Shown here: positions 1 through 64,000 of the stretch, piece after piece
Position numbering within the stretch: the stretch's first letter is position 1
How the letters are laid out: every line of letters begins with the position of its first letter
From: Muribaculaceae bacterium
Lineage (GTDB): Bacteria; Bacteroidota; Bacteroidia; Bacteroidales; Muribaculaceae
DNA length: 64,000 nucleotides
Direction: 5' to 3'
Assembly (NCBI GenBank): GCA_029062005.1
Contig: JAIDQZ010000010.1
Location: 1 to 64,000 of the forward strand
The notes under the pieces: generated by a model
What the model saw: only the letters and a program-made list of their open reading frames with translations
Database searches by the model: none
What the model was told of the DNA's origin: nothing
Program-made: the position numbers and the translations under genes

Positions 1-797
1 CAGTAAGTAAGCCTTATTTATTCTTTGTATCTACATATCGAGAGGTAGCCGATCTGCCGGCCCCCTGGTGGGATTATGCCGCCTGGGGTGACATAGAAGA
101 ATCGTTTAGCAATTGGTTCTACATGGGAGTAGAGTTTGAATATGGAAAAAGTATGCTTGATCCATGTCCGCCCGGCTGGCAGGTGCCCGATATGAGCAAC
201 TTTGCAAGGTTTGAATATCAACCGGGGACGACTGCAAGAAAGGATCCCTGGATGAAACTTGAGAATTCAGCCGCTATAGCTGCCGGAAGAATGTTCGGAG
301 TCTACTTGGTAGACTGTGATGCAATCTTAAACGCCTTTGATGAAAGCACAGGATTTATATCCGGTGAAGAAAACACATATATATTTGATACGGACTATGT
401 AAAGGACCCCACCTTAGCAATATGGCTACCGGGACAGGGCACACGTTCCGGTGATCAAGGTGGGTGTCAAGTATTCGAGGACTATCCGGATTACCCGAAC
501 TTGAAATATGATGAAGCCGGAAATGTAGAAGGAGGAGAACCGCAAGATTTCGGAAACGGTCTCTGGACGAGAGATGGATATGCAGTAAAATACACATCGA
601 GCGATATCATCGTTCCCAGTGGCACGGAGTCAGAATCTTTATGCTCCGGGTTAGGAATAAGGTGCCAAAGAATAATTGACCCCTACAAGAGTACCCGATC
701 CGGTGAAAAAGTGTCGAGCCAACAAAAGAGGTCCGAGCTCCAACGAAAGGCAGCAGCACACCAACGAAAGGCCGCTGCACGCCAACGAAAAAAATAA
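1..797 (+). CDS. FISUMP-like surface protein, 5' end missing, basic heptad tail
   Basis: The reading frame is open from the first base (codon phase starts at position 3), so the ATG at 123 in the ORF track is internal and the true start lies upstream of the window. The motif 'DPCPPGWQVP' followed about 150 residues later by 'GLGIRCQRI' is the pattern of the Fibrobacter-paralogous (FISUMP) domain, common at the C-terminus of Bacteroidales fimbrillin-like and other surface proteins. Its function is unknown. After the domain, which normally ends the protein, there is a tail of three 21-nt repeats encoding QQKRSEL, QRKAAAH and QRKAAAR and ending in QRKK. The next gene starts 5 nt after the stop, so the two may be co-transcribed. 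Confident on the domain type, not on a role. Confidence 0.75.
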   Translation, partial: VSKPYLFFVSTYREVADLPAPWWDYAAWGDIEESFSNWFYMGVEFEYGKSMLDPCPPGWQVPDMSNFARFEYQPGTTARKDPWMKLENSAAIAAGRMFGVYLVDCDAILNAFDESTGFISGEENTYIFDTDYVKDPTLAIWLPGQGTRSGDQGGCQVFEDYPDYPNLKYDEAGNVEGGEPQDFGNGLWTRDGYAVKYTSSDIIVPSGTESESLCSGLGIRCQRIIDPYKSTRSGEKVSSQQKRSELQRKAAAHQRKAAARQRKK

Positions 798-802
798 TAT
801 CA

Positions 803-1654
803 ATGACACTGAAACATGCAGGCCTACTCCTGACGCTTCTTTTTGCAGCTGTGGGGTGTGCCGGAGAAAAAGGAAACAAGACAGCAACCGAGACAGGCGG
901 GGAGATATCTCCGCTTGTCTTGCTTTGCCGGGATATTGACTATTCAGACACAGCGAAGCTTCATAGCAAACCCTATATGGAAGAAACTATGAGTAAGATA
1001 GTGAAACTGATGCCTGCGACAGACTCCGCCTCGACACATCATGCTCTCTCTATTCTTTTCAACGGGATGAAGCATGACGGACGAGCCTTGAACGAAACGA
1101 CACGCCTTGCAAACCTATATCTCAATAATCCCGCCTCTCCCGCGAGGAACGAGAATCTCTACATCCGACTGCTGCGGACTCTTCTCTCAACCGATTCGCT
1201 GCCTGAGAGTCTTCATGAGCAGGCTTCGGAACGGCTCCGCATCGCTTTGCTTAACCGCCCCGGCAGTGTCGCCACAGACTTCCGCTATCTGGACCGAAAC
1301 GGAAGCAAGGGAAGCCTGCATCAGTTTGAGGCTCCTCGGACACTGCTTATCTTCTACGATCCGGAATGTCCCCATTGCCCGGAGATACTTAAGCAGATAG
1401 CATTGCATCGGGGCATCAACAGGGCAATTGATGAAGGTAAATTGGGAGTGCTTGCAATCTACACCGAAGGGAACAGAGACGTGTGGGAGAAGACGAAAGC
1501 GGAGATGCCCCGCAACTGGACTGTGGGATATGATCTCACCGATATTCTTGATGAAGAACTCTATGACCTTCCGGCGATGCCGACACTGTATCTTTTGGAT
1601 AGCGATAAGAGGGTAATATTGAAGGATCCGGACGTAAGGACATTGCTTCGATAA
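803..1654 (+). CDS. Thioredoxin-like lipoprotein (DUF5106/TlpA type)
   Basis: This is a 283-residue predicted lipoprotein. The signal peptide ends in a lipobox-like 'FAAVGC' with the lipidated Cys at residue 19. Residues 30-150 are helical and resemble the DUF5106 module often found before thioredoxin folds in Bacteroidetes. Residues 155-283 form a thioredoxin-like domain with 'FYDPECPHC', giving a CPHC redox pair at 189-192, and a 'PAMPTLYLLD' segment that contains the cis-proline expected near the active site. It probably acts in disulfide exchange on the periplasmic side of a membrane; the substrate is unknown. It starts 5 nt after the upstream FISUMP gene and ends just before a palindromic repeat that resembles a terminator. 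Confidence 0.8.
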   Translation: MTLKHAGLLLTLLFAAVGCAGEKGNKTATETGGEISPLVLLCRDIDYSDTAKLHSKPYMEETMSKIVKLMPATDSASTHHALSILFNGMKHDGRALNETTRLANLYLNNPASPARNENLYIRLLRTLLSTDSLPESLHEQASERLRIALLNRPGSVATDFRYLDRNGSKGSLHQFEAPRTLLIFYDPECPHCPEILKQIALHRGINRAIDEGKLGVLAIYTEGNRDVWEKTKAEMPRNWTVGYDLTDILDEELYDLPAMPTLYLLDSDKRVILKDPDVRTLLR

Positions 1655-1655
1655 T

Positions 1656-1763
1656 CTTGTAGGGACGCACGGCTCGTGCGTCCTTTTATGTAGACAATCA
1701 CGATTAGAAAGACGAAGGAACAGGCCTAGCTTGCGGACGCACGAGCCGTGCGTCCCTACAAGG
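1656..1763. repeat. Palindromic repeat doublet, family A locus 1
   Basis: Two copies of a 21-bp palindrome with 9-bp arms (GGACGCACG-N3-CGTGCGTCC) lie at 1663-1683 and 1735-1755 in opposite orientation, about 50 nt apart. The inverted similarity extends outward ('CTTGTAGGGACGCACG'). The first copy starts 8 nt after the stop of the thioredoxin-like gene and is followed by TTTTATG, so it may terminate that transcript. The arrangement is like REP/BIME elements. Confidence 0.85.
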
Positions 1764-1783
1764 TTATTAGTAATCAATTTGAA

Positions 1784-1815
1784 AAATTCTAAATTCTAAA
1801 TTCTAAATTGTCAAT
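1784..1815. repeat. AT-rich 7-mer array (AAATTCT)n, family B
   Basis: Three to four copies of a 7-nt unit (AAATTCT) lie directly before the pheA promoter. The same unit, or its complement, recurs in many other gaps of this window. Confidence 0.8.
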
Positions 1816-1823
1816 TTTTTTTG

Positions 1824-1831
1824 TAATTTTG
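1824..1831 (+). promoter_or_regulatory. -7 element TAATTTTG for pheA
   Basis: TAATTTTG matches the Bacteroidetes -7 consensus TAnnTTTG. No good TTG is present 20 nt upstream, so the -33 half is weak. It would give a 5' leader of about 20 nt before the TTG start of pheA. Confidence 0.5.
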
Positions 1832-1857
1832 TAGATTAAATGCAAAATTAGTGAATT

Positions 1858-2703
1858 TTGAGAAAGATAGGCATACAAGGAATACCCGGGTGTTTCCACG
1901 ACATAGCCGCGCATGAATGGTTTTCGGAGGAGGAAATAGAGACCATAGGTTTCGCTTCTTTCGACGACCTGTTTTCTGCCCTCGACGCGGACACAGAGAT
2001 GATGGCGGCAGTGGCAATAGAAAACACCATCGCCGGGGCACTACTCCAGAATTTCGAATATATACGCAAAAGCGGACGCAAGGTGATAGGGGAATGCAAG
2101 ATACGCGTTTCTCATTCTCTATGCGCCCTTCCCGGCACCAAGATATCAGAGATTAAGGAAGTAAGGTCGCACTATATGGCGCTTCTTCAATGCCGCCAGT
2201 ATCTCTCACATCATCCCCATATTAAGAAGGTAGAGGATTTTGACACTGCGGGATGTGCAAAAAAAGTGGCAGAGGAAAGAATGACTGCCACCGCAGCAAT
2301 TGCTCCGGCATATGCCGGAAGACTGTACGGACTCGATATTCTCGCAGAAGGAATAGAAGACGACAACCGCAACTTCACGAGATTCCTGATCATCGGACAG
2401 CTCGACTCCCCTACTCCACCGGATGCAGACAAGATATCCCTGGCTTTCACGGTGCCCCACGAAAAAGGAGCATTGTCGAAAGTGCTGACAATCCTTACAT
2501 TCTACGACATCAACCTCACGATGCTGCAGTCAATGCCGGTGGTGGGTCATGAATGGGAATACCGCTTCTATGCCGACCTGACCTTTGATGACTGCGAGCG
2601 ATGCGAGCAAGCCCTCGCAGCAGTGAAACCCCTCACCAGCGATTTCAGGATACTCGGCATATACAGATCGGCAAAAGATAAATTATTGAAGATTAAAGAT
2701 TAG
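1858..2703 (+). CDS. pheA: Prephenate dehydratase with ACT domain
   Basis: The enzyme converts prephenate to phenylpyruvate, the committed step to phenylalanine, in the cytosol. Residues 1-180 form the dehydratase domain with the signature 'NFTRF' (172-176). Residues about 193-270 form the ACT domain that binds phenylalanine for feedback control. The length of 281 aa fits the monofunctional class. The start is TTG: an in-frame stop lies at 1852-1854, the family N-terminus ('IGIQG.PGCFHDIAA') begins right after this codon, and there is no earlier ATG in frame. It is followed 56 nt later by DAHP synthase/chorismate mutase. The aminotransferase and prephenate dehydrogenase genes I would expect beside it in Bacteroides-type clusters are absent here. 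Confidence 0.93.
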   Translation: MRKIGIQGIPGCFHDIAAHEWFSEEEIETIGFASFDDLFSALDADTEMMAAVAIENTIAGALLQNFEYIRKSGRKVIGECKIRVSHSLCALPGTKISEIKEVRSHYMALLQCRQYLSHHPHIKKVEDFDTAGCAKKVAEERMTATAAIAPAYAGRLYGLDILAEGIEDDNRNFTRFLIIGQLDSPTPPDADKISLAFTVPHEKGALSKVLTILTFYDINLTMLQSMPVVGHEWEYRFYADLTFDDCERCEQALAAVKPLTSDFRILGIYRSAKDKLLKIKD

Positions 2704-2759
2704 TTATCTTATAAATCTTATAAGATCAACACCTGAAAACTGACAAATCAACAAAAACT

Positions 2760-3815
2760 ATGACAGATATAAAGCCACTATTCGACGAAGCTCCAATAAT
2801 GAAGGAGCCCATAATAATAGCCGGTCCATGTTCTGCCGAAAGCGAAAAGCAGGTGCTCGACACTGCAAAGGAACTCGCTGCCGGAGGCGTCAAGATATTT
2901 CGTGCCGGAATCTGGAAACCCCGCACTATGCCGGGATGTTTCGAGGGAGTAGGTATTGCAGGTCTACCATGGCTCATAAAAGTGAAGGAAGAGACCGGAA
3001 TGAAGGTCGGCACGGAAGTAGCAAGCAAAAGCCACGTGATAAGCGCACTTTCGGCAGGTGTGGATATCATATGGATCGGTGCTCGCACGTCGGCAAGTCC
3101 ATTTGCTATGCAGGAGATAGCCGACACCCTTCAGGAAATGGGCAGAGACATTCCGGTCCTGATCAAGAATCCGGTTAATCCCGATCTTGACCTATGGATC
3201 GGAGCGGTGACAAGAATATACAATGCCGGTATCCGCAGGATAGGCGTGATACACCGGGGGTTCAGCAGTTACGGCAAGCATATCTACCGCAACCAGCCCA
3301 TGTGGGCTCTTCCTTTCGAGTTTGCCCGCAGATTTCCAAATATTCCCGTCATCTGCGATCCAAGCCATATAAGCGGTGCTCATGATCTTGTAGCTCCTCT
3401 GAGCAGACATGCACTTGACATGGGATTCGACGGACTTATGATAGAGAGCCACTGCAATCCTGAATGCGCACTAAGTGATGCAAAACAACAATTATTGCCA
3501 TCAGAGCTTGTGGCTCTTGTCAAAGAACTGAAAGTCAGGGAAAAGCCGACAGGAACTCCTGAACTTGACGCATTGAGAAGTGAAATAGATCAGATAGACC
3601 ATGAGCTTCTTGAACTTCTCGCCAAGAGAATGGGGGTGTCGAAGAAAATAGGTGAATATAAAAAGGCGCACAACATGATGGTGGTGCAGCTCGGAAGACA
3701 CGATACAATCATGAAAGAGCGCACCGAAACCGGCGAAAAACTGGGGTTGCCGAAGGAATTCACCGGCAAGATCATGAGCTCAATCCATGAGGAAAGCGTG
3801 AAGAGGCAATTGTAA
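2760..3815 (+). CDS. Bifunctional DAHP synthase / chorismate mutase (type II)
   Basis: This 351-residue cytosolic enzyme combines the first step of the shikimate pathway with the branch step to prephenate. Residues 15-260 are a DAHP synthase of the beta-type related to KDO8P synthase, seen in 'IAGPCSAES' (phosphoenolpyruvate-binding loop) and 'GIWKPRT'. Residues about 268-351 are an AroQ-class chorismate mutase helical domain ('LRSEIDQIDHELLELLAKRM'). The fusion lets the mutase ligands control the synthase in related bacteria. It follows pheA in the same direction, so chorismate made elsewhere would be pulled toward phenylalanine. The start ATG is at 2760. Confidence 0.93.
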   Translation: MTDIKPLFDEAPIMKEPIIIAGPCSAESEKQVLDTAKELAAGGVKIFRAGIWKPRTMPGCFEGVGIAGLPWLIKVKEETGMKVGTEVASKSHVISALSAGVDIIWIGARTSASPFAMQEIADTLQEMGRDIPVLIKNPVNPDLDLWIGAVTRIYNAGIRRIGVIHRGFSSYGKHIYRNQPMWALPFEFARRFPNIPVICDPSHISGAHDLVAPLSRHALDMGFDGLMIESHCNPECALSDAKQQLLPSELVALVKELKVREKPTGTPELDALRSEIDQIDHELLELLAKRMGVSKKIGEYKKAHNMMVVQLGRHDTIMKERTETGEKLGLPKEFTGKIMSSIHEESVKRQL

Positions 3816-3822
3816 TTATTCT

Positions 3823-3907
3823 TAATTGAGAATTGAGAATTGAGAATTGAGAATTATATTTTAGGAATCATATAATTCTTAAATCATATAATTCTTATAA
3901 GTCTTAT
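3823..3907. repeat. AATTGAG 7-mer array plus TCATATAATTCTTA direct repeats
   Basis: About four copies of AATTGAG (3825-3856) start 8 nt after the DAHP synthase stop. They are followed by two direct copies of a 15-16 nt unit containing TCATATAATTCTTA and by CTTATAAGTCTTATAA, a motif that also occurs after pheA (2706-2727). No clear promoter for the OPT gene is visible. Confidence 0.7.
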
Positions 3908-3937
3908 AAACTTGACAACGGAAAACTAAAATAAATC

Positions 3938-5902
3938 ATGAAAGAATCTGAAGAAAACTTGACGACAGGCACAGGATTGCCTGAAAATGCATTCAGGGAG
4001 CTTGCTGCCGACGAGCAGTTTACTCCGGTGATGCATCCTGCACATGACCAGCAGGAAGCCACTCCATATTCGGTAGGCATCGGACTCCTGATGGCTGTGA
4101 TATTCTCGGCTGCCGCTGCTTATCTGGGACTAAAAGTAGGTCAGGTGTTTGAAGCTGCGATTCCTATCGCCATCATAGCAGTAGGACTTTCCAATGCGCT
4201 TGGGAAAAAGCATGCACTCGGACAGAATGTGATCATACAGTCGATCGGGGCTTGCTCCGGAGTTATTGTGGCAGGTGCAATATTCACACTCCCGGCTCTT
4301 TTTATCCTTCAGGCTAAATATCCTGAAATCACTGTGCAATTCTATCAGATTTTCCTGAGCTCACTCTTAGGAGGCATTTTAGGTATTCTCTTTTTCATTC
4401 CTTTCCGCAAATATTTCGTTAAGGACATGCACGGCAAGTATCCCTTCCCGGAAGCAACCGCTACAACACAAGTGCTGATCTCAAGCCAACAGGCAGACAG
4501 CGAGGAAGGAGGTCAGGCAAAGACACTCATCATCGCCTCTCTCATAGGTGGCATCTACGACTATATCGTGGCAACATTCGGCTGGTGGGCGGAAACCGTG
4601 ACATCAGTAGCTTCCTCTGCAGGACACACCCTGATGGAGAAGACAAAGCTTGTGCTAAGCTGCAACACCGGCGCCGCACTGCTTGGTCTGGGCTATATAG
4701 TAGGACTAAAGTATGCCTTCGTGATCTTCGCCGGATCGATCTTCGTATGGTGGATCATAATTCCCCTCATGGGCACTTACGGCTCCGCGGAATTCCAGGC
4801 TATGGACCCTCAGGATATATTCAGCGGATATGCAAGAATGATCGGTATCGGCGGTATAGCCATGGCAGGCGTAATCGGCATCATCAAGTCATGGGGCATC
4901 ATTACCCAGGCTGTAGGTCTTGCAAGCCGCGAACTTAAGGGAAAATCATCTGCTGCTAAGGAAATAAGATGGCAGACAGATATCTCCATGAAGCACATAG
5001 TCCTTTTTATCGCTCTGGCTCTCGTGGCAGTGCTTCTCTTCTTCTGGTTTGGAGTGATCCATACATTCTGGCAGGCACTCGTAGCGTTTGCGGTAGTGGT
5101 CATCATAGCATTCCTATTCACCACAGTAGCAGCAAACGCCATCGCTATCGTGGGAAGCAATCCGGTGTCGGGCATGACGCTGATGACGCTTATAATCGCG
5201 TCAGCAATCTTCGTTGGAATAGGACTTAACGGCACAAGCGGCATTGTAGCTGCCATGGTGATCGGCGGTGTGGTCTGCACGGCACTCTCTATGGCAGGCG
5301 GTTTTGTCACTGACCTGAAGATAGGCTACTGGCTTGGTTCAACCCCAAAGAAGCAGGAAAGCTGGAAATTTCTCGGCACACTTGTATCGGCTGCCACTGT
5401 CGGAGGCGTGATCATGGTGCTCAATCAAGTATATGGATTCACCGGAGAGAATGCTCTCGTGGCACCGCAGGCAAATGCGATGGCAAAAGTGATCGAACCT
5501 CTCATGATGGGTGGTGACACACCATGGATTCTTTATATGGTTGGTGCTATCCTCGCATGCATTCTCAACTGGCTCGGAGTTCCGGCACTTGCCTTCTGCC
5601 TCGGAATGTTCATTCCGCTTTCGCTCAACACCCCTATGCTCGTAGGCGGAGCGATAGCATATTATGTCAGCAACTCCTCGAAGGATCAGAAAGTAAATGA
5701 TGCACGACGCGACAGGGGCACACTCCTATCGTCTGGTCTCATCGCCGGCGGCGCACTGTTTGGGGTATTTGCAGCCATCACCCGATTCTGCGGCTTCGAA
5801 TATGAGAACCCACTTGGCATGGAGACTACCCAGATCCTTGGCTGCGTGGCATATCTCGCTCTGATAGGCTATCTCATCTGGGACTCCCGACGCGCCAAAT
5901 AA
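3938..5902 (+). CDS. OPT family oligopeptide transporter
   Basis: This is a 654-residue inner-membrane protein with a hydrophilic N-terminus of about 45 residues and then roughly 14-16 hydrophobic segments. The segment 'PYSVGIGLLMAVIFSAAAAYLGLKVGQVFEAAIP' at the first membrane span and 'NPVSGMT' in the middle are typical of bacterial OPT proteins, which import oligopeptides or metal-chelate compounds with protons. A short cytosolic loop near residue 185 ('SSQQADSEEGGQ') separates early spans. It has no close operon partner; a palindromic repeat with a U-run (5930-5958) follows the stop and may act as its terminator. The exact substrate cannot be read from the sequence. Confidence 0.9.
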   Translation: MKESEENLTTGTGLPENAFRELAADEQFTPVMHPAHDQQEATPYSVGIGLLMAVIFSAAAAYLGLKVGQVFEAAIPIAIIAVGLSNALGKKHALGQNVIIQSIGACSGVIVAGAIFTLPALFILQAKYPEITVQFYQIFLSSLLGGILGILFFIPFRKYFVKDMHGKYPFPEATATTQVLISSQQADSEEGGQAKTLIIASLIGGIYDYIVATFGWWAETVTSVASSAGHTLMEKTKLVLSCNTGAALLGLGYIVGLKYAFVIFAGSIFVWWIIIPLMGTYGSAEFQAMDPQDIFSGYARMIGIGGIAMAGVIGIIKSWGIITQAVGLASRELKGKSSAAKEIRWQTDISMKHIVLFIALALVAVLLFFWFGVIHTFWQALVAFAVVVIIAFLFTTVAANAIAIVGSNPVSGMTLMTLIIASAIFVGIGLNGTSGIVAAMVIGGVVCTALSMAGGFVTDLKIGYWLGSTPKKQESWKFLGTLVSAATVGGVIMVLNQVYGFTGENALVAPQANAMAKVIEPLMMGGDTPWILYMVGAILACILNWLGVPALAFCLGMFIPLSLNTPMLVGGAIAYYVSNSSKDQKVNDARRDRGTLLSSGLIAGGALFGVFAAITRFCGFEYENPLGMETTQILGCVAYLALIGYLIWDSRRAK

Positions 5903-5926
5903 TTTATAGTTAAATTATTGACTTTT

Positions 5927-6070
5927 TAGGGACGCACGGCTCGTGCGTCCTTTTTTTTCTCATGTATTACTACAATATGGCTAAGGACGGACGAGCCGTG
6001 CTATTTTCATTACAATTATGACATCCACTAATGCTTTCGGATGGCGGACGCACGCTCCGTGCGTCCCTAC
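5927..6070. repeat. Palindromic repeats, family A locus 2 (three units)
   Basis: A perfect palindrome unit at 5930-5950 is followed by a run of T's and can act as a terminator for the OPT gene. A decayed half unit ('GGACGGACGAGCCGTG') lies near 5986, and a third unit (GGACGCACG, centre variant CTC) lies at 6046-6066. From 6071 to 6209 I see no gene and no convincing promoter. Confidence 0.85.
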
Positions 6071-6209
6071 ATAGTCAAAGGCGTTGCTTTTTAATAATAT
6101 CGTATTCGTTTCTTAATAAAATTGCAACACGCAACAGAATGCAAGGGTGTTATAATGGCATAGAAAGACACACAACACACTGAAAAACAGACTTAACACC
6201 TTAACCACT

Positions 6210-7013
6210 ATGAAAACACGTCGTAACTATATCATCATCGCCTCATGCATAGGCCTTTTCGCACTCTCTGCAGATGCACTAAGCATCAAAAGCGACCTCC
6301 CTGTAATGAATCAGGAAATAGAAGTTAAAGGTTTGACTCATAATGATTCAATTATGCCCGAGATCAAGCCATACTACACATTCACATCTCCTGCCGGTGC
6401 AATAAACTTCATGATGAATTCCGAGAACAGCGAAGAATATGCCCACGGCATACTACTCCAGATGGCAAATGAAGAACTCAGCTACGTAGAAAAACTCATC
6501 AATAACGACCATGATGGATTCGTAGTGGTAGACAAAAGCCGAATGAAAGTCATAAAATTCAACCGTTTTGGCGTTGAAAAGGAAAGTTTCGGAATGGCTT
6601 GCGCCAAAAACTACGGCACCAAGCATACTACAGGAGACTCACGCACACCGGAAGGATTCTTCACAGTGAAACAGATACAAAACAGCACAGACTGGCACTA
6701 TGTCGACGACAATGGGAATGTCAGCGAGAAGACCGGAGAATTCGGACCCAGATTCATACGTCTCAGTATTCCCGGAATAACAAGTATAGGCATCCATGGC
6801 ACTTCCGCTCCATGGAGCATCGGAGGACGCAGGAGTCATGGTTGCATTCGCCTCACTAACGAAAATATAATGAAGATGGTAGAGATGGTGGAACCCGGAA
6901 TGCCTGTCATCATCACTCCCGGAAAGAAAGATATGGCAGTTAACAAGAGCGAAGGGTATGATATCCCATCCATCTCCACAATTATTCACCTCACTCCCCT
7001 CGCCATGAACTAA
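6210..7013 (+). CDS. Secreted L,D-transpeptidase (YkuD domain)
   Basis: This 267-residue protein has an N-terminal signal sequence (residues 1-23, 'IIIASCIGLFALSADA'). The YkuD catalytic domain spans about residues 103-236, with the conserved 'GIHGT' (His196) and 'SHGCIRL' around catalytic Cys212. Such enzymes form 3-3 cross-links in peptidoglycan or attach proteins to it, working in the periplasm. The segment before the domain has no recognisable module. The gene stands alone between a family A repeat and a strong terminator hairpin. The start ATG at 6210 is the only one giving a complete signal peptide. Confidence 0.9.
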   Translation: MKTRRNYIIIASCIGLFALSADALSIKSDLPVMNQEIEVKGLTHNDSIMPEIKPYYTFTSPAGAINFMMNSENSEEYAHGILLQMANEELSYVEKLINNDHDGFVVVDKSRMKVIKFNRFGVEKESFGMACAKNYGTKHTTGDSRTPEGFFTVKQIQNSTDWHYVDDNGNVSEKTGEFGPRFIRLSIPGITSIGIHGTSAPWSIGGRRSHGCIRLTNENIMKMVEMVEPGMPVIITPGKKDMAVNKSEGYDIPSISTIIHLTPLAMN

Positions 7014-7024
7014 ATAATATTATC

Positions 7025-7058
7025 AAGCGTTGATAAGGTATGTTTATCAACGCTTTTT
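7025..7058 (+). terminator. Intrinsic terminator after the L,D-transpeptidase
   Basis: A perfect 12-bp stem (AAGCGTTGATAA / TTATCAACGCTT) with a 7-nt loop is followed by TTT. It lies 11 nt after the stop codon and separates this gene from mdh. Confidence 0.9.
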
Positions 7059-7071
7059 AATATCTAAAAAT

Positions 7072-8073
7072 ATGAATTACCTTACTGACGAAAAACTCGT
7101 CATCATCGGTGCAGCCGGCATGATCGGCAGCAACATGGCGCAGACAGCCATAATGAAGAAACTAACTCCTAATATCTGTCTCTACGACCCTTATGGTCCG
7201 GGACTTGAAGGAGTGGCGGAAGAGTTAAAACAATGTGGATTTGAAGGACTTAACCTTACGTACACCACAGATGTAGCAGAAGCGCTCAAGGATGCAAAAT
7301 ACATAGTAAACTCAGGCGGAGCTGCCCGTAAAGCAGGCATGACACGTGAGGATCTTCTAAAAGGCAACGCGGAAATAGCTGAGGAATTCGGCAAGAATGT
7401 GAAGAAATATTGCCCGGATGTGAAACATATTGTTGTGATCTTCAACCCGGCGGACATCACAGGACTCATCACTCTTCTTTACAGCGGTCTTAAACCAAGT
7501 CAAGTATCCACACTTGCAGCGCTTGACAGCACCCGTTTACGCAATGAACTTTCTAAACAACTCAATGTGGCTCCAGACAATATAGTGAACTGCCGTACTT
7601 ACGGAGGACATGGAGAGCAGATGGCTGTGTTCGCATCAACTGCCAAAGTCAACGGCAAACCTCTTGTGGATTTCATCGGGACCGAACCTCTCACAAAGGA
7701 TGCATGGGAGGATCTTAAACAGAGAGTGATCCAGGGAGGAAAGAGAATAATCGAACTCCGTGGCAGAAGCTCATTCCAGAGTCCGGCATATCTTTCTATA
7801 GAGATGATCGAAGCAGCAATGGGGGGAGCTATGTTCCGTTGGCCGGTAGGAACATATGTAAACAACGACCGATTCAATCATATCATGATGGCTATGGAGA
7901 CCACAATTGATAAGGAAGGCGTGACCGTACAGCCGATGAGCGGCACTCCGGAAGAGGAAAAAGAACTTGAACAGAGCTACAAACACCTCTGTGCACTTCG
8001 CGACGAAGTGATTGAGCTCGGCATCATGCCTCCCATCTCTGAATGGAGCAAGATCAACCCGAACCTGGGATAA
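7072..8073 (+). CDS. mdh: Malate dehydrogenase (NAD-dependent, LDH/MDH superfamily)
   Basis: The 333-residue cytosolic enzyme oxidises malate to oxaloacetate or, in gut Bacteroidales, mainly reduces oxaloacetate on the path to fumarate and succinate. The Rossmann signature 'IIGAAGMIGSNMA' lies at residues 9-21, followed by 'SGGAARKAGMTR' with the substrate-binding arginines and by 'YGGHGEQ' carrying the catalytic-histidine region. The ORF track starts at 7030, but those 14 codons lie inside the upstream terminator hairpin. ATG 7072 gives the family N-terminus and is chosen. The gene is followed by a gap without a clear terminator. Confidence 0.9.
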   Translation: MNYLTDEKLVIIGAAGMIGSNMAQTAIMKKLTPNICLYDPYGPGLEGVAEELKQCGFEGLNLTYTTDVAEALKDAKYIVNSGGAARKAGMTREDLLKGNAEIAEEFGKNVKKYCPDVKHIVVIFNPADITGLITLLYSGLKPSQVSTLAALDSTRLRNELSKQLNVAPDNIVNCRTYGGHGEQMAVFASTAKVNGKPLVDFIGTEPLTKDAWEDLKQRVIQGGKRIIELRGRSSFQSPAYLSIEMIEAAMGGAMFRWPVGTYVNNDRFNHIMMAMETTIDKEGVTVQPMSGTPEEEKELEQSYKHLCALRDEVIELGIMPPISEWSKINPNLG

Positions 8074-8158
8074 TGATAAATCATCAATGATCAATGATAA
8101 ATTTTTATTACAAATTGAACATCTTCATTGATTATAAAGTTATAATGACAAATATCAA

Positions 8159-8188
8159 TATGTGGATGCCGTGAAACGCATCCACATA
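8159..8188 (+). other. 11-bp stem-loop in the 5' region of the next gene
   Basis: TATGTGGATGC and GCATCCACATA form a perfect 11-bp stem with an 8-nt loop, 35 nt before the start of the small secreted protein. There is no T-run, so it is not a standard terminator. It could be an mRNA-stabilising 5' hairpin or an operator-like inverted repeat; the sequence does not decide. Confidence 0.55.
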
Positions 8189-8222
8189 ACCAGAAAACAC
8201 ACATCCACTAAAGACGAAGACT

Positions 8223-8780
8223 ATGAAAGCACACAGAATCTTATCAATGGCAGCAGCCATCATCTTTGCCATCGGCACTATATCAGCACAAAACAGCGCT
8301 CCGGCTCCCGGCTCGGGAGGAGCGTTCACACCAAATACCGGCAACAGCGCGCCGGCTCCGGGGGCAGGCGGAGCATTCACACCCAACGTGCCTCAGGGAT
8401 CAGGTCCCGGAGCAGGATTCGGACCAAACGTACCGATGTGGGGGACAAGCAATTCCATGATGAACGGAGGTCCATGGGGACCGGGTGCATTCTCAGGTCC
8501 TTACAACAACAGTCCCGGATATAATTACGGTCAATCCAAAGTCATTGCCGTCGGATATGACTCTCAAGGAGTATGGGAAACAATTCCTATGGTAGTAAGC
8601 TGGGAATGGAATGGCTTCTTCTATGACGTAAACGTGGAGAACGCATGGAATCCCTGGACCCAGATGTGGGAAGGAGGCAATCTCGACATACCCGCCTTCC
8701 AGACATCTTACACGCTTCGCGGAGTGCCATATTCATGGTATGCCAACCTGTCAACCGGCACTTATTATTTCAACTTATAA
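8223..8780 (+). CDS. Small secreted protein with NSAPAPG-GGAFTPN repeats
   Basis: The family is not recognised. The 185-residue product has a clear signal peptide (residues 1-22, cleavage near 'TISAQ'). Residues 23-56 hold two tandem copies of a 17-residue unit, 'NSAPAPGSGGAFTPN' and 'NSAPAPGAGGAFTPN', followed by a Gly/Pro/Asn-rich stretch to about residue 100. Residues 105-185 look like a compact beta domain rich in Trp and Tyr ('VSWEWNGFFYDVNVENAWNP'). There is no lipobox, so it is probably periplasmic or surface-exposed. It stands alone, with a 5' stem-loop before it and a family A palindrome behind it. The low-complexity part may be a linker or assembly region; no function is assigned. 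Confidence 0.75.
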   Translation: MKAHRILSMAAAIIFAIGTISAQNSAPAPGSGGAFTPNTGNSAPAPGAGGAFTPNVPQGSGPGAGFGPNVPMWGTSNSMMNGGPWGPGAFSGPYNNSPGYNYGQSKVIAVGYDSQGVWETIPMVVSWEWNGFFYDVNVENAWNPWTQMWEGGNLDIPAFQTSYTLRGVPYSWYANLSTGTYYFNL

Positions 8781-8820
8781 TCAAGATTGAGAATTGAGGA
8801 TAATTTTTCAAACAAACAGG

Positions 8821-8852
8821 TAGGGACGCACGGCTCGTGCGTCCGCTTTTTT
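8821..8852 (+). terminator. Family A palindrome acting as terminator, locus 3
   Basis: A single perfect unit (8824-8844) is followed by GCTTTTTTG. It lies 43 nt after the stop of the small secreted protein, and no second unit is present. The position and T-run fit an intrinsic terminator. Confidence 0.75.
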
Positions 8853-8865
8853 GTATACGATTTTT

Positions 8866-8897
8866 TTTGCAAATCTCCATAATTATCACTAAATTTG
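8866..8897 (+). promoter_or_regulatory. Promoter of trpS (TTTG-N20-TAAATTTG)
   Basis: TTTG at 8866-8869 and TAAATTTG at 8890-8897 are separated by 20 nt, a full match to the Bacteroidetes -33/-7 consensus. The start codon of trpS follows 34 nt downstream. Confidence 0.8.
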
Positions 8898-8931
8898 CAT
8901 AAAATATAACAATAATATCTTATTTCATCTT

Positions 8932-10044
8932 ATGAATTCAGAAAATCCGGCTGCACAGGCTGAACAGAATAGCAATCTCCGTCCCGACGGAAGCAAAAAG
9001 ATCGTACTTAGCGGCATCCGCTCTACCGGCAACCTCCACTTGGGCAACTACTATGGAGCTCTCCAGAAATTCGTGAAAATGCAGGATGACTACGACAGCC
9101 GCTATTTCATCGCCGATCTACATGCACTTACCACAAATCCGGATCCCAAAGCCCTTCACGAAAGCGTGAAGCAGATCCTCGCCGAGTACCTTGCAGCTGG
9201 TCTTGACCCTGACAAGAATATTCTATATGTACAGAGTGACATACCTGAAATATCAGAGATGTATCTTCTTATGAACATGCACGTGGGCATAGGAGAACTT
9301 ATGAGAACGGCATCATTCAAGGATAAGGCTCGCAAAGCCCTCGGCATCACCTCAGAGAATGACGAGATTGAGAAGGAAATCATAGGCAACCAGAACAATA
9401 ATGCCAGGGTCAATGCCGGACTTCTCACCTATCCTACCCTCATGGCTGTCGATATACTCATACATCATGCCGACTACGTGCCTGTAGGCAAAGATCAGGA
9501 GCAGCATCTTGAACTTACACGCCGCTTCGGGCGCCGCTTCAACTCATTCTATGGAGTGGACTATTTCAAAGAACCGGTGAATTTCAATTTCGGGGGAGAA
9601 GCTATCAAGGTTCCAGGTCTTGACGGAAGCGGCAAGATGGGCAAAAGCGAAGGCAACTGCATCTATCTTATTGATGATGAAAAGACTCTCCGTAAGAAAG
9701 TGATGAGAGCTGTGACAGATGCAGGTCCTACTGAACCGAACTCACCCGTCTCGCAACCAGTAGAAAATCTTTTCACCCTCATGGATCTCGTGAGCGGTAA
9801 GGATACGACAGATCACTTCCGTGAGAAATATGCAGACTGCAGTATCCGCTACGGAGACCTAAAGAAGCAACTTGCCGAAGACTTGCTGAAGGTGACGCTT
9901 CCTATCCGCCAGCGCATTCTTGACATCCGCGATAATGACGAATATCTGTCGAAGATAGTAAAACAGGGTGCGGAGCGCACACGCGAATATGCAGCCAAGA
10001 CACTCAAGGACGTACGTGAGATAATGGGTATCAGAAAAATATGA
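8932..10044 (+). CDS. trpS: Tryptophanyl-tRNA synthetase
   Basis: The 370-residue class I synthetase charges tRNA-Trp in the cytosol. The HIGH-type motif is 'HLGN' (residues 36-39, within 'STGNLHLGNYYGAL') and the KMSKS-type motif is 'KMGKS' near residue 238. An N-terminal extension of about 20 polar residues precedes the catalytic core, so a later start is possible, but ATG 8932 sits at the usual distance from a good promoter. Its last codons overlap the start of the ABC binding-protein gene by 4 nt, so translation of the two is probably coupled. Confidence 0.95.
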   Translation: MNSENPAAQAEQNSNLRPDGSKKIVLSGIRSTGNLHLGNYYGALQKFVKMQDDYDSRYFIADLHALTTNPDPKALHESVKQILAEYLAAGLDPDKNILYVQSDIPEISEMYLLMNMHVGIGELMRTASFKDKARKALGITSENDEIEKEIIGNQNNNARVNAGLLTYPTLMAVDILIHHADYVPVGKDQEQHLELTRRFGRRFNSFYGVDYFKEPVNFNFGGEAIKVPGLDGSGKMGKSEGNCIYLIDDEKTLRKKVMRAVTDAGPTEPNSPVSQPVENLFTLMDLVSGKDTTDHFREKYADCSIRYGDLKKQLAEDLLKVTLPIRQRILDIRDNDEYLSKIVKQGAERTREYAAKTLKDVREIMGIRKI

Positions 10045-10904
10045 GATTCATTTCCATTTTCAGTCTATTGATGATGATATTGAGCGGTTGCGCCAGCGGT
10101 CAGAAAGAAGACCGCGATGCAATCGCTGTCAGTTTTGATCCCCAGGCATGGATGATCAAGCAGATATCAGGTGATGATTTCGATATCATTACTCTCCTGC
10201 CACCGGGAACTGATCCGGAAACTTACCAACCATCGATAGGCACTATGAAAAGTCTTGGAAACGCAAAGGTCTTCTTTTCTCTCGGCACATCGGGCTTTGA
10301 ACACAGGATCAGCGACAATATTCACTCTAATTTCCCCGAGCTGAAGATTGCAGACTGTGCCGACGGTATTGAAAAAATCACAGGCACCCACGAATATCAT
10401 TCAGGGACAAACGGTCATGACCATCAGGAGGACTTCGACCCGCATATGCTTTCATCCATCCGCAACTGCATAATCATAGCCGAAAACATGACTCAGACGC
10501 TTATGCGGGTAAGACCGGATAAAGCCGCACAATACCGCACAGCCGGAAATGATCTGAAAGAAAAGCTGATGGCAATGGATGACTCAATTGTCTCCATGGA
10601 CATAAAAGGGAAAGCATTTGCAATCAGGCATCCGTCACTCTCCTATTTCGCCCGAGACTACGGACTTATCCAGATAAATCTTCAAGCCGACGGAAAGGAA
10701 GCATCCCCGCTTCAACTCAGGAAACGCATGGAAGAAATGAAAGGATCAGATACAAAAGTATTCATTATTGAGAAGGAACATTCATCTGCAGGAGATAAGG
10801 AAACGGCACGTCAATTAGATCTCAAGACAATAGATGTCTCTCTCAACTCTTCATCCTGGCTCGACAATCTAATGGAAACAGCAAATGAAATTAATAGGGA
10901 TTGA
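10041..10904 (+). CDS. znuA: Zinc/manganese-type ABC transporter substrate-binding lipoprotein
   Basis: The 287-residue product has a signal peptide with lipobox 'MILSGC' (Cys17) and the cluster A-I metal-binding protein fold. A His/Asp-rich loop at about residues 116-133 ('HEYHSGTNGHDHQEDFDPH') is typical of ZnuA proteins and suggests zinc. Further ligands are likely the His in 'IRHPSLSYFARDYGL' and the acidic 'IIEKEHSS' segment. It overlaps trpS by 4 nt and the ATPase gene by 20 nt, so the three form one transcript. I call it zinc-type by the His-rich loop; manganese cannot be excluded. Confidence 0.85.
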   Translation: MRFISIFSLLMMILSGCASGQKEDRDAIAVSFDPQAWMIKQISGDDFDIITLLPPGTDPETYQPSIGTMKSLGNAKVFFSLGTSGFEHRISDNIHSNFPELKIADCADGIEKITGTHEYHSGTNGHDHQEDFDPHMLSSIRNCIIIAENMTQTLMRVRPDKAAQYRTAGNDLKEKLMAMDDSIVSMDIKGKAFAIRHPSLSYFARDYGLIQINLQADGKEASPLQLRKRMEEMKGSDTKVFIIEKEHSSAGDKETARQLDLKTIDVSLNSSSWLDNLMETANEINRD

Positions 10905-11568
10905 CGATATATCGGTAAGGTTTGACAGCAAGACGATACTCGATCATGTCTCCCTGAGTGTTGATAAGGGGGACTTCATGGCTATCACGGGTCCAAACGG
11001 CGGAGGAAAGACAACGCTTCTCAGAGTAATGCTGCGCCTTTTACGTCCAAATTCGGGGTCTGTGACATATTATGCCGATGGAGCGGAAGCCAAAAGGCTG
11101 CGAATAGGCTATCTTCCTCAAAAAAGCAATATCGACACGCGCTTTCCTATCACTGTGGAGGAAGCTATAAAATCAGGACAGATAAAGGGGATTTTCAAAC
11201 GCAGGACTTCCAAAGATGATGATGACTTCCACAGAGTCGCCGGAATGTGCGGAGTAAGCGAATATCTTGACAGTACAGTGGGTGCTTTGTCTGGCGGACA
11301 GCTTCAACGCACTTTGCTGGCGAGAGCCCTCGTCTCGAATCCTGAAGTAATAGTGCTCGATGAACCACTAAGTTATGTAGACAAGGCTTTCGAACGTCAG
11401 ATATATTCAATGATGGAGGAACTTGCAAAAGAGCATACCATTGTTCTTGTAAGTCACGAAATGTCGGTCATCTCAGGCATGGCAAACCGACATATCATAA
11501 TAGACAGGGGAATTCACGAATGCTGTGCGCATCATCACTCATTTACGGAATGCTGTGATAATTTTTAA
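10885..11568 (+). CDS. znuC: Metal ABC transporter ATP-binding protein
   Basis: The 227-residue ATPase of a metal-uptake ABC transporter carries Walker A 'GPNGGGKT' (36-43), the signature 'LSGGQLQR' and Walker B 'VIVLDEP'. It ends in a Cys/His-rich tail ('HECCAHHHSFTECC') that could bind metal. It overlaps the binding-protein gene by 20 nt. The membrane permease expected next is missing: the following 230 nt are repeats, then an unrelated gene. The permease must be elsewhere, or this locus has lost it. Confidence 0.88.
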   Translation: MKLIGIDDISVRFDSKTILDHVSLSVDKGDFMAITGPNGGGKTTLLRVMLRLLRPNSGSVTYYADGAEAKRLRIGYLPQKSNIDTRFPITVEEAIKSGQIKGIFKRRTSKDDDDFHRVAGMCGVSEYLDSTVGALSGGQLQRTLLARALVSNPEVIVLDEPLSYVDKAFERQIYSMMEELAKEHTIVLVSHEMSVISGMANRHIIIDRGIHECCAHHHSFTECCDNF

Positions 11569-11582
11569 TTGAGAACTAATAT

Positions 11583-11722
11583 TAATTGAGAATTGAGAAT
11601 TGAGAATTGAGAATTGAGTTTCTGCTTTGCAGCAAAAGAACCAAGAGTCAAGAGTCAAGGGTCAAGAATCAAGGGTCAAGCAAATTCTAAATTCTAAATT
11701 CTCAATTCTCAATTCTAAATTA
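11583..11722. repeat. Three different 7-mer arrays in one gap, family B
   Basis: A run of about five AATTGAG units (11583-11618) is followed by five CAAGAGT-like units (11642-11676) and then by about six AAATTCT/CTCAATT units (11681-11722), the inverse of the first. The array begins right behind the znuC stop. From 11723 to 11799 nothing else was recognised. Confidence 0.85.
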
Positions 11723-11799
11723 CAAAATGGGTGGGGAGCAACCTGCGGGCGCAACTGGAGTAACGGAATTATAACTAAGAATTTGAATATAGCTGAAAG

Positions 11800-13029
11800 A
11801 TGATACTGAATTATATCTGGATAGGATTCCTGCTCATAGCATTTCTTATGGCTGTCGGAACATCCCTCGCCACAGGAGTCACAACAATCTGGAGCGACAT
11901 CATGAATGCTTCTTTTACACAGGCGGCATTCGCTTTTGAGATATCGCTGGGGCTCACCGGTGTGCTGTCGCTATGGATGGGAATAATGAAAATAGGAGAA
12001 AAGGGAGGAGTAACCACAGGTATGGCACGTCTCGTCAGTCCATTTTTCTCCCGTCTTTTTCCCGGCATCCCCAAGGATCATCCCGCAATGGGTGCCATAT
12101 TCATGAATCTCTCCGCCAACATGCTCGGGCTCGATAACGCAGCAACTCCAATGGGTCTGCGTGCCATGCAGGAGATGCAGACACTCAATAAGCAAAAGGA
12201 TACGGCAACCGACGCCATGATAATGTTCTTGGTACTCAACAGCAGCGGACTTTGCCTTATCCCGGTCAGCATAATGATGTATCGCGCACAAGGAGGAGCC
12301 GCTAATCCCACCGATGTATTCATTCCTATACTTCTCGCCACGGCAATAGCCACACTTGTCGGTCTGATTGCATTATGCCTTAAGCAGCGCATTCGCATGG
12401 ATGCCGTGTTATGGAGCTGGCTTGGAGGAATAGCTGCAGTAGTGGGAGGTGTTGCCTGGTGGTTTTCGACTCTGCCCGCCAATAAAGTTGAGCACTACTC
12501 CACGTTTGCTGCTAATTTTCTTCTTTTCAGTGTGATAATAATTTTTATATTGGCAGGTCTACGGAAGAAAGTCAATGTTTATGACTGCTTCATTGAAGGA
12601 GCAAAAGAAGGATTCAAAACTGCAGTCGGAATCATTCCATATCTTGTGGCAATTTTGGTAGCCATAGGAATGTTCAGGGCATCAGGAGCCCTTGATGCAG
12701 CAACAGGAGCTGTAGAATCAGCTCTTGCATCCTGTGGGTTAGACACACAATGGGTAGGAGCCCTGCCCACAATGCTGATGAAGCCACTGAGCGGAAGCGG
12801 AAGCTGCGCCATGATGCTTGATGTCATGAAAGCAGAGGGCGCGGATGCGTTCGTAAGCCGACTCTCCGCCGTAGTCAGAGGAAGTACTGACACCACATTC
12901 TACATCCTCGCTGTCTATTTCGGCTCTGTAGGAGTAATGAAGACCCGCTACGCAGCCGGCTACGCCCTTCTCGCCGACATCACCGGCGCCATAGCCGCAG
13001 TCTTCATCGCATACTTGTTCTGGGGATAA
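11800..13029 (+). CDS. Fused SpmA/SpmB-type nucleoside-recognition membrane protein
   Basis: The 409-residue membrane protein has two Gate (nucleoside recognition) domains in a row. Residues 1-200 resemble SpmA ('NMLGLDNAATPMGLRAM') and residues about 225-409 resemble SpmB ('MKPLSGSGSCAMMLDVM', 'RGSTDTTFYILAVYFGS'). Clostridia and bacilli use the pair in spore maturation, but Bacteroidetes make no spores and the fused form is widespread there with unknown substrate; transport of a small polar compound is likely. It stands alone between a repeat-filled gap and a gap of 217 nt that holds only the promoter of the next gene. Confidence 0.88.
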   Translation: MILNYIWIGFLLIAFLMAVGTSLATGVTTIWSDIMNASFTQAAFAFEISLGLTGVLSLWMGIMKIGEKGGVTTGMARLVSPFFSRLFPGIPKDHPAMGAIFMNLSANMLGLDNAATPMGLRAMQEMQTLNKQKDTATDAMIMFLVLNSSGLCLIPVSIMMYRAQGGAANPTDVFIPILLATAIATLVGLIALCLKQRIRMDAVLWSWLGGIAAVVGGVAWWFSTLPANKVEHYSTFAANFLLFSVIIIFILAGLRKKVNVYDCFIEGAKEGFKTAVGIIPYLVAILVAIGMFRASGALDAATGAVESALASCGLDTQWVGALPTMLMKPLSGSGSCAMMLDVMKAEGADAFVSRLSAVVRGSTDTTFYILAVYFGSVGVMKTRYAAGYALLADITGAIAAVFIAYLFWG

Positions 13030-13185
13030 CCCGCTACTAAGCAGAGCCTCGAACGGAAACGACTGCACCTCGCTGAAACCAAGGCTCCATCTCAGAAAAA
13101 AGCATGATATCTTCTCATCGAAAATAACATTGCACTTTTTATGGGATTACGGTATGCTCGATGTTTAATAATTATACAAGAAAAG

Positions 13186-13216
13186 TTGTAAGTACGGAAA
13201 AAAGGTATTACATTTG
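13186..13216 (+). promoter_or_regulatory. Promoter of the GH30 gene (TTG-N20-TACATTTG)
   Basis: TTG at 13186-13188 and TACATTTG at 13209-13216 have the 20-nt spacing of the other promoters here. The ATG follows 30 nt downstream. The stretch 13030-13185 holds no gene or repeat that I can recognise. Confidence 0.75.
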
Positions 13217-13246
13217 TAAAATCAATAACAACTTAACACATTTACC

Positions 13247-15742
13247 ATGAAAAAGCAACTGACCTTGTGCTTACTGTTGCTGACATTATGCCTGCCCTTC
13301 ACAGTTAAATCACAGTATGCCGGCAAGCATTATATCATGCATGGCAGCGGTCTGCATCTCGCCAAATCGGCAAAAAGCGGAATCATAGAGTCTGCTTCTG
13401 CTGCTGATCCACAAATAATGAATATCACTGATGCCGGCAACGGATACTTCCGTATCCAGGCACCAGATGGAACCTACATGGCAAAAAGCGGCGCTAATGC
13501 CTGGAACACCGGGTTCATATCCGACAGTGGCAGCGATGCTGTATTATTTCAGTTTGAAGAAAACGGGAAATTCCTAAAAATCAAGAACAAAGCTTCCGGC
13601 AAATATCTTGGAGTGGATGACATCACCGACGGAAGCTCTGTCTATTGCGACAAAGATGGCAGTAATACAAAACATCTGTGGTATCTGGCAGATGAGGTGA
13701 ATGGTGAAATACCTGAAACGAAATACGATGTGCTGGTAAATCCGGGAGCACCACGTCAGGTGTTCGACGGCTGGGGAATATCCCTGTGCTGGTGGGCGCA
13801 CATGTGCGGCAGCTGGCCTGAAGACAAAATCGACACTATAATTGACTGGCTCGTACTGCCTGAGAATTTGAATTACAGTGTATTTCGCTATAACATAGGA
13901 GGAGGAGACGACCCTAATAACACCAATTGCGAGCTGCATCACATGGGCAAAGGCAAAGGACTTAGAGCCGAAATGCCGGGATTCAAACTTTATGAAAATT
14001 CGGAATATGACTGGACAGCAGACGAAGCCCAGATCAAAATAATGCGTAAGATCAAGGAAAGAAGACCTGATGCAATATTCGAGGCGTTCAGCAATTCCGC
14101 GCCATGGTGGATGACTAACAGCGGATGCTGCTCCGGTGCGAAAGAAGCAGGGAAAGACAACCTGAAACCGGGCTACTACGGAGCATTTGCCGACTACCTT
14201 ATTGACGTTATGGTGCATTTCAAAGAAGTCGAAGGCATAGAATTCGCCACTATCGCTCCGTTCAATGAGCCAATGACCAATTTCTGGGGATGCAGCGGAG
14301 TGCAGGAAGGATGCCATTTTGACATGCAGTCGATGTCAGACTTCATAAAAGTGATGTACCCGAAACTGAAGGCTTCCGGTCTGAAGACAGTGATCTCCGG
14401 TTGCGACGAAACAGCTGTAGGTCAGCAGATCGCAGACGTAAAACATTTTAAGAAGGACGGTTCTCTTGGCTTTGTCGGACAGATCAACACCCACACATAT
14501 CAGGGTAGCGTGCAGGACTGCTGCAACCTGAGTGCTTTATGTGCTGCAGAAGGAATTCCATTATGGATGAGCGAGGTAGGCTCGGGAGGAAATGGCATTC
14601 AAGGAAATCTAAATATGGCAAACCGTCTTATCAGGGACATGCGCTATATAGAACCGATCGTATGGTGTGACTGGCAATACTTCGAGGAAGCAAACGACCA
14701 GTGGTGTCTGCTTCAGGGGAACTTTGCCAAAGCGACTGTGAAGCGCGTCAACAACTATTATGTACGCCAGCATTTCACTCAATTCATAAAACCCGGGTAC
14801 ACAATATTGACCTCGACCAACGACAACACCCTTGCTGCCATAAATCCTGACAGAACTGAATTAGTCCTTGTCGTAGTCAATCCCGATGCTGTCAGCAATA
14901 AATATACCGTTGACCTCGGACTATTCGATAATATCGGTCTGCCGGTCACAGCCATTAAGAGCCAGGACAATAGCTACAATAAGGATATGGCTTATGAAAT
15001 CAAGGACAGCTACCTGACATTCGATATCGAAGGTCTGACCATAGCCACTTTTGTAATCCCGGTAGAAAGCACACTCTCAAGCGAACTGACTGACGGAGGA
15101 GAATACTATATACTGCCCCGCCGCTCTGCGACATGTGTAGTCACATCAACAGACGGCACGGTAAGCCTGCAACCGGCAACAATGGACGACAGCCAGATCT
15201 GGAAGGCATCAATCAACGATGGAAAAGTTAAATTCACTAACAGAAACGGTGAGACAATAAACTCCGGCAGCGGTTATGCTTTGTCATGCTCAACGGATCC
15301 GAAAGGCACGGCTGATTTTACGTTGACATCTGTCGGTCAGCAGTATTTCAAGATTGAAACTGCAGGAAAAGCTTTCGATCTTGAAAATGAAAGCAGCAAT
15401 CCCGGCGCTAAGGTAGGAATGTGGGCTTACGGCTCAGATCCGGCAAGCGCGACTCACCGTCAATGGCGTTTTCTTCCTATAGCCACACGCAGCAACATAA
15501 CTCCCGGAGAAGACGGAATAGCCGCTATAAGCACTGATTCCGACATCAATATCGAAGTGTCGAAAGGCATGATCCAGGTATCCGCGCCCATGGCAGGAAA
15601 GATTGTCGTAGCCTCAATTGACGGCAGGATACTCCACACATCGATCACAGACCAAGCCAGCATAGAGCTTTCAAGCGGAATATATGCTGTCACTTATGCG
15701 GGAACTTCGGGTCGAACCTCACACCTTGTTCACGTTCCTTAA
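13247..15742 (+). CDS. Secreted GH30 glycoside hydrolase with two trefoil-like domains
   Basis: The 831-residue enzyme has a signal peptide (1-22). Residues 24-150 look like a ricin/fascin-type beta-trefoil. Residues about 160-610 are a GH30 (beta/alpha)8 barrel with a beta side domain: 'FDGWGISLCWWA' opens the barrel, 'FNEP' gives the acid/base Glu341 and 'WMSEVG' the nucleophile Glu443. The opening motif recalls the beta-1,6-galactanase subfamily, but the substrate is inferred. Residues about 620-745 form a second trefoil-like domain, and the last 65 residues ('SIDGRILHTS', 'SSGIYAVTYAG') resemble a type IX secretion sorting domain. It has its own promoter and no SusC/SusD genes beside it. 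Confidence 0.87.
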   Translation: MKKQLTLCLLLLTLCLPFTVKSQYAGKHYIMHGSGLHLAKSAKSGIIESASAADPQIMNITDAGNGYFRIQAPDGTYMAKSGANAWNTGFISDSGSDAVLFQFEENGKFLKIKNKASGKYLGVDDITDGSSVYCDKDGSNTKHLWYLADEVNGEIPETKYDVLVNPGAPRQVFDGWGISLCWWAHMCGSWPEDKIDTIIDWLVLPENLNYSVFRYNIGGGDDPNNTNCELHHMGKGKGLRAEMPGFKLYENSEYDWTADEAQIKIMRKIKERRPDAIFEAFSNSAPWWMTNSGCCSGAKEAGKDNLKPGYYGAFADYLIDVMVHFKEVEGIEFATIAPFNEPMTNFWGCSGVQEGCHFDMQSMSDFIKVMYPKLKASGLKTVISGCDETAVGQQIADVKHFKKDGSLGFVGQINTHTYQGSVQDCCNLSALCAAEGIPLWMSEVGSGGNGIQGNLNMANRLIRDMRYIEPIVWCDWQYFEEANDQWCLLQGNFAKATVKRVNNYYVRQHFTQFIKPGYTILTSTNDNTLAAINPDRTELVLVVVNPDAVSNKYTVDLGLFDNIGLPVTAIKSQDNSYNKDMAYEIKDSYLTFDIEGLTIATFVIPVESTLSSELTDGGEYYILPRRSATCVVTSTDGTVSLQPATMDDSQIWKASINDGKVKFTNRNGETINSGSGYALSCSTDPKGTADFTLTSVGQQYFKIETAGKAFDLENESSNPGAKVGMWAYGSDPASATHRQWRFLPIATRSNITPGEDGIAAISTDSDINIEVSKGMIQVSAPMAGKIVVASIDGRILHTSITDQASIELSSGIYAVTYAGTSGRTSHLVHVP

Positions 15743-15781
15743 TGAGTATCCGGGACGTTGAAAAAACATTTCCCGGATTTC

Positions 15782-15812
15782 TTGACTATGTCAAAATATT
15801 TTTGTAATTTTG
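15782..15812 (+). promoter_or_regulatory. Promoter of the pyr block (TTG-N20-TAATTTTG)
   Basis: TTG at 15782-15784 and TAATTTTG at 15805-15812 are 20 nt apart. Transcription should begin near 15816-15820, giving a leader of about 130 nt before pyrC. Confidence 0.8.
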
Positions 15813-15821
15813 CATTCCGAA

Positions 15822-15869
15822 ATGACACGGAATATGATACATAAAAAATATCAACATACGGCATACTGA
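15822..15869 (+). CDS. Candidate 15-aa leader peptide of the pyr block
   Basis: An ATG right after the predicted transcription start opens a 15-codon frame (MTRNMIHKKYQHTAY). Its stop lies 9 nt before an intrinsic terminator. The layout resembles leader-peptide attenuators such as that of enterobacterial pyrBI. Translation of this ORF is not shown by the sequence, and the ATG is only a few nucleotides from the expected 5' end. Confidence 0.4.
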   Translation: MTRNMIHKKYQHTAY

Positions 15870-15878
15870 CTGTAGAGG

Positions 15879-15912
15879 ACACGCACCCCCCTAAGGGTTG
15901 CGTGTTTTTTTT
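15879..15912 (+). terminator. Intrinsic terminator/attenuator in the pyrC leader
   Basis: ACACGCA and TGCGTGT pair, CCC/GGG extends the stem inside, and TTTTTTTT follows. It stands between the promoter and pyrC with no other complete gene before it, so it should limit read-through into the pyr block. Confidence 0.8.
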
Positions 15913-15945
15913 ATGTTAACAATTAAATATAAATAAAATAAAGAA

Positions 15946-17226
15946 ATGAAAGGTTCGGAGATTCTTCCAAGACATTACATATTGAGTGGCTGCAGCTGGG
16001 CTTTCGAAGACGGCATCCACAATGCCGATATCGAGGTAACAGACGGCAAAATCAAGGAAATCAGACGAAACGGTACAATTGAAATGACTGATACCAATAC
16101 CCACGTATTTTTTATGGAGGGGAAATTAGTCACATATGGTCTTTGTGATGTCCATGTCCACCTACGCCAACCTGGCTATGAAGCAAAGGAAACCATAAAG
16201 ACAGGATCGGCAGCCGCCCTCAACGGAGGATTCACTGCTGTCTGTGCCATGCCGAACCTCAATCCTACTCCAGATAGCGTGGAGCACATAGGCTCGGAAC
16301 TACACCACATTAAGGAAGATGCCGCAGTAGATGTTTTCCCTTATGCCTCAATTACCATAGACCGTAAAGGAAGACAATTGGTCGACATGGAGGCATTGAA
16401 GCAATATGCTGTAGCATTCTCAGACGACGGGAGCGGCGTGCAGGATGAAGAAATGATGAAAAATGCAATGCAGGAAGCAGCCCGTCTGGATGTCATAATA
16501 GCTGCCCACTGCGAAGTGAACGACCTGCTGAAGGGTGGATACATACACGATGGAGAATACTGCAAGACAAACGGACATAAAGGGATATGCTCGGAAAGCG
16601 AATGGGGGCAGATAGCACGCGACCTCAGACTTGCGAAGGAAACCGGCTGCCGGTACCATGTCTGCCATATTTCCACTAAAGAAAGCGTCGAGCTGATACG
16701 TCAGGCTAAAAAACGGGGGGTAAAGGTTACATGCGAGACAGGTCCGCATTACCTCGTCTTCTGCGACGAAGACCTTCAGGATGAAGGTCGCTTCAAGATG
16801 AATCCCCCGATCAGAAGCCGTGAAGACAGGGATGCGCTGATAGAAGGCATCAAAGACGGAACCATCGACTGTATCGCCACCGACCATGCACCGCACACCG
16901 CTGATGAAAAAAGCCGAGGACTCAGAGGAAGCGCGATGGGTGTCGTCGGACTGGAGACCGCATTCGGAGTATGCCACACCTATCTTGTAAAGACAGGAAT
17001 AATAAGCCTTCAAAGACTTATCGAGCTAATGACGCTGAATCCAAGACGAATCTTCAATCTGGAAGTGGATGGAGACGCCAACTTCACTGTATTCGACCTG
17101 AATCATGAATGGACAGTGGATCCAAGACAGTTCGCTTCGATGGGAAAAGCCACTCCATTTGAAGGGATGAAACTCACAGGAAAGCCGGAAACAGTCATAT
17201 TCAAAGGCAAAAAAATTGATTTATAA
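15946..17226 (+). CDS. pyrC: Dihydroorotase
   Basis: The 426-residue enzyme closes carbamoyl-aspartate to dihydroorotate, step three of UMP synthesis. It is the class I amidohydrolase type: 'DVHVHLRQPG' supplies two metal-binding histidines and the substrate arginine, 'AAHCE' and 'CHIST' supply further histidines, and 'ATDHAPH' the catalytic aspartate. It is the first gene of a co-directional block that contains every enzyme of de novo UMP synthesis, and it lies behind a leader with an intrinsic terminator. ATG 15946 is the first in-frame start after the terminator. Confidence 0.95.
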   Translation: MKGSEILPRHYILSGCSWAFEDGIHNADIEVTDGKIKEIRRNGTIEMTDTNTHVFFMEGKLVTYGLCDVHVHLRQPGYEAKETIKTGSAAALNGGFTAVCAMPNLNPTPDSVEHIGSELHHIKEDAAVDVFPYASITIDRKGRQLVDMEALKQYAVAFSDDGSGVQDEEMMKNAMQEAARLDVIIAAHCEVNDLLKGGYIHDGEYCKTNGHKGICSESEWGQIARDLRLAKETGCRYHVCHISTKESVELIRQAKKRGVKVTCETGPHYLVFCDEDLQDEGRFKMNPPIRSREDRDALIEGIKDGTIDCIATDHAPHTADEKSRGLRGSAMGVVGLETAFGVCHTYLVKTGIISLQRLIELMTLNPRRIFNLEVDGDANFTVFDLNHEWTVDPRQFASMGKATPFEGMKLTGKPETVIFKGKKIDL

Positions 17227-17255
17227 GCTAATCAAGTTTCTACAGACTATATAAA

Positions 17256-18365
17256 ATGAAAGACGCAGACGTAAAACTCGTATTGGAAAACGGACTTGAA
17301 TTTTCAGGTCAGAGTTGCGGTGCCAGACGCAGCATCGTGGGAGAAGTTGTCTTCAACACATCTATGGTGGGATATCAGGAGATTCTTTCCGATCCGTCAT
17401 ACACCAATCAGATAGTCGTGATGACATATCCTCTTATCGGCAACTACGGAATCACTGACGATGACTTCGAGACAAAAGCCCCTACCATCGGGGGCATGGT
17501 GATGCGCGAATGCTGCGAGTCCCCTTCAAACTTCCGATACACAAAGACTATGACCGAAACCCTTGAAGAGGCGAACATTCCCGCCATATCCGGAATCGAC
17601 ACGCGACGGCTCGCACGTATCATCCGTGACGAAGGGTGTATGCGAGCCGCAATTGTCCCTATCCACACTCCTGCGGAAGAAGCTCTGAAGCTTATTTCCG
17701 ACACTCCTGTCGATAAAAAGGTAGTGGCTAAAGTGAGCTGCAAAAAGCGCTGGTTCTCCCGCACACCAAATCAAAAATTCAATGTGGTTGCGATCGACTG
17801 CGGAATAAAGTTCAACATAATCCGCTCGCTCAACAAGCGAGGATGCAATGTCATAATTGTTCCTTACAACATGGATGCCGAACAGATTCTGGCATTCAAG
17901 CCCGACGGCATATTCATATCTAACGGACCGGGTGACCCTGAAGACGTGCCGGAAGTAAGGAATCTCGTTAAAAAGTTGCGCGGCAAACTCCCTATATTCG
18001 GTATATGTCTCGGACATCAGATCATCTCCCTGGCATTCGGAGCAAAGACATACAAGCTTAAATTCGGACATCGAGGTGCAAACCATCCGGTGAAGAATAT
18101 GCTTACCGGGAAAATCGAGATCACTTCACAAAACCACAACTATGCGGTGCGTCCCGAAAGCGTGAGAGACACCGATCTTGAGATAACGCATCTGAATCTG
18201 CTGGACGGAACGGTAGAGGGCGTAAGAAACAAGGAAGAACACATATTCTCTGTCCAGTATCATCCGGAGAGCGCGCCGGGACCGCAGGACAGCGGCTATC
18301 TTTTTGATATTTTCATCCGCGAGATGGAAGAACATAAGAAAGAAACGGAGGTGAAAAATGCCTAA
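17256..18365 (+). CDS. carA: Carbamoyl phosphate synthase small (glutaminase) subunit
   Basis: The 369-residue subunit hydrolyses glutamine and passes ammonia to CarB, for carbamoyl phosphate used by PyrB and in arginine synthesis. The N-terminal CarA domain ('[20 protein letters not shown]') spans residues 1-150. The class I glutaminase domain follows, with nucleophile Cys in 'GICLGHQ' and His/Glu in '[11 protein letters not shown]'. It ends 8 nt inside carB, so translation is probably coupled and subunits made in equal amount. Confidence 0.96.
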
Positions 18366-21300
18366 GAGAAAAGATATAAAGAAAGTAATGGTGATCGGAT
18401 CAGGCCCCATCATCATCGGACAGGCGGCAGAATTCGACTATGCAGGCACACAAGCATGCCTCGCCCTCAAGGAAGAAGGATATGAGGTGATTCTTGTAAA
18501 TTCAAATCCTGCCACCATCATGACGGATACCGGAATCGCCGATAAGGTATATATGGAGCCGTTGAAACTGGAATATGTGGCAAAGATAATACGCTTCGAG
18601 CGTCCTGATGCCATAGTCCCGGGTCTCGGCGGCCAGACAGGTCTCAATCTTGCTGTGCAGCTTGCAAAAAAAGGGATCCTTGAAGAATGCGGAGTGGAGA
18701 TACTCGGCACTTCATTTAAAAGCATAGAGCAGGCCGAAGACCGCGAGCTCTTCAAAGAGCTTTGCCTCAGTCTCGGCGAACCCGTACTGCCCTCGGAAAT
18801 AGTCAACAGCATAGAAGAGGGCGTGAAGGTAGCGGAAAAGATCGGATACCCTGTAGTGTTGCGCCCGGCATTCACACTCGGAGGCACCGGCGGAGGTTTT
18901 GCCGACAATGAGGAAGAGCTGCGCGAACTGATGAGAAACGCGATCGCACTATCGCCTGTGCACCAGGTACTTGTAGAAAAATCCATAAAGGGCTACAAGG
19001 AAATTGAGTATGAGGTGATGCGCGACAGCAATGATACAGCAATCACGATATGCAATATGGAGAATGTGGATCCGGTTGGAGTCCATACAGGCGATTCAGT
19101 CGTAGTGGCTCCGAGCCAGACCCTCACCAACAAGGAATACCAACTGCTCCGCGATTCCGCACTCCGGCTTATACGAGCACTTGAAATCGAGGGAGGATGC
19201 AACGTGCAGTTCGCTCTCGATCCTCTTTCATTCAACTACTATATAATCGAAGTCAATCCACGAGTATCGCGCAGTTCCGCACTTGCATCCAAAGCCACCG
19301 GATATCCCATAGCAAGGGTAAGCGCTAAGATCGCCGTCGGACTGACACTCGATGAAATACAGATTGCCAACACTCCTGCGAGCTTCGAGCCGGCCCTTGA
19401 CTATGTGGTTACGAAAATTGCAAGATTTCCGTTTGACAAATTCAGCGAGGCATCCAACAAACTCGGCACTCAGATGAAGGCGACGGGTGAAATCATGAGT
19501 GTGGGCAGGACATTTGAAGAGTCTCTGCTCAAAGGCATTCGTTCGCTTGAGACCGGTCTTGACCATCTATATGCAAAAAAATTCGAGGAAATGCCTACAG
19601 AAGCAATCCTCGAATATATAAAGGAAGGCAGAGACGACAGACTGCCAGCCATAGCCCAGCTTCTCAGAAGAAAAGTCGCACTCTGGCACATATATGAAAA
19701 AACCGGCATCGACCTGTTTTTCCTGGAGAAACTCAACAACATCATAAAGCTGGAATGGGAAATACGCGATGCCGAAACCCTTGATGCCGAACTGCTTAGA
19801 GAGGCTAAACGAATGGGCTTCAGCGACCGTCACATAGCCACCCTTCGAAAACGAAGCGAAGAAGACATATGCGAGATGAGGGAATCGCTCGGCATTCTCC
19901 CTGTCTATAAAATGATAGACACCTGCTCGGGAGAATTCGATTCATATGTGCCTTATTTCTACTCCACCTACGAAGATGAGAACGAATCGGTAGTGAGCGA
20001 CAGGAAGAAGATCCTTGTACTCGGCAGCGGTCCTATAAGGATAGGACAAGGAGTGGAATTCGACTATTCTACGGTACACGCCATACAGACCATCCGCGAA
20101 CAAGGCTACGAAGCAATCATAATCAATAATAATCCGGAAACAGTATCGACTGACTACAGCATATCTGACAAGCTCTACTTCGAACCACTGACAGTAGAGG
20201 ATGTAATGAACGTGATACGTCTTGAGAAACCGGATGGAGTGATCGTAACCCTCGGAGGACAGACAGCAATCAACCTCGCAGCTCCTCTTGCAGAGAGAGG
20301 AGTGCCGATAATCGGCACCGGTCTTGAGGCGATTGACAAGGCTGAGGACAGGAAGCATTTCGAACGCATAATGCGTGAGACCGGAATCCCTCAGCCTGAC
20401 GCGGAAGCCGTAACCGACATCGAGAGTGGAGTGAAGGCTGCGGAAAGAATCGGATATCCTGTTCTGGTGCGTCCGAGTTTCGTACTCGGCGGAAGAGCGA
20501 TGCAGATAGTTGGAAACGAGCAGGCACTGCGCCACTACCTGCAGAATGCGGTAGATATCTCGGATCACAGTCCGGTTCTTGTAGATAAATACATCATGGG
20601 CAAGGAACTCGAAGTTGACGCGATATGCGACGGAACGGATGTATTGATCCCGGGCATAATGGAACATGTGGAGAAAACCGGCATTCATTCCGGCGACTCA
20701 ATATCAGTGTATCCGACATTCAGCGTCAGCGAAAAGGTTAGGGAGACGATCGTAGACTATACAGTCCGCTTAGGTAAAGCAATCGGAATAATCGGTCTAT
20801 ACAACATTCAGTTTATTGTGGACAAGAACGACAATGTCTACGTAATAGAAGTTAATCCGCGAAGCTCGCGCACGGTACCGTTCCTGTCAAAATCCACAGG
20901 GGTGCCTATGGCAAAGATCGCCTCAAGAGTTATGCTCGGGGAGAGCCTCAAGAGCCAGGGTTATGAAATGACTCTATATCCAGACCGCAAGCGATGGTTT
21001 GTGAAGACTCCTGCTTTCTCTTTTTCGAAAATCAAGGGGGTTGACTCGTATCTTTCTCCGGAGATGAAATCGACAGGAGAAGCGATCGGTTATGACGACA
21101 TGCTGACCCGCGCACTCTACAAGTCGCTGCAGGCGTCAGGCATGCAGGTGCTGAACTACGGCACACTTCTCGTGACAGTATCTGACGCTGACAAAGAACG
21201 CGCATTGCCGCTCATACGCCGATTCTATGACCTTGGATTCAACGTGGAGGCGACCAGAGGAACTGCCAAATTCCTTAAAGACCATGGCATACGATGCCGC

Positions 21301-21576
21301 ACTATGGGTAAATTCGGTGAGGGAAGCAATGATATCGAACGTTCACTGCGCCAAGGACACGTAAGCTATGTGATCAATACAATAGATGTGAATCAGCATA
21401 ATACGCGTCTTGACGGATATGATATCAGACGAATCGCCATAGAAAACAATGTGACCATATTCACAGCTCTTGAGACAGTAAGAGTCCTCCTTGACGTGCT
21501 TGAGGAAATCACATTGGGAGTATCGACAATAGATGCAGAATATGGAAGAAAAGGAAACGGAATGATATCTCGGTAA
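18358..21576 (+). CDS. carB: Carbamoyl phosphate synthase large subunit
   Basis: The 1072-residue subunit makes carbamoyl phosphate from bicarbonate, ammonia and two ATP. It has the duplicated ATP-grasp structure: residues 1-400 ('[17 protein letters not shown]') and about 550-930 ('[17 protein letters not shown]') begin alike, separated by an oligomerisation domain. The C-terminal 140 residues are an MGS-like allosteric domain ('[20 protein letters not shown]') that binds UMP or ornithine in other bacteria. The length is normal. It overlaps carA by 8 nt and is followed by a repeat-filled gap and a second promoter before pyrKD. Confidence 0.96.
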
Positions 21577-21701
21577 TTGAGAATATTGAATTGAGAATTG
21601 AGGGATACTGGAATTAGGATGATGTGAATCACTTTTCTGCAAAAAGCCATATCATACTCCTGAAGATGTTTTTCTCAATTCTCTATTAACAATTCTCAAT
21701 T
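21574..21701. repeat. Inverted AATTGAG / CTCAATT arms, family B
   Basis: AATTGAG-type units start at the carB stop (21574-21603) and the complementary CTCAATT-type units lie at 21673-21701, with a centre of about 70 nt that contains no gene. Transcribed RNA could fold these arms together. Confidence 0.75.
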
Positions 21702-21707
21702 AAAAAA

Positions 21708-21738
21708 TTGGAAATTCGGATTAATTCAACTAATTTTG
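21708..21738 (+). promoter_or_regulatory. Internal promoter before pyrKD (TTG-N20-TAATTTTG)
   Basis: TTG at 21708-21710 and TAATTTTG at 21731-21738 have exact 20-nt spacing. The predicted start site is about 14 nt before ATG 21759. This argues that the TTG at 21708 used by the ORF track is a promoter element and not a start codon. Confidence 0.78.
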
Positions 21739-21758
21739 AAGTCAGAACGCTTATTTTT

Positions 21759-23468
21759 ATGAAATTCGAGATAACAAGCATTACAAGACTTACAGAAACC
21801 GTCTTTGAGATGACTCTTCGAGGCGACTGCTCGGCATTCAGAATGCCCGGACAATTCGTAGAGATATCAATTCCCGGTCTTTATCTTCGTCGTCCTATTT
21901 CAGTGTGTGACATAGAAGGCAACCGCCTCACACTCGTATTCAAGACAGTCGGGAAAGGCACAGACGAGATGGCAAAAATGACCCCCGGAACGGAACTTGA
22001 CCTTTTGATCGGACTCGGCAAGGGATTCGATACCGAACGATGCAAGCAAACAGCCCTTCTGGCCGGAGGCGGTGTCGGTGTACCTCCCCTCTATCTGCTT
22101 GCACGCAGGCTGCTTGCAGAAGGAAAGAAGGTGAAAGTGGCTTTAGGGTTCAACACGGCTGACGAAATATTTTATGCGGACAGATTTCGCGAGCTCGGAG
22201 CCGACCTTGAAGTTGCCACAATCGACGGATCAGCCGGAGTCAAGGGTTTCGTGACGGATGCGATCCGGAAGCCGGAGATGCAGGATTACGACTTCTGGTA
22301 TGCATGCGGTCCTCTCCCGATGCTTTCCGCACTCGGCAGGGAACTTGATTGCGAAAAAGGGGAAGTAAGCATGGAGGAACGCATGGGATGCGGATTCGGT
22401 GCCTGCATGGGATGCACTATAGAGACACCATGGGGACCTAAACGAGTATGCAAGGATGGTCCCGTCTTCGATGCCGTACTCATGAAAGACTTCAAAGGGA
22501 ACGGTACGCCGGCTCCTACACTACCACACGATAGAAAACTTGAAGGAGAACCGAAAATAGACACGGAACTATGCGGAATAAAGCTGATCAATCCGATAGT
22601 ACCGGCAAGCGGCACTTTTGGATTCGGCAAAGAATTTTCTGAGATTTACGACCTTAACATTCTGGGTGGGATTTCCATAAAAGGCACTACACTCAATCCG
22701 CGCTTCGGCAATATCACCCCCCGAATAGCCGAGACCCCCGACGGAATGATAAATAGCGTGGGGCTTCAGAATCCGGGTGCGGACATTGTCTACAACCAGG
22801 AGGTGCCTGAACTGAGAAATATTTATGACGGATGTGTGATTGCCAACGTAAGCGGTTTCTCCATTGAAGAGTATGTGGAAGCATGCCGCAAGGCGGATGC
22901 TTGCCAAGGTGTGGATATAATCGAGGTAAATGTAAGCTGCCCCAACGTACACAATGGAGGCATGGCTTTCGGAACATCTGCGGAACAGGCTGCCGAAGTG
23001 ACGCGCTCCGTCAAAGCTGCCGTAAGCAAACCGGTATTCATAAAGCTTTCTCCCAATGTGACGGATATCGTAAAGATAGCGAAAGCATGCGAGAAGGCGG
23101 GTGCCGACGGTCTGACACTCATCAATACACTTCTGGGAATGCGCATAAACATAAACACGGGAAGTCCGGTCATCGCCAACCGCATGGGAGGATTCTCCGG
23201 ACCTGCGGTATTCCCTGTCGCTGTCAGGATGGTGTATCAGGTGGCACAAGCCGTCAACATTCCAGTCATGGGCTGCGGAGGAGTATCTACAGCCGAAGAT
23301 GTAGTGGAGATGATGATGGCAGGCGCAAGCGCTGTGCAGGTCGGATCGGCAAATCTTGTAGACCCCCTGACATGCCATAACATAGCGTCAGAACTGCCAA
23401 ATGTTTTGAAGAGACTTAGAATCAATAACATAAAAGACATAATAGGAATATCATGGCGAAAGATGTGA
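21759..23468 (+). CDS. pyrKD: Fused dihydroorotate dehydrogenase PyrK-PyrD (class 1B)
   Basis: One 569-residue chain carries both subunits of the NAD-dependent class 1B dihydroorotate dehydrogenase. Residues 1-250 are PyrK: an FAD/NAD domain with '[10 protein letters not shown]' and '[13 protein letters not shown]', then a [2Fe-2S] site with four cysteines ('[11 protein letters not shown]', 'RVC'). After a short linker, residues about 268-569 are the FMN-binding PyrD barrel, with catalytic Cys in 'NVSCPNV' and a phosphate-binding glycine stretch near 'GCGGVS'. The usual arrangement is two adjacent genes. No stop or frame change lies at the junction (about 22500-22570). The start is chosen from the promoter spacing. 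It overlaps pyrF by 16 nt. Confidence 0.92.
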
Positions 23469-24151
23469 TTATAGCGTGCGACTTCCCTTCCATGGAGGCG
23501 ACACTGGAATTTCTTGACCGTTTCGGCGACACGAAGCCTTACGTAAAGATAGGCATGGAACTCTTCTATGCTGCCGGTCCGGAAATCATCAGGGAAATCA
23601 AGAAAAGAGGACACAAGATCTTCCTTGATCTTAAGCTCTGCGACATACCCAACACGGTGAAGAGCGCAATGTCAGTGCTCTCCCACCTTGACGTGGACAT
23701 GACCAACCTTCACGCATTTGGCGGTCACAAGATGATGGAAGCTGCCATAGAGGGTCTGACTCGTCCTGACGGCACACGTCCGCTTCTTATCGCCGTGACC
23801 ATGCTCACGTCCACGAGCAAGGAACTGATGAATGAAGATCTCCTTATTCCCGGTGAAGTGGATGCTGTGGTGGCAAGTTATGCAAAAAATGCCCAGATGT
23901 CAGGTCTCGATGGAGTGGTATGCTCACCGAGAGAGGCGTCAATAGTGAAAATCGCATGCGGCGACAAGTTTGTGACCGTTACTCCGGGAATTCGTTTTGC
24001 AGATTCTGCAGCCGACGATCAGGTGAGGGTAATGACCCCGGCTATGGCTCGCGAGATCGGCTCTGACTATATAGTGGTGGGACGTCCGATCACTAAAGCC
24101 GAGGATCCGCTTGCCGCCTACGAGCGCTGCTGCCGCGAATTCCTTGGATAA
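23453..24151 (+). CDS. pyrF: Orotidine 5'-phosphate decarboxylase
   Basis: The 232-residue TIM barrel decarboxylates OMP to UMP, the last step of the pathway. The catalytic Asp-Lys-Asp array is seen in '[12 protein letters not shown]', and the phosphate-binding end in 'TPGIRF' and 'IVVGRPIT'. The length fits the short group I enzyme. The longer form of about 270 residues is the one I associate with Bacteroides. It starts 16 nt inside pyrKD, so the two are translated from one message. Confidence 0.94.
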
Positions 24152-24157
24152 TAATTT

Positions 24158-24194
24158 GAATTTAGTATTGAGTATTTAGAATTTAGAATTTTCA
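24158..24194. repeat. AT-rich 7-mer array between pyrF and pyrE
   Basis: TTGAATTTAGTATTGAG-like units with TTTAGAA periodicity fill the 47-nt gap directly before the pyrE start codon. Confidence 0.6.
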
Positions 24195-24198
24195 TATC

Positions 24199-24831
24199 AT
24201 GGAAAAGAAAATAGCCAAGGATCTTCTGAGCGTAGGCGCTGTATTCCTGCGTCCGGAGGAACTTTTCACATGGGCATCGGGAATCAAAAGCCCAATGTAT
24301 TGCGACAACCGCCTTACACTCTCCTATCCCAAAGTGCGTAAAGACATAGAAGAGGGTCTTGCCGAACTCATAACAAAATATTATCCGGAAGCGGAATCAC
24401 TCATGGGTACCTCCACAGCCGGAATCGCCCATGCCGCCATCACGGCATGGCTTCTTGACAAACCTATGGGCTACGTCAGAGGAGGCGCCAAGGATCACGG
24501 CAGGGGCAACCGCATCGAAGGGAAATGCGAGCCGGGCACCAAGGTGGTGGTAGTAGAAGATCTGATCTCGACCGGAGGCAGCTGCATCGAAGTGGTAGAG
24601 GCTCTTCGCGAAGAGGGCGCGGAAGTGCTCGGCATCGTATCGATCTTTACCTACGGAATGAAGAAAGCCACCGACAGGCTGGCAGCCGCAAACGTCACCA
24701 ACCATTCATTGTCAAACCTTGACACTCTCGTGGAAGTCGCAGCCGAGGAGGGATATATCGAACCTGTATGGAAAAGCCGCATCCTCAAATTCCGTGATAA
24801 CCCAAGCGATACCTCTTGGATGGACGCCTGA
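24199..24831 (+). CDS. pyrE: Orotate phosphoribosyltransferase
   Basis: The 210-residue enzyme joins orotate and PRPP to give OMP. The PRPP-binding motif is 'VVVVEDLISTGGS' near residues 114-126, and the catalytic loop contains 'VRGGAKDHGRGN'. The length is normal for bacterial PyrE. It sits between pyrF and pyrB in the pyr block, with 36 nt to pyrB. Confidence 0.95.
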   Translation: MEKKIAKDLLSVGAVFLRPEELFTWASGIKSPMYCDNRLTLSYPKVRKDIEEGLAELITKYYPEAESLMGTSTAGIAHAAITAWLLDKPMGYVRGGAKDHGRGNRIEGKCEPGTKVVVVEDLISTGGSCIEVVEALREEGAEVLGIVSIFTYGMKKATDRLAAANVTNHSLSNLDTLVEVAAEEGYIEPVWKSRILKFRDNPSDTSWMDA

Positions 24832-24867
24832 TCATTCAACTTTCGCAAGCTACTTAAATGATTTAAA

Positions 24868-25947
24868 ATGAAACATCTCATCGATCCTACCGACCTCACG
24901 GTAGAAGAAACCAAAGAGATAATCGACCTTGCTCTCGACATCATCGCCAACCGTGCGAAATATTCAGAAAAATGCAAGGGAAAGAAGCTCGCAACCCTAT
25001 TTTATGAACCCTCCACAAGAACACGACTGAGCTTCACCGCAGCAATGATGGAGCTCGGAGGAAATGTTCTCGGATTCGCAGATGCAGCCAGCAGCTCAGT
25101 CAGCAAGGGTGAGACAGTGAGAGACACCGTGCGTGTTGTGGAGAACTTCGCTGACATCATCGCCATGCGCCATCATATAGAGGGAGCGCAGCTTGCGGCT
25201 ACCGAAGTGAGCCGTGTGCCGGTGATCAACGCCGGCGACGGAAGCCATGCCCATCCTACGCAGACCCTCACAGACCTTCTTACTATAACCAGAGAGCTCG
25301 GAAGACTCGACAACCTTACAATCGGCTTCTGCGGAGACCTAAGGTTCGGACGCACTGTCCACAGCCTTATCAAAGCACTGTCACGCCAGAAAGGAATTAG
25401 AATTGTACTCATTGCTCCCCCACAGCTGCGTCTTCCCGATTACATCAAGCAGGATGTGTGCGACCGGCTCGGACTCGAATACAAAGAAGTGGATACTATT
25501 GAGGAAGCGATACCGGAACTTGACGTGCTATACATGACAAGAGTACAGAAAGAACGCTTTCTGGATGAAGACGAATATGAGGCTGTCAAGGATTCATTCG
25601 TGCTCGACAGCGAAAAGATGAAGCTTGCAAAGGAAAAGATGGCAGTCCTGCATCCTCTCCCCAGAGTGAATGAAATACTTGAAGAAGTAGATTCTGATCC
25701 GAGGGCCGCCTACTTCCGACAAGTTGAAAATGGCAAATTCGTACGCATGGCGCTCATCTCAAGCCTTCTTGACTGGAAAGATGATCCGAGACATGAGATG
25801 CCTGAACAGGAAGAGGTGGAGGTTCCTGACAATCTCCGCTGTGAGAATAAAAAGTGCATAACACGCAATGAGAAGTCACCGCGACGGGCATACAGGGCAT
25901 CTGACGGTTCGTTGCGTTGCCGCTATTGCGACCATAAGTTTAAATGA
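24868..25947 (+). CDS. pyrB: Aspartate carbamoyltransferase fused to a PyrI-type zinc domain
   Basis: The enzyme makes carbamoyl-aspartate, the second step of UMP synthesis. Residues 1-305 are a complete PyrB: carbamoyl-phosphate motif 'FYEPSTRTRLSF', 'RHHIEGA' and 'HPLPRVNEI'. After a short acidic linker, residues about 320-359 carry four cysteines as C325-x4-C330-x20-C351-x2-C354 ('RCENKKCITRNE', 'LRCRYCDHKF'). This matches the zinc domain of the regulatory subunit PyrI, which contacts the catalytic chain. The nucleotide-binding allosteric domain of PyrI is absent here, and no separate pyrI is in the window. A stable catalytic assembly without CTP/ATP control is inferred. It is the last gene of the pyr block. 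Confidence 0.92.
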   Translation: MKHLIDPTDLTVEETKEIIDLALDIIANRAKYSEKCKGKKLATLFYEPSTRTRLSFTAAMMELGGNVLGFADAASSSVSKGETVRDTVRVVENFADIIAMRHHIEGAQLAATEVSRVPVINAGDGSHAHPTQTLTDLLTITRELGRLDNLTIGFCGDLRFGRTVHSLIKALSRQKGIRIVLIAPPQLRLPDYIKQDVCDRLGLEYKEVDTIEEAIPELDVLYMTRVQKERFLDEDEYEAVKDSFVLDSEKMKLAKEKMAVLHPLPRVNEILEEVDSDPRAAYFRQVENGKFVRMALISSLLDWKDDPRHEMPEQEEVEVPDNLRCENKKCITRNEKSPRRAYRASDGSLRCRYCDHKFK

Positions 25948-25950
25948 GAT

Positions 25951-26146
25951 TGTGGAGTTTTGGGGTTGTTAAGTTGTGAGGTTGTGGGGTTGTGAGGTTT
26001 GGATATGTATGGATTTGCGGGCTTGATGTTCCGGACTACTGAAATCTAAAACACAACTCCTCTACGACCAAACAACCAAACAACCACAAAACCCCAAAAC
26101 CCCAACAACTCCACAACCCAACAACCTCAAAACCCCACAACTACAG
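25951..26146. repeat. Inverted G-rich / C-rich short-unit arms, family B variant
   Basis: The left arm (about 25951-26000) is made of GTTGTGGGGTTGTGAGG-like units. The right arm (about 26060-26146) is its inverse (ACAACCTCAAAACCCCACAA). The centre of about 60 nt shows no gene. This is the same arrangement as the AT-rich loci, with another unit sequence. Confidence 0.8.
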
Positions 26147-26155
26147 GTAAAAATT

Positions 26156-28054
26156 TTGGAACCACTTAAACATGAATGCGGTATCGCAATGATACGCCTT
26201 CGTAAGCCTATCAGCTATTATAAAGAGAAGTACGGAAGCTATGCCTATGCCCTCAATAAGCTTTACCTCCTTATGGAGAAACAGCACAACAGAGGACAGG
26301 AAGGAGCAGGCGTCGGAGTGGTCAACCTCAAGTCTCTACCGGGACATGAGTACGTCTGGCGCGAACGGGAACTCGGACCTCAGGCTATACAGGAGATATT
26401 CAACCGCATCGGCAGGAGACTTTCTGAAGCTGGTCTTGAAGAAATGACTCCTCAGGAGGCGGAGACAGAGGCTCCGATGATAGGAGAGATATATCTCGGA
26501 CACCTGAGATATTCCACTACCGGAAAAAGCGGCATGTCGTATGTCCATCCCTTTCTGAGGCGCAATAACTGGAGAAGCCGGAATCTTCTGATGTGCGGCA
26601 ACTTCAACATGACCAATGTCGACGCTCTCTTCGAGTCTGTTGTGAGCAGAGGACAGCATCCACGCCTGCACAGCGATACAATCATTCTGCTTGAGATGCT
26701 CGGATATGCACTCGACAAGGAAAATCATAGATTATACCGACTTCACCGCGACAATGACGCAGAAAACTTCGTAGACCGCAATCTTGAAGAAATCATAGAA
26801 GAGGAGCTTGACATACGCAATGTACTCAAGGCTTCCGCTCCGGAATGGGATGGAGGTTACGTGATATGCGGAGCCACCGGGTCAGGCAACGTATTCGTAT
26901 TCCGCGATCCTAACGGCATACGTCCCGCCTATTATTATATAGACGATGAGATAATAATAGCCACTTCCGAGCGTCCGCAGATACAGACTGTGTTCGGGGT
27001 GCCACAGGACAGCATCAGGGAACTTCAACCGGGAGAAGCGTTGCTCGTATCAATCGACGGGACTCCTACAGTGGAGAGCATACTGCCACAGCAATCAAAT
27101 TCAAGATGCAGTTTTGAGCGTATATATTTCTCGCGGGGAAGTGACTCGGACATATACAACGAACGCAAGGAATTGGGACGTCTTCTCGTCCCTAAGATAG
27201 TGGAGTCAGTAGACGGAAACATCGCAAGTACCGTCTTCTCCTACATCCCAAATACTGCCGAAGTAGCATTCTACGGGCTTGTGGAAGGTCTTGAAGAATA
27301 CCTTAACGACTACAAGACAGAGCGAATCCTGGCTCTTCAAAGCGACGGGAAACTAAACCGGGACTCAATCCGAAAGGTAATGGAGGCGGAGGTAAGGATT
27401 GAAAAAGCGGCGATCAAGGATATCAAGCTCCGCACCTTCATAGCTGAAGGTGATGTCCGCAACGAACTTGCAGCACACGTCTATGACATTTCCTACGGGT
27501 GCCTTCGACCGGGTATTGACTCTCTTGTGGTGATCGATGACTCCATTGTAAGAGGCACCACACTCAAACAGTCTATATTGAATATGCTTGCCAGGCTGAA
27601 TCCCAAGAAGATAGTGGTGGTCTCCTCATCTCCTCAAGTGAGATATCCCGACTATTACGGCATTGACATGAGCCGTATGGACGAATTTATCGCATTCAAG
27701 GCGGCAGTCAGTCTTCTAAAGGAAAGAGGAATGGAATATGTGCTTGCTTCCACCTATGCCGCATGCAGGAGAGAGATCGAAAAAAAAGATGGCGAGACAA
27801 TAACAAACCATGTGAAGAATATATATGCACATTTCACTGATGACGAGATATCACGGAAAATAGCAAAGATGGTAAAGCCTGAAGATATGGAAGTGGAAAT
27901 AGTCTACCAGACAGTAGCAGGACTGCACAAGGCATGTCCCGATCATCCCGGTGACTGGTACTTCTCAGGCGACTATCCTACTCCCGGAGGAACACGACGT
28001 GTGAATCAGGCATATATCGACTGGTATGAAGGAAACACGTCAAAACGAAACTGA
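26156..28054 (+). CDS. purF: Amidophosphoribosyltransferase, long Bacteroidetes type
   Basis: The enzyme makes phosphoribosylamine from PRPP and glutamine, the first step of purine synthesis. The class II glutaminase nucleophile is the Cys in 'HE|CGIAMI', which becomes the N-terminus after removal of seven residues. The PRPP motif is 'VVIDDSIVRGTT'. At 632 residues it is about 150 longer than classic PurF, a form I recall from Bacteroidetes. The start must be before the Cys codon; TTG at 26156 is the only plausible start codon and gives the family N-terminus. It lies behind a repeat gap and far from the main pur block, next to the pyr block. Confidence 0.88.
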   Translation: MEPLKHECGIAMIRLRKPISYYKEKYGSYAYALNKLYLLMEKQHNRGQEGAGVGVVNLKSLPGHEYVWRERELGPQAIQEIFNRIGRRLSEAGLEEMTPQEAETEAPMIGEIYLGHLRYSTTGKSGMSYVHPFLRRNNWRSRNLLMCGNFNMTNVDALFESVVSRGQHPRLHSDTIILLEMLGYALDKENHRLYRLHRDNDAENFVDRNLEEIIEEELDIRNVLKASAPEWDGGYVICGATGSGNVFVFRDPNGIRPAYYYIDDEIIIATSERPQIQTVFGVPQDSIRELQPGEALLVSIDGTPTVESILPQQSNSRCSFERIYFSRGSDSDIYNERKELGRLLVPKIVESVDGNIASTVFSYIPNTAEVAFYGLVEGLEEYLNDYKTERILALQSDGKLNRDSIRKVMEAEVRIEKAAIKDIKLRTFIAEGDVRNELAAHVYDISYGCLRPGIDSLVVIDDSIVRGTTLKQSILNMLARLNPKKIVVVSSSPQVRYPDYYGIDMSRMDEFIAFKAAVSLLKERGMEYVLASTYAACRREIEKKDGETITNHVKNIYAHFTDDEISRKIAKMVKPEDMEVEIVYQTVAGLHKACPDHPGDWYFSGDYPTPGGTRRVNQAYIDWYEGNTSKRN

Positions 28055-28090
28055 AAGGGATTTAAGGTAATGTTTTTTTTAGTTAAATCA

Positions 28091-28121
28091 TTGCATGAAT
28101 CGATTGAAATTTGTAATTTTG
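28091..28121 (+). promoter_or_regulatory. Promoter (TTG-N20-TAATTTTG)
   Basis: TTG at 28091-28093 and TAATTTTG at 28114-28121 are 20 nt apart and would start a transcript about 19 nt before the TTG start of the membrane-protein gene. Confidence 0.75.
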
Positions 28122-28146
28122 TATTAAGATTTTAGTTTCGAACGAT

Positions 28147-28704
28147 TTGAAAAGTCTGACAAAAGAAATAATCCTGATATTCATTATAAGCCTGGTCATA
28201 ATACTTGCATTAGGTTTCTCCATGGGGTTGCATTCTTTCACCATCGTGGAATGGTGGAAACCGGTGGCAGTATGCTCACTGCCAGCTTTGGCGATTACGT
28301 TTTTGCTTGCAGGAATCGTGAGACACGTCACAGGACCGCTGATGAAATATGTTGAGTATCCGCTGGCATTCATTCTGTCTTTCTCCACCTTTCTTTTGGC
28401 GTTCTATACACTCAACTATTACAAATCCGATCCGTCGACGGCACATGAGTATATGGCTCCGGTGGTAAGGAAATACAGTGAGGAGCGAACAAGATCACGG
28501 AGAATAAGCCGCCACTCTTACAGATCGGAAAAATATACAGTATATTTCATCGAGCTCGAAATGAGCGACGGGAAGATTAAAAAGCAGGAGAAGACCTTAA
28601 GGCAGTATAACAATATAAAGACAGGCAGCAAGATGAGATTGATCTTGGAAAACGGACTTTTCGACATACCTGTGATAAAGAAAAGACATACAAAATCTAA
28701 ATGA
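28147..28704 (+). CDS. Membrane protein of unknown function, C-terminal beta domain
   Basis: The family is not recognised. The 185-residue product has three hydrophobic segments (about residues 8-28, 38-60 and 68-90), then a basic stretch ('RTRSRRISRHSYRSEK') and a C-terminal part of about 65 residues with alternating strands ('YTVYFIELEMSDGKIKKQEK'). That part may face the cytosol or periplasm. The start is TTG; no ATG lies upstream in frame, and the promoter spacing supports it. The last four bases overlap the ORF-track start of the M48 gene, so both probably share one transcript. Confidence 0.65.
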   Translation: MKSLTKEIILIFIISLVIILALGFSMGLHSFTIVEWWKPVAVCSLPALAITFLLAGIVRHVTGPLMKYVEYPLAFILSFSTFLLAFYTLNYYKSDPSTAHEYMAPVVRKYSEERTRSRRISRHSYRSEKYTVYFIELEMSDGKIKKQEKTLRQYNNIKTGSKMRLILENGLFDIPVIKKRHTKSK

Positions 28705-28712
28705 TATATATG

Positions 28713-29510
28713 ATGAGAACACATTTGATCAAAGCTCTTATCGCCATTGCAATAATGGCTTTTTCGAACCAGGCGCAAGCTCAGTTCAACCTCAAGAAAG
28801 CCGTAGGAAGCGCTGCCAAGGCTGCGCAGGCTTTCACTCTGACCGACCAGCAGATGGCAGCCTACGTGAAGGAATCCGTAGACTGGATGGACAAACACAA
28901 TCCGGTGCTCCCGGAAGACGATCCCTACACACAGAGACTCAGGAAGCTCGTGGAAGGAATCACGGATGCCGATGGAATTCCCTTGAATTTCAAAGTATAC
29001 AATGTGGTTGACGTAAATGCATTCGCATGCCCGGACGGAAGTGTACGCGTATTCGCCGCCCTGATGGATATCATGGACGACGACGAACTTGTAGGCATCA
29101 TAGGTCATGAGATAGGACATGTAGTGAAGCGTCACTCCAAGAACGCATTCAAGACCGAATTACTGACCGGTGCAGTAAAGGACGCGGTGTCGGCAACCGG
29201 AGGAAAGATAGCAGCCCTTACTGACTCCCAGCTCGGAGCGCTCGGCGAATCACTCATCAATGCCAAATATTCCCAGAAGCAGGAGAAGGAAGCAGATGAC
29301 TGCGGCTATGATTTCCTTGTTGCCAACGGTCGCAATCCCTGGGGAATGGTCAAATCTTTCGAAAAGCTCCAGAATCTTGAAGGGGGCACAAAATCCACTA
29401 CCGTTCAGAAAATGTTCTCTTCACATCCTGAGACAAAAGAACGTATTGAAAGAATGACCAAAAGATGCGAGAAAGACGGATATGAACGTCCGGCTTCCGC
29501 AGAAAAATGA
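28713..29510 (+). CDS. Secreted M48-family zinc metalloprotease
   Basis: The 265-residue product has a signal peptide (to about residue 23, 'NQAQAQ') and an M48 peptidase domain. 'HEIGH' (about 132-136) gives two zinc ligands and the catalytic Glu, and 'EKEAD' supplies the third ligand. Such soluble periplasmic M48 proteases act in outer-membrane or lipoprotein quality control in other bacteria; here the target is unknown. I choose ATG 28713 because it gives the more typical signal peptide ('MRTHLIKAL'); 28701 and 28710 are alternatives. A clear terminator follows. Confidence 0.88.
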   Translation: MRTHLIKALIAIAIMAFSNQAQAQFNLKKAVGSAAKAAQAFTLTDQQMAAYVKESVDWMDKHNPVLPEDDPYTQRLRKLVEGITDADGIPLNFKVYNVVDVNAFACPDGSVRVFAALMDIMDDDELVGIIGHEIGHVVKRHSKNAFKTELLTGAVKDAVSATGGKIAALTDSQLGALGESLINAKYSQKQEKEADDCGYDFLVANGRNPWGMVKSFEKLQNLEGGTKSTTVQKMFSSHPETKERIERMTKRCEKDGYERPASAEK

Positions 29511-29525
29511 TACTTTAAATCCAAC

Positions 29526-29562
29526 GAAAGAAAGGCTTCCATGATTGGGAGCCTTTCTTTTT
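29526..29562 (+). terminator. Intrinsic terminator after the M48 protease gene
   Basis: AGAAAGGCTTCC and GGGAGCCTTTCT pair (one G-U) around a 6-nt loop and are followed by a T-run. It lies about 16 nt after the stop codon. Confidence 0.88.
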
Positions 29563-29659
29563 GCAATATAAAACCTTGCACATACACCGGATTTCATATA
29601 AGTTTACTATTCATTAAACAAAATATCCTGCTTTTTAAGGAATTTTAAATATTTTTTCG

Positions 29660-29667
29660 TAATTTTG
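29660..29667 (+). promoter_or_regulatory. -7 element TAATTTTG abutting the YitT start codon
   Basis: TAATTTTG ends only 4 nt before ATG 29672, and no TTG lies 20 nt upstream of it. If used, the transcript would start at or after the ATG and be leaderless. Confidence 0.4.
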
Positions 29668-29671
29668 CATC

Positions 29672-30652
29672 ATGAAAACCATATTTGGATTTAGCATTTC
29701 ACGTAAAAGCCTGATAATAGACTATATAATGATTATAGTCGGCATTTTCATGTATGCTTTCGGCTTCTGTGCGTTTATCCTGCCTCATAAAATCGTCATG
29801 GGCGGACTCTCAGGCGTAGGAACACTTGTATACTTCGCCACAAACGAGACCATTCCCGTTGCCGTCACCCAATATGTGCTTAACCTTGTCCTCCTTGCCT
29901 TTGCATTCAGAATAGTAGGCAAGACCTTTGTAGTGAGGACAATATTCGGAGCCACCGTAGTTTCCCTATCCATAGGTGTAGGCGAGGCATTCTTCATGGG
30001 TCTCGGACATCCGATACTCCCTGACATGTCACTAAGTGCGATACTCGGAGCCATCATCTGCGGACTTGGCGTAGGCACTGTCCTTATACACAACGGATCT
30101 ACGGGGGGAACTGACATCGTGGCTTCCATGGTAAGCAAAGTGAGCAATGTAAGCATAGGCAGGTCGATGGTGGTATGTGATATAATCATAGTGTCAAGCA
30201 GTATATTCCTTCCGTTTGACGGCAGTTTCGGCGAACGCCTTGAAGCGCGGATACCACTCATCGTTTATGGATATGTAGTGACATTCGTGGCGTCGTATTG
30301 TGCTGACATGATTGTGGTAGGCAACCGGCAGGCTGTCCAGTTTATCATCTTCAGCCGACAGTGGCAGATCATAGCCGATGCCATCAATAATGACGCCAAG
30401 CGCGGAGTGACGGTGCTCGACGGGGAGGGATGGTACAGCAAGAAGCCTATAAAGATTCTTATGGTCTGGTGCCGCAAGATAGAGGCTCCTGGCATCATGC
30501 GTCTGGTAAAAAGCATAGACGACGATGCCTTCATCACCCAAGGCGCCGTCAACGGTGTGTTTGGAAAAGGTTTTGATATGTATAAGGTAAAAATCAAGTC
30601 TAAAAAGCAACAGACTTTTAAAATACCTGATAATTCCCGGCAAACTCAATAA
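29672..30652 (+). CDS. YitT family membrane protein
   Basis: The 326-residue product has five to six membrane segments in residues 14-215, with family motifs 'LPHKIVMGGLSGVGTL' and 'GSTGGTDIVA', and a cytosolic C-terminal DUF2179 domain (about 225-305, 'RGVTVLDGEGWYSKKP'). The family is widespread and its function is not settled. The neighbours give no hint: a terminator lies before it and a TonB receptor gene starts 51 nt after it. The start ATG is close to a -7-like element; a later Met (residue 20) would cut into the first membrane segment, so I keep 29672. Confidence 0.9.
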   Translation: MKTIFGFSISRKSLIIDYIMIIVGIFMYAFGFCAFILPHKIVMGGLSGVGTLVYFATNETIPVAVTQYVLNLVLLAFAFRIVGKTFVVRTIFGATVVSLSIGVGEAFFMGLGHPILPDMSLSAILGAIICGLGVGTVLIHNGSTGGTDIVASMVSKVSNVSIGRSMVVCDIIIVSSSIFLPFDGSFGERLEARIPLIVYGYVVTFVASYCADMIVVGNRQAVQFIIFSRQWQIIADAINNDAKRGVTVLDGEGWYSKKPIKILMVWCRKIEAPGIMRLVKSIDDDAFITQGAVNGVFGKGFDMYKVKIKSKKQQTFKIPDNSRQTQ

Positions 30653-30703
30653 CCCAAAATAGAGCATAAATTAATCAAACTATCAACCAACAACTAAAAA
30701 ACT

Positions 30704-33427
30704 ATGAAGAGACTGTTTCTCTTATCCGCCCTCATGTTGTTGTGCTCAGCTGCCTGGGCAAACTACGTATGCCGCGGATCTGTTTTTGACAAGCAGGGCG
30801 AACCCCTGATCGGAGCGACCGTCACGGTGCCTGGCACAACCACGGCAACCGCCGCTGACATCGACGGTAATTTCTCGCTCTCAGTTCCGGACAATACAAA
30901 GGAGATCAGAATTTCCTATGTAGGATTTCAGGAAAAGACAGTAAAAGCACAGCCTGAAGTAGGACGCATCGTTCTTGATGCAGAAACCACTATGCTTCAG
31001 GACGTGGTAGTGACTTCTTCCAAGGCTCGTACCCGCGAGACTCCTATCGCCATGTCTGAACTTACTGCAGGTCAGATCGAAGCAAAACTTGGCAATAAGG
31101 AATTTCCGGAAGTCTTGAAAATGACCCCCGGCGTTTGGGCTACCCCTGACGGTGGCGGCTATGGCGACGCGAAGATCAACATGCGAGGTTTCAAGGCTCC
31201 CAATGTAGCAGTTCTTGTAAACGGTATTCCAATGAACGACATGGAATGGGGAGGAATCTACTGGTCAAATTTCGCAGGGCTCGGAGGAGTTACAACCAGT
31301 CTCCAGTCTCAGCGCGGTCTGGGAGCAGCGATCATTTCGTCTCCTTCAATCGGCGGTACGATCAACATCACCACCAAAGGACTTGATGCGAAAAGAGGAG
31401 GATCTATCTGGTATGGTACAGGCAACGACGGTCTGAACGACGTAGGATTCAACGTTTCTACCGGATTAATGAAAAATGGCTGGGCCATAAGTGTACTCGG
31501 TAGCCGCAAATGGGGCAACGGATATATCCAGGGAACAGAATTCGAGGCTTGGAACTATTTCGTGAATGTTTCAAAGAAAATCAGAGACAACCAACAGCTG
31601 TCACTTACCGCATTCGGTGCGCCACAGTGGCACAACCAGCGTAACAACGTATACGGCGTATTGAATATTCAGGAATGGCAGAACGCCAAGAACTACATGA
31701 ACGGCGGAAGCATGTACAGCTATAACCCGGGTTATGGTTTTGACAACGAAGGACGTCAGCGTACCGCATACCGCAACCAGTATCACAAACCCATCATCTC
31801 ACTCAATCACATCTGGCAGATCAACGAAAGATCATCATTGTCATCCGCTATATATGTATCACTTGCTTCCGGAGGAGGCTACTCAGGACAAGGACGCACA
31901 TCGACTGACCGCAATAACTGGCGAGGTGCAGACAACGGTTTCATCACCACCAACTTCCGTCGTCCCGACGGCACATATGATTTTGGCGCGGTGCAGGATC
32001 TGAACGCAGCATCTACCACAGGCTCTCTCATGGCGATGTCAAGAAGCATCAACAGCCACGAATGGTATGGTCTTGTTTCAACCTATAAGAATGAAGTAAT
32101 TCCCAACCAGCTGTATCTTACAGGCGGTATTGATGTAAGATATTACGTAGGTCACCACAAAAATGAGCTTATCGACCTCTATTCAGGAGAATACTTCATC
32201 GATGACTCTGACAGAAAGAACGTTCAGGTAGCCAACAACTCAGCAGCCGCCGATCCAAACTGGGTATATCAGAAACTTGGTGTAGGAGATGTGGTATACC
32301 GTAATTACGACGGCTTCACCCACCAGGAAGGTGTCTACGGACAAGCTGAATACAAACTGCTTGACGGAGCAGTCACTACTTTCGTGGCAGGATCACTCAA
32401 CGTGACAAGCTACCGTAAGAAAGACATGTTCTATTACGATGCAGAACATGGCACCACCAAATGGCATTCATTCCTTGGAGGCACAGCCAAGGGAGGTGCA
32501 AACTGGAACATCGACAGCCATAACAACATCTTTGTCAACGGTGGCTTCATCTCGAAGGCTCCGTTCCTCTCCCGTGGCGTGTTCCTGAGCCCGGAGACAA
32601 GCAATGCTGTAAACCCCAATCCGAGAAACGAAAAGATTGGTTCAGTTGAAATCGGATATGGATACCACTCCCCTAAATTCTCAGCGACAGTCAACGGATA
32701 TTTCACAAAATGGATGGATCGTTGCGACCGCGATACTCAGGCAAAAGGTCAGATCAAAGCCGGTCCTGATGCAGGATCATATTACACTCTGAACCTGGAG
32801 AATGTATCAGCACAGCACATAGGAGTAGAGGTAGACTTCGCCTTTAAACCCACCAAGTGGTTTGAGCTGCAGGGAATGTTCTCTTTCGGAGACTGGAACT
32901 GGAGCAACAATCCCAAAGGATATTTCTACAACGAACAGGGAATGCCGCTGGCAGACACTTATAACGGCACGCTTGCATCCGGAATCAAAGCACCCGACCA
33001 TGCATGGGCCGTGCTGAATCAGAAAGGACACAAGGTGTGCGGATCAGCTCAGACCACTGGTGGTCTTGGCGTAGAGTTCAAGCCATTCAAAGGATTCCGC
33101 ATCGGTGCAGACTGGACTTTCAGTGCACGCAACTATTCAGACTTCTACCTCAGTGGAGACTCAGCATTCGGACTTAACAGCGAGGTTACACTTGCTGATC
33201 CATGGGAAATCCCATTTGGCAATGAACTTGATCTTTCCGCAAGCTATAGCTTCAAGATCGGAGGTCTAAACGCTACCCTTTACGGAAACGTCTACAACCT
33301 TTGCAACAATTTCTATGTAAAGGATGCCCAGACTCCTTATAATGAGAATGGAGCCTGGAACAACGTCACTTATGCCATTTACTCATTTGGACGTACATAC
33401 TCACTGAGATTAAAAATCAATTTCTAA
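30704..33427 (+). CDS. TonB-dependent outer-membrane receptor
   Basis: The 907-residue receptor has a signal peptide (1-19), a carboxypeptidase-regulatory-like domain (about 22-95, 'GEPLIGATVTVPGTT'), a plug domain (about 105-225, 'INMRGFKAPNVAVLVNGIPMND') and a beta-barrel ending in 'LRLKINF' with C-terminal Phe. It imports an unknown ligand using TonB energy. It is shorter than typical SusC proteins, and the partner gene 11 nt downstream is a lipoprotein that is not SusD-like. The pair is probably one transcript. Ligand class cannot be deduced. Confidence 0.92.
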   Translation: MKRLFLLSALMLLCSAAWANYVCRGSVFDKQGEPLIGATVTVPGTTTATAADIDGNFSLSVPDNTKEIRISYVGFQEKTVKAQPEVGRIVLDAETTMLQDVVVTSSKARTRETPIAMSELTAGQIEAKLGNKEFPEVLKMTPGVWATPDGGGYGDAKINMRGFKAPNVAVLVNGIPMNDMEWGGIYWSNFAGLGGVTTSLQSQRGLGAAIISSPSIGGTINITTKGLDAKRGGSIWYGTGNDGLNDVGFNVSTGLMKNGWAISVLGSRKWGNGYIQGTEFEAWNYFVNVSKKIRDNQQLSLTAFGAPQWHNQRNNVYGVLNIQEWQNAKNYMNGGSMYSYNPGYGFDNEGRQRTAYRNQYHKPIISLNHIWQINERSSLSSAIYVSLASGGGYSGQGRTSTDRNNWRGADNGFITTNFRRPDGTYDFGAVQDLNAASTTGSLMAMSRSINSHEWYGLVSTYKNEVIPNQLYLTGGIDVRYYVGHHKNELIDLYSGEYFIDDSDRKNVQVANNSAAADPNWVYQKLGVGDVVYRNYDGFTHQEGVYGQAEYKLLDGAVTTFVAGSLNVTSYRKKDMFYYDAEHGTTKWHSFLGGTAKGGANWNIDSHNNIFVNGGFISKAPFLSRGVFLSPETSNAVNPNPRNEKIGSVEIGYGYHSPKFSATVNGYFTKWMDRCDRDTQAKGQIKAGPDAGSYYTLNLENVSAQHIGVEVDFAFKPTKWFELQGMFSFGDWNWSNNPKGYFYNEQGMPLADTYNGTLASGIKAPDHAWAVLNQKGHKVCGSAQTTGGLGVEFKPFKGFRIGADWTFSARNYSDFYLSGDSAFGLNSEVTLADPWEIPFGNELDLSASYSFKIGGLNATLYGNVYNLCNNFYVKDAQTPYNENGAWNNVTYAIYSFGRTYSLRLKINF

Positions 33428-33438
33428 TATTGCACGCA

Positions 33439-35463
33439 ATGAAAACAATCATAAAAAATTCAATTATCTTCAGTGCAGTAGTTTTCGGACTTGCGTCTTG
33501 CGGAGAAAACAGTTGGAACGATACCTATCTGAAGGGTTTCGAAGGAGGGGCTGATCTTTCCAACGTGCAGAATCTCGAATATACACTGACAGCCGATGAC
33601 TACAAAAATCTTGCCAGCAATTCAGCTAACGTTGAAAGAGCAAAGGCTGACAACGTATCAGAAGAACTCGAAAGCGTTGCCACTCTGCATTATTTCAACT
33701 CTGCAATCTCACCGGCAGACTACATCCCTTCTTTCCTGAGTGACCCCAAATTCCAGTATTTTACTCTTTCAGAAGGATCAGCTATTAATGTAACCTACAA
33801 AATAGCAAAGAATCTTCCTGAAGAGTTAGTAGGTCTCAATGCCGCAAAGCAATGGAGCCTGTCAGAGGAAGACTATCAGGGAGTATATGGAAGCGACGAA
33901 AACTATGCTCCCGCTTTCTCGCCATCTCACTCGGCAAGTAAAAATCTTCCGAATATGCTTTCTCAAAAATATCCGGATGCAGTATCAGGAGATTATGTTG
34001 TAGTGAACTATAGCAGCACAAACACAGACCCAAACTTCGGTGCTTCGGATGAGAAAGATGAATTTGTGGAGTCAGACGTTCTCGGAGCGATTGCATCAGG
34101 CGATAATATCCAGGTAAATGGAATCGTCACCGGTATCTGCAATCAGGGATTCATCCTGACAGATAAAGGAGGATCAATCCTTGTGTACATAGGAAAATCT
34201 TTCGACAAGAATTCTTATGCTCTCGGAGACCAACTGGAAGTCAGCGGTGCAGTATCCTCATACAACAAAGGATTCCAGCTGCCTGCAACCAGCATCATCA
34301 ACCAGGTTGGAACTTCCACTGTCTCATATCCTGCTCCTAAGGTTGTCACAGGTGCCGACATGGATCAGGCGATCACACGTACTGACGATGCCACTGCAGA
34401 ATATGTACAGTTTACGGGCAAACTCTCCATCTCCGGCAATTACTACAATATCACGGTGGCTGGTGCCACCACTGCAATAGGAAGTCTATATCAATTCCCG
34501 GCTGATTTATTCCCCGCTCTTGAAAACGATGGCGAATATGTCTTTACCGGTTATTTCACGAGCATCAGCAGTGGCAAATACTATAACATCCTTGCCACAG
34601 ACATCACTCCCGCCACTGCCAAGAGTTCAGCTCCGAAGAAAGTGGTAAATGTTGAGGCAACCAGCCACTATGCAGTCTACAAATACGACGGATCCACATG
34701 GAGTGTTCCATCAAATGTTGATGTGCTTCAACCCGAGGATTATACTGAGATGGGATCCAAATACGGTAATCTGCAAGATGACCAGCCGGACAGTTATCTG
34801 CCGCTCTATCTTTCCAAGAAGTATCCATATGCAGCCGCCGACGACTCCAAGATTATACTCTATCGCTATTACACCGGTGGCAAGACCGTGCTCAGAAGTT
34901 CAGAATATACATTCGATGGAATGGCGTGGGTAAATTCAATTACTGACGGCGGTGTCGTATCAGAGACAAATCAGTTTGTATATCGCAATGGCGAATGGAA
35001 GATGGATCCTTCGATTATCCTCGTGCTTCCAGTAGGCAAGAATCAGGCTACCAGCACATGGTTCTATCAGGCAGTGGTAGACTGGGTGAAAGAGAATGTA
35101 GAGAATGCATCAAACTTCGTGGATAGCTATGGCACGGCTGAGTATTATTCCGGATGTTCTTCTTACCAAGGCAATGTCAATATCAACACAACGTACGCCG
35201 CAATCAGTGGCAATTCTGATTACAGTGGTATGACTCAGGAAGAAATTGAGACCGTAATGAAGAAACGTTTCGAAACAGAAACAGCCCCGGGCGCCCTGTC
35301 AAACCTATATCCCAATATGGCGCCTCTCGGAGATCTTCAACCTACTGTCACAATTGAATTCACCGCATGGTGCACAGGTGGCGTAAACAATGTCTACACA
35401 ATCGTATTCAAATGCGTATCAAAAGGTGAATTTGAATTTGTTTCCTGCACATGGAACGACTAA
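33439..35463 (+). CDS. Surface lipoprotein with duplicated units and OB-like domain
   Basis: The 674-residue product has a lipobox-like 'VFGLASC' at its N-terminus. Two similar blocks, 'LSEEDYQ...MLSQKYPDA' (about residues 140-195) and 'LQPEDYT...YLSKKYPYAA' (about 430-475), flank a central OB-like beta domain ('IQVNGIVTGICNQGFILTD', 'YALGDQLEVSGAV'). The C-terminal 150 residues show no known module. It follows a TonB receptor by 11 nt and is likely its surface partner, in the place SusD takes in glycan systems. The ORF-track start (TTG 33430) is replaced by ATG 33439. Function is not assigned. Confidence 0.8.
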   Translation: MKTIIKNSIIFSAVVFGLASCGENSWNDTYLKGFEGGADLSNVQNLEYTLTADDYKNLASNSANVERAKADNVSEELESVATLHYFNSAISPADYIPSFLSDPKFQYFTLSEGSAINVTYKIAKNLPEELVGLNAAKQWSLSEEDYQGVYGSDENYAPAFSPSHSASKNLPNMLSQKYPDAVSGDYVVVNYSSTNTDPNFGASDEKDEFVESDVLGAIASGDNIQVNGIVTGICNQGFILTDKGGSILVYIGKSFDKNSYALGDQLEVSGAVSSYNKGFQLPATSIINQVGTSTVSYPAPKVVTGADMDQAITRTDDATAEYVQFTGKLSISGNYYNITVAGATTAIGSLYQFPADLFPALENDGEYVFTGYFTSISSGKYYNILATDITPATAKSSAPKKVVNVEATSHYAVYKYDGSTWSVPSNVDVLQPEDYTEMGSKYGNLQDDQPDSYLPLYLSKKYPYAAADDSKIILYRYYTGGKTVLRSSEYTFDGMAWVNSITDGGVVSETNQFVYRNGEWKMDPSIILVLPVGKNQATSTWFYQAVVDWVKENVENASNFVDSYGTAEYYSGCSSYQGNVNINTTYAAISGNSDYSGMTQEEIETVMKKRFETETAPGALSNLYPNMAPLGDLQPTVTIEFTAWCTGGVNNVYTIVFKCVSKGEFEFVSCTWND

Positions 35464-35484
35464 TGTAATTCATCATTAATAACT

Positions 35485-35524
35485 ATGAGGGTGCATCATA
35501 AGTGTAATTATGATGCACCCTCAT
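35485..35524 (+). terminator. Strong hairpin after the receptor/lipoprotein pair
   Basis: A perfect 16-bp stem (ATGAGGGTGCATCATA and its complement) with an 8-nt loop lies 21 nt after the stop. The T-run is weak (CATATTT), so it may stop transcription or protect the 3' end. Confidence 0.75.
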
Positions 35525-35574
35525 CATATTTAAGGCTCAAAATATTACACAATTTAAATTAATTGTGCAAATTA

Positions 35575-35605
35575 TTGCCTATTTTAAAAAAAATGCATAC
35601 TTTTG
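35575..35605 (+). promoter_or_regulatory. Promoter of the cupin regulator (TTG-N20-TACTTTTG)
   Basis: TTG at 35575-35577 and TACTTTTG at 35598-35605 have 20-nt spacing; ATG 35644 follows 38 nt later. Confidence 0.75.
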
Positions 35606-35643
35606 CAAACAAAGTAAAATAAATTTATTATACAGGTAAATAT

Positions 35644-36198
35644 ATGAACGAACTCATCCAACTTGCACAGCGTCTTAAAGGGCTCCGCGATTCACTCGAC
35701 CTCTCGGTAGAGGAAATGGCAGCCGATTGCGGAGTGACTCCGGAGACTTTGCTGAAATATGAAAGCGGGGATTACGATATTCCTGTAAGCTTCCTGCAGA
35801 GGCTTGCCAGCCGTAACGGGGTTGAGCTTGCCGTACTCCTGTTTGGCGAGGAGCCGAAGATGAACACCTATTACGTCAACCGCAAGGGAAAGGGAGTCAA
35901 GGTTGAGAGGCGTGCAGCCTACTCATATGAGGATCTCGCTTCCGGTTTCCGCCAGAGAAACATGATCCCTTTTCTCGTAACCATATCACCAGACCATACG
36001 GCAGGCACGATACATGCGCCCAATACCCATGAAGGACAGGAATTCAACTATGTCCTGGAAGGAGAGGTGGAAGTCTGCATAGGTAAAAAATCCACAATAT
36101 TGAGAGCAGGCGACAGCGTGATGTTTGACTCCACAATGCCACATGCCTTACGCGCTATCGGCGACACCGATGCGAAGATAATCGCAATTATAAATTGA
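35644..36198 (+). CDS. XRE-type regulator with C-terminal cupin sensor domain
   Basis: The 184-residue regulator has an N-terminal helix-turn-helix (about 8-62, 'LSVEEMAADCGVTPETLLKYE') and a cupin beta-barrel (about 105-184, 'HAPNTHEGQEFNYVLEGEVEV', 'MPHALRAIGD') that probably binds a small ligand or metal. It is followed by an acyl-CoA ligase gene in the same direction, a pairing I recall in Bacteroidales, so the ligase or its substrate is the likely target. A repeat element of about 150 bp separates the two genes. Confidence 0.88.
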   Translation: MNELIQLAQRLKGLRDSLDLSVEEMAADCGVTPETLLKYESGDYDIPVSFLQRLASRNGVELAVLLFGEEPKMNTYYVNRKGKGVKVERRAAYSYEDLASGFRQRNMIPFLVTISPDHTAGTIHAPNTHEGQEFNYVLEGEVEVCIGKKSTILRAGDSVMFDSTMPHALRAIGDTDAKIIAIIN

Positions 36199-36206
36199 GA
36201 AGTATG

Positions 36207-36237
36207 AATTTTGAATTTCCATTTAAAATTCAAAATT
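36207..36237. repeat. Short inverted AATTTTGAATTT arms, family B
   Basis: AATTTTGAATTT (36207-36218) and AAATTCAAAATT (36226-36237) are perfect inverse copies 7 nt apart, directly after the regulator stop. It is the smallest inverted family B locus in the window. Confidence 0.7.
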
Positions 36238-36265
36238 TATCATTGGAATAATTGCTGTCCCGACA

Positions 36266-36415
36266 GGGACGCACATCATGCGTCCGCCATCCTTAGCATA
36301 AAAAAATGCTGTGTATTATGTCGATAGCAAAACGGACGCTCAAAATTGCTGTGCATAATGCCGAATGCTAAAACGGACGCACGAGCCGTGCGTCCCTACC
36401 ATGCTATCGAAATAA
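36266..36415. repeat. Family A element, locus 4, with conserved spacer
   Basis: A variant palindrome (36267-36285, centre ATCAT) and a full palindrome (36375-36395) enclose a spacer with two direct copies of GCTGTGTATTATGTCGATAGC / GCTGTGCATAATGCCGAATGC-like units, each followed by AAAACGGACGC. The right flank 'GCTATCGAAATAATT' recurs at loci 5 and 8, so the element extends about 20 nt beyond the last palindrome. Confidence 0.85.
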
Positions 36416-36447
36416 TTCAGAATTAAAACTGTTTTAGGTAAAAAGAT

Positions 36448-38097
36448 ATGTTAGAGAAATTTCTTGATAAGACGGAATTCACGTCTTACGATGACTTTAT
36501 GGCAAATTTCAAAGTAAAAGTGCCTGAAAATTTCAATTTTGGCTATGATGTAGTAGATGCTTGGGCGGAAAAGACACCTGAAAAAGAGGCTCTTCTATGG
36601 ACCAACGACAAAGGAGAAGTGCGTCATTTCACATTTGCCGACATCAAGCGTGAATCGGACAAGACAGCATCTTTCTTCCAGTCTCTTGGCATCGGAAGAG
36701 GCGACAGAGTGATGCTGATACTGAAGCGCCACTATCAGTTCTGGTTTTCAATAATCGCTCTCCACAAGTTAGGAGCGACCGTAATCCCTGCCACCCATCT
36801 GCTGACACCGAAAGATATCAAATACCGCTGTGAGATGGCAGACATAAAGGCGATAGTGTGCGCAGGAGATAAGGTGATAGTAGACCACATCGAGAAAGCC
36901 CTCCCCCAGTGCCCGACAGTAAAGGCAGTAGTCTCTACAGGTCCTGTAGTTCCGGAGGGCTGGTATGATTTCAATTCATCTATTGAGAAAGCCGCACCAT
37001 TTCACCGTCCGGAATTCGCCAACACCAACGATGACGTAAGCCTCCTTTATTTCACGTCAGGAACCACAGGAGAACCAAAGATGGTAGCACACGACTTCAC
37101 ATACCCTCTCGGACACATCATAACCGCAAGCTACTGGCACAATCTCAGTGAAGACAGTCTTCATCTGACTCTCGCAGATACAGGCTGGGGAAAAGCCGTA
37201 TGGGGAAAACTCTACGGACAGTGGATAGCAGGTGCAGATGTCTTCGTATATGATTTTGACAAATTCGAGCCGGTGGATGTGCTTCACATGATCCAGAACT
37301 ACAACATCACTTCACTCTGCGCCCCCCCGACGATCTTCCGCTTCCTGATCCGCGAAGATCTTACGAAATTCAACCTTTCCACTCTTAAATACTGCACAAT
37401 AGCAGGAGAAGCCCTGAATCCAAGCGTGTTTGACGAATGGAAAAAGCTTACCGGCATCAAGCTCATGGAGGGATTCGGACAGACCGAGACGACCCTTACA
37501 GTCGCCACTTATCCATGGTGCGAGCCGAAACCCGGATCTATGGGACTTAAAGGTCCTGAATATGACATAGACCTTGTAGACGACAACGATGATCCGGTAG
37601 AGGACGGCGTACATGGAGAGATAGTGGTGCGTCTTAATCCTGCCAAGAAGCCTCTCGGACTCTTTAAAGAATATCTCAACGATCCTGATCTCACAGAAGA
37701 AGCCATGCACGACGGTCTTTACCACACCGGCGACGTGGCATGGCGCGACGAGGACGGTTACTACTGGTTTGTCGGGCGTAAGGATGATGTTATAAAGTCA
37801 TCCGGCTATCGGATTGGTCCGTTTGAAGTGGAAAGCGCATTAATGACTCATCCTGCGGTTGTGGAATGCGCTATCACAGGCGTTCCTGACGAAGTCAGGG
37901 GGCAAGTGGTCAAGGCTACGGTAGTACTTGCCGCCGATTACAAGGGAAAAGAGGGACCGGAACTGATAAAGGACATTCAGAACCATGTGAAGCGAGTGAC
38001 CGCCCCCTACAAGTATCCGCGCATCGTGGAGTTTGTGGAAGAACTTCCAAAGACCATCTCCGGCAAGATCCGGCGTGCCGCCATCCGCAAGGATTAA
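36448..38097 (+). CDS. AMP-forming acyl-CoA synthetase
   Basis: The 549-residue enzyme activates a carboxylic acid to its acyl-CoA via an acyl-adenylate. Family motifs are 'YFTSGTTGEPK' (P-loop), 'GFGQTE', 'YHTGD', 'GRKDDVIKSSGYRIGP' (hinge) and 'KTISGKIRR' with the catalytic Lys. It resembles the medium-chain (ACSM-like) group more than acetyl-CoA synthetase, which is about 100 residues longer. The substrate is unknown. The preceding cupin regulator may control it. Confidence 0.88.
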   Translation: MLEKFLDKTEFTSYDDFMANFKVKVPENFNFGYDVVDAWAEKTPEKEALLWTNDKGEVRHFTFADIKRESDKTASFFQSLGIGRGDRVMLILKRHYQFWFSIIALHKLGATVIPATHLLTPKDIKYRCEMADIKAIVCAGDKVIVDHIEKALPQCPTVKAVVSTGPVVPEGWYDFNSSIEKAAPFHRPEFANTNDDVSLLYFTSGTTGEPKMVAHDFTYPLGHIITASYWHNLSEDSLHLTLADTGWGKAVWGKLYGQWIAGADVFVYDFDKFEPVDVLHMIQNYNITSLCAPPTIFRFLIREDLTKFNLSTLKYCTIAGEALNPSVFDEWKKLTGIKLMEGFGQTETTLTVATYPWCEPKPGSMGLKGPEYDIDLVDDNDDPVEDGVHGEIVVRLNPAKKPLGLFKEYLNDPDLTEEAMHDGLYHTGDVAWRDEDGYYWFVGRKDDVIKSSGYRIGPFEVESALMTHPAVVECAITGVPDEVRGQVVKATVVLAADYKGKEGPELIKDIQNHVKRVTAPYKYPRIVEFVEELPKTISGKIRRAAIRKD

Positions 38098-38131
38098 GAC
38101 CCAGTTTTTTATGAGTGAAGTGACCTCAAAA

Positions 38132-38163
38132 TTTGGAAAGTTCAAAGTTTTTGATTAACTTTG
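38132..38163 (+). promoter_or_regulatory. Promoter of the purE leader (TTTG-N20-TAACTTTG)
   Basis: TTTG at 38132-38135 and TAACTTTG at 38156-38163 are exactly 20 nt apart. It reads into a 45-codon ORF, a terminator and then purE. No second promoter is visible between the terminator and purE. Confidence 0.8.
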
Positions 38164-38199
38164 CATCAAGTTTTCACATTTAGAGACCAACACCGGAAC

Positions 38200-38337
38200 A
38201 TGCTCATCTCACGAAAGCAAAGACGCCGCTATAAACACCAGTCATTCCGCCGATTGCTGCTTGGCAAGAAGGCAATCCAACAGGTGTGCGGACTTGATGC
38301 TGACATGTGTCGTGCAGTTTCGGATAATTACGCATAG
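38200..38337 (+). CDS. Small basic ORF (45 aa) in the purE leader
   Basis: This frame is too short for the ORF track. ATG 38200 opens 45 codons beginning 'MLISRKQRRRYKHQSFRRLL' with nine Arg or Lys in the first 19 residues. The stop (38335-38337) lies 2 nt before a strong terminator stem, and a full promoter stands 37 nt before the ATG. No known family is recognised. It may be a leader peptide whose translation controls read-through into purE, or an independent small protein gene with its own terminator. The promoter-ORF-terminator-operon order is the same as before pyrC. Confidence 0.55.
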   Translation: MLISRKQRRRYKHQSFRRLLLGKKAIQQVCGLDADMCRAVSDNYA

Positions 38338-38339
38338 GA

Positions 38340-38373
38340 AAGACCGCGTTCCGACCGATCGGAATGCGGTCTT
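38340..38373 (+). terminator. Intrinsic terminator/attenuator before purE
   Basis: AAGACCGCGTTCCGA and TCGGAATGCGGTCTT form a 15-bp stem with one G-T pair and a CCGA loop. The U-rich tail is weak (GCATTTATAA). It ends 17 nt before the purE start codon. Confidence 0.8.
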
Positions 38374-38390
38374 GCATTTATAAAAACTTA

Positions 38391-38870
38391 ATGACAGCAA
38401 TGAAAATCGGTATTGTAATGGGTTCTGCTTCCGATTGGCCCGTAATGAAAGGAAGTGCTGAGATTCTTGATGAATTCGGCGTGGAATACGACAAGAAAGT
38501 ACTTAGTGCCCACCGCACTCCCCATGAACTTGAGGCATGGGTAAGCGGTGCCCGCGAGGCAGGATATGCCGCCATAATAGCAGCTGCCGGAGGTGCAGCC
38601 CACCTTGCCGGCGTGTGCGCAGCGTTCACCACACTCCCTGTGATTGGAGTTCCAATCAAGGCACGTACGCTCGACGGTCTTGACTCACTGCTATCGATGG
38701 TACAGATGCCCTCAGGAATTCCTGTGGCCACCGTCAGCATCGACGGAGCAAAGAATGCGGCTCTTCTTGCTGTTGAAATCATGGCAGTCACCGACAAGGG
38801 GCTTGAAGAGAAGATGGCATCTTTCCGTAAGAAACAAGCCGAAAAAGTGCTTGCAAGCGAACTGAATTAA
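38391..38870 (+). CDS. purE: N5-carboxyaminoimidazole ribonucleotide mutase
   Basis: The 159-residue class I PurE rearranges N5-CAIR to CAIR in purine synthesis. It carries 'GSASDWPVM' near the N-terminus, 'SAHRTP' with the catalytic His, and 'AGGAAHLAG'. The ORF track starts at 38364 inside the terminator hairpin; ATG 38391 or 38400 is the real start. The partner purK is not in the window. It heads the purine block, and its stop is followed after 4 nt by the left arm of an IVS-like unit. Confidence 0.94.
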   Translation: MTAMKIGIVMGSASDWPVMKGSAEILDEFGVEYDKKVLSAHRTPHELEAWVSGAREAGYAAIIAAAGGAAHLAGVCAAFTTLPVIGVPIKARTLDGLDSLLSMVQMPSGIPVATVSIDGAKNAALLAVEIMAVTDKGLEEKMASFRKKQAEKVLASELN

Positions 38871-38874
38871 AATT

Positions 38875-39398
38875 GTTTAATCGTTTAATTGTTTAACTGT
38901 TTAGTTCGGACTCTTTGTTTAATTGTTTAGTTCAATAAGAGATTGACCATGAATTTATTCTCATTTGAAAAGCTTGACGCTTACCAAGAATCTCGTAAAC
39001 TTGCAGTGGAAGTTTATAGGATAATACAGGAATTACCAAGCTATGAAAGATTCGATCTTGGATCTCAGTTAAGAAGATCTATCATATCAGTTTCTTCTAA
39101 TATAGCTGAAGGCTGTGGTAGAGTATCTTTACGGGAAAAGATTCATTTTTTAGAAATCGCTTATGGATCTATGCTTGAAGCATACAGTCAAATCCAATTG
39201 AGTGTGGATTTAAACTATACACATCCAGAAAGAATGACTATGCTTCAGCCTAAATTTTCGTATGTGGCTAATCTTATAAACTCGTTGAGAAAATCATATA
39301 TGATAAAATTAGAAAATAATAATCAAAAATCCACTCCAAATCAAAATTCTCAGTCAAATTCAAATAAACTAAACGATTAAACAATTAAACGATTAAAC
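38875..39398. mobile_element. IVS-like unit 1: 32-bp inverted arms around a four-helix-bundle gene
   Basis: The left arm (38875-38906, starting GTTTAATCGTTTAATTGTTT) and right arm (39367-39398) are inverse copies with 30 of 32 matches. They enclose one four-helix-bundle gene whose stop codon lies inside the right arm. The unit fills the purE/purL gap completely: 4 nt to the purE stop, 14 nt to purL. A shorter extra copy of the left motif lies at 38915-38933. No target duplication or transposase was seen. Confidence 0.65.
38949..39380 (+). CDS. Four-helix-bundle protein (S23 / 23S rRNA IVS-protein family)
   Basis: The 143-residue product belongs to the S23 family (TIGR02436/PF05635 type), seen in 'LGSQLRRSIISVSSNIAEGCGR' (second helix) and 'EIAYGSMLEAYSQIQL'. 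Members are small four-helix bundles that form pentamers, are encoded in intervening sequences of 23S rRNA in some bacteria, and include the Avd protein of retroelements. Their biochemical role is not settled. The last 20 residues are Asn/Gln/Ser-rich and partly encoded by the right repeat arm. The gene is visibly richer in A and T than purE and purL. The start is ATG 38949. Confidence 0.9.
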   Translation: MNLFSFEKLDAYQESRKLAVEVYRIIQELPSYERFDLGSQLRRSIISVSSNIAEGCGRVSLREKIHFLEIAYGSMLEAYSQIQLSVDLNYTHPERMTMLQPKFSYVANLINSLRKSYMIKLENNNQKSTPNQNSQSNSNKLND

Positions 39399-39412
39399 TT
39401 AAAATACGATAT

Positions 39413-42400
39413 ATGAACAAGAATAAACGAATTTTCGTGGAGAAAAGCGGCGCCTACAGGGTTGAAGCCGACAGTCTCCGTCGGGAACTCAATGAAAATC
39501 TCGGTCTTGACATCAAGGATCTGCGTCTGATCTGCGTCTATGATGTATTCAATGCCGATCCGGCACTCGTGGAAGAAGCAAAATACCGTGTCTTCGGCGA
39601 ACCCGCCACCGACACTGTATGCGAGGATTTTGACCTTGACGGAAAGAAATATCTCGCCGTTGAGTGCCTTCCGGGTCAGTTTGACCAGAGGGCTTCGTCT
39701 GCCGAAGACTGCGTAAAGCTTATCGATCCGACTTCGCAGGCTGAGATCAGAAGTGCAAGACTTATGATATTTGACGACGGCGTCAGCGATGAGGATCTTG
39801 AAAAGATAGCTCACTACACCATCAACGCTGTCGAATCGCGCAAAAAGGACATGACAGTGCTTTGTCCCCCCGAGCGTGCCACTGCATCACCGGTAAAAGA
39901 ACTTACAGGATTCCGCGACATAACTCCCGATAAGGCTTCCGCCTACATCAAGGAGATGGGATTGGCGATGAACGATGCCGACCTTATGACAGTAGTGGAC
40001 TACTTCAAGAACGAAGGCAGGGACCCGAAGGAGACCGAACTGAGGATTCTTGATACATACTGGAGCGACCACTGCCGCCACACCACATTCATGACAGAGC
40101 TCACCGACATCGAGGTTGAAGACAGTCCGGTGGCAGATGATATAAGGACTACACTCGAACTTTACCGTCAGATGCGCAAGGACCTCGGTCGCGAAGAAAA
40201 ACGCCTTTGCCTCATGGATCTCGCATGCATCGGCGCACGCTGGCTTAAAAAGCAAGGCATACTCGACGATCAGGAGGAGAGCGAGGAAAATAATGCCTGC
40301 TCCATCGTGATAGATGTGGATACAGAAAACGGAGGTTCAGAGAAGTGGCTTCTGATGTTTAAGAACGAGACTCACAACCATCCTACAGAAATTGAACCTT
40401 TCGGTGGGGCATCCACGTGTCTGGGCGGAGCGATCCGCGATCCGCTGAGCGGTCGCAGCTACGTATATCAGGCAATGCGAGTGACAGGTGCCGGCGATAT
40501 CTACAAGCCTGTGAGCGAGACCATGCAGGGCAAGCTTCCACAGCGCGTCATATCCAAACGTGCGGCAGCGGGCTACAGCAGCTATGGCAACCAGATCGGA
40601 CTTGCCACCACACATGTACGGGAGATATTCCATCCCAACTACGTTGCCAAGCGTCTCGAAGTAGGGGCTGTCGTTGGCGCAGTGAAGCAGGCAGACGTTC
40701 GCCGCGAGCGACCGGCCGCCGGTGATGTAATACTGATGTTTGGCGGACGCACAGGTCGCGACGGCATCGGGGGTGCAACCGGTTCGAGCAAGGAACACAA
40801 TGTAAGTTCTCTTGAGCAGTGCGGCAGTGAAGTGCAGAAGGGCAATGCTCCCGAAGAGCGCAAGATAGAGCGGCTTTTCCATCGTCCGGAAGTGACACGC
40901 CTCATCAAGAAATCAAACGACTTCGGTGCCGGCGGCGTGAGCGTGGCTATCGGAGAACTTGCAGACGGTCTCGACATATACCTTGACCGGGTACCAGTGA
41001 AATACAGCGGACTTAACGCTACAGAGCTTGCCATAAGCGAGAGCCAGGAGCGCATGAGCGTTGTTGTGGAAAAGAAGGATATGGATGAATTCATCAAATA
41101 TTGCCATGAGGAAAACCTCGAAGTCACACACGTGGCAGATGTCACAGACAGAGGCCGCATGCGCATGATGATGAACGGAGAGGTCGTGGCAGACCTGAGC
41201 CGTGAATTCATCGATTCTGCCGGCGCCACCCGCAAGGCTTGCGTAAGAATAAGCGCCGTCACACCGGAAATGCCGCACAAGACACCGGCTTCATTTGAAG
41301 AGATGCTTTCCGACGACAACGTGACTTCCCAGAAAGGACTTATCGAGATGTTTGACTCCACCATAGGTGCTTCCACCGTGCTGATGCCATTTGGCGGCAA
41401 GACCCAGGGCACGGAGACTCAGGTCAGCGTCCAGAAACTTCCCACCGGCGGATACACCAACACTGCAAGCATGATGGCATATGGCTTCAACCCGTTCATC
41501 AGCGAATGGAGTCCCTATCACGGTGCAGCCTACGCCGTGGTAGAAGCAGTAGCAAAAGTTGCTGCAGCCGGCGGCGACACCACTCGCATGCGCTTCTCAT
41601 ATCAGGAATATTTCGAGCGCATGCATTCCGACAAGTCATGGGGAAAACCTGCGGCAGCGCTTCTCGGTGCGCTAAAGATGCAGAAGGAGTTCGGTCTTCC
41701 GTCGATCGGCGGCAAAGACTCGATGAGCGGTACGTTTGCCGATATTTCGGTCCCTCCGACACTTATAGCATTCGGCATAGTGCCCGTAGATGCAAGAGAC
41801 GTGATAAGCCCGGAATTCAAAGAAGCCGGCGACACTCTGTATCTGCTTGAGGCGAAACCACTTGCCAACGGAATGCCGGACACAGACAGGCTGAAGGAGA
41901 ATTTTGCCACCATACATGAAGACATAAAGTCAGGACGTATCAAGGCTGCATATGCCCTCGGATTCGGAGGTCTCGGCGAAGCTGTGGCAAAAATGAGCTT
42001 CGGAAATGAAATAGGAGCAGTAGTAGAATATCCGGAAAATGATCTCTATAAGTGGAACTATGGAGCGATACTTGTCGAAAGTGCTGAAAAGCTCGGCGAC
42101 GCATATCTTCCGATAGGAGCCACAATTGCCGATCCTATTCTCGACATCAACGGTGTCCGCAAAGAAATATCTGTGCTTAAGGAAGCCAACAGCGCACGCT
42201 TCAACGAAATCTATCCCGATCATGCCGATACGAAGGGAACTGCAGAAAACGCCACTTCGGGTGAGAACAAAACCGTGTGGAAAGGTGAGCCTGTAGAGCA
42301 TCCCGTAGTGTACCTTCCGGTATTCCCCGGCACAAACTGCGACTACGACATGATCCGCGCCTTCAGCCGTGAAGGTGCAGAATGCACCACAAGTGTATTC

Positions 42401-43096
42401 TGCAATCTCACTCCGGAACAGACACGTGAATCCGTAGCTACAATGGCACACATGATCGACGAGTGCCACGTGCTTGCATTCAGCGGCGGCTTCTCACTTG
42501 GCGACGAACCAGACGGAAGCGGTAAGTTTATAGCAAGCGTCATCATGAACGAAGCTGTGAAAGAAGCAATCGAGCGACTGCTGAAACGTGGCGGTCTCGT
42601 GATCGGTATCTGCAACGGTTTCCAGGCTCTCGTAAAGTCAGGACTTCTCCCCTTCGGCAAGATAGGCGAACTCTCGGCAGAAAGCCCGACACTCTTCCGA
42701 AACGACATCAACCGCCACATATCTCAGATAGCCGTCACACGCGTCGGAAGCATCGCCTCCCCATGGCTCGACGGCTTCTCTATAGGTCAGCTCCATTCCA
42801 TCGCCGTATCGCATGGCGAGGGTAAGTTTACAGCGAGTGCGGAGCTTGTTAAGCAGCTTTCAGAAGCCGGTCAGATAGCGTTCCAGTATGCCGATGCCGA
42901 CGGCAATGCCACAATGACGAGTCCATTCAACCCTAACGGATCAACCGACGCGATAGAAGGCATCATCAGCCCCTGCGGTCAGATTCTCGGCAAGATGGGA
43001 CACTCGGAGAGATATGATGAAGGTCTGATGAAAAACATCTCAGGCGACAAACGTCAGAATCTCTTTGCTAACGCAGTTAAATACTTCAAAAAATAA
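39413..43096 (+). CDS. purL: Phosphoribosylformylglycinamidine synthase (single-chain)
   Basis: The 1227-residue enzyme converts FGAR to FGAM with glutamine and ATP. It is the large single-chain form: an N-terminal PurS-like part, two AIRS-like halves with 'SDHCRHTTF' and 'NETHNHPTEIEPFGGASTCLGG', and a C-terminal class I glutaminase domain with 'PVFPGTNCDYDM' and nucleophile Cys in 'GICNGFQAL'. No separate purS or purQ is therefore needed. It lies between the first IVS-like unit and purM. Confidence 0.96.
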   Translation: MNKNKRIFVEKSGAYRVEADSLRRELNENLGLDIKDLRLICVYDVFNADPALVEEAKYRVFGEPATDTVCEDFDLDGKKYLAVECLPGQFDQRASSAEDCVKLIDPTSQAEIRSARLMIFDDGVSDEDLEKIAHYTINAVESRKKDMTVLCPPERATASPVKELTGFRDITPDKASAYIKEMGLAMNDADLMTVVDYFKNEGRDPKETELRILDTYWSDHCRHTTFMTELTDIEVEDSPVADDIRTTLELYRQMRKDLGREEKRLCLMDLACIGARWLKKQGILDDQEESEENNACSIVIDVDTENGGSEKWLLMFKNETHNHPTEIEPFGGASTCLGGAIRDPLSGRSYVYQAMRVTGAGDIYKPVSETMQGKLPQRVISKRAAAGYSSYGNQIGLATTHVREIFHPNYVAKRLEVGAVVGAVKQADVRRERPAAGDVILMFGGRTGRDGIGGATGSSKEHNVSSLEQCGSEVQKGNAPEERKIERLFHRPEVTRLIKKSNDFGAGGVSVAIGELADGLDIYLDRVPVKYSGLNATELAISESQERMSVVVEKKDMDEFIKYCHEENLEVTHVADVTDRGRMRMMMNGEVVADLSREFIDSAGATRKACVRISAVTPEMPHKTPASFEEMLSDDNVTSQKGLIEMFDSTIGASTVLMPFGGKTQGTETQVSVQKLPTGGYTNTASMMAYGFNPFISEWSPYHGAAYAVVEAVAKVAAAGGDTTRMRFSYQEYFERMHSDKSWGKPAAALLGALKMQKEFGLPSIGGKDSMSGTFADISVPPTLIAFGIVPVDARDVISPEFKEAGDTLYLLEAKPLANGMPDTDRLKENFATIHEDIKSGRIKAAYALGFGGLGEAVAKMSFGNEIGAVVEYPENDLYKWNYGAILVESAEKLGDAYLPIGATIADPILDINGVRKEISVLKEANSARFNEIYPDHADTKGTAENATSGENKTVWKGEPVEHPVVYLPVFPGTNCDYDMIRAFSREGAECTTSVFCNLTPEQTRESVATMAHMIDECHVLAFSGGFSLGDEPDGSGKFIASVIMNEAVKEAIERLLKRGGLVIGICNGFQALVKSGLLPFGKIGELSAESPTLFRNDINRHISQIAVTRVGSIASPWLDGFSIGQLHSIAVSHGEGKFTASAELVKQLSEAGQIAFQYADADGNATMTSPFNPNGSTDAIEGIISPCGQILGKMGHSERYDEGLMKNISGDKRQNLFANAVKYFKK

Positions 43097-43195
43097 TTTA
43101 GAATTTAGAATTGAGAATTACCCGGCTCGAAAGAATTTTCAACTTTCAATTCTCCACTCAAAAATTCTCAATTCTCAATTCACAATTCTCAATAA
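43095..43195. repeat. Inverted TTTAGAA/AATTGAG arms between purL and purM, family B
   Basis: TTTAGAATTTAGAATTGAG units (43095-43119) are followed after about 15 nt by the inverse CTCAATT units (43134-43195). The ORF track extends purM through this array, which is an artefact. Confidence 0.75.
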
Positions 43196-43203
43196 ATAGT
43201 AAG

Positions 43204-44229
43204 ATGGCTAAATCATATGAAGCCTCCGGCGTGAATCTTGAAGCCGGATATGAAGTGGTAAGCCGCATCAAGAAGCATGTGGCAAGCACAAACCGACCGG
43301 GCGTAATGGGAAATATCGGAGCCTTCGGCGGAATGTTCGATCTCGCAAGCCTCGGCTATAAGGAACCGATTCTGGTGAGCGGCACAGACGGTGTCGGTAC
43401 TAAACTTAAAATCGCATTTGCCGTAGACAAACACGATACAATTGGCATCGATGCAGTAGCGATGTGCGTCAACGACGTTCTTGCTCAGGGTGCCGAACCC
43501 CTTTTCTTCCTTGATTATGTTGCGGTAGGCAAAAACGAGCCGGCGGTAGTGGAAGCTATCGTTTCAGGTGTCGCAGAAGGATGCCGACAGGCAGGATGCG
43601 CCCTTATCGGAGGCGAGACAGCTGAAATGCCGGGCATGTACCAGCCGGGTGACTACGATATCGCAGGATTTACGGTTGGAGCTGTCGACCGTTGCAATCT
43701 TATCGACGGAAGCAAGGTGAAGACAGGCGATGTGCTCGTAGGAATAGCATCTTCAGGCGTACATTCCAATGGATTCTCGCTCGTACGCAAGATCGTCGCA
43801 GACGCAGGACTTGAATTTGACAAGAAATACGAGGAAACAGGCGACCTGACTCTTGGAGAAATACTTCTGACCCCGACACGGATATATGTGAAACCGGTGC
43901 TTGACGTAATCCGCAACGTAGACGTTCACGGAGTGGCACACATCACCGGAGGAGGCTTCGACGAGAATATACCGCGCATACTCCACGACGGTCAGGGTAT
44001 AGAAGTGAAGGAAGGTTCATGGGAAATACTTCCGGTCTTCAGGCTTCTTGAGAAATACGGCAACGTGCCACACCGCGAGATGTTCAACATCTTCAACATG
44101 GGTATCGGCATGGTTCTTGCCGTTGACGAAAAGGATGCCGAAAAAGCCATAGAAATCCTTGAGAAACATGGAGAGAAAGCAAGCGTAATCGGAAAGATCA
44201 CAGACAAACCGGGAGTGGAAATCGTTTAA
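43204..44229 (+). CDS. purM: Phosphoribosylformylglycinamidine cyclo-ligase
   Basis: The 341-residue enzyme closes FGAM to aminoimidazole ribonucleotide with ATP. It has the AIRS fold with '[15 protein letters not shown]' (ATP-binding), '[14 protein letters not shown]' and '[11 protein letters not shown]'. The ORF-track start at 43111 would add 31 residues encoded by the repeat array; ATG 43204 gives the family N-terminus ('[10 protein letters not shown]'). It follows purL and precedes purH across two repeat-filled gaps. Confidence 0.95.
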
Positions 44230-44396
44230 TAAGTTTAAAAGGTTTAGAAGGTTTAATTGGTTTAATTGGTTTAGGTTGTTTAGGTAGTTTAGACCTCATA
44301 AACAACTCCAACTACTCAACAACCCAACAACCTCAAAACTCAACAACCTCAAAACTCAAAAACCCAATAACTCAACAACTCAACAACCCCAATATA
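44230..44396. repeat. Inverted GGTTTAATT / CAACAACCT arms between purM and purH, family B
   Basis: The left part (44230-44283) is a run of GGTTTAATT and GTTTAGGTT units. The right part (44300-44396) is a run of CAACAACCTCAAAACT units. They are roughly inverse to each other and meet the purH start codon with 2 nt to spare. Confidence 0.75.
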
Positions 44397-44398
44397 TA

Positions 44399-45928
44399 AT
44401 GAGAGCATTAATTAGCGTAAGCGACAAGCGTGGCGTAGTTGATTTCGCCCGCGAGCTTCAGGCAATGGGCTGGGACATCATAGCCACCGGAGGCACAATG
44501 AAGGCACTCCGCGACGCCGGTCTGAAGATTATCAATATCAGCGATGTGACAGGATTCCCTGAAATATGCGAAGGTCGCGTCAAGACCCTTCACCCGAAGG
44601 TACATGGCGGTCTTCTCGCACGCCGTGACGTTCCGGAACATATGGCTGAGATCGCAGCCAATGGAATCGAGACAATCGACATGGTATGTGTCAACCTTTA
44701 CCCGTTTGAGGCAACAATCGCAAAAGAGGGAGTGACACTTGCCGATGCGGTTGAGAATATCGACATAGGCGGTCCGTCAATGCTCCGCAGTGCGGCGAAG
44801 AACTTCGCTTCCGTCACTGTAGTCTGCGATCCTGACGACTACGGCAAGATAATCGAGGAAATCCGCTCCACAGGCGACACAACATTGGAGACACGCTTCA
44901 AGCTTTCTGCAAAGGCATATACCCACACAGCACTCTATGACAGCCATATCGCGACCTACATGCGCGAGAAAGCCGGTCTTGAAGAGAAGCTTTTCCTATC
45001 TTTCGACCGCGTGCAGACACTGCGCTACGGCGAGAACCCGCACCAGCAGGCGGCGCTCTATAAAGCTCCTGAGGAGGAATCATATTCTCTGCTCAGCGCC
45101 AAGCAGCTCAATGGCAAGGAACTCAGCTACAACAACATTCAGGATGCCAACGCCGCACTGAATATTGTAAGGGAGTTCGACGAGCCATTCTGCGTCGGCC
45201 TGAAGCATATGAATCCTTGCGGAGCAGCTGTTGGAGCCACCATCGAGGAGGCATGGACCAAGGCTTACGAAGCCGACAAGGTCAGCATCTATGGAGGCAT
45301 TGTGGCTATGAACCGTCCACTTACAATTGATGTGGCAAAATCCATGAAGCCTATCTTCCTTGAGATAGTCATGGCTCCGGCTTTTGATGAAGACGCTCTC
45401 GAACTCTTGAAGACAAAGAAAAACCTCCGTATCCTTGAAGTGAAAATGGATGGATCAAAAGAGGCACAGCGCCAGTATGTAGGTATCAACGGCGGACTTC
45501 TCGTGCAGGATGCCGACACGACTACAAAAGATGTGACTGCAGACATGACTGTGACCGAAAAGAAGCCTACCGAACAGGAACTGAAGGATATGAACTTCGC
45601 ATGGCGTATAGTGAAGCATGTGAAGAGCAATGCCATAGTGATAGTCAAGGGGGGCATGACACTGGGTGTAGGTGCCGGACAGATGAATCGTGTAGGCTCA
45701 GCCGACATCGCCCTTGAGCAGGCTCTTGCCTCAGGCAATACAGAAGGTCTCGTGCTCGGCAGCGACGGATTCCTGCCTTTCGGCGACACAGTGGAGCTCG
45801 TGGCAGACAAAGGAGTCACAGCAATCGTGCAGCCCGGCGGTTCTATCCGTGATCAGGAATCAATTGATAAGGCAAACGAGAAGGGACTGACAATGCTTTT
45901 CACCGGAATGCGCCACTTCAAACACTGA
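44399..45928 (+). CDS. purH: Bifunctional AICAR transformylase / IMP cyclohydrolase
   Basis: The 509-residue enzyme performs the last two steps to IMP. Residues 1-200 are the MGS-like cyclohydrolase domain ('ISVSDKRGVVDFARELQ', 'GRVKTLHPKVHGGLL'). The rest is the formyltransferase domain with 'RYGENPHQQAALY' and the catalytic Lys-His in 'GLKHMNPCGAA'. The C-terminal 'GMRHFKH' is typical. purD starts 6 nt after its stop, so both are on one message. Confidence 0.96.
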   Translation: MRALISVSDKRGVVDFARELQAMGWDIIATGGTMKALRDAGLKIINISDVTGFPEICEGRVKTLHPKVHGGLLARRDVPEHMAEIAANGIETIDMVCVNLYPFEATIAKEGVTLADAVENIDIGGPSMLRSAAKNFASVTVVCDPDDYGKIIEEIRSTGDTTLETRFKLSAKAYTHTALYDSHIATYMREKAGLEEKLFLSFDRVQTLRYGENPHQQAALYKAPEEESYSLLSAKQLNGKELSYNNIQDANAALNIVREFDEPFCVGLKHMNPCGAAVGATIEEAWTKAYEADKVSIYGGIVAMNRPLTIDVAKSMKPIFLEIVMAPAFDEDALELLKTKKNLRILEVKMDGSKEAQRQYVGINGGLLVQDADTTTKDVTADMTVTEKKPTEQELKDMNFAWRIVKHVKSNAIVIVKGGMTLGVGAGQMNRVGSADIALEQALASGNTEGLVLGSDGFLPFGDTVELVADKGVTAIVQPGGSIRDQESIDKANEKGLTMLFTGMRHFKH

Positions 45929-45934
45929 TCTTTT

Positions 45935-47272
45935 ATGGAAATTCATCATTTGAACAGCGAAGCCCTTCCTCCACAGGAAAATCCGCTCCAGTTCCCGAAA
46001 ATGCAGTCGGGACGTGAGGAAGAGGTGCGTCCCGGCAAGACTGTGCTTGTGATCGGCAGCGGCGGCAGGGAACATGCTATCGTAGATGCCCTCTCGCGAA
46101 GCGCCCGCGTGCAGAAGATCTACGCGTGTCCCGGCAATCCGGGAATGGCTAAACATGCCACATGCGTTCCTATCGGTGTCACCGATGTCAATGACCTCGT
46201 GGAATTTGCCAAGGAAAAGAAGGTTGATCTTACTGTAGTGGGTCCTGAGGCATCATTGGCTGCGGGAGTTTCCGATGCGTTCAAGGCTGAGGGGCTGCGT
46301 ATCTTCGGTCCCACAAAGGCAGGTGCCCGCATCGAGTCAAGCAAGGAATTTGCCAAGGAGATAATGGAGAAATACGGTGTTCCCACAGGCTTCTACAAAA
46401 GTTTTGACAATTACGAAGAGGCAAAGGCATATGCCGAGTCCCTACCTCTTCCTACCGTAATAAAGTATGACGGACTTGCTGCAGGCAAGGGAGTTGTTGT
46501 AGCTGCTACTCGTGAGGAAGCAGATGCCGCCCTGCGCGACATGCTTCTCGACTCCGCTTTCGGACAGGGACGCGTGCTAATCGAGGAGTTTCTTGACGGT
46601 CCTGAATTCTCATTCATGTGCGCTGTTGGGGGCAGGAAGGTATATCCCCTTGCTCTGGCGCAGGATCACAAACGTGCATACGACGGCGACAAAGGTCCCA
46701 ACACAGGTGGCATGGGGGCATATTCGCCGCTTCCCTTCATTACTGACGAAGTGCGGGAAAGGGCTCTTAAGGAAATTCTTCAGCGCACAGCCGACGGACT
46801 TGCTGACGAAGGCATCGACTATACAGGTATCCTTTACGGCGGACTAATCCTGACAAAGGATGGACCGAAAGTGATAGAGTTCAACGCTCGTTTCGGCGAC
46901 CCGGAGACAGAAGTAGTGCTACCTCGACTCGAAAGCGACATCTATGATCTCTTCGATGCTGCAATAGACTCGGCCGATCATGAGACCAAATGGAGCGACG
47001 ATGCATGTCTCGGAGTGGTTCTTGCTTCCGACGGATACCCGGGTTCCTATAAAAAAGGAGTTGAACTTGACTTCAGCGGCTGCTCAAAAGTCTACCACAT
47101 GGGCACTGCCATGAAAGACGGCAAACTCCTGACAGCCGGGGGTAGAGTAGCAATGGTGACCGGAAAAGGTAAGACACTTGAGGAAGCCGCTGCCAACGCC
47201 TATGCCGACGTAAGGAAAGCTGCCAGAGAAGGACTTTTCTATCGCTCTGACATCGGCAAGCAAGTTTTATAA
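45935..47272 (+). CDS. purD: Phosphoribosylamine-glycine ligase with N-terminal extension
   Basis: The 445-residue ATP-grasp enzyme joins phosphoribosylamine and glycine. The conserved core starts at 'KTVLVIGSGGREHAI' (about residue 34) and includes 'GLAAGKGVVVA' and 'IEFNARFGDPETE'. The first 33 residues ('MEIHHLNSEALPPQ...') are not part of the family. They may be real, since ATG 45935 is only 6 nt after purH, or translation may start at Met23 (46001). A family A repeat follows the stop. Confidence 0.93.
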   Translation: MEIHHLNSEALPPQENPLQFPKMQSGREEEVRPGKTVLVIGSGGREHAIVDALSRSARVQKIYACPGNPGMAKHATCVPIGVTDVNDLVEFAKEKKVDLTVVGPEASLAAGVSDAFKAEGLRIFGPTKAGARIESSKEFAKEIMEKYGVPTGFYKSFDNYEEAKAYAESLPLPTVIKYDGLAAGKGVVVAATREEADAALRDMLLDSAFGQGRVLIEEFLDGPEFSFMCAVGGRKVYPLALAQDHKRAYDGDKGPNTGGMGAYSPLPFITDEVRERALKEILQRTADGLADEGIDYTGILYGGLILTKDGPKVIEFNARFGDPETEVVLPRLESDIYDLFDAAIDSADHETKWSDDACLGVVLASDGYPGSYKKGVELDFSGCSKVYHMGTAMKDGKLLTAGGRVAMVTGKGKTLEEAAANAYADVRKAAREGLFYRSDIGKQVL

Positions 47273-47282
47273 ATCATAAAAA

Positions 47283-47513
47283 ATAATTGAGAATTGAGAA
47301 TTTTGAATCTATCATACATCTTTGCAAATAATTACGGTCTCGGTAGGGACGTACGGCTCGTGCGTCCGCGATCCGAAATATGCAAATGCTGTGTATAATG
47401 CCAATTGCTATGCGGACGCACGGGCCGTGCGTCCCTACCCGGCTATTGAAATAATTCTCAATTCAAAACTACTTTAGATTCTCAATTATTCAAAATTCTT
47501 AATTATAAATTGC
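47283..47513. repeat. Family B arms around a family A element in the purD/purB gap
   Basis: AATTGAG-type units (47283-47308) and the inverse CTCAATT/AAATTCT-type units (47454-47513) flank the palindromic doublet listed separately. The purB start codon follows 3 nt after the right arm. Confidence 0.7.
47342..47455. repeat. Family A element, locus 5, with conserved spacer and right flank
   Basis: Palindromes at 47347-47367 (one base changed, GTACG) and 47414-47434 (centre GGG) enclose a spacer with 'GCTGTGTATAATGCC', the same as at locus 4. The right flank 'GGCTATTGAAATAATT' is shared with loci 4 and 8. Confidence 0.85.
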
Positions 47514-47516
47514 AAT

Positions 47517-48812
47517 ATGACTGACAGATACGGAAGAGACGTGATGCGTCGCGTCTGGACTGAAAAGAATAAATTTGACGCCTATCTCAAGGTGGAGATC
47601 CTTGCCGCAGAGGCGTGGAGCAAACTTGGTGTCATTCCGGAGGAAGATGTGAAAAAACTCTGGGACAAAGCCACCTTCGACATCGACAGGATTAAGGAAA
47701 TCGAGCTTCAGACCCGGCACGATGTAGTGGCATTCACCCGTGCCGTCAGCGAGAGTCTCGGCGAGGAACGCAAGTGGGTGCACTACGGACTGACTTCCAC
47801 CGATGTGGTGGACACGGCAAACGGATACCTCTTCAAGCAGGCTGATGAAATAATCCGTGAAGACCTTGAGAAATTCTGCGAGATGCTTAAGAAACAGGCA
47901 ATACGCTTCAAAAATCTCCCTTGCATCGGACGTACCCACGGCATACATGCCGACATCACGAGCTTCGGCTTGAAATGGGTGCTATGGCTCGCTGAGATGA
48001 AACGCAACGTGGAGCGATTCAATCTCGCTGCCGCAGGGGTTGAGGTAGGCAAACTGAGCGGTGCCGTTGGTAACTTCGCAAACATCCCTCCGTTTATTCA
48101 GGATTATGTATGCGAACACCTCGGCATCAACTCCGCTGACGTTTCCACACAGGTGATACAGCGCGACCGCCATGCCTACTATATGGCTACACTCGCCGTG
48201 ATAGCATCCTCGCTTGAACAGATGGCAATGGAAGTGCGCAACCTTCAGCGCACCGAGGTGCATGAAGTGGAAGAGGCATTCGGCAAAGGACAGAAGGGAT
48301 CGAGTGCCATGCCCCATAAGCGCAATCCGATCGGCAGCGAGAATATATGCGGCTGTGCCCGCGTGATGCGCGGATATATGGCAACTGCATATGAAAACGT
48401 CGCACTCTGGCATGAGCGTGACATTTCCCACTCAGCCACCGAACGCATCATCATGCCAGACGCCACGATCCTTCTCGACTATATGCTCAACCGCATGATG
48501 GGTATTCTTGAAAATCTGACCATCTTCGAAGACAAGATGAAGGCGGATATCTATATGACCAATGGCGTCATCTTCGCCCAGCGCGTCATGAACGCCCTGA
48601 TCGGCAAAGGTTGGGTTCGCGAACAGGCTTATGACACCGTGCAACCGGTAGCCATGAAAGCAATGGCAACCGGAAGCAACTACCAAGACCTCCTTCTCCA
48701 GACCCCGGCAGTCATGGAAATGCTGACTCCCGAAGAACTCGAAGCATGCTTCACTCTCGATTACTATCTCAAGAACGTCGATTACATCTACAAAAGAAAC
48801 AAAGTTGAATAA
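47517..48812 (+). CDS. purB: Adenylosuccinate lyase
   Basis: The 431-residue enzyme cleaves SAICAR in the IMP pathway and adenylosuccinate in the AMP branch. It is a fumarase/aspartase superfamily member with '[12 protein letters not shown]', '[11 protein letters not shown]' and the signature loop '[11 protein letters not shown]'. It lies directly before the second IVS-like unit, which separates it from purA. Confidence 0.96.
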
Positions 48813-49302
48813 TTTTGAATTTTGAATTTTGAATTTAGAATTATGGGAAAGAGAGAAGACAATGTTGTTCTTACAAAAGCAATGGATTTCGCTGTGAGGA
48901 TTGTAAAACTTTGCAAATATCTTTCTACTGAAAAGAAAGAATATGTACTTTCCAAACAACTCTTAAGATGTGGAACATCCATTGGAGCAAATCTTTATGA
49001 AGCAAACGAAGGCTTCTCTGATAAGGATTTCCAATACAAGATATATATATCTTTAAAAGAAGCAAGAGAAACTGAATATTGGCTGGAACTTATGTTTCGG
49101 ACTGACTATATAAGTCACAAGGAATATGAGAGCATAAATGCAGACTGCGTAGAATTGCTCAAACTTCTTGTAAGCATAACTAAAACTTTGAATAGTAAGA
49201 CATCTGACCCGGAAACAAATTATTTATTCTGAATTCAATCAACACGTGATTCAAAATATTCAATTAGAATAATTCAAAATTCTAAATTAAAAATTCTAAA
49301 TT
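48813..49302. mobile_element. IVS-like unit 2: AT-rich inverted arms around a four-helix-bundle gene
   Basis: The left arm (48813-48842, TTTTGAATTTTGAATTTTGA-type) starts on the base after the purB stop, and its last base abuts the ATG of the enclosed gene. The right arm (about 49250-49302) carries the inverse units AATTCAAAATTCTAAATT, with roughly 24 of 30 matches to the left arm, and ends 3 nt before purA. The arrangement repeats that of unit 1 with a different arm sequence. Confidence 0.6.
48843..49232 (+). CDS. Four-helix-bundle protein (S23 family), second copy
   Basis: The 129-residue product is an S23-type four-helix bundle: 'LSKQLLRCGTSIGANLYEAN' and 'DFQYKIYISLKEARETEYWL' are the conserved helix 2 and helix 3 segments. 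It is clearly diverged from the copy between purE and purL, so the two are not a recent local duplication. The ORF track starts at TTG 48822 inside the repeat arm; ATG 48843 is chosen. Like the first copy it is richer in A and T than its neighbours. Its role is unknown. Confidence 0.9.
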   Translation: MGKREDNVVLTKAMDFAVRIVKLCKYLSTEKKEYVLSKQLLRCGTSIGANLYEANEGFSDKDFQYKIYISLKEARETEYWLELMFRTDYISHKEYESINADCVELLKLLVSITKTLNSKTSDPETNYLF

Positions 49303-49305
49303 ATC

Positions 49306-50598
49306 ATGAGCGAACGATTAGTTGTCACCGGCTCACAGTGGGGAGACGAGGGCAAAGGAAAGATTACCGACTATTTCGCATGCCGCGCCGACATGGTGGT
49401 ACGCTATCAGGGCGGCAACAACGCCGGACATTCCGTAATGTTCGACGGTCATAAATACTCTCTCCAGAGTATTCCCTCCGGCATCTTCAACCCTAAGACC
49501 GTCAATGTAATGGCAAACGGCATGGTGGTGAATCCCGTCTCAGTGATAGCTGAGCTGGAAAAACTCCATAATCAGGGTATCACTGATTATCAGCTATATA
49601 TATCTGATCGGGCAGCCATGGTGATGCCGTGGCACAGCATGCTTGACGGAGCAAGCGAAAGCCTGAAGGGAGACGCGAAGATAGGCACTACAAAGAAAGG
49701 TATCGGTCCGGCTTATACCGACAAATATTCACGTCTCGGACTCCGGATGGGCGATCTTCTTGATCCCGAATACTTTGCAGAACGCCTCAAAGCTGCGCTC
49801 GAAGTGAAGAATATGGAACTCAAGATGTACGGTCTCGAACCTCTCGACTATCAGCAGGTCTACGATCAATATATGGAGATAGCGAAAGTGCTCGGACCTC
49901 GCATCTGCGACACAAGCCTTCTTATCGACGATGCGATCCACACCGATGCGAAGATCCTTTTCGAAGGAGCACAGGGCATGATGCTCTGCATCGACCATGG
50001 CACATATCCTTATGTCACATCATCATGTCCTTCAGCCGCCAGCATCTCTCAGGGCGCAGGAATCGCACCTAAATGGATCGAGAACGTTGTCGGTGTCGCC
50101 AAGGCATACTGCACGCGTGTGGGAGAAGGACCATTTCCCACGGAGCTCTTTGATGAAACGGCACATGAGATACGCGAACGTGGTCATGAATACGGTACTG
50201 TCACCGGACGTCCTCGCCGTATCGGATGGTTTGATGCTGTTGTGGCGCGCTACACTGCCCGGCTTGCAGGTATCGACTATTGGGCACTTATGCTTTTCGA
50301 TGTCCTCTCAGGTCTCGACAAGGTAAAGATATGCGTGGGCTACGAACTCGAAGGCAAGGAAGTAATGGCTCCCCCTTCCACCATCCACAAGCTTGCACAG
50401 TGCAAACCCGTCTACATTGAGATGGAAGGCTGGAAGGAAGATATCACCGGTTGTAAAAGCTATGACGAGCTCCCTGAGGCAGCGAAGGCATATGTAAGAA
50501 AGATCGAGGAACTCACCGGCACAAAGGTAGGCATCATTTCCGTCGGACCCGACCGTTCCCAGACCATCATGATCTCCGAAAAGCTAAAAGCATTTTAA
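49306..50598 (+). CDS. purA: Adenylosuccinate synthetase
   Basis: The 430-residue enzyme joins IMP and aspartate with GTP in the AMP branch. The P-loop is 'GSQWGDEGKGK' at the N-terminus, with catalytic Asp in it and His in 'NNAGHSV'; 'TGRPRRIGWFD' is the GTP/IMP-binding region. The length is normal. It begins right after the second IVS-like unit. Confidence 0.96.
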   Translation: MSERLVVTGSQWGDEGKGKITDYFACRADMVVRYQGGNNAGHSVMFDGHKYSLQSIPSGIFNPKTVNVMANGMVVNPVSVIAELEKLHNQGITDYQLYISDRAAMVMPWHSMLDGASESLKGDAKIGTTKKGIGPAYTDKYSRLGLRMGDLLDPEYFAERLKAALEVKNMELKMYGLEPLDYQQVYDQYMEIAKVLGPRICDTSLLIDDAIHTDAKILFEGAQGMMLCIDHGTYPYVTSSCPSAASISQGAGIAPKWIENVVGVAKAYCTRVGEGPFPTELFDETAHEIRERGHEYGTVTGRPRRIGWFDAVVARYTARLAGIDYWALMLFDVLSGLDKVKICVGYELEGKEVMAPPSTIHKLAQCKPVYIEMEGWKEDITGCKSYDELPEAAKAYVRKIEELTGTKVGIISVGPDRSQTIMISEKLKAF

Positions 50599-50711
50599 TT
50601 TCTAATTTCAAATTTTGAATTTAGAAAAAAAGATTGTATATAAATTTCGCTGAGTAATCGAAGAAATAACATTCTTAATTTTAAATTCAAAATTAGCCAA
50701 AATTCTCAATT
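50597..50711. repeat. Inverted AATTTCAAATTTTGAA arms between purA and guaB, family B
   Basis: The left arm (50597-50629) overlaps the purA stop codon and the right arm (50671-50711) carries inverse TTTAAATTCAAAATT and CTCAATT units. The centre of about 40 nt holds no gene. Confidence 0.7.
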
Positions 50712-50719
50712 GATAAACT

Positions 50720-52192
50720 ATGGGTTTTTTAGATGAAAAAATAGCATTGGAAGGCTTTACATTCGATGATGTCCTGCTCATTCCGGCATACTCGGAGGTG
50801 ATTCCGAGCGAGGTTAAGCTCGGTTCCCGCTTCTCACGCAATATTCCCCTCAATATTCCTTTTGTCTCGGCAGCCATGGACACCGTGACGGAATCAGATA
50901 TGGCTATCGCCATCGCCCGCCAGGGAGGTATCGGAGTGATCCATAAAAACATGAGCATTCAGGCTCAGGCAGATCAGGTGCGCCGTGTGAAGCGTGCCGA
51001 ATCAGGCATGATCTATGATCCGGTGACCATTCATGGCGACAAGACCGTAGGCGATGCGCTCAAGCTGATGCATGATAATCACATCGGAGGTATTCCGGTC
51101 GTTGACAAAGATGGAAAACTCGAAGGAATCGTGACAAACCGCGACCTCCGATTCCAGAAAGACATGGGAATCCTCATAAAGGATGTGATGACAAAGGAAA
51201 ACCTTATCACCACTACCAATCCGAGTCTCTCGGAAGCTTCAGATATCCTTCTGAAACATAAGATCGAGAAACTCCCGGTAGTAGATGCCGACGGAAAGCT
51301 TGAAGGTCTCATCACATACCGCGACATAACGAAAATCAAGGATTATCCCAATGCGGCAAAAGACAGCAAGGGTCGTCTTCGTGTGGCAGCCGGAGTCGGT
51401 GTCACCTCCGACACTCTCGACCGTGTGAAGGCTCTCGTGGAGGCAGGAGCGGATGCCGTTGTGATCGATACTGCACACGGTCACAGCCAGAATGTTGTCA
51501 ACACCCTGAAGAAAGTCAAGGCTGCTTATCCTGCACTTGACGTAGTCGTAGGCAATATCGCGACGGCAGACGCTGCGAGATTCCTCATAGAGGCAGGTGC
51601 CGACGGCATCAAGGTAGGCATTGGTCCCGGCTCCATATGCACCACTCGCATTGTAGCGGGTGTGGGCGTTCCGCAGCTGACAGCAATCTTCGAGGCAGCC
51701 AAGGCAGCACATGAGCTGGGCGTGCCGGTGATAGCCGACGGTGGTCTCCGCTATTCAGGCGACGTTGTGAAGGCACTTGCAGCAGGTGGCGACAGCGTAA
51801 TGATGGGATCAATGTTTGCAGGCACCGAAGAGTCTCCGGGTGAGACAATTATCTATAACGGACGTAAGTTCAAGTCATACCGTGGCATGGGTAGCATCTC
51901 CGCAATGCAGGCAGGATCGAAAGACCGCTACTTCCAGAGCGAGAAGACCGACAGCAGCAAGTTCGTGCCGGAAGGTATCGAAGCACGTGTACCCTATAAG
52001 GGAACCCTCAGCGAGACTATCTATCAGCTCGTAGGCGGACTTAGAAGCGGCATGGGTTATGTAGGTGCACCCGACATCGATCACCTGCACAATGCGAAGT
52101 TCGTGAAGATCACATCTGCGGCAGTCATCGAAAACCACCCCCACGATGTGACCATCACCAAAGAAGCCCCCAACTATACACGTGGTAATTAA
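50720..52192 (+). CDS. guaB: IMP dehydrogenase
   Basis: The 490-residue enzyme oxidises IMP to XMP, the first step to GMP. The barrel is interrupted by two CBS domains (about residues 95-210, '[21 protein letters not shown]'), which bind adenine or guanine nucleotides for control. Catalytic Cys is in 'GPGSICTTR', and '[10 protein letters not shown]' is the IMP-binding flap region. It ends 1 nt before guaA, so the two are one transcript. Confidence 0.96.
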
Positions 52193-52193
52193 T

Positions 52194-53720
52194 ATGGAAA
52201 AGATATTAATAATTGATTTTGGATCGCAGTATACTCAGCTTATCGCAAGAAGAGTGCGTGAGCTCAACGTGTATTGTGAGATCCATCCCTTCCACAAGGT
52301 GCCGGAGATTGACTCCGATGTGAAAGGTGTGATTCTGTCAGGTAGTCCTTACTCTGTCAATGACCCGGAGGCTCCCAAGCCTTCGCTCGATGCTTTCAAG
52401 GGCAAGCTTCCGCTGTTAGGAGTCTGCTATGGCGCCCAGCTTCTCGCCCAGATGGCAGGAGGAACAGTGAAAGGAGCGCCGAGCCGTGAATACGGTCGCG
52501 CTATGCTCACTGTAGTCGATGACAATGATCCCCTCATGCATGGTCTCCCCTCACCCACCCAGGTGTGGATGAGCCATGGAGACACTATCACTGACATTCC
52601 CGCATCATTCCATATCATTGGAAGCACCGAGAATGTGCGTGTGGCAGCTTATCATATCGAGGGAGAACAGACCTGGGGAATCCAGTTCCACCCCGAGGTA
52701 TATCATTCCACCGACGGCACACAGCTTCTGCGCAACTATGTGATAGGCATCTGCGGATGCTCGGGCACATGGAGTCCCGATTCCTTCATCGAGACCACAG
52801 TGGCTGAGCTGAAGGAAAAGATCGGTGATGATCAGGTGATCCTCGGTCTTTCAGGAGGTGTCGACTCGACAGTGGCAGCAGTACTTCTCAACAAGGCAAT
52901 CGGACACAACCTGCAATGTATCTTCGTAAACAACGGTCTTCTCCGTCTCAATGAGTTTGAGGGCGTTCTTGAGCAATACAAGGGAATGGGACTTAACGTC
53001 AAGGGTGTAGATGCCAGCGAACGTTTCTATACCGACCTCGCAGGCGTTACTGATCCGGAGCAGAAGCGCAAGATAATAGGAAGGGACTTCGTCGAGGTAT
53101 TCAACGAAGAGGCACAGAAATTCAATGGTGCCCGCTGGCTCGCACAAGGCACTATCTATCCTGACGTGATCGAGAGCGTGAGTGTCAACGGACCATCGTG
53201 CACCATCAAGTCACACCATAATGTAGGCGGACTTCCCGAAAAGATGAATCTCAAGGTAGTGGAGCCGCTGCGCCTGCTTTTCAAAGATGAGGTGCGTCGC
53301 GTGGGCAAAGCACTTGGTATCGACCCGCAGCTTCTTGGTCGCCATCCATTCCCGGGTCCCGGTCTTGGTATCCGTATCCTTGGAGAAGTGACTGCAGAGA
53401 AAGTGCATGTGCTTCAGCAAGCCGACGACATCTTCATCAGCAATCTCCGTGAGGCTGGTCTTTATGATCAGGTTTGGCAAGCAGGAGCAATCTTGCTCCC
53501 GGTGCAGAGTGTAGGCGTAATGGGCGATGAGCGCACATACGAACGCTGCTGTGCGCTGAGAGCGGTAATCTCTACCGATGGCATGACAGCCGACTGGGTA
53601 CATCTCCCCTATGAATTCCTTGCCAAAGTCAGCAACGAAATCATCAACAAAGTCCGTGGCATCAACCGCGTAGTCTACGACATCTCTTCAAAACCGCCAG
53701 CCACAATCGAGTGGGAATAA
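52194..53720 (+). CDS. guaA: GMP synthase (glutamine-hydrolysing)
   Basis: The 508-residue enzyme aminates XMP to GMP. The N-terminal class I glutaminase domain has nucleophile Cys in 'GVCYGAQLL' and 'QFHPEVYHS'. The ATP pyrophosphatase domain has the PP-loop 'LSGGVDSTV'. The C-terminal dimer domain ends in 'KPPATIEWE'. ATG 52194, just after guaB, is preferred to the TTG/ATG mix used by the ORF track. A palindromic terminator follows. Confidence 0.96.
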
Positions 53721-53778
53721 GACCCCATCTCATAAAATATTTTTTAATTTTGAAATCTAAGTTCAAAATAAATGACCT

Positions 53779-53809
53779 AAAAAGGACGCACGGCTCGTGC
53801 GTCCTTTTT
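53779..53809. terminator. Family A palindrome as bidirectional terminator, locus 6
   Basis: A single perfect palindrome (53784-53804) is flanked by AAAAA on the left and TTTTT on the right. It lies between the convergent guaA (plus) and GH2 (minus) genes and has the form of an intrinsic terminator on both strands. Confidence 0.85.
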
Positions 53810-53825
53810 AATGTTCCTAATTATA

Positions 53826-56651
53826 TTAGAATCTAAAGCGGAGAGAGAGGCGAATTCCTTCATCTCCCGGCTTGATACGCACCTTGGTAGGCTGCGACAA
53901 TGGTCCATGCTCAGAAATGGGCTTGAAGGAACGCATCGCATTAATATCGATAAGAAATGAGATATCTCCTTCCGGAAATGCCTGCATTTTATCCTCTCCT
54001 TTGATGCCATCCGGCTCCTGTGGCGTAAACACCCTTAGAAACACACCATCCGTAGCTGAAGAAACTGTAATGCTTGTATTATCACCCTCCAGAATAGCCC
54101 AGTAAAGCGAACCATGATATCCTTTGAATTCCGGATATACAAGCGATTCAAATGAGTTGCCGGTGATGGTATTGTTATAATCCTTATGCCAACGTCCGAA
54201 ATTGGCACCTCGTTGACGGTTTTTCCACACCCTATAAGGACCGGCACCAAGCCATGTCATTCCTTTCACTTCCGATTCAGGATATGAGAAAGTGATTCCT
54301 ATATCACTTATCTTATCGCTATATATAGGTTCTCCATCAATTTTCCCACCTGCACGATTGAGCATGACAACATCCATAGTCAAAACTCCCTCGCCGTTCA
54401 TCCTCCACACAATACTGTCTATTCCTCCATCATACTTCACCACAAACACAGCGTCATTACCATCCTTATAGACGGTAGATTTTCTTGCCTTTGCTTTCAT
54501 GCCTACAGCTACCGGACCATTTCCAAATGCCACTTTCTTGCCTTCAGACTCTATATCCTTGATGATTCCTGTGTTCCTGTCAAAACTTACCGAGACCGTA
54601 GGAGAAACCAATGTCACAATCCCTTCAGTATCTTTTATCCCGACATTGCCTGAGACGCTTTCTACCGCGTTATTTGCAAGATAATCTGATGCGAACTTCA
54701 CAGGCCAAGTTCGAGTGACTACAGAACGACCCGCAGTATCAAACATTTCGACTTCCAGTATATCCGCGTCAAAAAAATTATCCGGCAGCGAGAAACGTGC
54801 TCGCCCTGTCTCATTCGGTCCGATTGAAGGAAGCGTCACATCTCCTGATTCCATCAAAGACATTTCTCCGCCATTATCCGGTGACTCTACCCTATAGGTG
54901 CACCATTTCATGCTGCACTCATCAAAATTCGTGAAAAGGTATTCATTAGAGACAAGCATAGAGCCGTCAAACGACGTGGTTATATTCAGGGGGGCAAACT
55001 GAATAGGAGCCCAGACATCTCTTATGGTGTAGAAACTACCCTCTTTCTCACGATAAGGACCGACTACACCGTCGCATCCATTTGAGCCGTCGCTGTCAAG
55101 CCAATTATCCTTATCCCTTCTTGCAATAGCTTCGTCGACAAATGCCCAGATAAATCCTCCGGCAAACATAGGGTTGTGCCGATACATACTCCAGAAATCT
55201 TCAAGACCGGCTCCTCCTCCTTTATCGTAGCGCGAATGAAGGAACTCTGTAGGCATAAACACCTTCCATCCATTTCCTAATTTTCCCGGCCCGGTCTGAT
55301 ACGAAGGATAATGATGAGTGTCAATACCATTGAAATCAGCCCATGGGTGCACCACATGCCTGCCTTGCGGATCAAGCAAAGCAAACATGCCGTCAAGAGC
55401 CTTGTTCCAACCGCCCTCATTGCCGTTGCTCCAGAGGATGACACACGGATGATTGACATCTCTGGCTAAGAACTCACGTAAAATACTGAGACCGACCTCA
55501 GTGTCGTAGGCATCGTGCCATCCGGGGAGTTCATCAAGATAAAGCAATCCTATCGAATCGCATATATCAAGAAAATGACTGTCAGGTGGATAATGCGATC
55601 TCACTGCATTCATATTCATTTCCTTGATCAGCATGGCATCAGATATGCTAAGGTTCCTGTCAAGGGCTCTGCCAGTCTCAGGATGGAAAGAATGGCGGTT
55701 GATGCCTTTCAATAATAGTTTTACACCATTTAGATACAATCCATCCTTTTCACGGAACTCGATATCGCGAAATCCTATTCGCTTATTAATAGTGTGGGCA
55801 GGATTTCCCTTTTCATCAATCAAAGAATAAGAAACATCATATAGATGCGGATGCTCGCAATCCCATGGTTTAATGCCATTCCATTCCGTCAAGAACACAG
55901 TGCTATCGCCTGACAGTTTTACACGTTGCTTTCCAAGTGATTCCCCATCTGGCAATGATTTTACTTCTACCTCAACAGAAGAACCTTTTTTAAGCCCTGA
56001 AGTAAAAACAGTGCTTGTCAGCTGCCCGGCAGCACTGGCATCTAAAGCAACGCGCTCTATATGAGTCTTTGGCATAATTTCGAGATATACCGGACGATAA
56101 ATGCCTCCGAAAAGCCACCAGTCAGCTCTTCGCTCAGCTGCATTTACAGAAGGATCAGCCGATTCTTTGCTCACCTCGACTTCAAGCACATTTGAGTCAC
56201 TACCATAATTCAAAAGGTCAGTGATATTGTATGAAAACTCAGTGAATCCACCTTGATGTACCTTTCCTGCTGATTTTCCATTGACCTTAACCGCAGTGTC
56301 GGTCATGGATCCTTCAAACACAATTTTTACATTCTGACCTTTCCATTCTTTCGGAACCTCAAAAACATAGCGATACGTGCCTACTTCACTACTTGGCTTC
56401 GCATTCTTGTCGAGATAGAAACGCCCGTATGTATAAGAACCGAAACCCTGCTGCTCCCATTGTGATGGCACCTCAATTTTTGTCCATTTTCCGGAATTCA
56501 TTCCATCTGAACATATAAAGTCCCATGTGCGGGTATCTGAAGGACCGGTTCCAGACAGATATACACGCTCGGTCTCGACTCCGGAAGAAAAAGTTGAAAA
56601 GAATACAGATAATGTGGCTATCGAGACAAATGATTTTCTTTTTAGATTCAT
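53826..56651 (-). CDS. Secreted GH2 beta-galactosidase-like hydrolase
   Basis: The 941-residue enzyme has an N-terminal signal segment (about 1-24). The order of domains is the GH2 sugar-binding domain ('VPSQWEQQGFGSYTYGRFY'), immunoglobulin-like domain, (beta/alpha)8 catalytic barrel and C-terminal beta domains. 'RSHYPPDSHFLDICDSIGL', acid/base Glu in 'WSNGNEGG' and the likely nucleophile Glu in 'MPTEFLHSRYD' mark the barrel. Beta-galactosidase activity is the best guess; other exo-beta-glycosidases are possible. It is the last gene of a three-gene minus-strand set with a 16-nt gap to the DUF362 gene. Confidence 0.88.
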   Translation of the reverse strand: MNLKRKSFVSIATLSVFFSTFSSGVETERVYLSGTGPSDTRTWDFICSDGMNSGKWTKIEVPSQWEQQGFGSYTYGRFYLDKNAKPSSEVGTYRYVFEVPKEWKGQNVKIVFEGSMTDTAVKVNGKSAGKVHQGGFTEFSYNITDLLNYGSDSNVLEVEVSKESADPSVNAAERRADWWLFGGIYRPVYLEIMPKTHIERVALDASAAGQLTSTVFTSGLKKGSSVEVEVKSLPDGESLGKQRVKLSGDSTVFLTEWNGIKPWDCEHPHLYDVSYSLIDEKGNPAHTINKRIGFRDIEFREKDGLYLNGVKLLLKGINRHSFHPETGRALDRNLSISDAMLIKEMNMNAVRSHYPPDSHFLDICDSIGLLYLDELPGWHDAYDTEVGLSILREFLARDVNHPCVILWSNGNEGGWNKALDGMFALLDPQGRHVVHPWADFNGIDTHHYPSYQTGPGKLGNGWKVFMPTEFLHSRYDKGGGAGLEDFWSMYRHNPMFAGGFIWAFVDEAIARRDKDNWLDSDGSNGCDGVVGPYREKEGSFYTIRDVWAPIQFAPLNITTSFDGSMLVSNEYLFTNFDECSMKWCTYRVESPDNGGEMSLMESGDVTLPSIGPNETGRARFSLPDNFFDADILEVEMFDTAGRSVVTRTWPVKFASDYLANNAVESVSGNVGIKDTEGIVTLVSPTVSVSFDRNTGIIKDIESEGKKVAFGNGPVAVGMKAKARKSTVYKDGNDAVFVVKYDGGIDSIVWRMNGEGVLTMDVVMLNRAGGKIDGEPIYSDKISDIGITFSYPESEVKGMTWLGAGPYRVWKNRQRGANFGRWHKDYNNTITGNSFESLVYPEFKGYHGSLYWAILEGDNTSITVSSATDGVFLRVFTPQEPDGIKGEDKMQAFPEGDISFLIDINAMRSFKPISEHGPLSQPTKVRIKPGDEGIRLSLRFRF

Positions 56652-56667
56652 AATTTTTTTATATAAA

Positions 56668-58815
56668 TCATTCTACCTTACGGTATACAAGGTCGATAGC
56701 TTCATAATGACGATCTTTCGCATTGTTCCAATGTTCCATAAGCCCAAGGGGCTCAGCCAAAGGTTTTCCATCCGCCATATATACAGTGCCACTGGGTGAA
56801 TTTGGAATTGAGGCAGCCTCACGCAGATATTCATCGCAATAGTTGAGGCTTCCAAATTCGGGCCATTCACCAATTATCATATCCATGCCTACAGCATCTG
56901 CTGCAAGAGGGTCTTGTGAGGCTATGACAGAGCATGCCCAGTCATTGTTGAATGGTTCATTTTGCCATTTCGGATAAGGAGCCCCGTTCACATCACGCGA
57001 CCCATACGTTCCGTCAATCAGAAACAGAAGGCAATTACCACCAAGATGCGGATTTGAGATGAAATCTACAAATGTCTTATAGCCCGGTTTCCCGTTTCGC
57101 TTGTCTTGGCTCACATTATTGTGTGCATTCTTTCGCCATTGAAGTGCAATGTCGGTGGCTCCATACCAGTTTTTCCCTGTTAGAGTCACGCCGGGACCGG
57201 AATGCGTCTTCAACAGAGCACTATTGATTACATAATCAGCATCAACAATGCATTTGGCAAGCCCCCGAGCCATTTTCCCATTGTCGATAGAATAAGTCAA
57301 AGCCTCAGGATAATATTCACATTTCCGGCGTCCTTCTCCTCCGATATTGTCGACAAAAGTCACTTCAGGAAATTCACGATAGATCTTATAATATATACTG
57401 TCGGTAATAGCGCGGCTTGGCTCGCAGATGATGATATCGGAGGGGCGCACACCGCCATCATTGACAAGTGAACGCACTAAAGCAAGAGTCACAAACGGAG
57501 ATGAGTTTAGTTCAATGGTATCTCTATGGGTGATTGCATTATTTAGATTTAACTTCACCGCAATCTTCTCCCCTTTCTTATATCCTTTGTCACCCTTGGC
57601 ATGCCTTGTATTGAAATTTCTGAACATTGCATCCCAACCTTTCTTGGCATTATCCTTTCCTCCTACTATGGCAATTGTCTCTCTTATCATATCGTCGGCA
57701 AGCTTTTGATCGTTCCATCGATCCTCGACCCAAAGGCCTGTCCTGCCATCCCATTTGGCTACTCCGGGTGCATGAACCCACGCCACTCTGCCAGGGACAG
57801 CACCAACAGCCTTCCCGATAGGCTCGTTTGGACCGACAAACAGACGTGGAGCAACCGGATTGAACTCTCCGAAGAACATACGTTTTCGATTGACAGCCTG
57901 ATCAAGTGGCTGAATTGTGGTGGAAGGTCCAAGATCGGGATCTTTCCATGCACACATAGACCACACCATCTCTCCCCCTGGAGTAATCTCTATTGCCTGA
58001 ACAGGAGCATTCAGGGTATCCATTGGTGTCTTGCTCCACTCATTATACCAGTTATTGACGATAGTATTGCCATTTTTGAGTCGTACGGCTTTTTGTGGTG
58101 ATGTGACGCCATAATCCGAAAGATGTTTTTCCCATATCGTATTTCCGCGCCGGTCTATTTCTTTGACAATACTGCCTTTCCCTATGATCAGAAGATTGTT
58201 GGCTTTTCCCACTTCTGCTACAGACCAAGGACCGGGTATATTCCAACGGTCGATTTCCCTTCCGTCGCTATTATATTCCGCTACGAATCCAAGTCCCATA
58301 TTTGCCACCAAGAGAGTTCCTCGTGATGTAAGACGTGCATTTCGGAATTGACCGTGAACCGAACCTTTTTCTGACACAGGAAGAGTAAACTCTTTAAGTA
58401 TTTTCAAGGATGGAATTTCCATCACTACGACCTTGGCAGGCATTCCATTCTGAATGAAAAGCACCTTATCCTCTCCTATTGGCTGTATGGTATGAATCTC
58501 ACAGCCTTCCGGTGCATCATAGCTCCATACTGTAGAATGATCCGGGGCAATTTCAGCAATACCATATTGATGGGCGATCAACATATTTCCATCAGTCATG
58601 AGTACGGCATCGCTGATTTCACCTTCACGTTCAGAGGCAAGATGTTCCCATTCAATCCCTCCATTTTTTACGATGTACATTCGAGGTTGTTTACTTTCTC
58701 CGGCATAGAAAAAGTCATGTTTAAAAAGATCGGTTGATACTGAGGCAAAAACGTGAGTAGATGTCAATAGGGAAAAAGCCATTATAGCTTTACAGATTAG
58801 ATTATTTTGTCTCAT
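56668..58815 (-). CDS. Secreted beta-propeller / DUF362 fusion protein
   Basis: The 715-residue product has a signal peptide (to about residue 24). Residues about 30-310 show repeated strands with 'NGNTIVNNW' and 'SRGTLLVANMGLGFVAEYNSDGRE', like PQQ- or NHL-type propellers. Residues about 370-690 are a DUF362 domain ('KIAVKLNLNN', 'INSALLKTHSGPGVTLTGKNWYG', 'ASQDPLAADAVGMDMI'). DUF362 is often fused to ferredoxin motifs; none is visible here. Function is unknown, but its place between GH2 and GH29-SGNH suggests a role with glycans. ATG at 58815 replaces the TTG of the ORF track. Confidence 0.78.
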   Translation of the reverse strand: MRQNNLICKAIMAFSLLTSTHVFASVSTDLFKHDFFYAGESKQPRMYIVKNGGIEWEHLASEREGEISDAVLMTDGNMLIAHQYGIAEIAPDHSTVWSYDAPEGCEIHTIQPIGEDKVLFIQNGMPAKVVVMEIPSLKILKEFTLPVSEKGSVHGQFRNARLTSRGTLLVANMGLGFVAEYNSDGREIDRWNIPGPWSVAEVGKANNLLIIGKGSIVKEIDRRGNTIWEKHLSDYGVTSPQKAVRLKNGNTIVNNWYNEWSKTPMDTLNAPVQAIEITPGGEMVWSMCAWKDPDLGPSTTIQPLDQAVNRKRMFFGEFNPVAPRLFVGPNEPIGKAVGAVPGRVAWVHAPGVAKWDGRTGLWVEDRWNDQKLADDMIRETIAIVGGKDNAKKGWDAMFRNFNTRHAKGDKGYKKGEKIAVKLNLNNAITHRDTIELNSSPFVTLALVRSLVNDGGVRPSDIIICEPSRAITDSIYYKIYREFPEVTFVDNIGGEGRRKCEYYPEALTYSIDNGKMARGLAKCIVDADYVINSALLKTHSGPGVTLTGKNWYGATDIALQWRKNAHNNVSQDKRNGKPGYKTFVDFISNPHLGGNCLLFLIDGTYGSRDVNGAPYPKWQNEPFNNDWACSVIASQDPLAADAVGMDMIIGEWPEFGSLNYCDEYLREAASIPNSPSGTVYMADGKPLAEPLGLMEHWNNAKDRHYEAIDLVYRKVE

Positions 58816-58839
58816 GATTATAGGTATGATTTTGTCTTG

Positions 58840-58847
58840 CAAAGATA
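58840..58847 (-). promoter_or_regulatory. -7-like element TATCTTTG before the DUF362 gene
   Basis: On the minus strand TATCTTTG lies 24 nt before the ATG. The -33 half, 20 nt further upstream, is only TTT. It could allow the DUF362 and GH2 genes to be expressed apart from GH29-SGNH. Confidence 0.4.
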
Positions 58848-58882
58848 ATAAATCTATTCGATTATGAAAATTTTTGTATGGC

Positions 58883-61048
58883 TTAGAATATCAATTTTTT
58901 CTTTTTGGCTTTTTCTGTCCAAAGGTTTGCAATCAGTTGATGCCCGGCAGGCGTAGGATGTATTCCGTCCCAAAGCCATCTTTTTGAATCAGGATTGCCG
59001 GAAGTTAAAGAATTAAACAGATTGTTGGTATCGATATATTCGGCTCCGAAATCCTTGGCAAGTTTCTTCAATCTATCTGCAAACAGATCAATTGATTTTT
59101 TCACTTGGGGGTAAATACTACTGTCTACTGCTCTCCCTTCTGCTACGAATGGTGACATCAATATTATCTTTACAGTTGGATTAGCATCTTTTGCCAGAGT
59201 AAGAATATCTGTAAAATCTGCAGTCCAATTGTTTACATCGAATTCCTCAGTTCCTCCATCCCTATAGTACTTATATACATCGTTAATCCCAACCATCACA
59301 GTAAGTACATCAGGATCTTCATCAATCACATCTTCTTTCCAACGCTTCTTGAGTTCCTTTATGGTGTTACCGGATATACCACGGTTGAGCCAGTTGCATT
59401 TCAGTTTAGGATCTTCCGCCATCATCTTTGCGGCAGAAAGCATCACATAGCTGTGTCCCAAATTATGGTTCTGGTCTGTCTTATTGCGATTAGATGAAGG
59501 AAGCGCCTTACCGGCGCTTCTTCCCCAGCCTCCATCAGTGATTGAATCACCGATGAAGAGAGCTGTCAAGTCTGATTTTAGTTTGATTTTGATTACGGTA
59601 GCCGGTCCGTCGTCAGCCGGAGTGACTGTTTCTACAAAAACTTTGCCGTTCTTATCATTCCATTTTAGCTTTCCGCCTCCAATCATTGATATCTCTTCAA
59701 TATCTGAAGCTTTAATTCCCGGAAGTTCTGCAGACTTTCCATCCCATTTAAGAAGGAAAGCATAGAGATTTCTACGTCCTTTTGATGTGTATCTTACATC
59801 GCCGTCCTTGTTTTCTCCGAATGCTCTTGTTCCATAGACAGCTTCACCATATTTTGACAGCCATTTGCCGACAGCATACAATTCCTTTTTCTGGTCGTCG
59901 GGAATAGTCCCGTCTGATTTAGGAGATACATTCAGGCAAAGGTTTCCGTTGCGGGAAATATTATTAATGAGGCTTCGAATTATTCCGTCGGCATTTTGCA
60001 ACTTTAGTCCCTCCACATATCCGAACTTGTGTCCGATCGGATCATCTACCTGCCAATAATATGAAGTCTTTTCCTTTGGTGCCCTTGACTCTCTTTCAAA
60101 ATCCCTGATAGAACCTGCCTTATATGCATCGCTTTTTGATTGCAAAGAAACCTCTTTCCCCCATTTATCTGCACTATTGTAATAATAGCGGGCTATATTC
60201 AACTTCCAAGGATCCATCGAACGATAGTTGATTCCATTGTCGAAATAAATCAAGTCAGGCTGGTATTTGTCGATAATCTCCATCACGCGATATTGCCATT
60301 CATTCATGAATGCATCGTTCTGAGGATGAGGGCCGGGATGCTCTTCAGATGGACCCATCCCGGAGTTTTCTGTCGGTTTTTGAGGAGGACCATATAATGA
60401 TGCATATTTAGGGTCGAAGAGGTCGGTGGAATCCGGATCGAGACTCGGATACATGAAATCCCAGTTTTCAACACGATGGTTGCTGATGCCAAATCTCATT
60501 CCTTTATCGCGAACAGCCTTGGAAAGCTCACCTATTACGTCGCGTTTTGGTCCATGCTTTACAGATGTCCATTCAGTAAGATCGCTGTCGTACATTGCGA
60601 ACCCGTCATGGTGTTCCGCAGTTGGTATCACGTACTGCGCCCCACTTGCCCTAAACAGTTCTGCCCATTCATCGGCATTGAATTTTTCAGCTTTGAAAAG
60701 AGGTATGAAATCCTTGTAGCCGAATTCGTTCTGTGGTCCCCACTTTTCACGATGAGCCTTACTGATGCCATTATACATGTGCTTAGGATACCATTCGCTG
60801 CCGGCAGCCGGGACGGTATAGGGACCCCAATGAATGAAGATACCGAATTTTGCATCCTTGAACCATTCCGGGACGCTATAGTTTGATTCGAGAGATTCCC
60901 AAGTGGCGACATATTTGCCTTCAGGATAGGCTTCGAGTTGCTCCTGAGTCACTTCTATAGTCTGGCGAGGAGCCTGAGCAAACGCAGTGGAAACAGCTAT
61001 CATTGCGCTGACTGCAGCCAAAGCGTAAAGTTTGCTTGTATTTCGCAT
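58883..61048 (-). CDS. GH29 alpha-L-fucosidase fused to an SGNH esterase-like domain
   Basis: The 721-residue secreted protein (signal peptide 1-25) has two enzymes in one chain. Residues about 45-400 are a GH29 barrel ('FGIFIHWGPYTVP', 'AEHHDGFAMYDS'), with likely nucleophile Asp270 in 'DLIYFDNG'. A beta domain follows to about 490. Residues 495-721 are an SGNH/GDSL hydrolase with Ser502 in 'FIGDSITDGG', 'NRGISGNT', 'VGINDV' and Asp694/His697 in 'DGIHP'. It probably removes fucose and an ester group such as acetate from the same glycan. It is the first gene of the minus-strand set and has a good promoter. Confidence 0.9.
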   Translation of the reverse strand: MRNTSKLYALAAVSAMIAVSTAFAQAPRQTIEVTQEQLEAYPEGKYVATWESLESNYSVPEWFKDAKFGIFIHWGPYTVPAAGSEWYPKHMYNGISKAHREKWGPQNEFGYKDFIPLFKAEKFNADEWAELFRASGAQYVIPTAEHHDGFAMYDSDLTEWTSVKHGPKRDVIGELSKAVRDKGMRFGISNHRVENWDFMYPSLDPDSTDLFDPKYASLYGPPQKPTENSGMGPSEEHPGPHPQNDAFMNEWQYRVMEIIDKYQPDLIYFDNGINYRSMDPWKLNIARYYYNSADKWGKEVSLQSKSDAYKAGSIRDFERESRAPKEKTSYYWQVDDPIGHKFGYVEGLKLQNADGIIRSLINNISRNGNLCLNVSPKSDGTIPDDQKKELYAVGKWLSKYGEAVYGTRAFGENKDGDVRYTSKGRRNLYAFLLKWDGKSAELPGIKASDIEEISMIGGGKLKWNDKNGKVFVETVTPADDGPATVIKIKLKSDLTALFIGDSITDGGWGRSAGKALPSSNRNKTDQNHNLGHSYVMLSAAKMMAEDPKLKCNWLNRGISGNTIKELKKRWKEDVIDEDPDVLTVMVGINDVYKYYRDGGTEEFDVNNWTADFTDILTLAKDANPTVKIILMSPFVAEGRAVDSSIYPQVKKSIDLFADRLKKLAKDFGAEYIDTNNLFNSLTSGNPDSKRWLWDGIHPTPAGHQLIANLWTEKAKKKKLIF

Positions 61049-61119
61049 TTCTTTAATCGATTATAGGTTCTTAGAATAGGTAGATTATATTGAAATTCTC
61101 TTTTGTAATTCTATTGTCG

Positions 61120-61150
61120 CAAATTTACAAAATCTTAGCGATATATACAA
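61120..61150 (-). promoter_or_regulatory. Promoter of the GH29-SGNH gene (TTG-N20-TAAATTTG)
   Basis: On the minus strand TTG (61148-61150) and TAAATTTG (61120-61127) have 20-nt spacing; the ATG follows about 70 nt downstream. Confidence 0.75.
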
Positions 61151-61181
61151 CCTATTTTTTTTAATTATAATATAATAAAAA

Positions 61182-61330
61182 TAAGGACACACGCGCCGTG
61201 CGAAGCAAGAAATTGTCGTGTATAATGCCGATTGTAAAACCATGTATAATGCCGATTGCGAATGCGGACGCACGAAATTGCCGTGGATATTGTCGATAAA
61301 AAAAATCGGACGCACGAGCCGTGCGTCCCT
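61182..61330. repeat. Family A element, locus 7, partly decayed
   Basis: A decayed palindrome near 61184, a half unit near 61265 and a full palindrome at 61308-61328 enclose a spacer with two copies of GTATAATGCCGATTG. It is the 3' neighbour of the minus-strand 736-aa gene. Confidence 0.8.
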
Positions 61331-61380
61331 ACCGAGACAATATCAATGATAAAACTGACATCACCCAAGCCAAATCAAAT

Positions 61381-61440
61381 TCTCAATTCTAAATTCTCAA
61401 TTCTCAATTAAAATAAGTTCTAAATTCAAAATTCTCAATT
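61381..61440. repeat. CTCAATT / AAATTCT 7-mer array, family B
   Basis: About eight units of 7 nt lie between two family A elements. I see no gene in 61049-61748; the stretch holds only the GH29 promoter, repeats and one terminator. Confidence 0.8.
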
Positions 61441-61449
61441 ACCGCGAAA

Positions 61450-61590
61450 GGTAGGGACGCACGGCTCGTGCGTCCGCCCTCCGAAGCACGAAATTGTCGT
61501 GTATAATGCCGATTGTAAAACCGTGTATAATGCCGATTGTAAAAGCGGACGCACGCGCCGTGCGTCCCTACCAAGCTATTGAAATAATTT
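61450..61590. repeat. Family A element, locus 8, most complete copy
   Basis: Palindromes at 61455-61475 and 61547-61567 (centre GCG) enclose two tandem direct copies of GTGTATAATGCCGATTGT followed by AAAA. The outer flanks are 'GGTAGGGACG' and 'CCCTACC', then 'AGCTATTGAAATAATT'. All parts seen at other doublet loci are present here. Confidence 0.85.
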
Positions 61591-61633
61591 ATCAATGATA
61601 ATTTATAATTTATCATTGATTAAAAGGATTTTA

Positions 61634-61668
61634 CACAAAAGAAGGGCGCACCGGAGTACGTCCTTCTG
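61634..61668 (-). terminator. Terminator hairpin for the minus-strand 736-aa gene
   Basis: AGAAGGGCGCAC pairs with TACGTCCTTCT-type sequence (11 of 12 pairs) and, read on the minus strand, is followed by TTTTGTG. It lies about 80 nt after the stop codon. It resembles a diverged family A palindrome. Confidence 0.6.
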
Positions 61669-61697
61669 AGGTATTCAGTCCAAATCAGGAATTAAGA

Positions 61698-61750
61698 AAT
61701 TCAAAATTCGAAATTCAAAATTCTAAATTCTCAATTCTTAATTCTCAATT
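61698..61750. repeat. AT-rich 7-mer array at the end of the 736-aa gene, family B
   Basis: TTCAAAATTCGAAATTCAAAATTCT and CTCAATT units run up to and into the stop codon of the minus-strand gene. Confidence 0.75.
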
Positions 61751-63959
61751 ATTTCACGATGTACTTCTTGCCGTTGTGGATGTAGAGACCCGGCTGAGTG
61801 GGCTCTGCAACGCGTACGCCTGCGATTGTGTACCAGTTGTTGTCGCCTGCTGCTTCAGCCTCGATACCTTCGACTGCGTCCTCGATCGGACCACCTATCT
61901 GAGAATAGATAGTAAGCTTGGTGAGAGCGGTGTCGATACGGTAAAGACCATAGTGAATATCATATTTACCTGTTTCCTCATTCAAGAGAGAATAGCTTGT
62001 GCCCTCTTTCTTAAGATTAGGAAGTGATGTCGGATCCAATTGGAGAAGATCAGCTGCATTCAATACTGCGTCATCACCTGCCATAGCGGCATAATATTCT
62101 TCAACAGATGCCACAATCGGATGACATGAGTTGCTGCCATAAGAATTGATGGTATTTACAACGACGAAGTCAGAAGACTCGACATCTTTGATAGTAACAT
62201 CATTGTAGTTATTTGCAGTCTCATCATTATAAAGACCGATGTGATGTATGATACCTACATTGCGAGCATTGTCAAAGATTGCAAGACCTTCGAAATATTT
62301 GGTATTATCTGAATTGTCTGTAATGAGAGTTGACTGGATTACATTTGTCTCGTTATCTTCTGAAATAAATCCGAAAGGATAAACTGTATCGTAAACTGTT
62401 TCTACTTTACCATCAGTTTCAACTTCTCTTCCGGTAGTGCTGTCATAGTAGTACATACGCTTACGGGCTGTCCAGTTATTGAAACCGCTTGTAGCCGAGC
62501 TGTTGGTGATTGTCCAATTAAGGTCGAAACCTGCCTCTGTGAGCTGCGCGTCGGTGAGGCGTGCGAAGTCATATACTTTCTTAGCGGCAAACTCGAGATT
62601 GTTGTCAATAGTAGTTTCTGCAGACTTGTAACCGAATGCCTTTGTCGTAACTTTCATGCTACCTTTCTGTTCAACAGAAACTTTGTCGCCACTATACAGA
62701 TTTTGTCCGTCGGAGTTTTCACCCTGTTCACCGACATATGTGTAGTCCATTACGATTGTCGGACGAAGAGGAACATCAGCATTGTCTACCGTGAGGACAT
62801 ATGTCTTCACGAAACCGTCAGACACAGATGTGATGTTGGCTGCAGCCGCAGGAAGTACGATCGGAGTGCAATCTACATCCATTTCAACTATGTCAGACTT
62901 GGCATCTTCACAAGTGGTCCATGCGATAATCTTACCGCTTACCTTAGTTTCATATTCGAGTATGCCGTCATTGTCAGCCCAATCGTAAGTTTGCTCTTGG
63001 TTGTCAGTGCCGATAAAGTGAAGAGTTTCTTCCATTCCGTAGCTGATCTTGTAACCGCGAACTTCGAGATCTTCCACTTTCTCATCCTCAGTACCGGTCC
63101 AACCGATTTTTGAGAGAGCTACTGTCGGAGGAGCTGCAACAGCTTTTTCTGATTCACAAGTGATCAAGATGTTGTCGATATAGATTCTTGTCTGATAGCG
63201 GGCAGTCAATACATACATACCTTCAGCAAACATATTGACTTCCGAACCGTCGGGGTTGATCTCGGGAACCTCTCTTGTGCCTGAAATGCTATTGCTGTCA
63301 TCACTGAGGTTTTCAATCGAGTAATCGACAGTGTGGTCATCTACGTTGACAGTCAAAGTCACGCTATACCAGTCACCTGCTTTCATTTCAAAAGCATTCT
63401 CAGCAGGGATCGAATAAGAAACAGTCTCTTCATTAGTTTCTTCATTCACAGTGACAGACTTCTGAGTGGGAGCATTCACAAAGAAAGTGTTAGGAGACTT
63501 ATTGGCTTCGTCCTGAGTCATGTCAAGAAGGAAGTTCTCCCAAACTCCGCCGTTGCCGGCAGAAGTCCATGGCATACGGTAGGCCTGGTTTGCTACACCC
63601 GGGGTATGATTTGTGAAGATATCCAGACAGCCATTATACTGATTGTTGGAGAAAGTAGCATAGCAGATTTCGAAAGAAACTGTGTATGTACCATCTTCAA
63701 TCACCGGGTTACCTTGATTATCAAGATAAATCTCCTGGCCCCAGACGCATTGGCCTGAACGGCCATTGTTGGCATTCACATAAAGGTCGAGGAATTTACC
63801 GTCAGCATCGCTGCCGATCGAGCCTTCAGCACCATATGACCAACCGGCTTCCTCGATAGTGGTGACTCCTTCGAAATTCTGCTGATACAGAACCCTGGTG
63901 AAGCCAAATGAAGAGAGGCACATCGCTGCCGCTCCAAAGGTTAATAAAAGTTTTTTCAT
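61749..63959 (-). CDS. Large secreted protein of unknown function with GLYI tail
   Basis: The family is not recognised. The 736-residue product has a signal peptide (1-19). Residues about 25-275 look like a jelly-roll or laminin-G-like beta domain ('LYQQNFEGVTTIEEAGWSYG' opens it, 'TRIYIDNILITCE' closes it), as in choice-of-anchor proteins. Residues about 280-460 contain bacterial immunoglobulin-like units with chitobiase-type features, and the rest is a second beta-rich part. The last 30 residues ('WYTIAGVRVAEPTQPGLYIHNG', ending in basic 'KKYIVK') are a short tail common in Muribaculaceae and Prevotella secreted proteins, possibly a sorting signal. It stands alone on the minus strand. The upstream 41 nt show no promoter. 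Confidence 0.72.
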   Translation of the reverse strand: MKKLLLTFGAAAMCLSSFGFTRVLYQQNFEGVTTIEEAGWSYGAEGSIGSDADGKFLDLYVNANNGRSGQCVWGQEIYLDNQGNPVIEDGTYTVSFEICYATFSNNQYNGCLDIFTNHTPGVANQAYRMPWTSAGNGGVWENFLLDMTQDEANKSPNTFFVNAPTQKSVTVNEETNEETVSYSIPAENAFEMKAGDWYSVTLTVNVDDHTVDYSIENLSDDSNSISGTREVPEINPDGSEVNMFAEGMYVLTARYQTRIYIDNILITCESEKAVAAPPTVALSKIGWTGTEDEKVEDLEVRGYKISYGMEETLHFIGTDNQEQTYDWADNDGILEYETKVSGKIIAWTTCEDAKSDIVEMDVDCTPIVLPAAAANITSVSDGFVKTYVLTVDNADVPLRPTIVMDYTYVGEQGENSDGQNLYSGDKVSVEQKGSMKVTTKAFGYKSAETTIDNNLEFAAKKVYDFARLTDAQLTEAGFDLNWTITNSSATSGFNNWTARKRMYYYDSTTGREVETDGKVETVYDTVYPFGFISEDNETNVIQSTLITDNSDNTKYFEGLAIFDNARNVGIIHHIGLYNDETANNYNDVTIKDVESSDFVVVNTINSYGSNSCHPIVASVEEYYAAMAGDDAVLNAADLLQLDPTSLPNLKKEGTSYSLLNEETGKYDIHYGLYRIDTALTKLTIYSQIGGPIEDAVEGIEAEAAGDNNWYTIAGVRVAEPTQPGLYIHNGKKYIVK

Positions 63960-64000
63960 AAGGAAAAATGTTAGTTAATAAATGTTGATGAAAAATAGTA

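Follow-up and report, generated by a model that had tools for sequence, protein, structure and literature searches.

Introduction

In the pyrBI operon of Escherichia coli, a U-tract precedes the terminator, and the stop codon of the leader frame pyrL lies beyond the stem. At E. coli pyrE, the rph frame stops a few nucleotides before the terminator, and a ribosome at the end of this frame prevents the hairpin from folding. In the TnaC system, a short translated leader is present and the position of the ribosome decides on termination; the tna operon uses Rho, an arrest at the stop codon, and fixed spacing. Ribosome-polymerase coupling on the pyrBI (pyrL) leader suppresses termination (PMC5021804). 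A stop codon located 5 bp before a terminator decreased termination in E. coli from about 90% to less than 10%, and termination was restored without translation (PMC4824070).

The leader described here precedes purE in a Muribaculaceae bacterium (contig JAIDQZ010000010.1); the whole stretch of 64,000 nucleotides that was analyzed is referred to as the window. The locus shares with pyrBI a translated leader that extends to an intrinsic terminator located ahead of the first structural gene; unlike pyrBI, the purE leaders have no U-tract, their stop codon is placed just before the stem, the N-terminal part of the peptide is conserved, and the pathway is that of purines. The pyrC leaders of relatives assigned to group 2 are closer to pyrBI, with a U-tract before the terminator and an ORF extending to or through it. 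The position of the purE-leader stop, shortly 5′ of the hairpin, resembles E. coli pyrE, for which a physical precedent is available (PMC4824070); however, rph is a full gene, whereas the purE leader frame is a dedicated short leader. The intrinsic terminator and the variable spacing from the conserved residues to the stop distinguish it from TnaC. The purE leader probably works like pyrBI/pyrE attenuation, but it was not classified as a member of the pyrBI type because its N-terminal peptide is conserved and a nucleotide-specific pause is only a candidate. In the open-access literature that was searched, neither a report of this design for purine genes nor an account of the control of purine synthesis in gut Bacteroidales was found; the main text of a study on leader-like small ORFs in the 5′ UTRs of Bacteroides thetaiotaomicron gives no example from pur or pyr genes and no mechanism for them. 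With such a leader, translation-coupled attenuation, known from pyrimidine genes, would also apply to purine genes, and the coupling of ribosome and polymerase in Bacteroidota could be assayed in a natural system.

Organization of the purE Leader

Inspection of the sequence revealed, in this order on the forward strand, a promoter (TTG-N20-TAACTTTG), a 45-codon ORF, a 15-bp hairpin, and purE. The promoter (38133..38163) is of the Bacteroidota type and was recognized from the sequence, a promoter scan, and relatives; its −33 TTG (38133-38135) and −7 TAACTTTG (38156-38163) elements show the 23-nt offset that the scan detected in other promoters of the window. Among the forward-strand promoters of the window with exact TTG spacing, only those of purE and pyrC lead into a leader ORF with a terminator behind it. 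The 5′ untranslated leader (38168..38199, forward strand) is followed by the ORF (38200..38337, forward strand; ATG at 38200, TAG at 38335-38337), which encodes MLISRKQRRRYKHQSFRRLLLGKKAIQQVCGLDADMCRAVSDNYA and whose frame is kept in relatives. Within the ORF, a GTGTGC element (38284..38289, forward strand), found through its enrichment in leaders and considered a candidate RNA-polymerase pause site, is located 56 nt 5′ of the stem.

The intrinsic-terminator-like hairpin and its U tail (38340..38381, forward strand) were assigned on the basis of sequence, folding, and relatives. The arms AAGACCGCGTTCCGA (38340-38354) and TCGGAATGCGGTCTT (38359-38373) begin 2 nt past the ORF stop and have a predicted energy of −24.9 kcal/mol. 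The U tail is weak in the window (GCATTTAT), and given this weakness termination may be partial. The ATG of purE (38391..38870, forward strand), the first gene of the purine block as judged by sequence and relatives, follows the end of the hairpin after 17 nt. No promoter was detected between hairpin and gene, these 17 nt containing no TANNTTTG. A sigma70-like match was located at 38300-38328, with the scan total at chance level, and a transcript starting from it would still begin before the hairpin. The promoter, the 45-codon ORF, the terminator, and the stop codon 2 nt from the stem all lie where the earlier note had placed them, and its statement that no promoter separates the terminator from purE was borne out. 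Its description of the ORF as basic also holds, the mean net charge being +6.3 and positive in 50 of the 53 representatives.

The whole leader, terminator included, folds better than shuffled sequences (z −4.1). The segment ACCGGAACATGC of the untranslated leader can pair with GTGCAGTTTCGG at the ORF end; this pairing occurs in the MFE structure and in the consensus fold of the window's subclade, with G-U variation and no two-sided covariation. A helix covering the start codon is possible from this modeling and, if real, would make the start codon inaccessible after transcription of the 3′ part, so that only the pioneer ribosome would act.

Conservation of the Layout among Relatives

Two sets of leaders were compared. 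The first set was taken from relatives with a closer-type purE (about 60-99% identity), Muribaculaceae predominating, and some of its terminators were inspected and then corrected manually. Genomes found with an Alistipes purE, most of them from a single further family of the order, supplied the second set, which was scored fully automatically; three very short matches in it (L224, L229, and L231) probably rest on a wrong promoter call. A promoter, a leader, and a GC-rich hairpin were present in nearly all relatives with a closer-type purE, and the same promoter element as in the window opens nearly every leader.

In the first set, 46/53 leaders have an ORF with 25 codons or more whose end lies between −15 and +5 nt of the stem, compared with 4.4 ± 2.1 in shuffles (maximum 11 of 200), and in the second set 17/21 leaders do, compared with 1.9 ± 1.4 (maximum 6); the leaders being related sequences, these shuffle statistics overstate independence. 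When the ORF was taken from the first ATG, 40 of 51 leaders had its end at −15 to +30 nt relative to the stem (dinucleotide shuffles, 8.0 ± 2.3), and the stop-to-stem distance peaked at −6 to −1 nt. The stop-at-stem layout is conserved in two families, Muribaculaceae and Rikenellaceae, far above chance; the earlier note had taken the presence of the layout at both nucleotide blocks of the window to make chance less likely. The ORF lengths (3 to 76 codons) and most of the peptide sequence differ among relatives with the end point at the stem kept; DNA alignment of leaders across subclades is barely possible, and the hairpin occupies the same place with a different sequence. With distant-type purE (about 50% identity), the layout is mostly absent.

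The genomes called one genus split into two groups (L071-L090 and L004-L068), in one of which purE and pyrC are about 50% and 30% identical to those of the window, respectively; leaders occur mostly in the closer group only. A tRNA-like gene is located immediately 5′ of the leader ORF, apparently after the promoter, in two purE leaders (L048 and L122) and two pyrC leaders (L107 and L115). In the purE leader L130, a first ORF overlaps at ATGA with another one that stops 6 nt before the terminator stem.

Evolution of the Leader ORF

In the subclade of the window, codons 1-19 showed a pN/pS of 0.30 with a pS of 0.49, against 0.57 for purE itself; the low ratio together with near-neutral synonymous change indicates that the frame is translated and evolves as a protein. 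The earlier note had named the lack of codon-level conservation as the observation that would count against it, and for these codons the opposite was found. The pN/pS value increased to 0.75 in codons 20-29 and to 0.98 in codons 30-45, where pS was 0.19 and little change was observed at both kinds of sites, which indicates a constraint on nucleotides. By these values, the ORF consists of an N-terminus held at the peptide level, a free spacer, and a 3′ section held at the nucleotide level, followed by the stop at the stem.

Arg, Lys, and His are abundant in the leader peptides. The motif x-I-[SDG] was found within residues 2-19 of 25 of the 53 representative peptides, compared with 4.5 ± 2.0 in shuffled sequences and 7-8 in other frames, and was encoded by varied codons. 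Similar N-terminal strings (HISQHERRRY, NIDQRERKKR, and LISRKQRRRY) are present in two families. The hexamer CATATC occurs in 19/43 leaders. Depending on the leader, about 20 to 60 codons separate the N-terminal motif from the stop, and the shortest leaders (MKK* and MKGK*) are without the motif. The conserved basic N-terminus probably tunes the early progress of the ribosome.

GTGTGC Element

GTGTGC was the most enriched hexamer, present in 24/43 representative leaders against 1.7 expected; its expectation in the window is 0.04 per 170 nt. Its codon phases (13:12:12) are independent of the frame. It is missing from about 40% of the representative leaders, some of them with the full layout, and from all 21 pyrC leaders. 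No conserved pairing partner was found for it (Fisher p 0.57), and a long-range helix CACAU/GUGUG, seen by eye and in single folds, had no support against shuffles. A G is located nine nucleotides upstream of the element in 16 of 29 cases. At the RNA-polymerase pause consensus G−10 Y−1 G+1, the polymerase waits for GTP (PMC9291695). GTGTGC fits the Y−1 G+1 part of this consensus, and the match at G−10 is suggestive; a GTP-sensitive pause at this element is plausible as the purine sensor. A purine-rich tract before the stem was also considered as an ATP/GTP sensor and rejected as unspecific, the leaders of pyrC group 1 being equally purine-rich.

The purE leaders contain no U-tract: the T fraction of their last 35 nt was 0.22 versus 0.40 in pyrC group 2 (p 3e-7). 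A purine counterpart of pyrBI attenuation, in which a GTP-waiting pause at GTGTGC would be combined with a basic N-terminal peptide timing the ribosome, is a tentative proposal and, on the whole, a doubtful one. If it is true, the pyrC leaders of relatives would represent the same chassis with a U-tract, so that the pause sequence would choose the nucleotide sensed.

Proposed Mechanism and Alternative Explanations

The layout, its conservation, the translated frame, and the absence of an alternative antiterminator pairing are seen in the sequences, and the region is likely an attenuator that couples transcription of the purine block to translation of the leader, its actuator being the stop at the stem. 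Only 1/53 leaders showed an antiterminator at p < 0.05 (median p 0.51), i.e., none is conserved; as an Rfam family and a GTGTGC helix are lacking too, direct occlusion of the hairpin by a ribosome at the stop is the simplest reading. RNA polymerase would start at about 38168, transcribe the leader, and meet the intrinsic terminator 17 nt before purE. In the ON state, a ribosome following closely would reach the stop 2 nt before the stem and cover the 5′ arm, so that the hairpin would be blocked and purE transcribed; with a ribosome lagging or never loaded, the hairpin would form and transcription would end (OFF). Purine supply could act by changing the speeds at which polymerase and ribosome move relative to each other: at low GTP, for example, slow GTP-dependent escape of the polymerase from GTGTGC would allow the leader ribosome to catch up. 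We infer that the terminator is active in vivo, that ribosome occupancy is the control, and that the purine input acts through these speeds. The translation-coupled antitermination suggested by the earlier note is well supported by the stop-at-stem position in two families, the diverging peptide, and the E. coli precedent, while its purine-sensing part keeps the standing of a presumption about the signal.

A point against the coupling model is the conserved N-terminus, which a device based on coupling alone would not require. In a nascent-peptide sensor, [HN]-I-[SDG] followed by Arg/Lys would pause or arrest the ribosome early in response to a purine-related ligand, and release would open the terminator path. 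The excess of x-I-[SDG] over shuffled peptides, the similar strings in two families, and the purifying selection on codons 1-19 agree with such a sensor, but the variable distance from motif to stop is unlike TnaC-type arrest, the shortest leaders do without the motif, and a nucleotide motif (CATATC) could account for some of the signal. It is possible, though rather unlikely, and is compatible with the coupling model as its sensing part. A riboswitch, in which the blocks CCGAAACATATC, CGAAAGC, and GTGTGC would form a ligand-binding RNA with the ORF being secondary, appears unlikely: the occurrence of GTGTGC in all three codon phases, the nucleotide constraint on codons 30-45, and the fold z-score fit it, but the leaders had no Rfam match at the gathering threshold or at E 1, GTGTGC lacks a partner, no antiterminator was found, the consensus fold in subclade A has no covarying pairs, and the frame is plainly kept.

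The translated basic peptide with its conserved N-terminus would also suit a gene for a small regulatory protein with its own terminator, acting in trans and neighboring purE by chance, which had been raised earlier as the other option. This reading is now disfavored and very unlikely, as the C-terminal half drifts along the rising pN/pS gradient, codons 20-45 show no conservation at the protein level, the length ranges over 3-76 codons with no family match, the genome contains a single copy, and in two families the ORF is situated directly before purE and ends at the stem. A classical amino-acid attenuator of the trpL/hisL type, with regulatory codons, competing hairpins, and possibly Arg or His as its signal, is suggested by the richness of the peptides in Arg, Lys, and His, but is highly improbable considering that no conserved pairing competes with the terminator arm, no fixed run of a single codon is present, and purE is not an amino-acid gene.

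Purine Block and pyrC Leader

The leader may govern about 15 kb, since no TTG-supported promoter was found by the window promoter scan after purE in the one-strand purine block. The genes purL, purM, purH, purD, purB, purA, guaB, and guaA (39413..53720, forward strand), of which purL, purM, purH, and purD were named from translation and context, are probably under the same leader as purE, their co-transcription being deduced from this arrangement. If one switch that is read by the ribosome and needs no repressor controls the entire block, this would be a simple solution to the regulation of purine synthesis in gut Bacteroidales. No second copy (paralogue) of the leader was found in the same genome, and its purF and purC have no leader ORF with a terminator. 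At purF (L201), a near-leaderless 10-codon ORF (MNRVYGMLNP) directly follows the promoter, with no GC-rich terminator.

The pyrC leader (15782..15945, forward strand), identified from the sequence and relatives (L092-L099), has the same layout as the purE leader. It comprises TTG at 15782, TAATTTTG at 15805-15812, a 15-codon ORF (MTRNMIHKKYQHTAY) at 15822-15869, a stem from 15875, and T8, with pyrC starting at about 15946; the order noted before both genes was confirmed, a short ORF being followed by a terminator. In pyrC group 2 of relatives, the U-tract is located directly before the terminator. A small inverted repeat, AACGGAA...TTCCG, was observed in eleven leaders of this group (L102, L103, L105, L108, L109, L112, L113-L116, and L118), and several group 2 leaders have a two-codon ORF (ATGAAATGA) overlapping the leader start.

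Two 23S_rRNA_IVP (PF05635) ORFs are present inside the purine block, at 38943-39380 (between purE and purL) and 48822-49232 (between purB and purA), with AATTGAGAATT/TTTGAATTT-type repeats at their flanks. In the interval from purD to purB (47273-47510), there is a long GC-rich inverted repeat, composed of GTAGGGACGTACGG... and its near complement.

Follow-up and report, generated by a model that had tools for sequence, protein, structure and literature searches.

The window, the whole stretch of 64,000 nucleotides analysed here (contig JAIDQZ010000010.1 of a Muribaculaceae bacterium, genome G000), carries between purB and purA a gap (48813-49305) filled by an S23-family gene and two inverse arms (Table 1). 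The gene on the left is taken to be purB, as in an earlier reading of the DNA. The S23 product matched PF05635, its sole Pfam match (E 3.8e-30; 104.7 bits versus a curated cut-off of 33.8), and TIGR02436 (S23, four helix bundle protein; E 2.9e-32; 111.1 bits versus a cut-off of 24), which bears out the original prediction that a diverged S23 gene fills this gap. The only solved relative found by sequence was 2rld (E 2.1e-38). The left arm (AATTTTGAATTTTGAATTTTGAATTTAGAATT) directly adjoins the purB stop and the S23 start codon; the TTTTGAA units and the contact of the arms with both neighbouring genes are as first described. Local alignment of the left flank with the reverse complement of the right flank scored 24, and flanks paired from different loci reached 15 in only 2/97 cases, which rules out chance for the inverse arms. 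The unit lies outside the 16S and 23S rRNA genes, and there was no Rfam match anywhere in the window. Only the S23 gene lies between the arms, with no transposase or recombinase inside the unit. No target-site duplication was definable at purB/purA, where the empty gap of relatives is only 10-11 bp.

Table 1. Features of the two S23 units and of two solo arm pairs in the window.
Feature	Position	Strand	Description
Solo inverse arms	11584-11721	none	TTGAGAA / AATTCTC; without S23 gene
Left arm of first S23 unit	38871-38942	none	period 8, GTTTAATT/C
First S23 gene of window	38949-39380	+	the one further S23 unit of the window
Right arm of first S23 unit	39370-39398	none	overlaps last codons of its S23 gene
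Solo inverse arms, purL/purM gap	43095-43193	none	without S23 gene
purB, left neighbour	47517-48812	+	translation
Left arm	48811-48842	none	about 4.5 units, period 7: TTTTGAA x3 + TTTAGAA; G-bearing strand inward
S23-family gene	48843-49232	+	129 aa; four helix bundle / 23S_rRNA_IVP; profile matches, PDB relative 2rld
Degenerate inner continuation of right arm	49233-49270	none	ATTCAAAAT-like pieces
Right arm	49271-49302	none	inverse of left arm in vocabulary; ends 3 bases before purA ATG
purA, right neighbour	49306-50598	+	translation; relatives found in other genomes

The genome has five PF05635 matches in all. The original prediction had contrasted the purB/purA arms with those of the first S23 unit of the window; the arms are indeed different, but the first unit has period 8, not 7. 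Inverse heptad arms are not restricted to S23 gaps: many gaps of the window have inverse arms of period 7 to 9 without an S23 gene, for example 11569-11799, 21577-21707, 25948-26155, purL/purM, and purA/guaB. The solo inverse arms at 25948-26155 and 44230-44398, likewise without an S23 gene, consist of G/T-rich units of period 8-9 (GGTTGTG-like, GGTTTAATT) with C/A-rich partners. A GC-rich palindrome of the GGGACGCACGGCTCGTGCGTCC type also recurs in window gaps, often as an inverse pair (1655-1857, 5903-6209, 8781-8931, 36199-36447, 47273-47516, and 53721-53825).

The layout was examined in 109 S23 open reading frames of the genus and family, of which 97 were usable and 12 were dropped for short flanks or a length outside 100-160 aa. 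The 200 bp upstream was aligned with the reverse complement of the 200 bp downstream, and a score of at least 15 counted as a match. Inverse flank matches were found in 64/97 S23 genes and in 2/97 pairings of flanks from different loci (Fisher p 1e-23); direct, non-inverse matches were found in 14/97. A wider scan of named genomes, from which the best 80 of at least 576 S23 loci were taken (3 dropped, 77 usable), gave 48/77 inverse matches against 0/77 for mismatched loci (Fisher p 1e-19). The passing loci of this wide sample include records titled, as deposited, Flavobacterium, Chryseobacterium, Clostridia, Selenomonadales, Nitrospirae, Verrucomicrobia, Betaproteobacteria, Oryzomonas, and Peregrinibacteria. 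About one third of the loci had no matching arms at this threshold (33/97 in the genus and family; 29/77 among the best 80 of at least 576). When one identical procedure was applied to all genes of the stretches, 38/62 S23 genes passed versus 21/589 other genes (p 4e-30), with 4/174 small non-S23 genes (80-200 aa) passing. The 61 stretches (862 kb) contained 284 arrays of period 6-10, 214 of them with period 7; block-shuffled sequence contained 3. A chance origin of the layout is rejected by the excess of flank matches in both samples, by the S23 specificity, and by the difference from shuffled sequence. The unit is real and unusually well marked, and its layout, which recurs in many phyla, suggests a small mobile DNA unit of a kind not yet described. 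A literature search, mostly of freely readable papers, found no description of S23 genes in inverse heptad arms outside rRNA.

Among the 88 loci that were periodic on both sides, a period of 7 was found in 74, of 8 in 12, and of 9 in 2; each arm had about 4.5 copies. The upstream arm had more G than C in 101/113 loci (the reverse in 10, equal in 2), and since the right arm is the inverse of the left, the G-rich strand of either arm faces inward. The polarity was weaker when derived from arrays in S23-enclosing pairs (n = 40; 27 inward-G, 11 inward-C, 2 equal). Convergent gaps without S23 had 6 inward-G versus 0 inward-C pairs, from four places only, and convergent S23-enclosing gaps had 2 inward-G, 0 inward-C, and one equal. 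An origin of the polarity in the avoidance of G near start codons is weakened because the convergent S23-less gaps are also inward-G. Where unit variants were numerous enough for a comparison (65 loci), the real unit order scored 22.47 and shuffled order 22.35, with P ≤0.05 in 2/65. The two arms therefore share a vocabulary but not an order, which speaks against the copying of one arm into the other by fold-back. Replication slippage combined with such fold-back copying in AT-rich gaps, with the S23 gene as a bystander, would fit the dominance of period 7, the known slippage of short tandem arrays, and the variation in heptamer number beside the S23 gene among Coxiella strains described in PMC4990558. 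Nevertheless, we regard it as very unlikely given the missing mirrored order, the near absence of arrays from shuffled sequence, the S23 specificity, and the covariation of arms with protein described below.

The arms could alternatively act in RNA, pairing into an mRNA stem by which S23 would be separated from the rest of the operon transcript, for example through cutting by RNase III. Intervening sequences of 23S rRNA hold an S23 gene in the loop of a terminal stem that is cut by RNase III (PMC4990558), the purB/purA unit as RNA folds better than its shuffles (z -3.74 on the + strand, -2.31 on the - strand), and S23 is co-directional with both neighbours in 66/98 and 52/70 loci. Mismatches between the arms of loci scoring at least 15, however, comprised 87 G-T versus 100 A-C (p 0.38), which gives no sign of RNA wobble; the unit order is unmirrored; and the inward-G polarity also occurs in convergent gaps. 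A stem kept by RNA pairing is thus weakened, and we consider this explanation improbable. The original description of the unit as resembling an intervening sequence holds for an S23 gene inside a terminal inverted repeat, but its RNA sense is unsupported by the mismatch and unit-order comparisons.

Arm wording follows S23 relatedness across sites and genomes. Armed loci were compared two by two, each pair coming from different genomes of the genus and family and from sites that also differ. Arms were shared in 11/15 pairs with S23 identity >65%, 3/78 at 55-65%, 19/376 at 45-55%, 8/489 at 35-45%, 0/247 at 25-35%, and 3/869 at ≤25%; permutation of labels gave 0/500. By our reading, the 15 closest pairs, 11 of them sharing arms, represent only about seven independent clusters. 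For 58 genome pairs, S23 pairs of both kinds, close and distant, were available, and arms were shared more often by the close ones (p 7.6e-8). The trend was weaker in the wide set of the best 80 of at least 576 loci (permutation 5/500). At the same site, with 2 duplicate loci dropped, armed pairs shared arms in 4/5 cases at S23 identity ≥85%, 2/3 at 75-85%, 4/14 at 60-75%, and 1/3 below. The proposal that arm sequence is specific to each protein is thus supported, S23 clades and arm units co-vary both across sites and within genome pairs, and the opposite outcome, no relation between clade and arm unit with vertical inheritance together with the pur genes, was not found. One pair of loci (L098/L102), with similar arms and 66% S23 identity, is a poor fit to strict linkage of arm and protein.

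The purB/purA gap itself differs among close relatives. The purA gene was found in 99/111 genomes of the genus; in sixteen genomes its identity to the window purA is only 45-49%, and in the others 70-99%. The gap was compared in the 16 closest genomes (purA 93-100% identical), 14 of which had purB and purA on one contig and two of which had contigs ending inside the gap; a further 14 loci, L139-L152, are not counted. The gap contained (i) 10-11 bp only, that is, the empty site for which the original prediction had called, in G070 and G104; (ii) solo inverse arms, with GAGAATT-type units in G071 and G086 and TGCACAA-type units in G056; (iii) 9-bp arrays in G065, G063, G090, G091, and G036; (iv) the GGGACGCACGGCTCGTGCGTCC-type GC-rich palindrome in G064 and G067, and also in G066; and (v) S23 units in the window genome and G084. 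The S23 proteins of the last two genomes are 67% identical, and their purA is 98% identical; dS of the neighbours is 1.74-1.78 and that of S23 is saturated, a combination that fits vertical descent as well as replacement. The alternative that arms are made anew at each site holds insofar as sites are re-used: close relatives have the purB/purA gap empty, occupied by solo arms of other units, or carrying an S23 unit, and at a Flavobacterium site the entire unit differs between species whose neighbour genes are still close. Site re-use was found for L174 versus L166 (neighbour dS 0.71 and 0.62; S23 67% identical with saturated dS; different arms). In L219/L224, L170/L166, and L162/L168, S23 diverged in step with its neighbours, like ordinary vertical genes. 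The S23 gene is under purifying selection, with a median dN/dS of 0.064 in 26 same-site pairs. In L098/L102 (genomes G122 and G164), which occupy the same site with neighbour dS of 0.53 and 0.59, the arms are alike (cross score 25), and the S23 gene may have been exchanged between conserved arms.

Solo arms occur frequently, and their type tends to match that of the resident S23 arms. Genome-wide arrays were counted as summed matches to AATT-N3 repeated (four AATT) and to its read-backwards control, TTAA-N3. The median was 13 matches in 46 S23-bearing genomes versus 0 in 65 others (p 3e-7, kinship uncorrected). Genomes whose S23 arms are of AATT type had a median of 104.5 AATT matches versus 3.5 (8 versus 34 genomes; p 0.015, kinship uncorrected), and those with TTAA-type arms a median of 50 TTAA matches versus 0 (7 versus 35 genomes; p 0.0013, kinship uncorrected). 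Unbiased samples of contig starts contained 2.76 heptad arrays per 100 kb with S23 present versus 0.79 (p 0.052, kinship uncorrected). Two array-rich genomes, G080 (171 AATT heptad matches) and G090 (96), are 79-80% complete, and no full S23 gene was detected in them. In a third genome without a detected full S23 (G053), locus L245 has seven arrays within 20 kb, mostly of 9-bp AGAGGCATA-like units.

These arrays bear on a rival order of events, in which the arms come first: the host would have inverse heptad arrays as intergenic repeats in their own right, and S23 cassettes would insert into arms of matching wording or recombine between them. Frequent solo arms in the window and at the purB/purA gap, the agreement between the arm type of a genome and that of its S23 loci, the retained arms with differing S23 in L098/L102, and arrays in genomes without detected S23 such as G053, G080, and G090 all fit this order. 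Against it, heptad arrays are rarer where S23 is absent, arms at separate sites track the relatedness of their S23 genes, and no other gene is found inside arms nearly as often as S23, an excess that a passive landing pad leaves unaccounted for. The arms-first order is the second-best supported reading and, in our judgement, an unlikely one.

Best supported is a mobile unit: the purB/purA feature is probably a single copy of a small intergenic unit, S23 plus arms, that is mobile and has solo derivatives. Such a unit would consist of an S23 (PF05635) gene flanked on each side by a tandem array of about 7-bp units, the two arrays being inverse to each other, and a functional S23 protein would travel with its arms as one entity. 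Units would be inherited vertically for a time and then be inserted or replaced at gene gaps, and solo arm pairs would behave like non-autonomous or decayed copies. The architecture, its S23 specificity and spread over phyla, the covariation of arms with protein, the polymorphic gap, and the purifying selection are observed; a participation of S23 in the movement and a descent of the solo arms from S23 units are what we infer. Counting against this reading are the absence of a transposase or recombinase from the unit, the array-rich genomes G080 and G090, the weaker contig-start association, the third of S23 loci whose arms do not match, the same-site genes that diverge like their neighbours, and L098/L102. 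To our knowledge, S23 or four-helix-bundle genes, which occur in many phyla, have no known function; they now gain a testable genomic context, namely specific inverse heptad arms that follow the protein, plus solo arms.

On the best reading, the S23 unit is related to the intervening sequences of 23S rRNA but resides in gene gaps. In PMC4990558, the S23 intervening sequence of Coxiella burnetii is described as selfish and horizontally acquired, with tandem heptamers of strain-variable copy number directly upstream of the S23 start, and its S23 protein as decaying and probably not made. Both kinds of element thus have an S23-family gene between terminal inverted repeats and heptamers upstream of its start, and the Coxiella heptamers make it plausible that the rRNA and intergenic elements are one family. 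By contrast with the rRNA element as described there, the window-type unit lies in gaps of protein operons, both of its arms are heptad arrays, purifying selection on its S23 gene is strong, and S23-less solo arms are frequent. Intervening sequences, regarded as a peculiarity of rRNA genes, would thereby be joined to a much wider intergenic unit.

RAYT transposases are one gene family tied to many short intergenic inverted repeats whose class follows the protein. This REP/REPIN system is a functional parallel to the S23 unit, a gene family with short inverted repeats, and not a relative: S23 is a four-helix-bundle family without a transposase match, the HUH (Y1) transposase trait is absent from a protein whose only Pfam match is PF05635, and the arms are heptad arrays instead of single palindromes. 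An insertion sequence or MITE would have a transposase gene, a fixed terminal inverted repeat, and a target duplication; in the S23 unit, only S23 lies between the arms and the arm wording varies by locus. Intergenic heptamer arrays are also known as TAACTGA repeats, which occur in some Bacteroidetes and Cyanobacteria among others according to PMC4679880; unlike the S23 arms, these have one fixed unit in direct, not inverse, orientation, and the main text of that paper does not mention S23.

The unit raises a concrete question: by what process do arrays arise that are unlinked yet have one vocabulary and a fixed strand polarity? One speculative answer, which we rate as rather improbable, is that the arms are written and not copied: a system involving S23 would extend each 3' end at a DNA break with G-rich repeats of about 7 nt, whose wording would come from a single template having a few variants; the break would then be closed with or without an S23 gene. 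Writing of this kind would produce both solo arms and inverse arms that have one vocabulary, an unlinked unit order, inward G-rich strands, and a wording in step with the S23 clade; if true, it would be a bacterial, telomere-like addition of repeats at internal sites. PF05635 has been reported to resemble Avd, a protein of diversity-generating retroelements, with homology suggested by sequence and structure alignment (PMC10053308). Unlike those retroelements, the window genome (95.7% complete) had no reverse transcriptase (PF00078) at E 1e-8, nor had 9/13 array-rich genomes. Such an enzyme as arm writer is unsupported, with one present in 4/13 array-rich and 3/8 array-poor genomes, and the writer in the window genome would accordingly be a host polymerase or an unrecognised enzyme. 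Weak PF05635 matches of about 26-36 bits, mostly to model positions 1-74, were present in many genomes in proteins of about 180-280 aa, which are probably a different protein.
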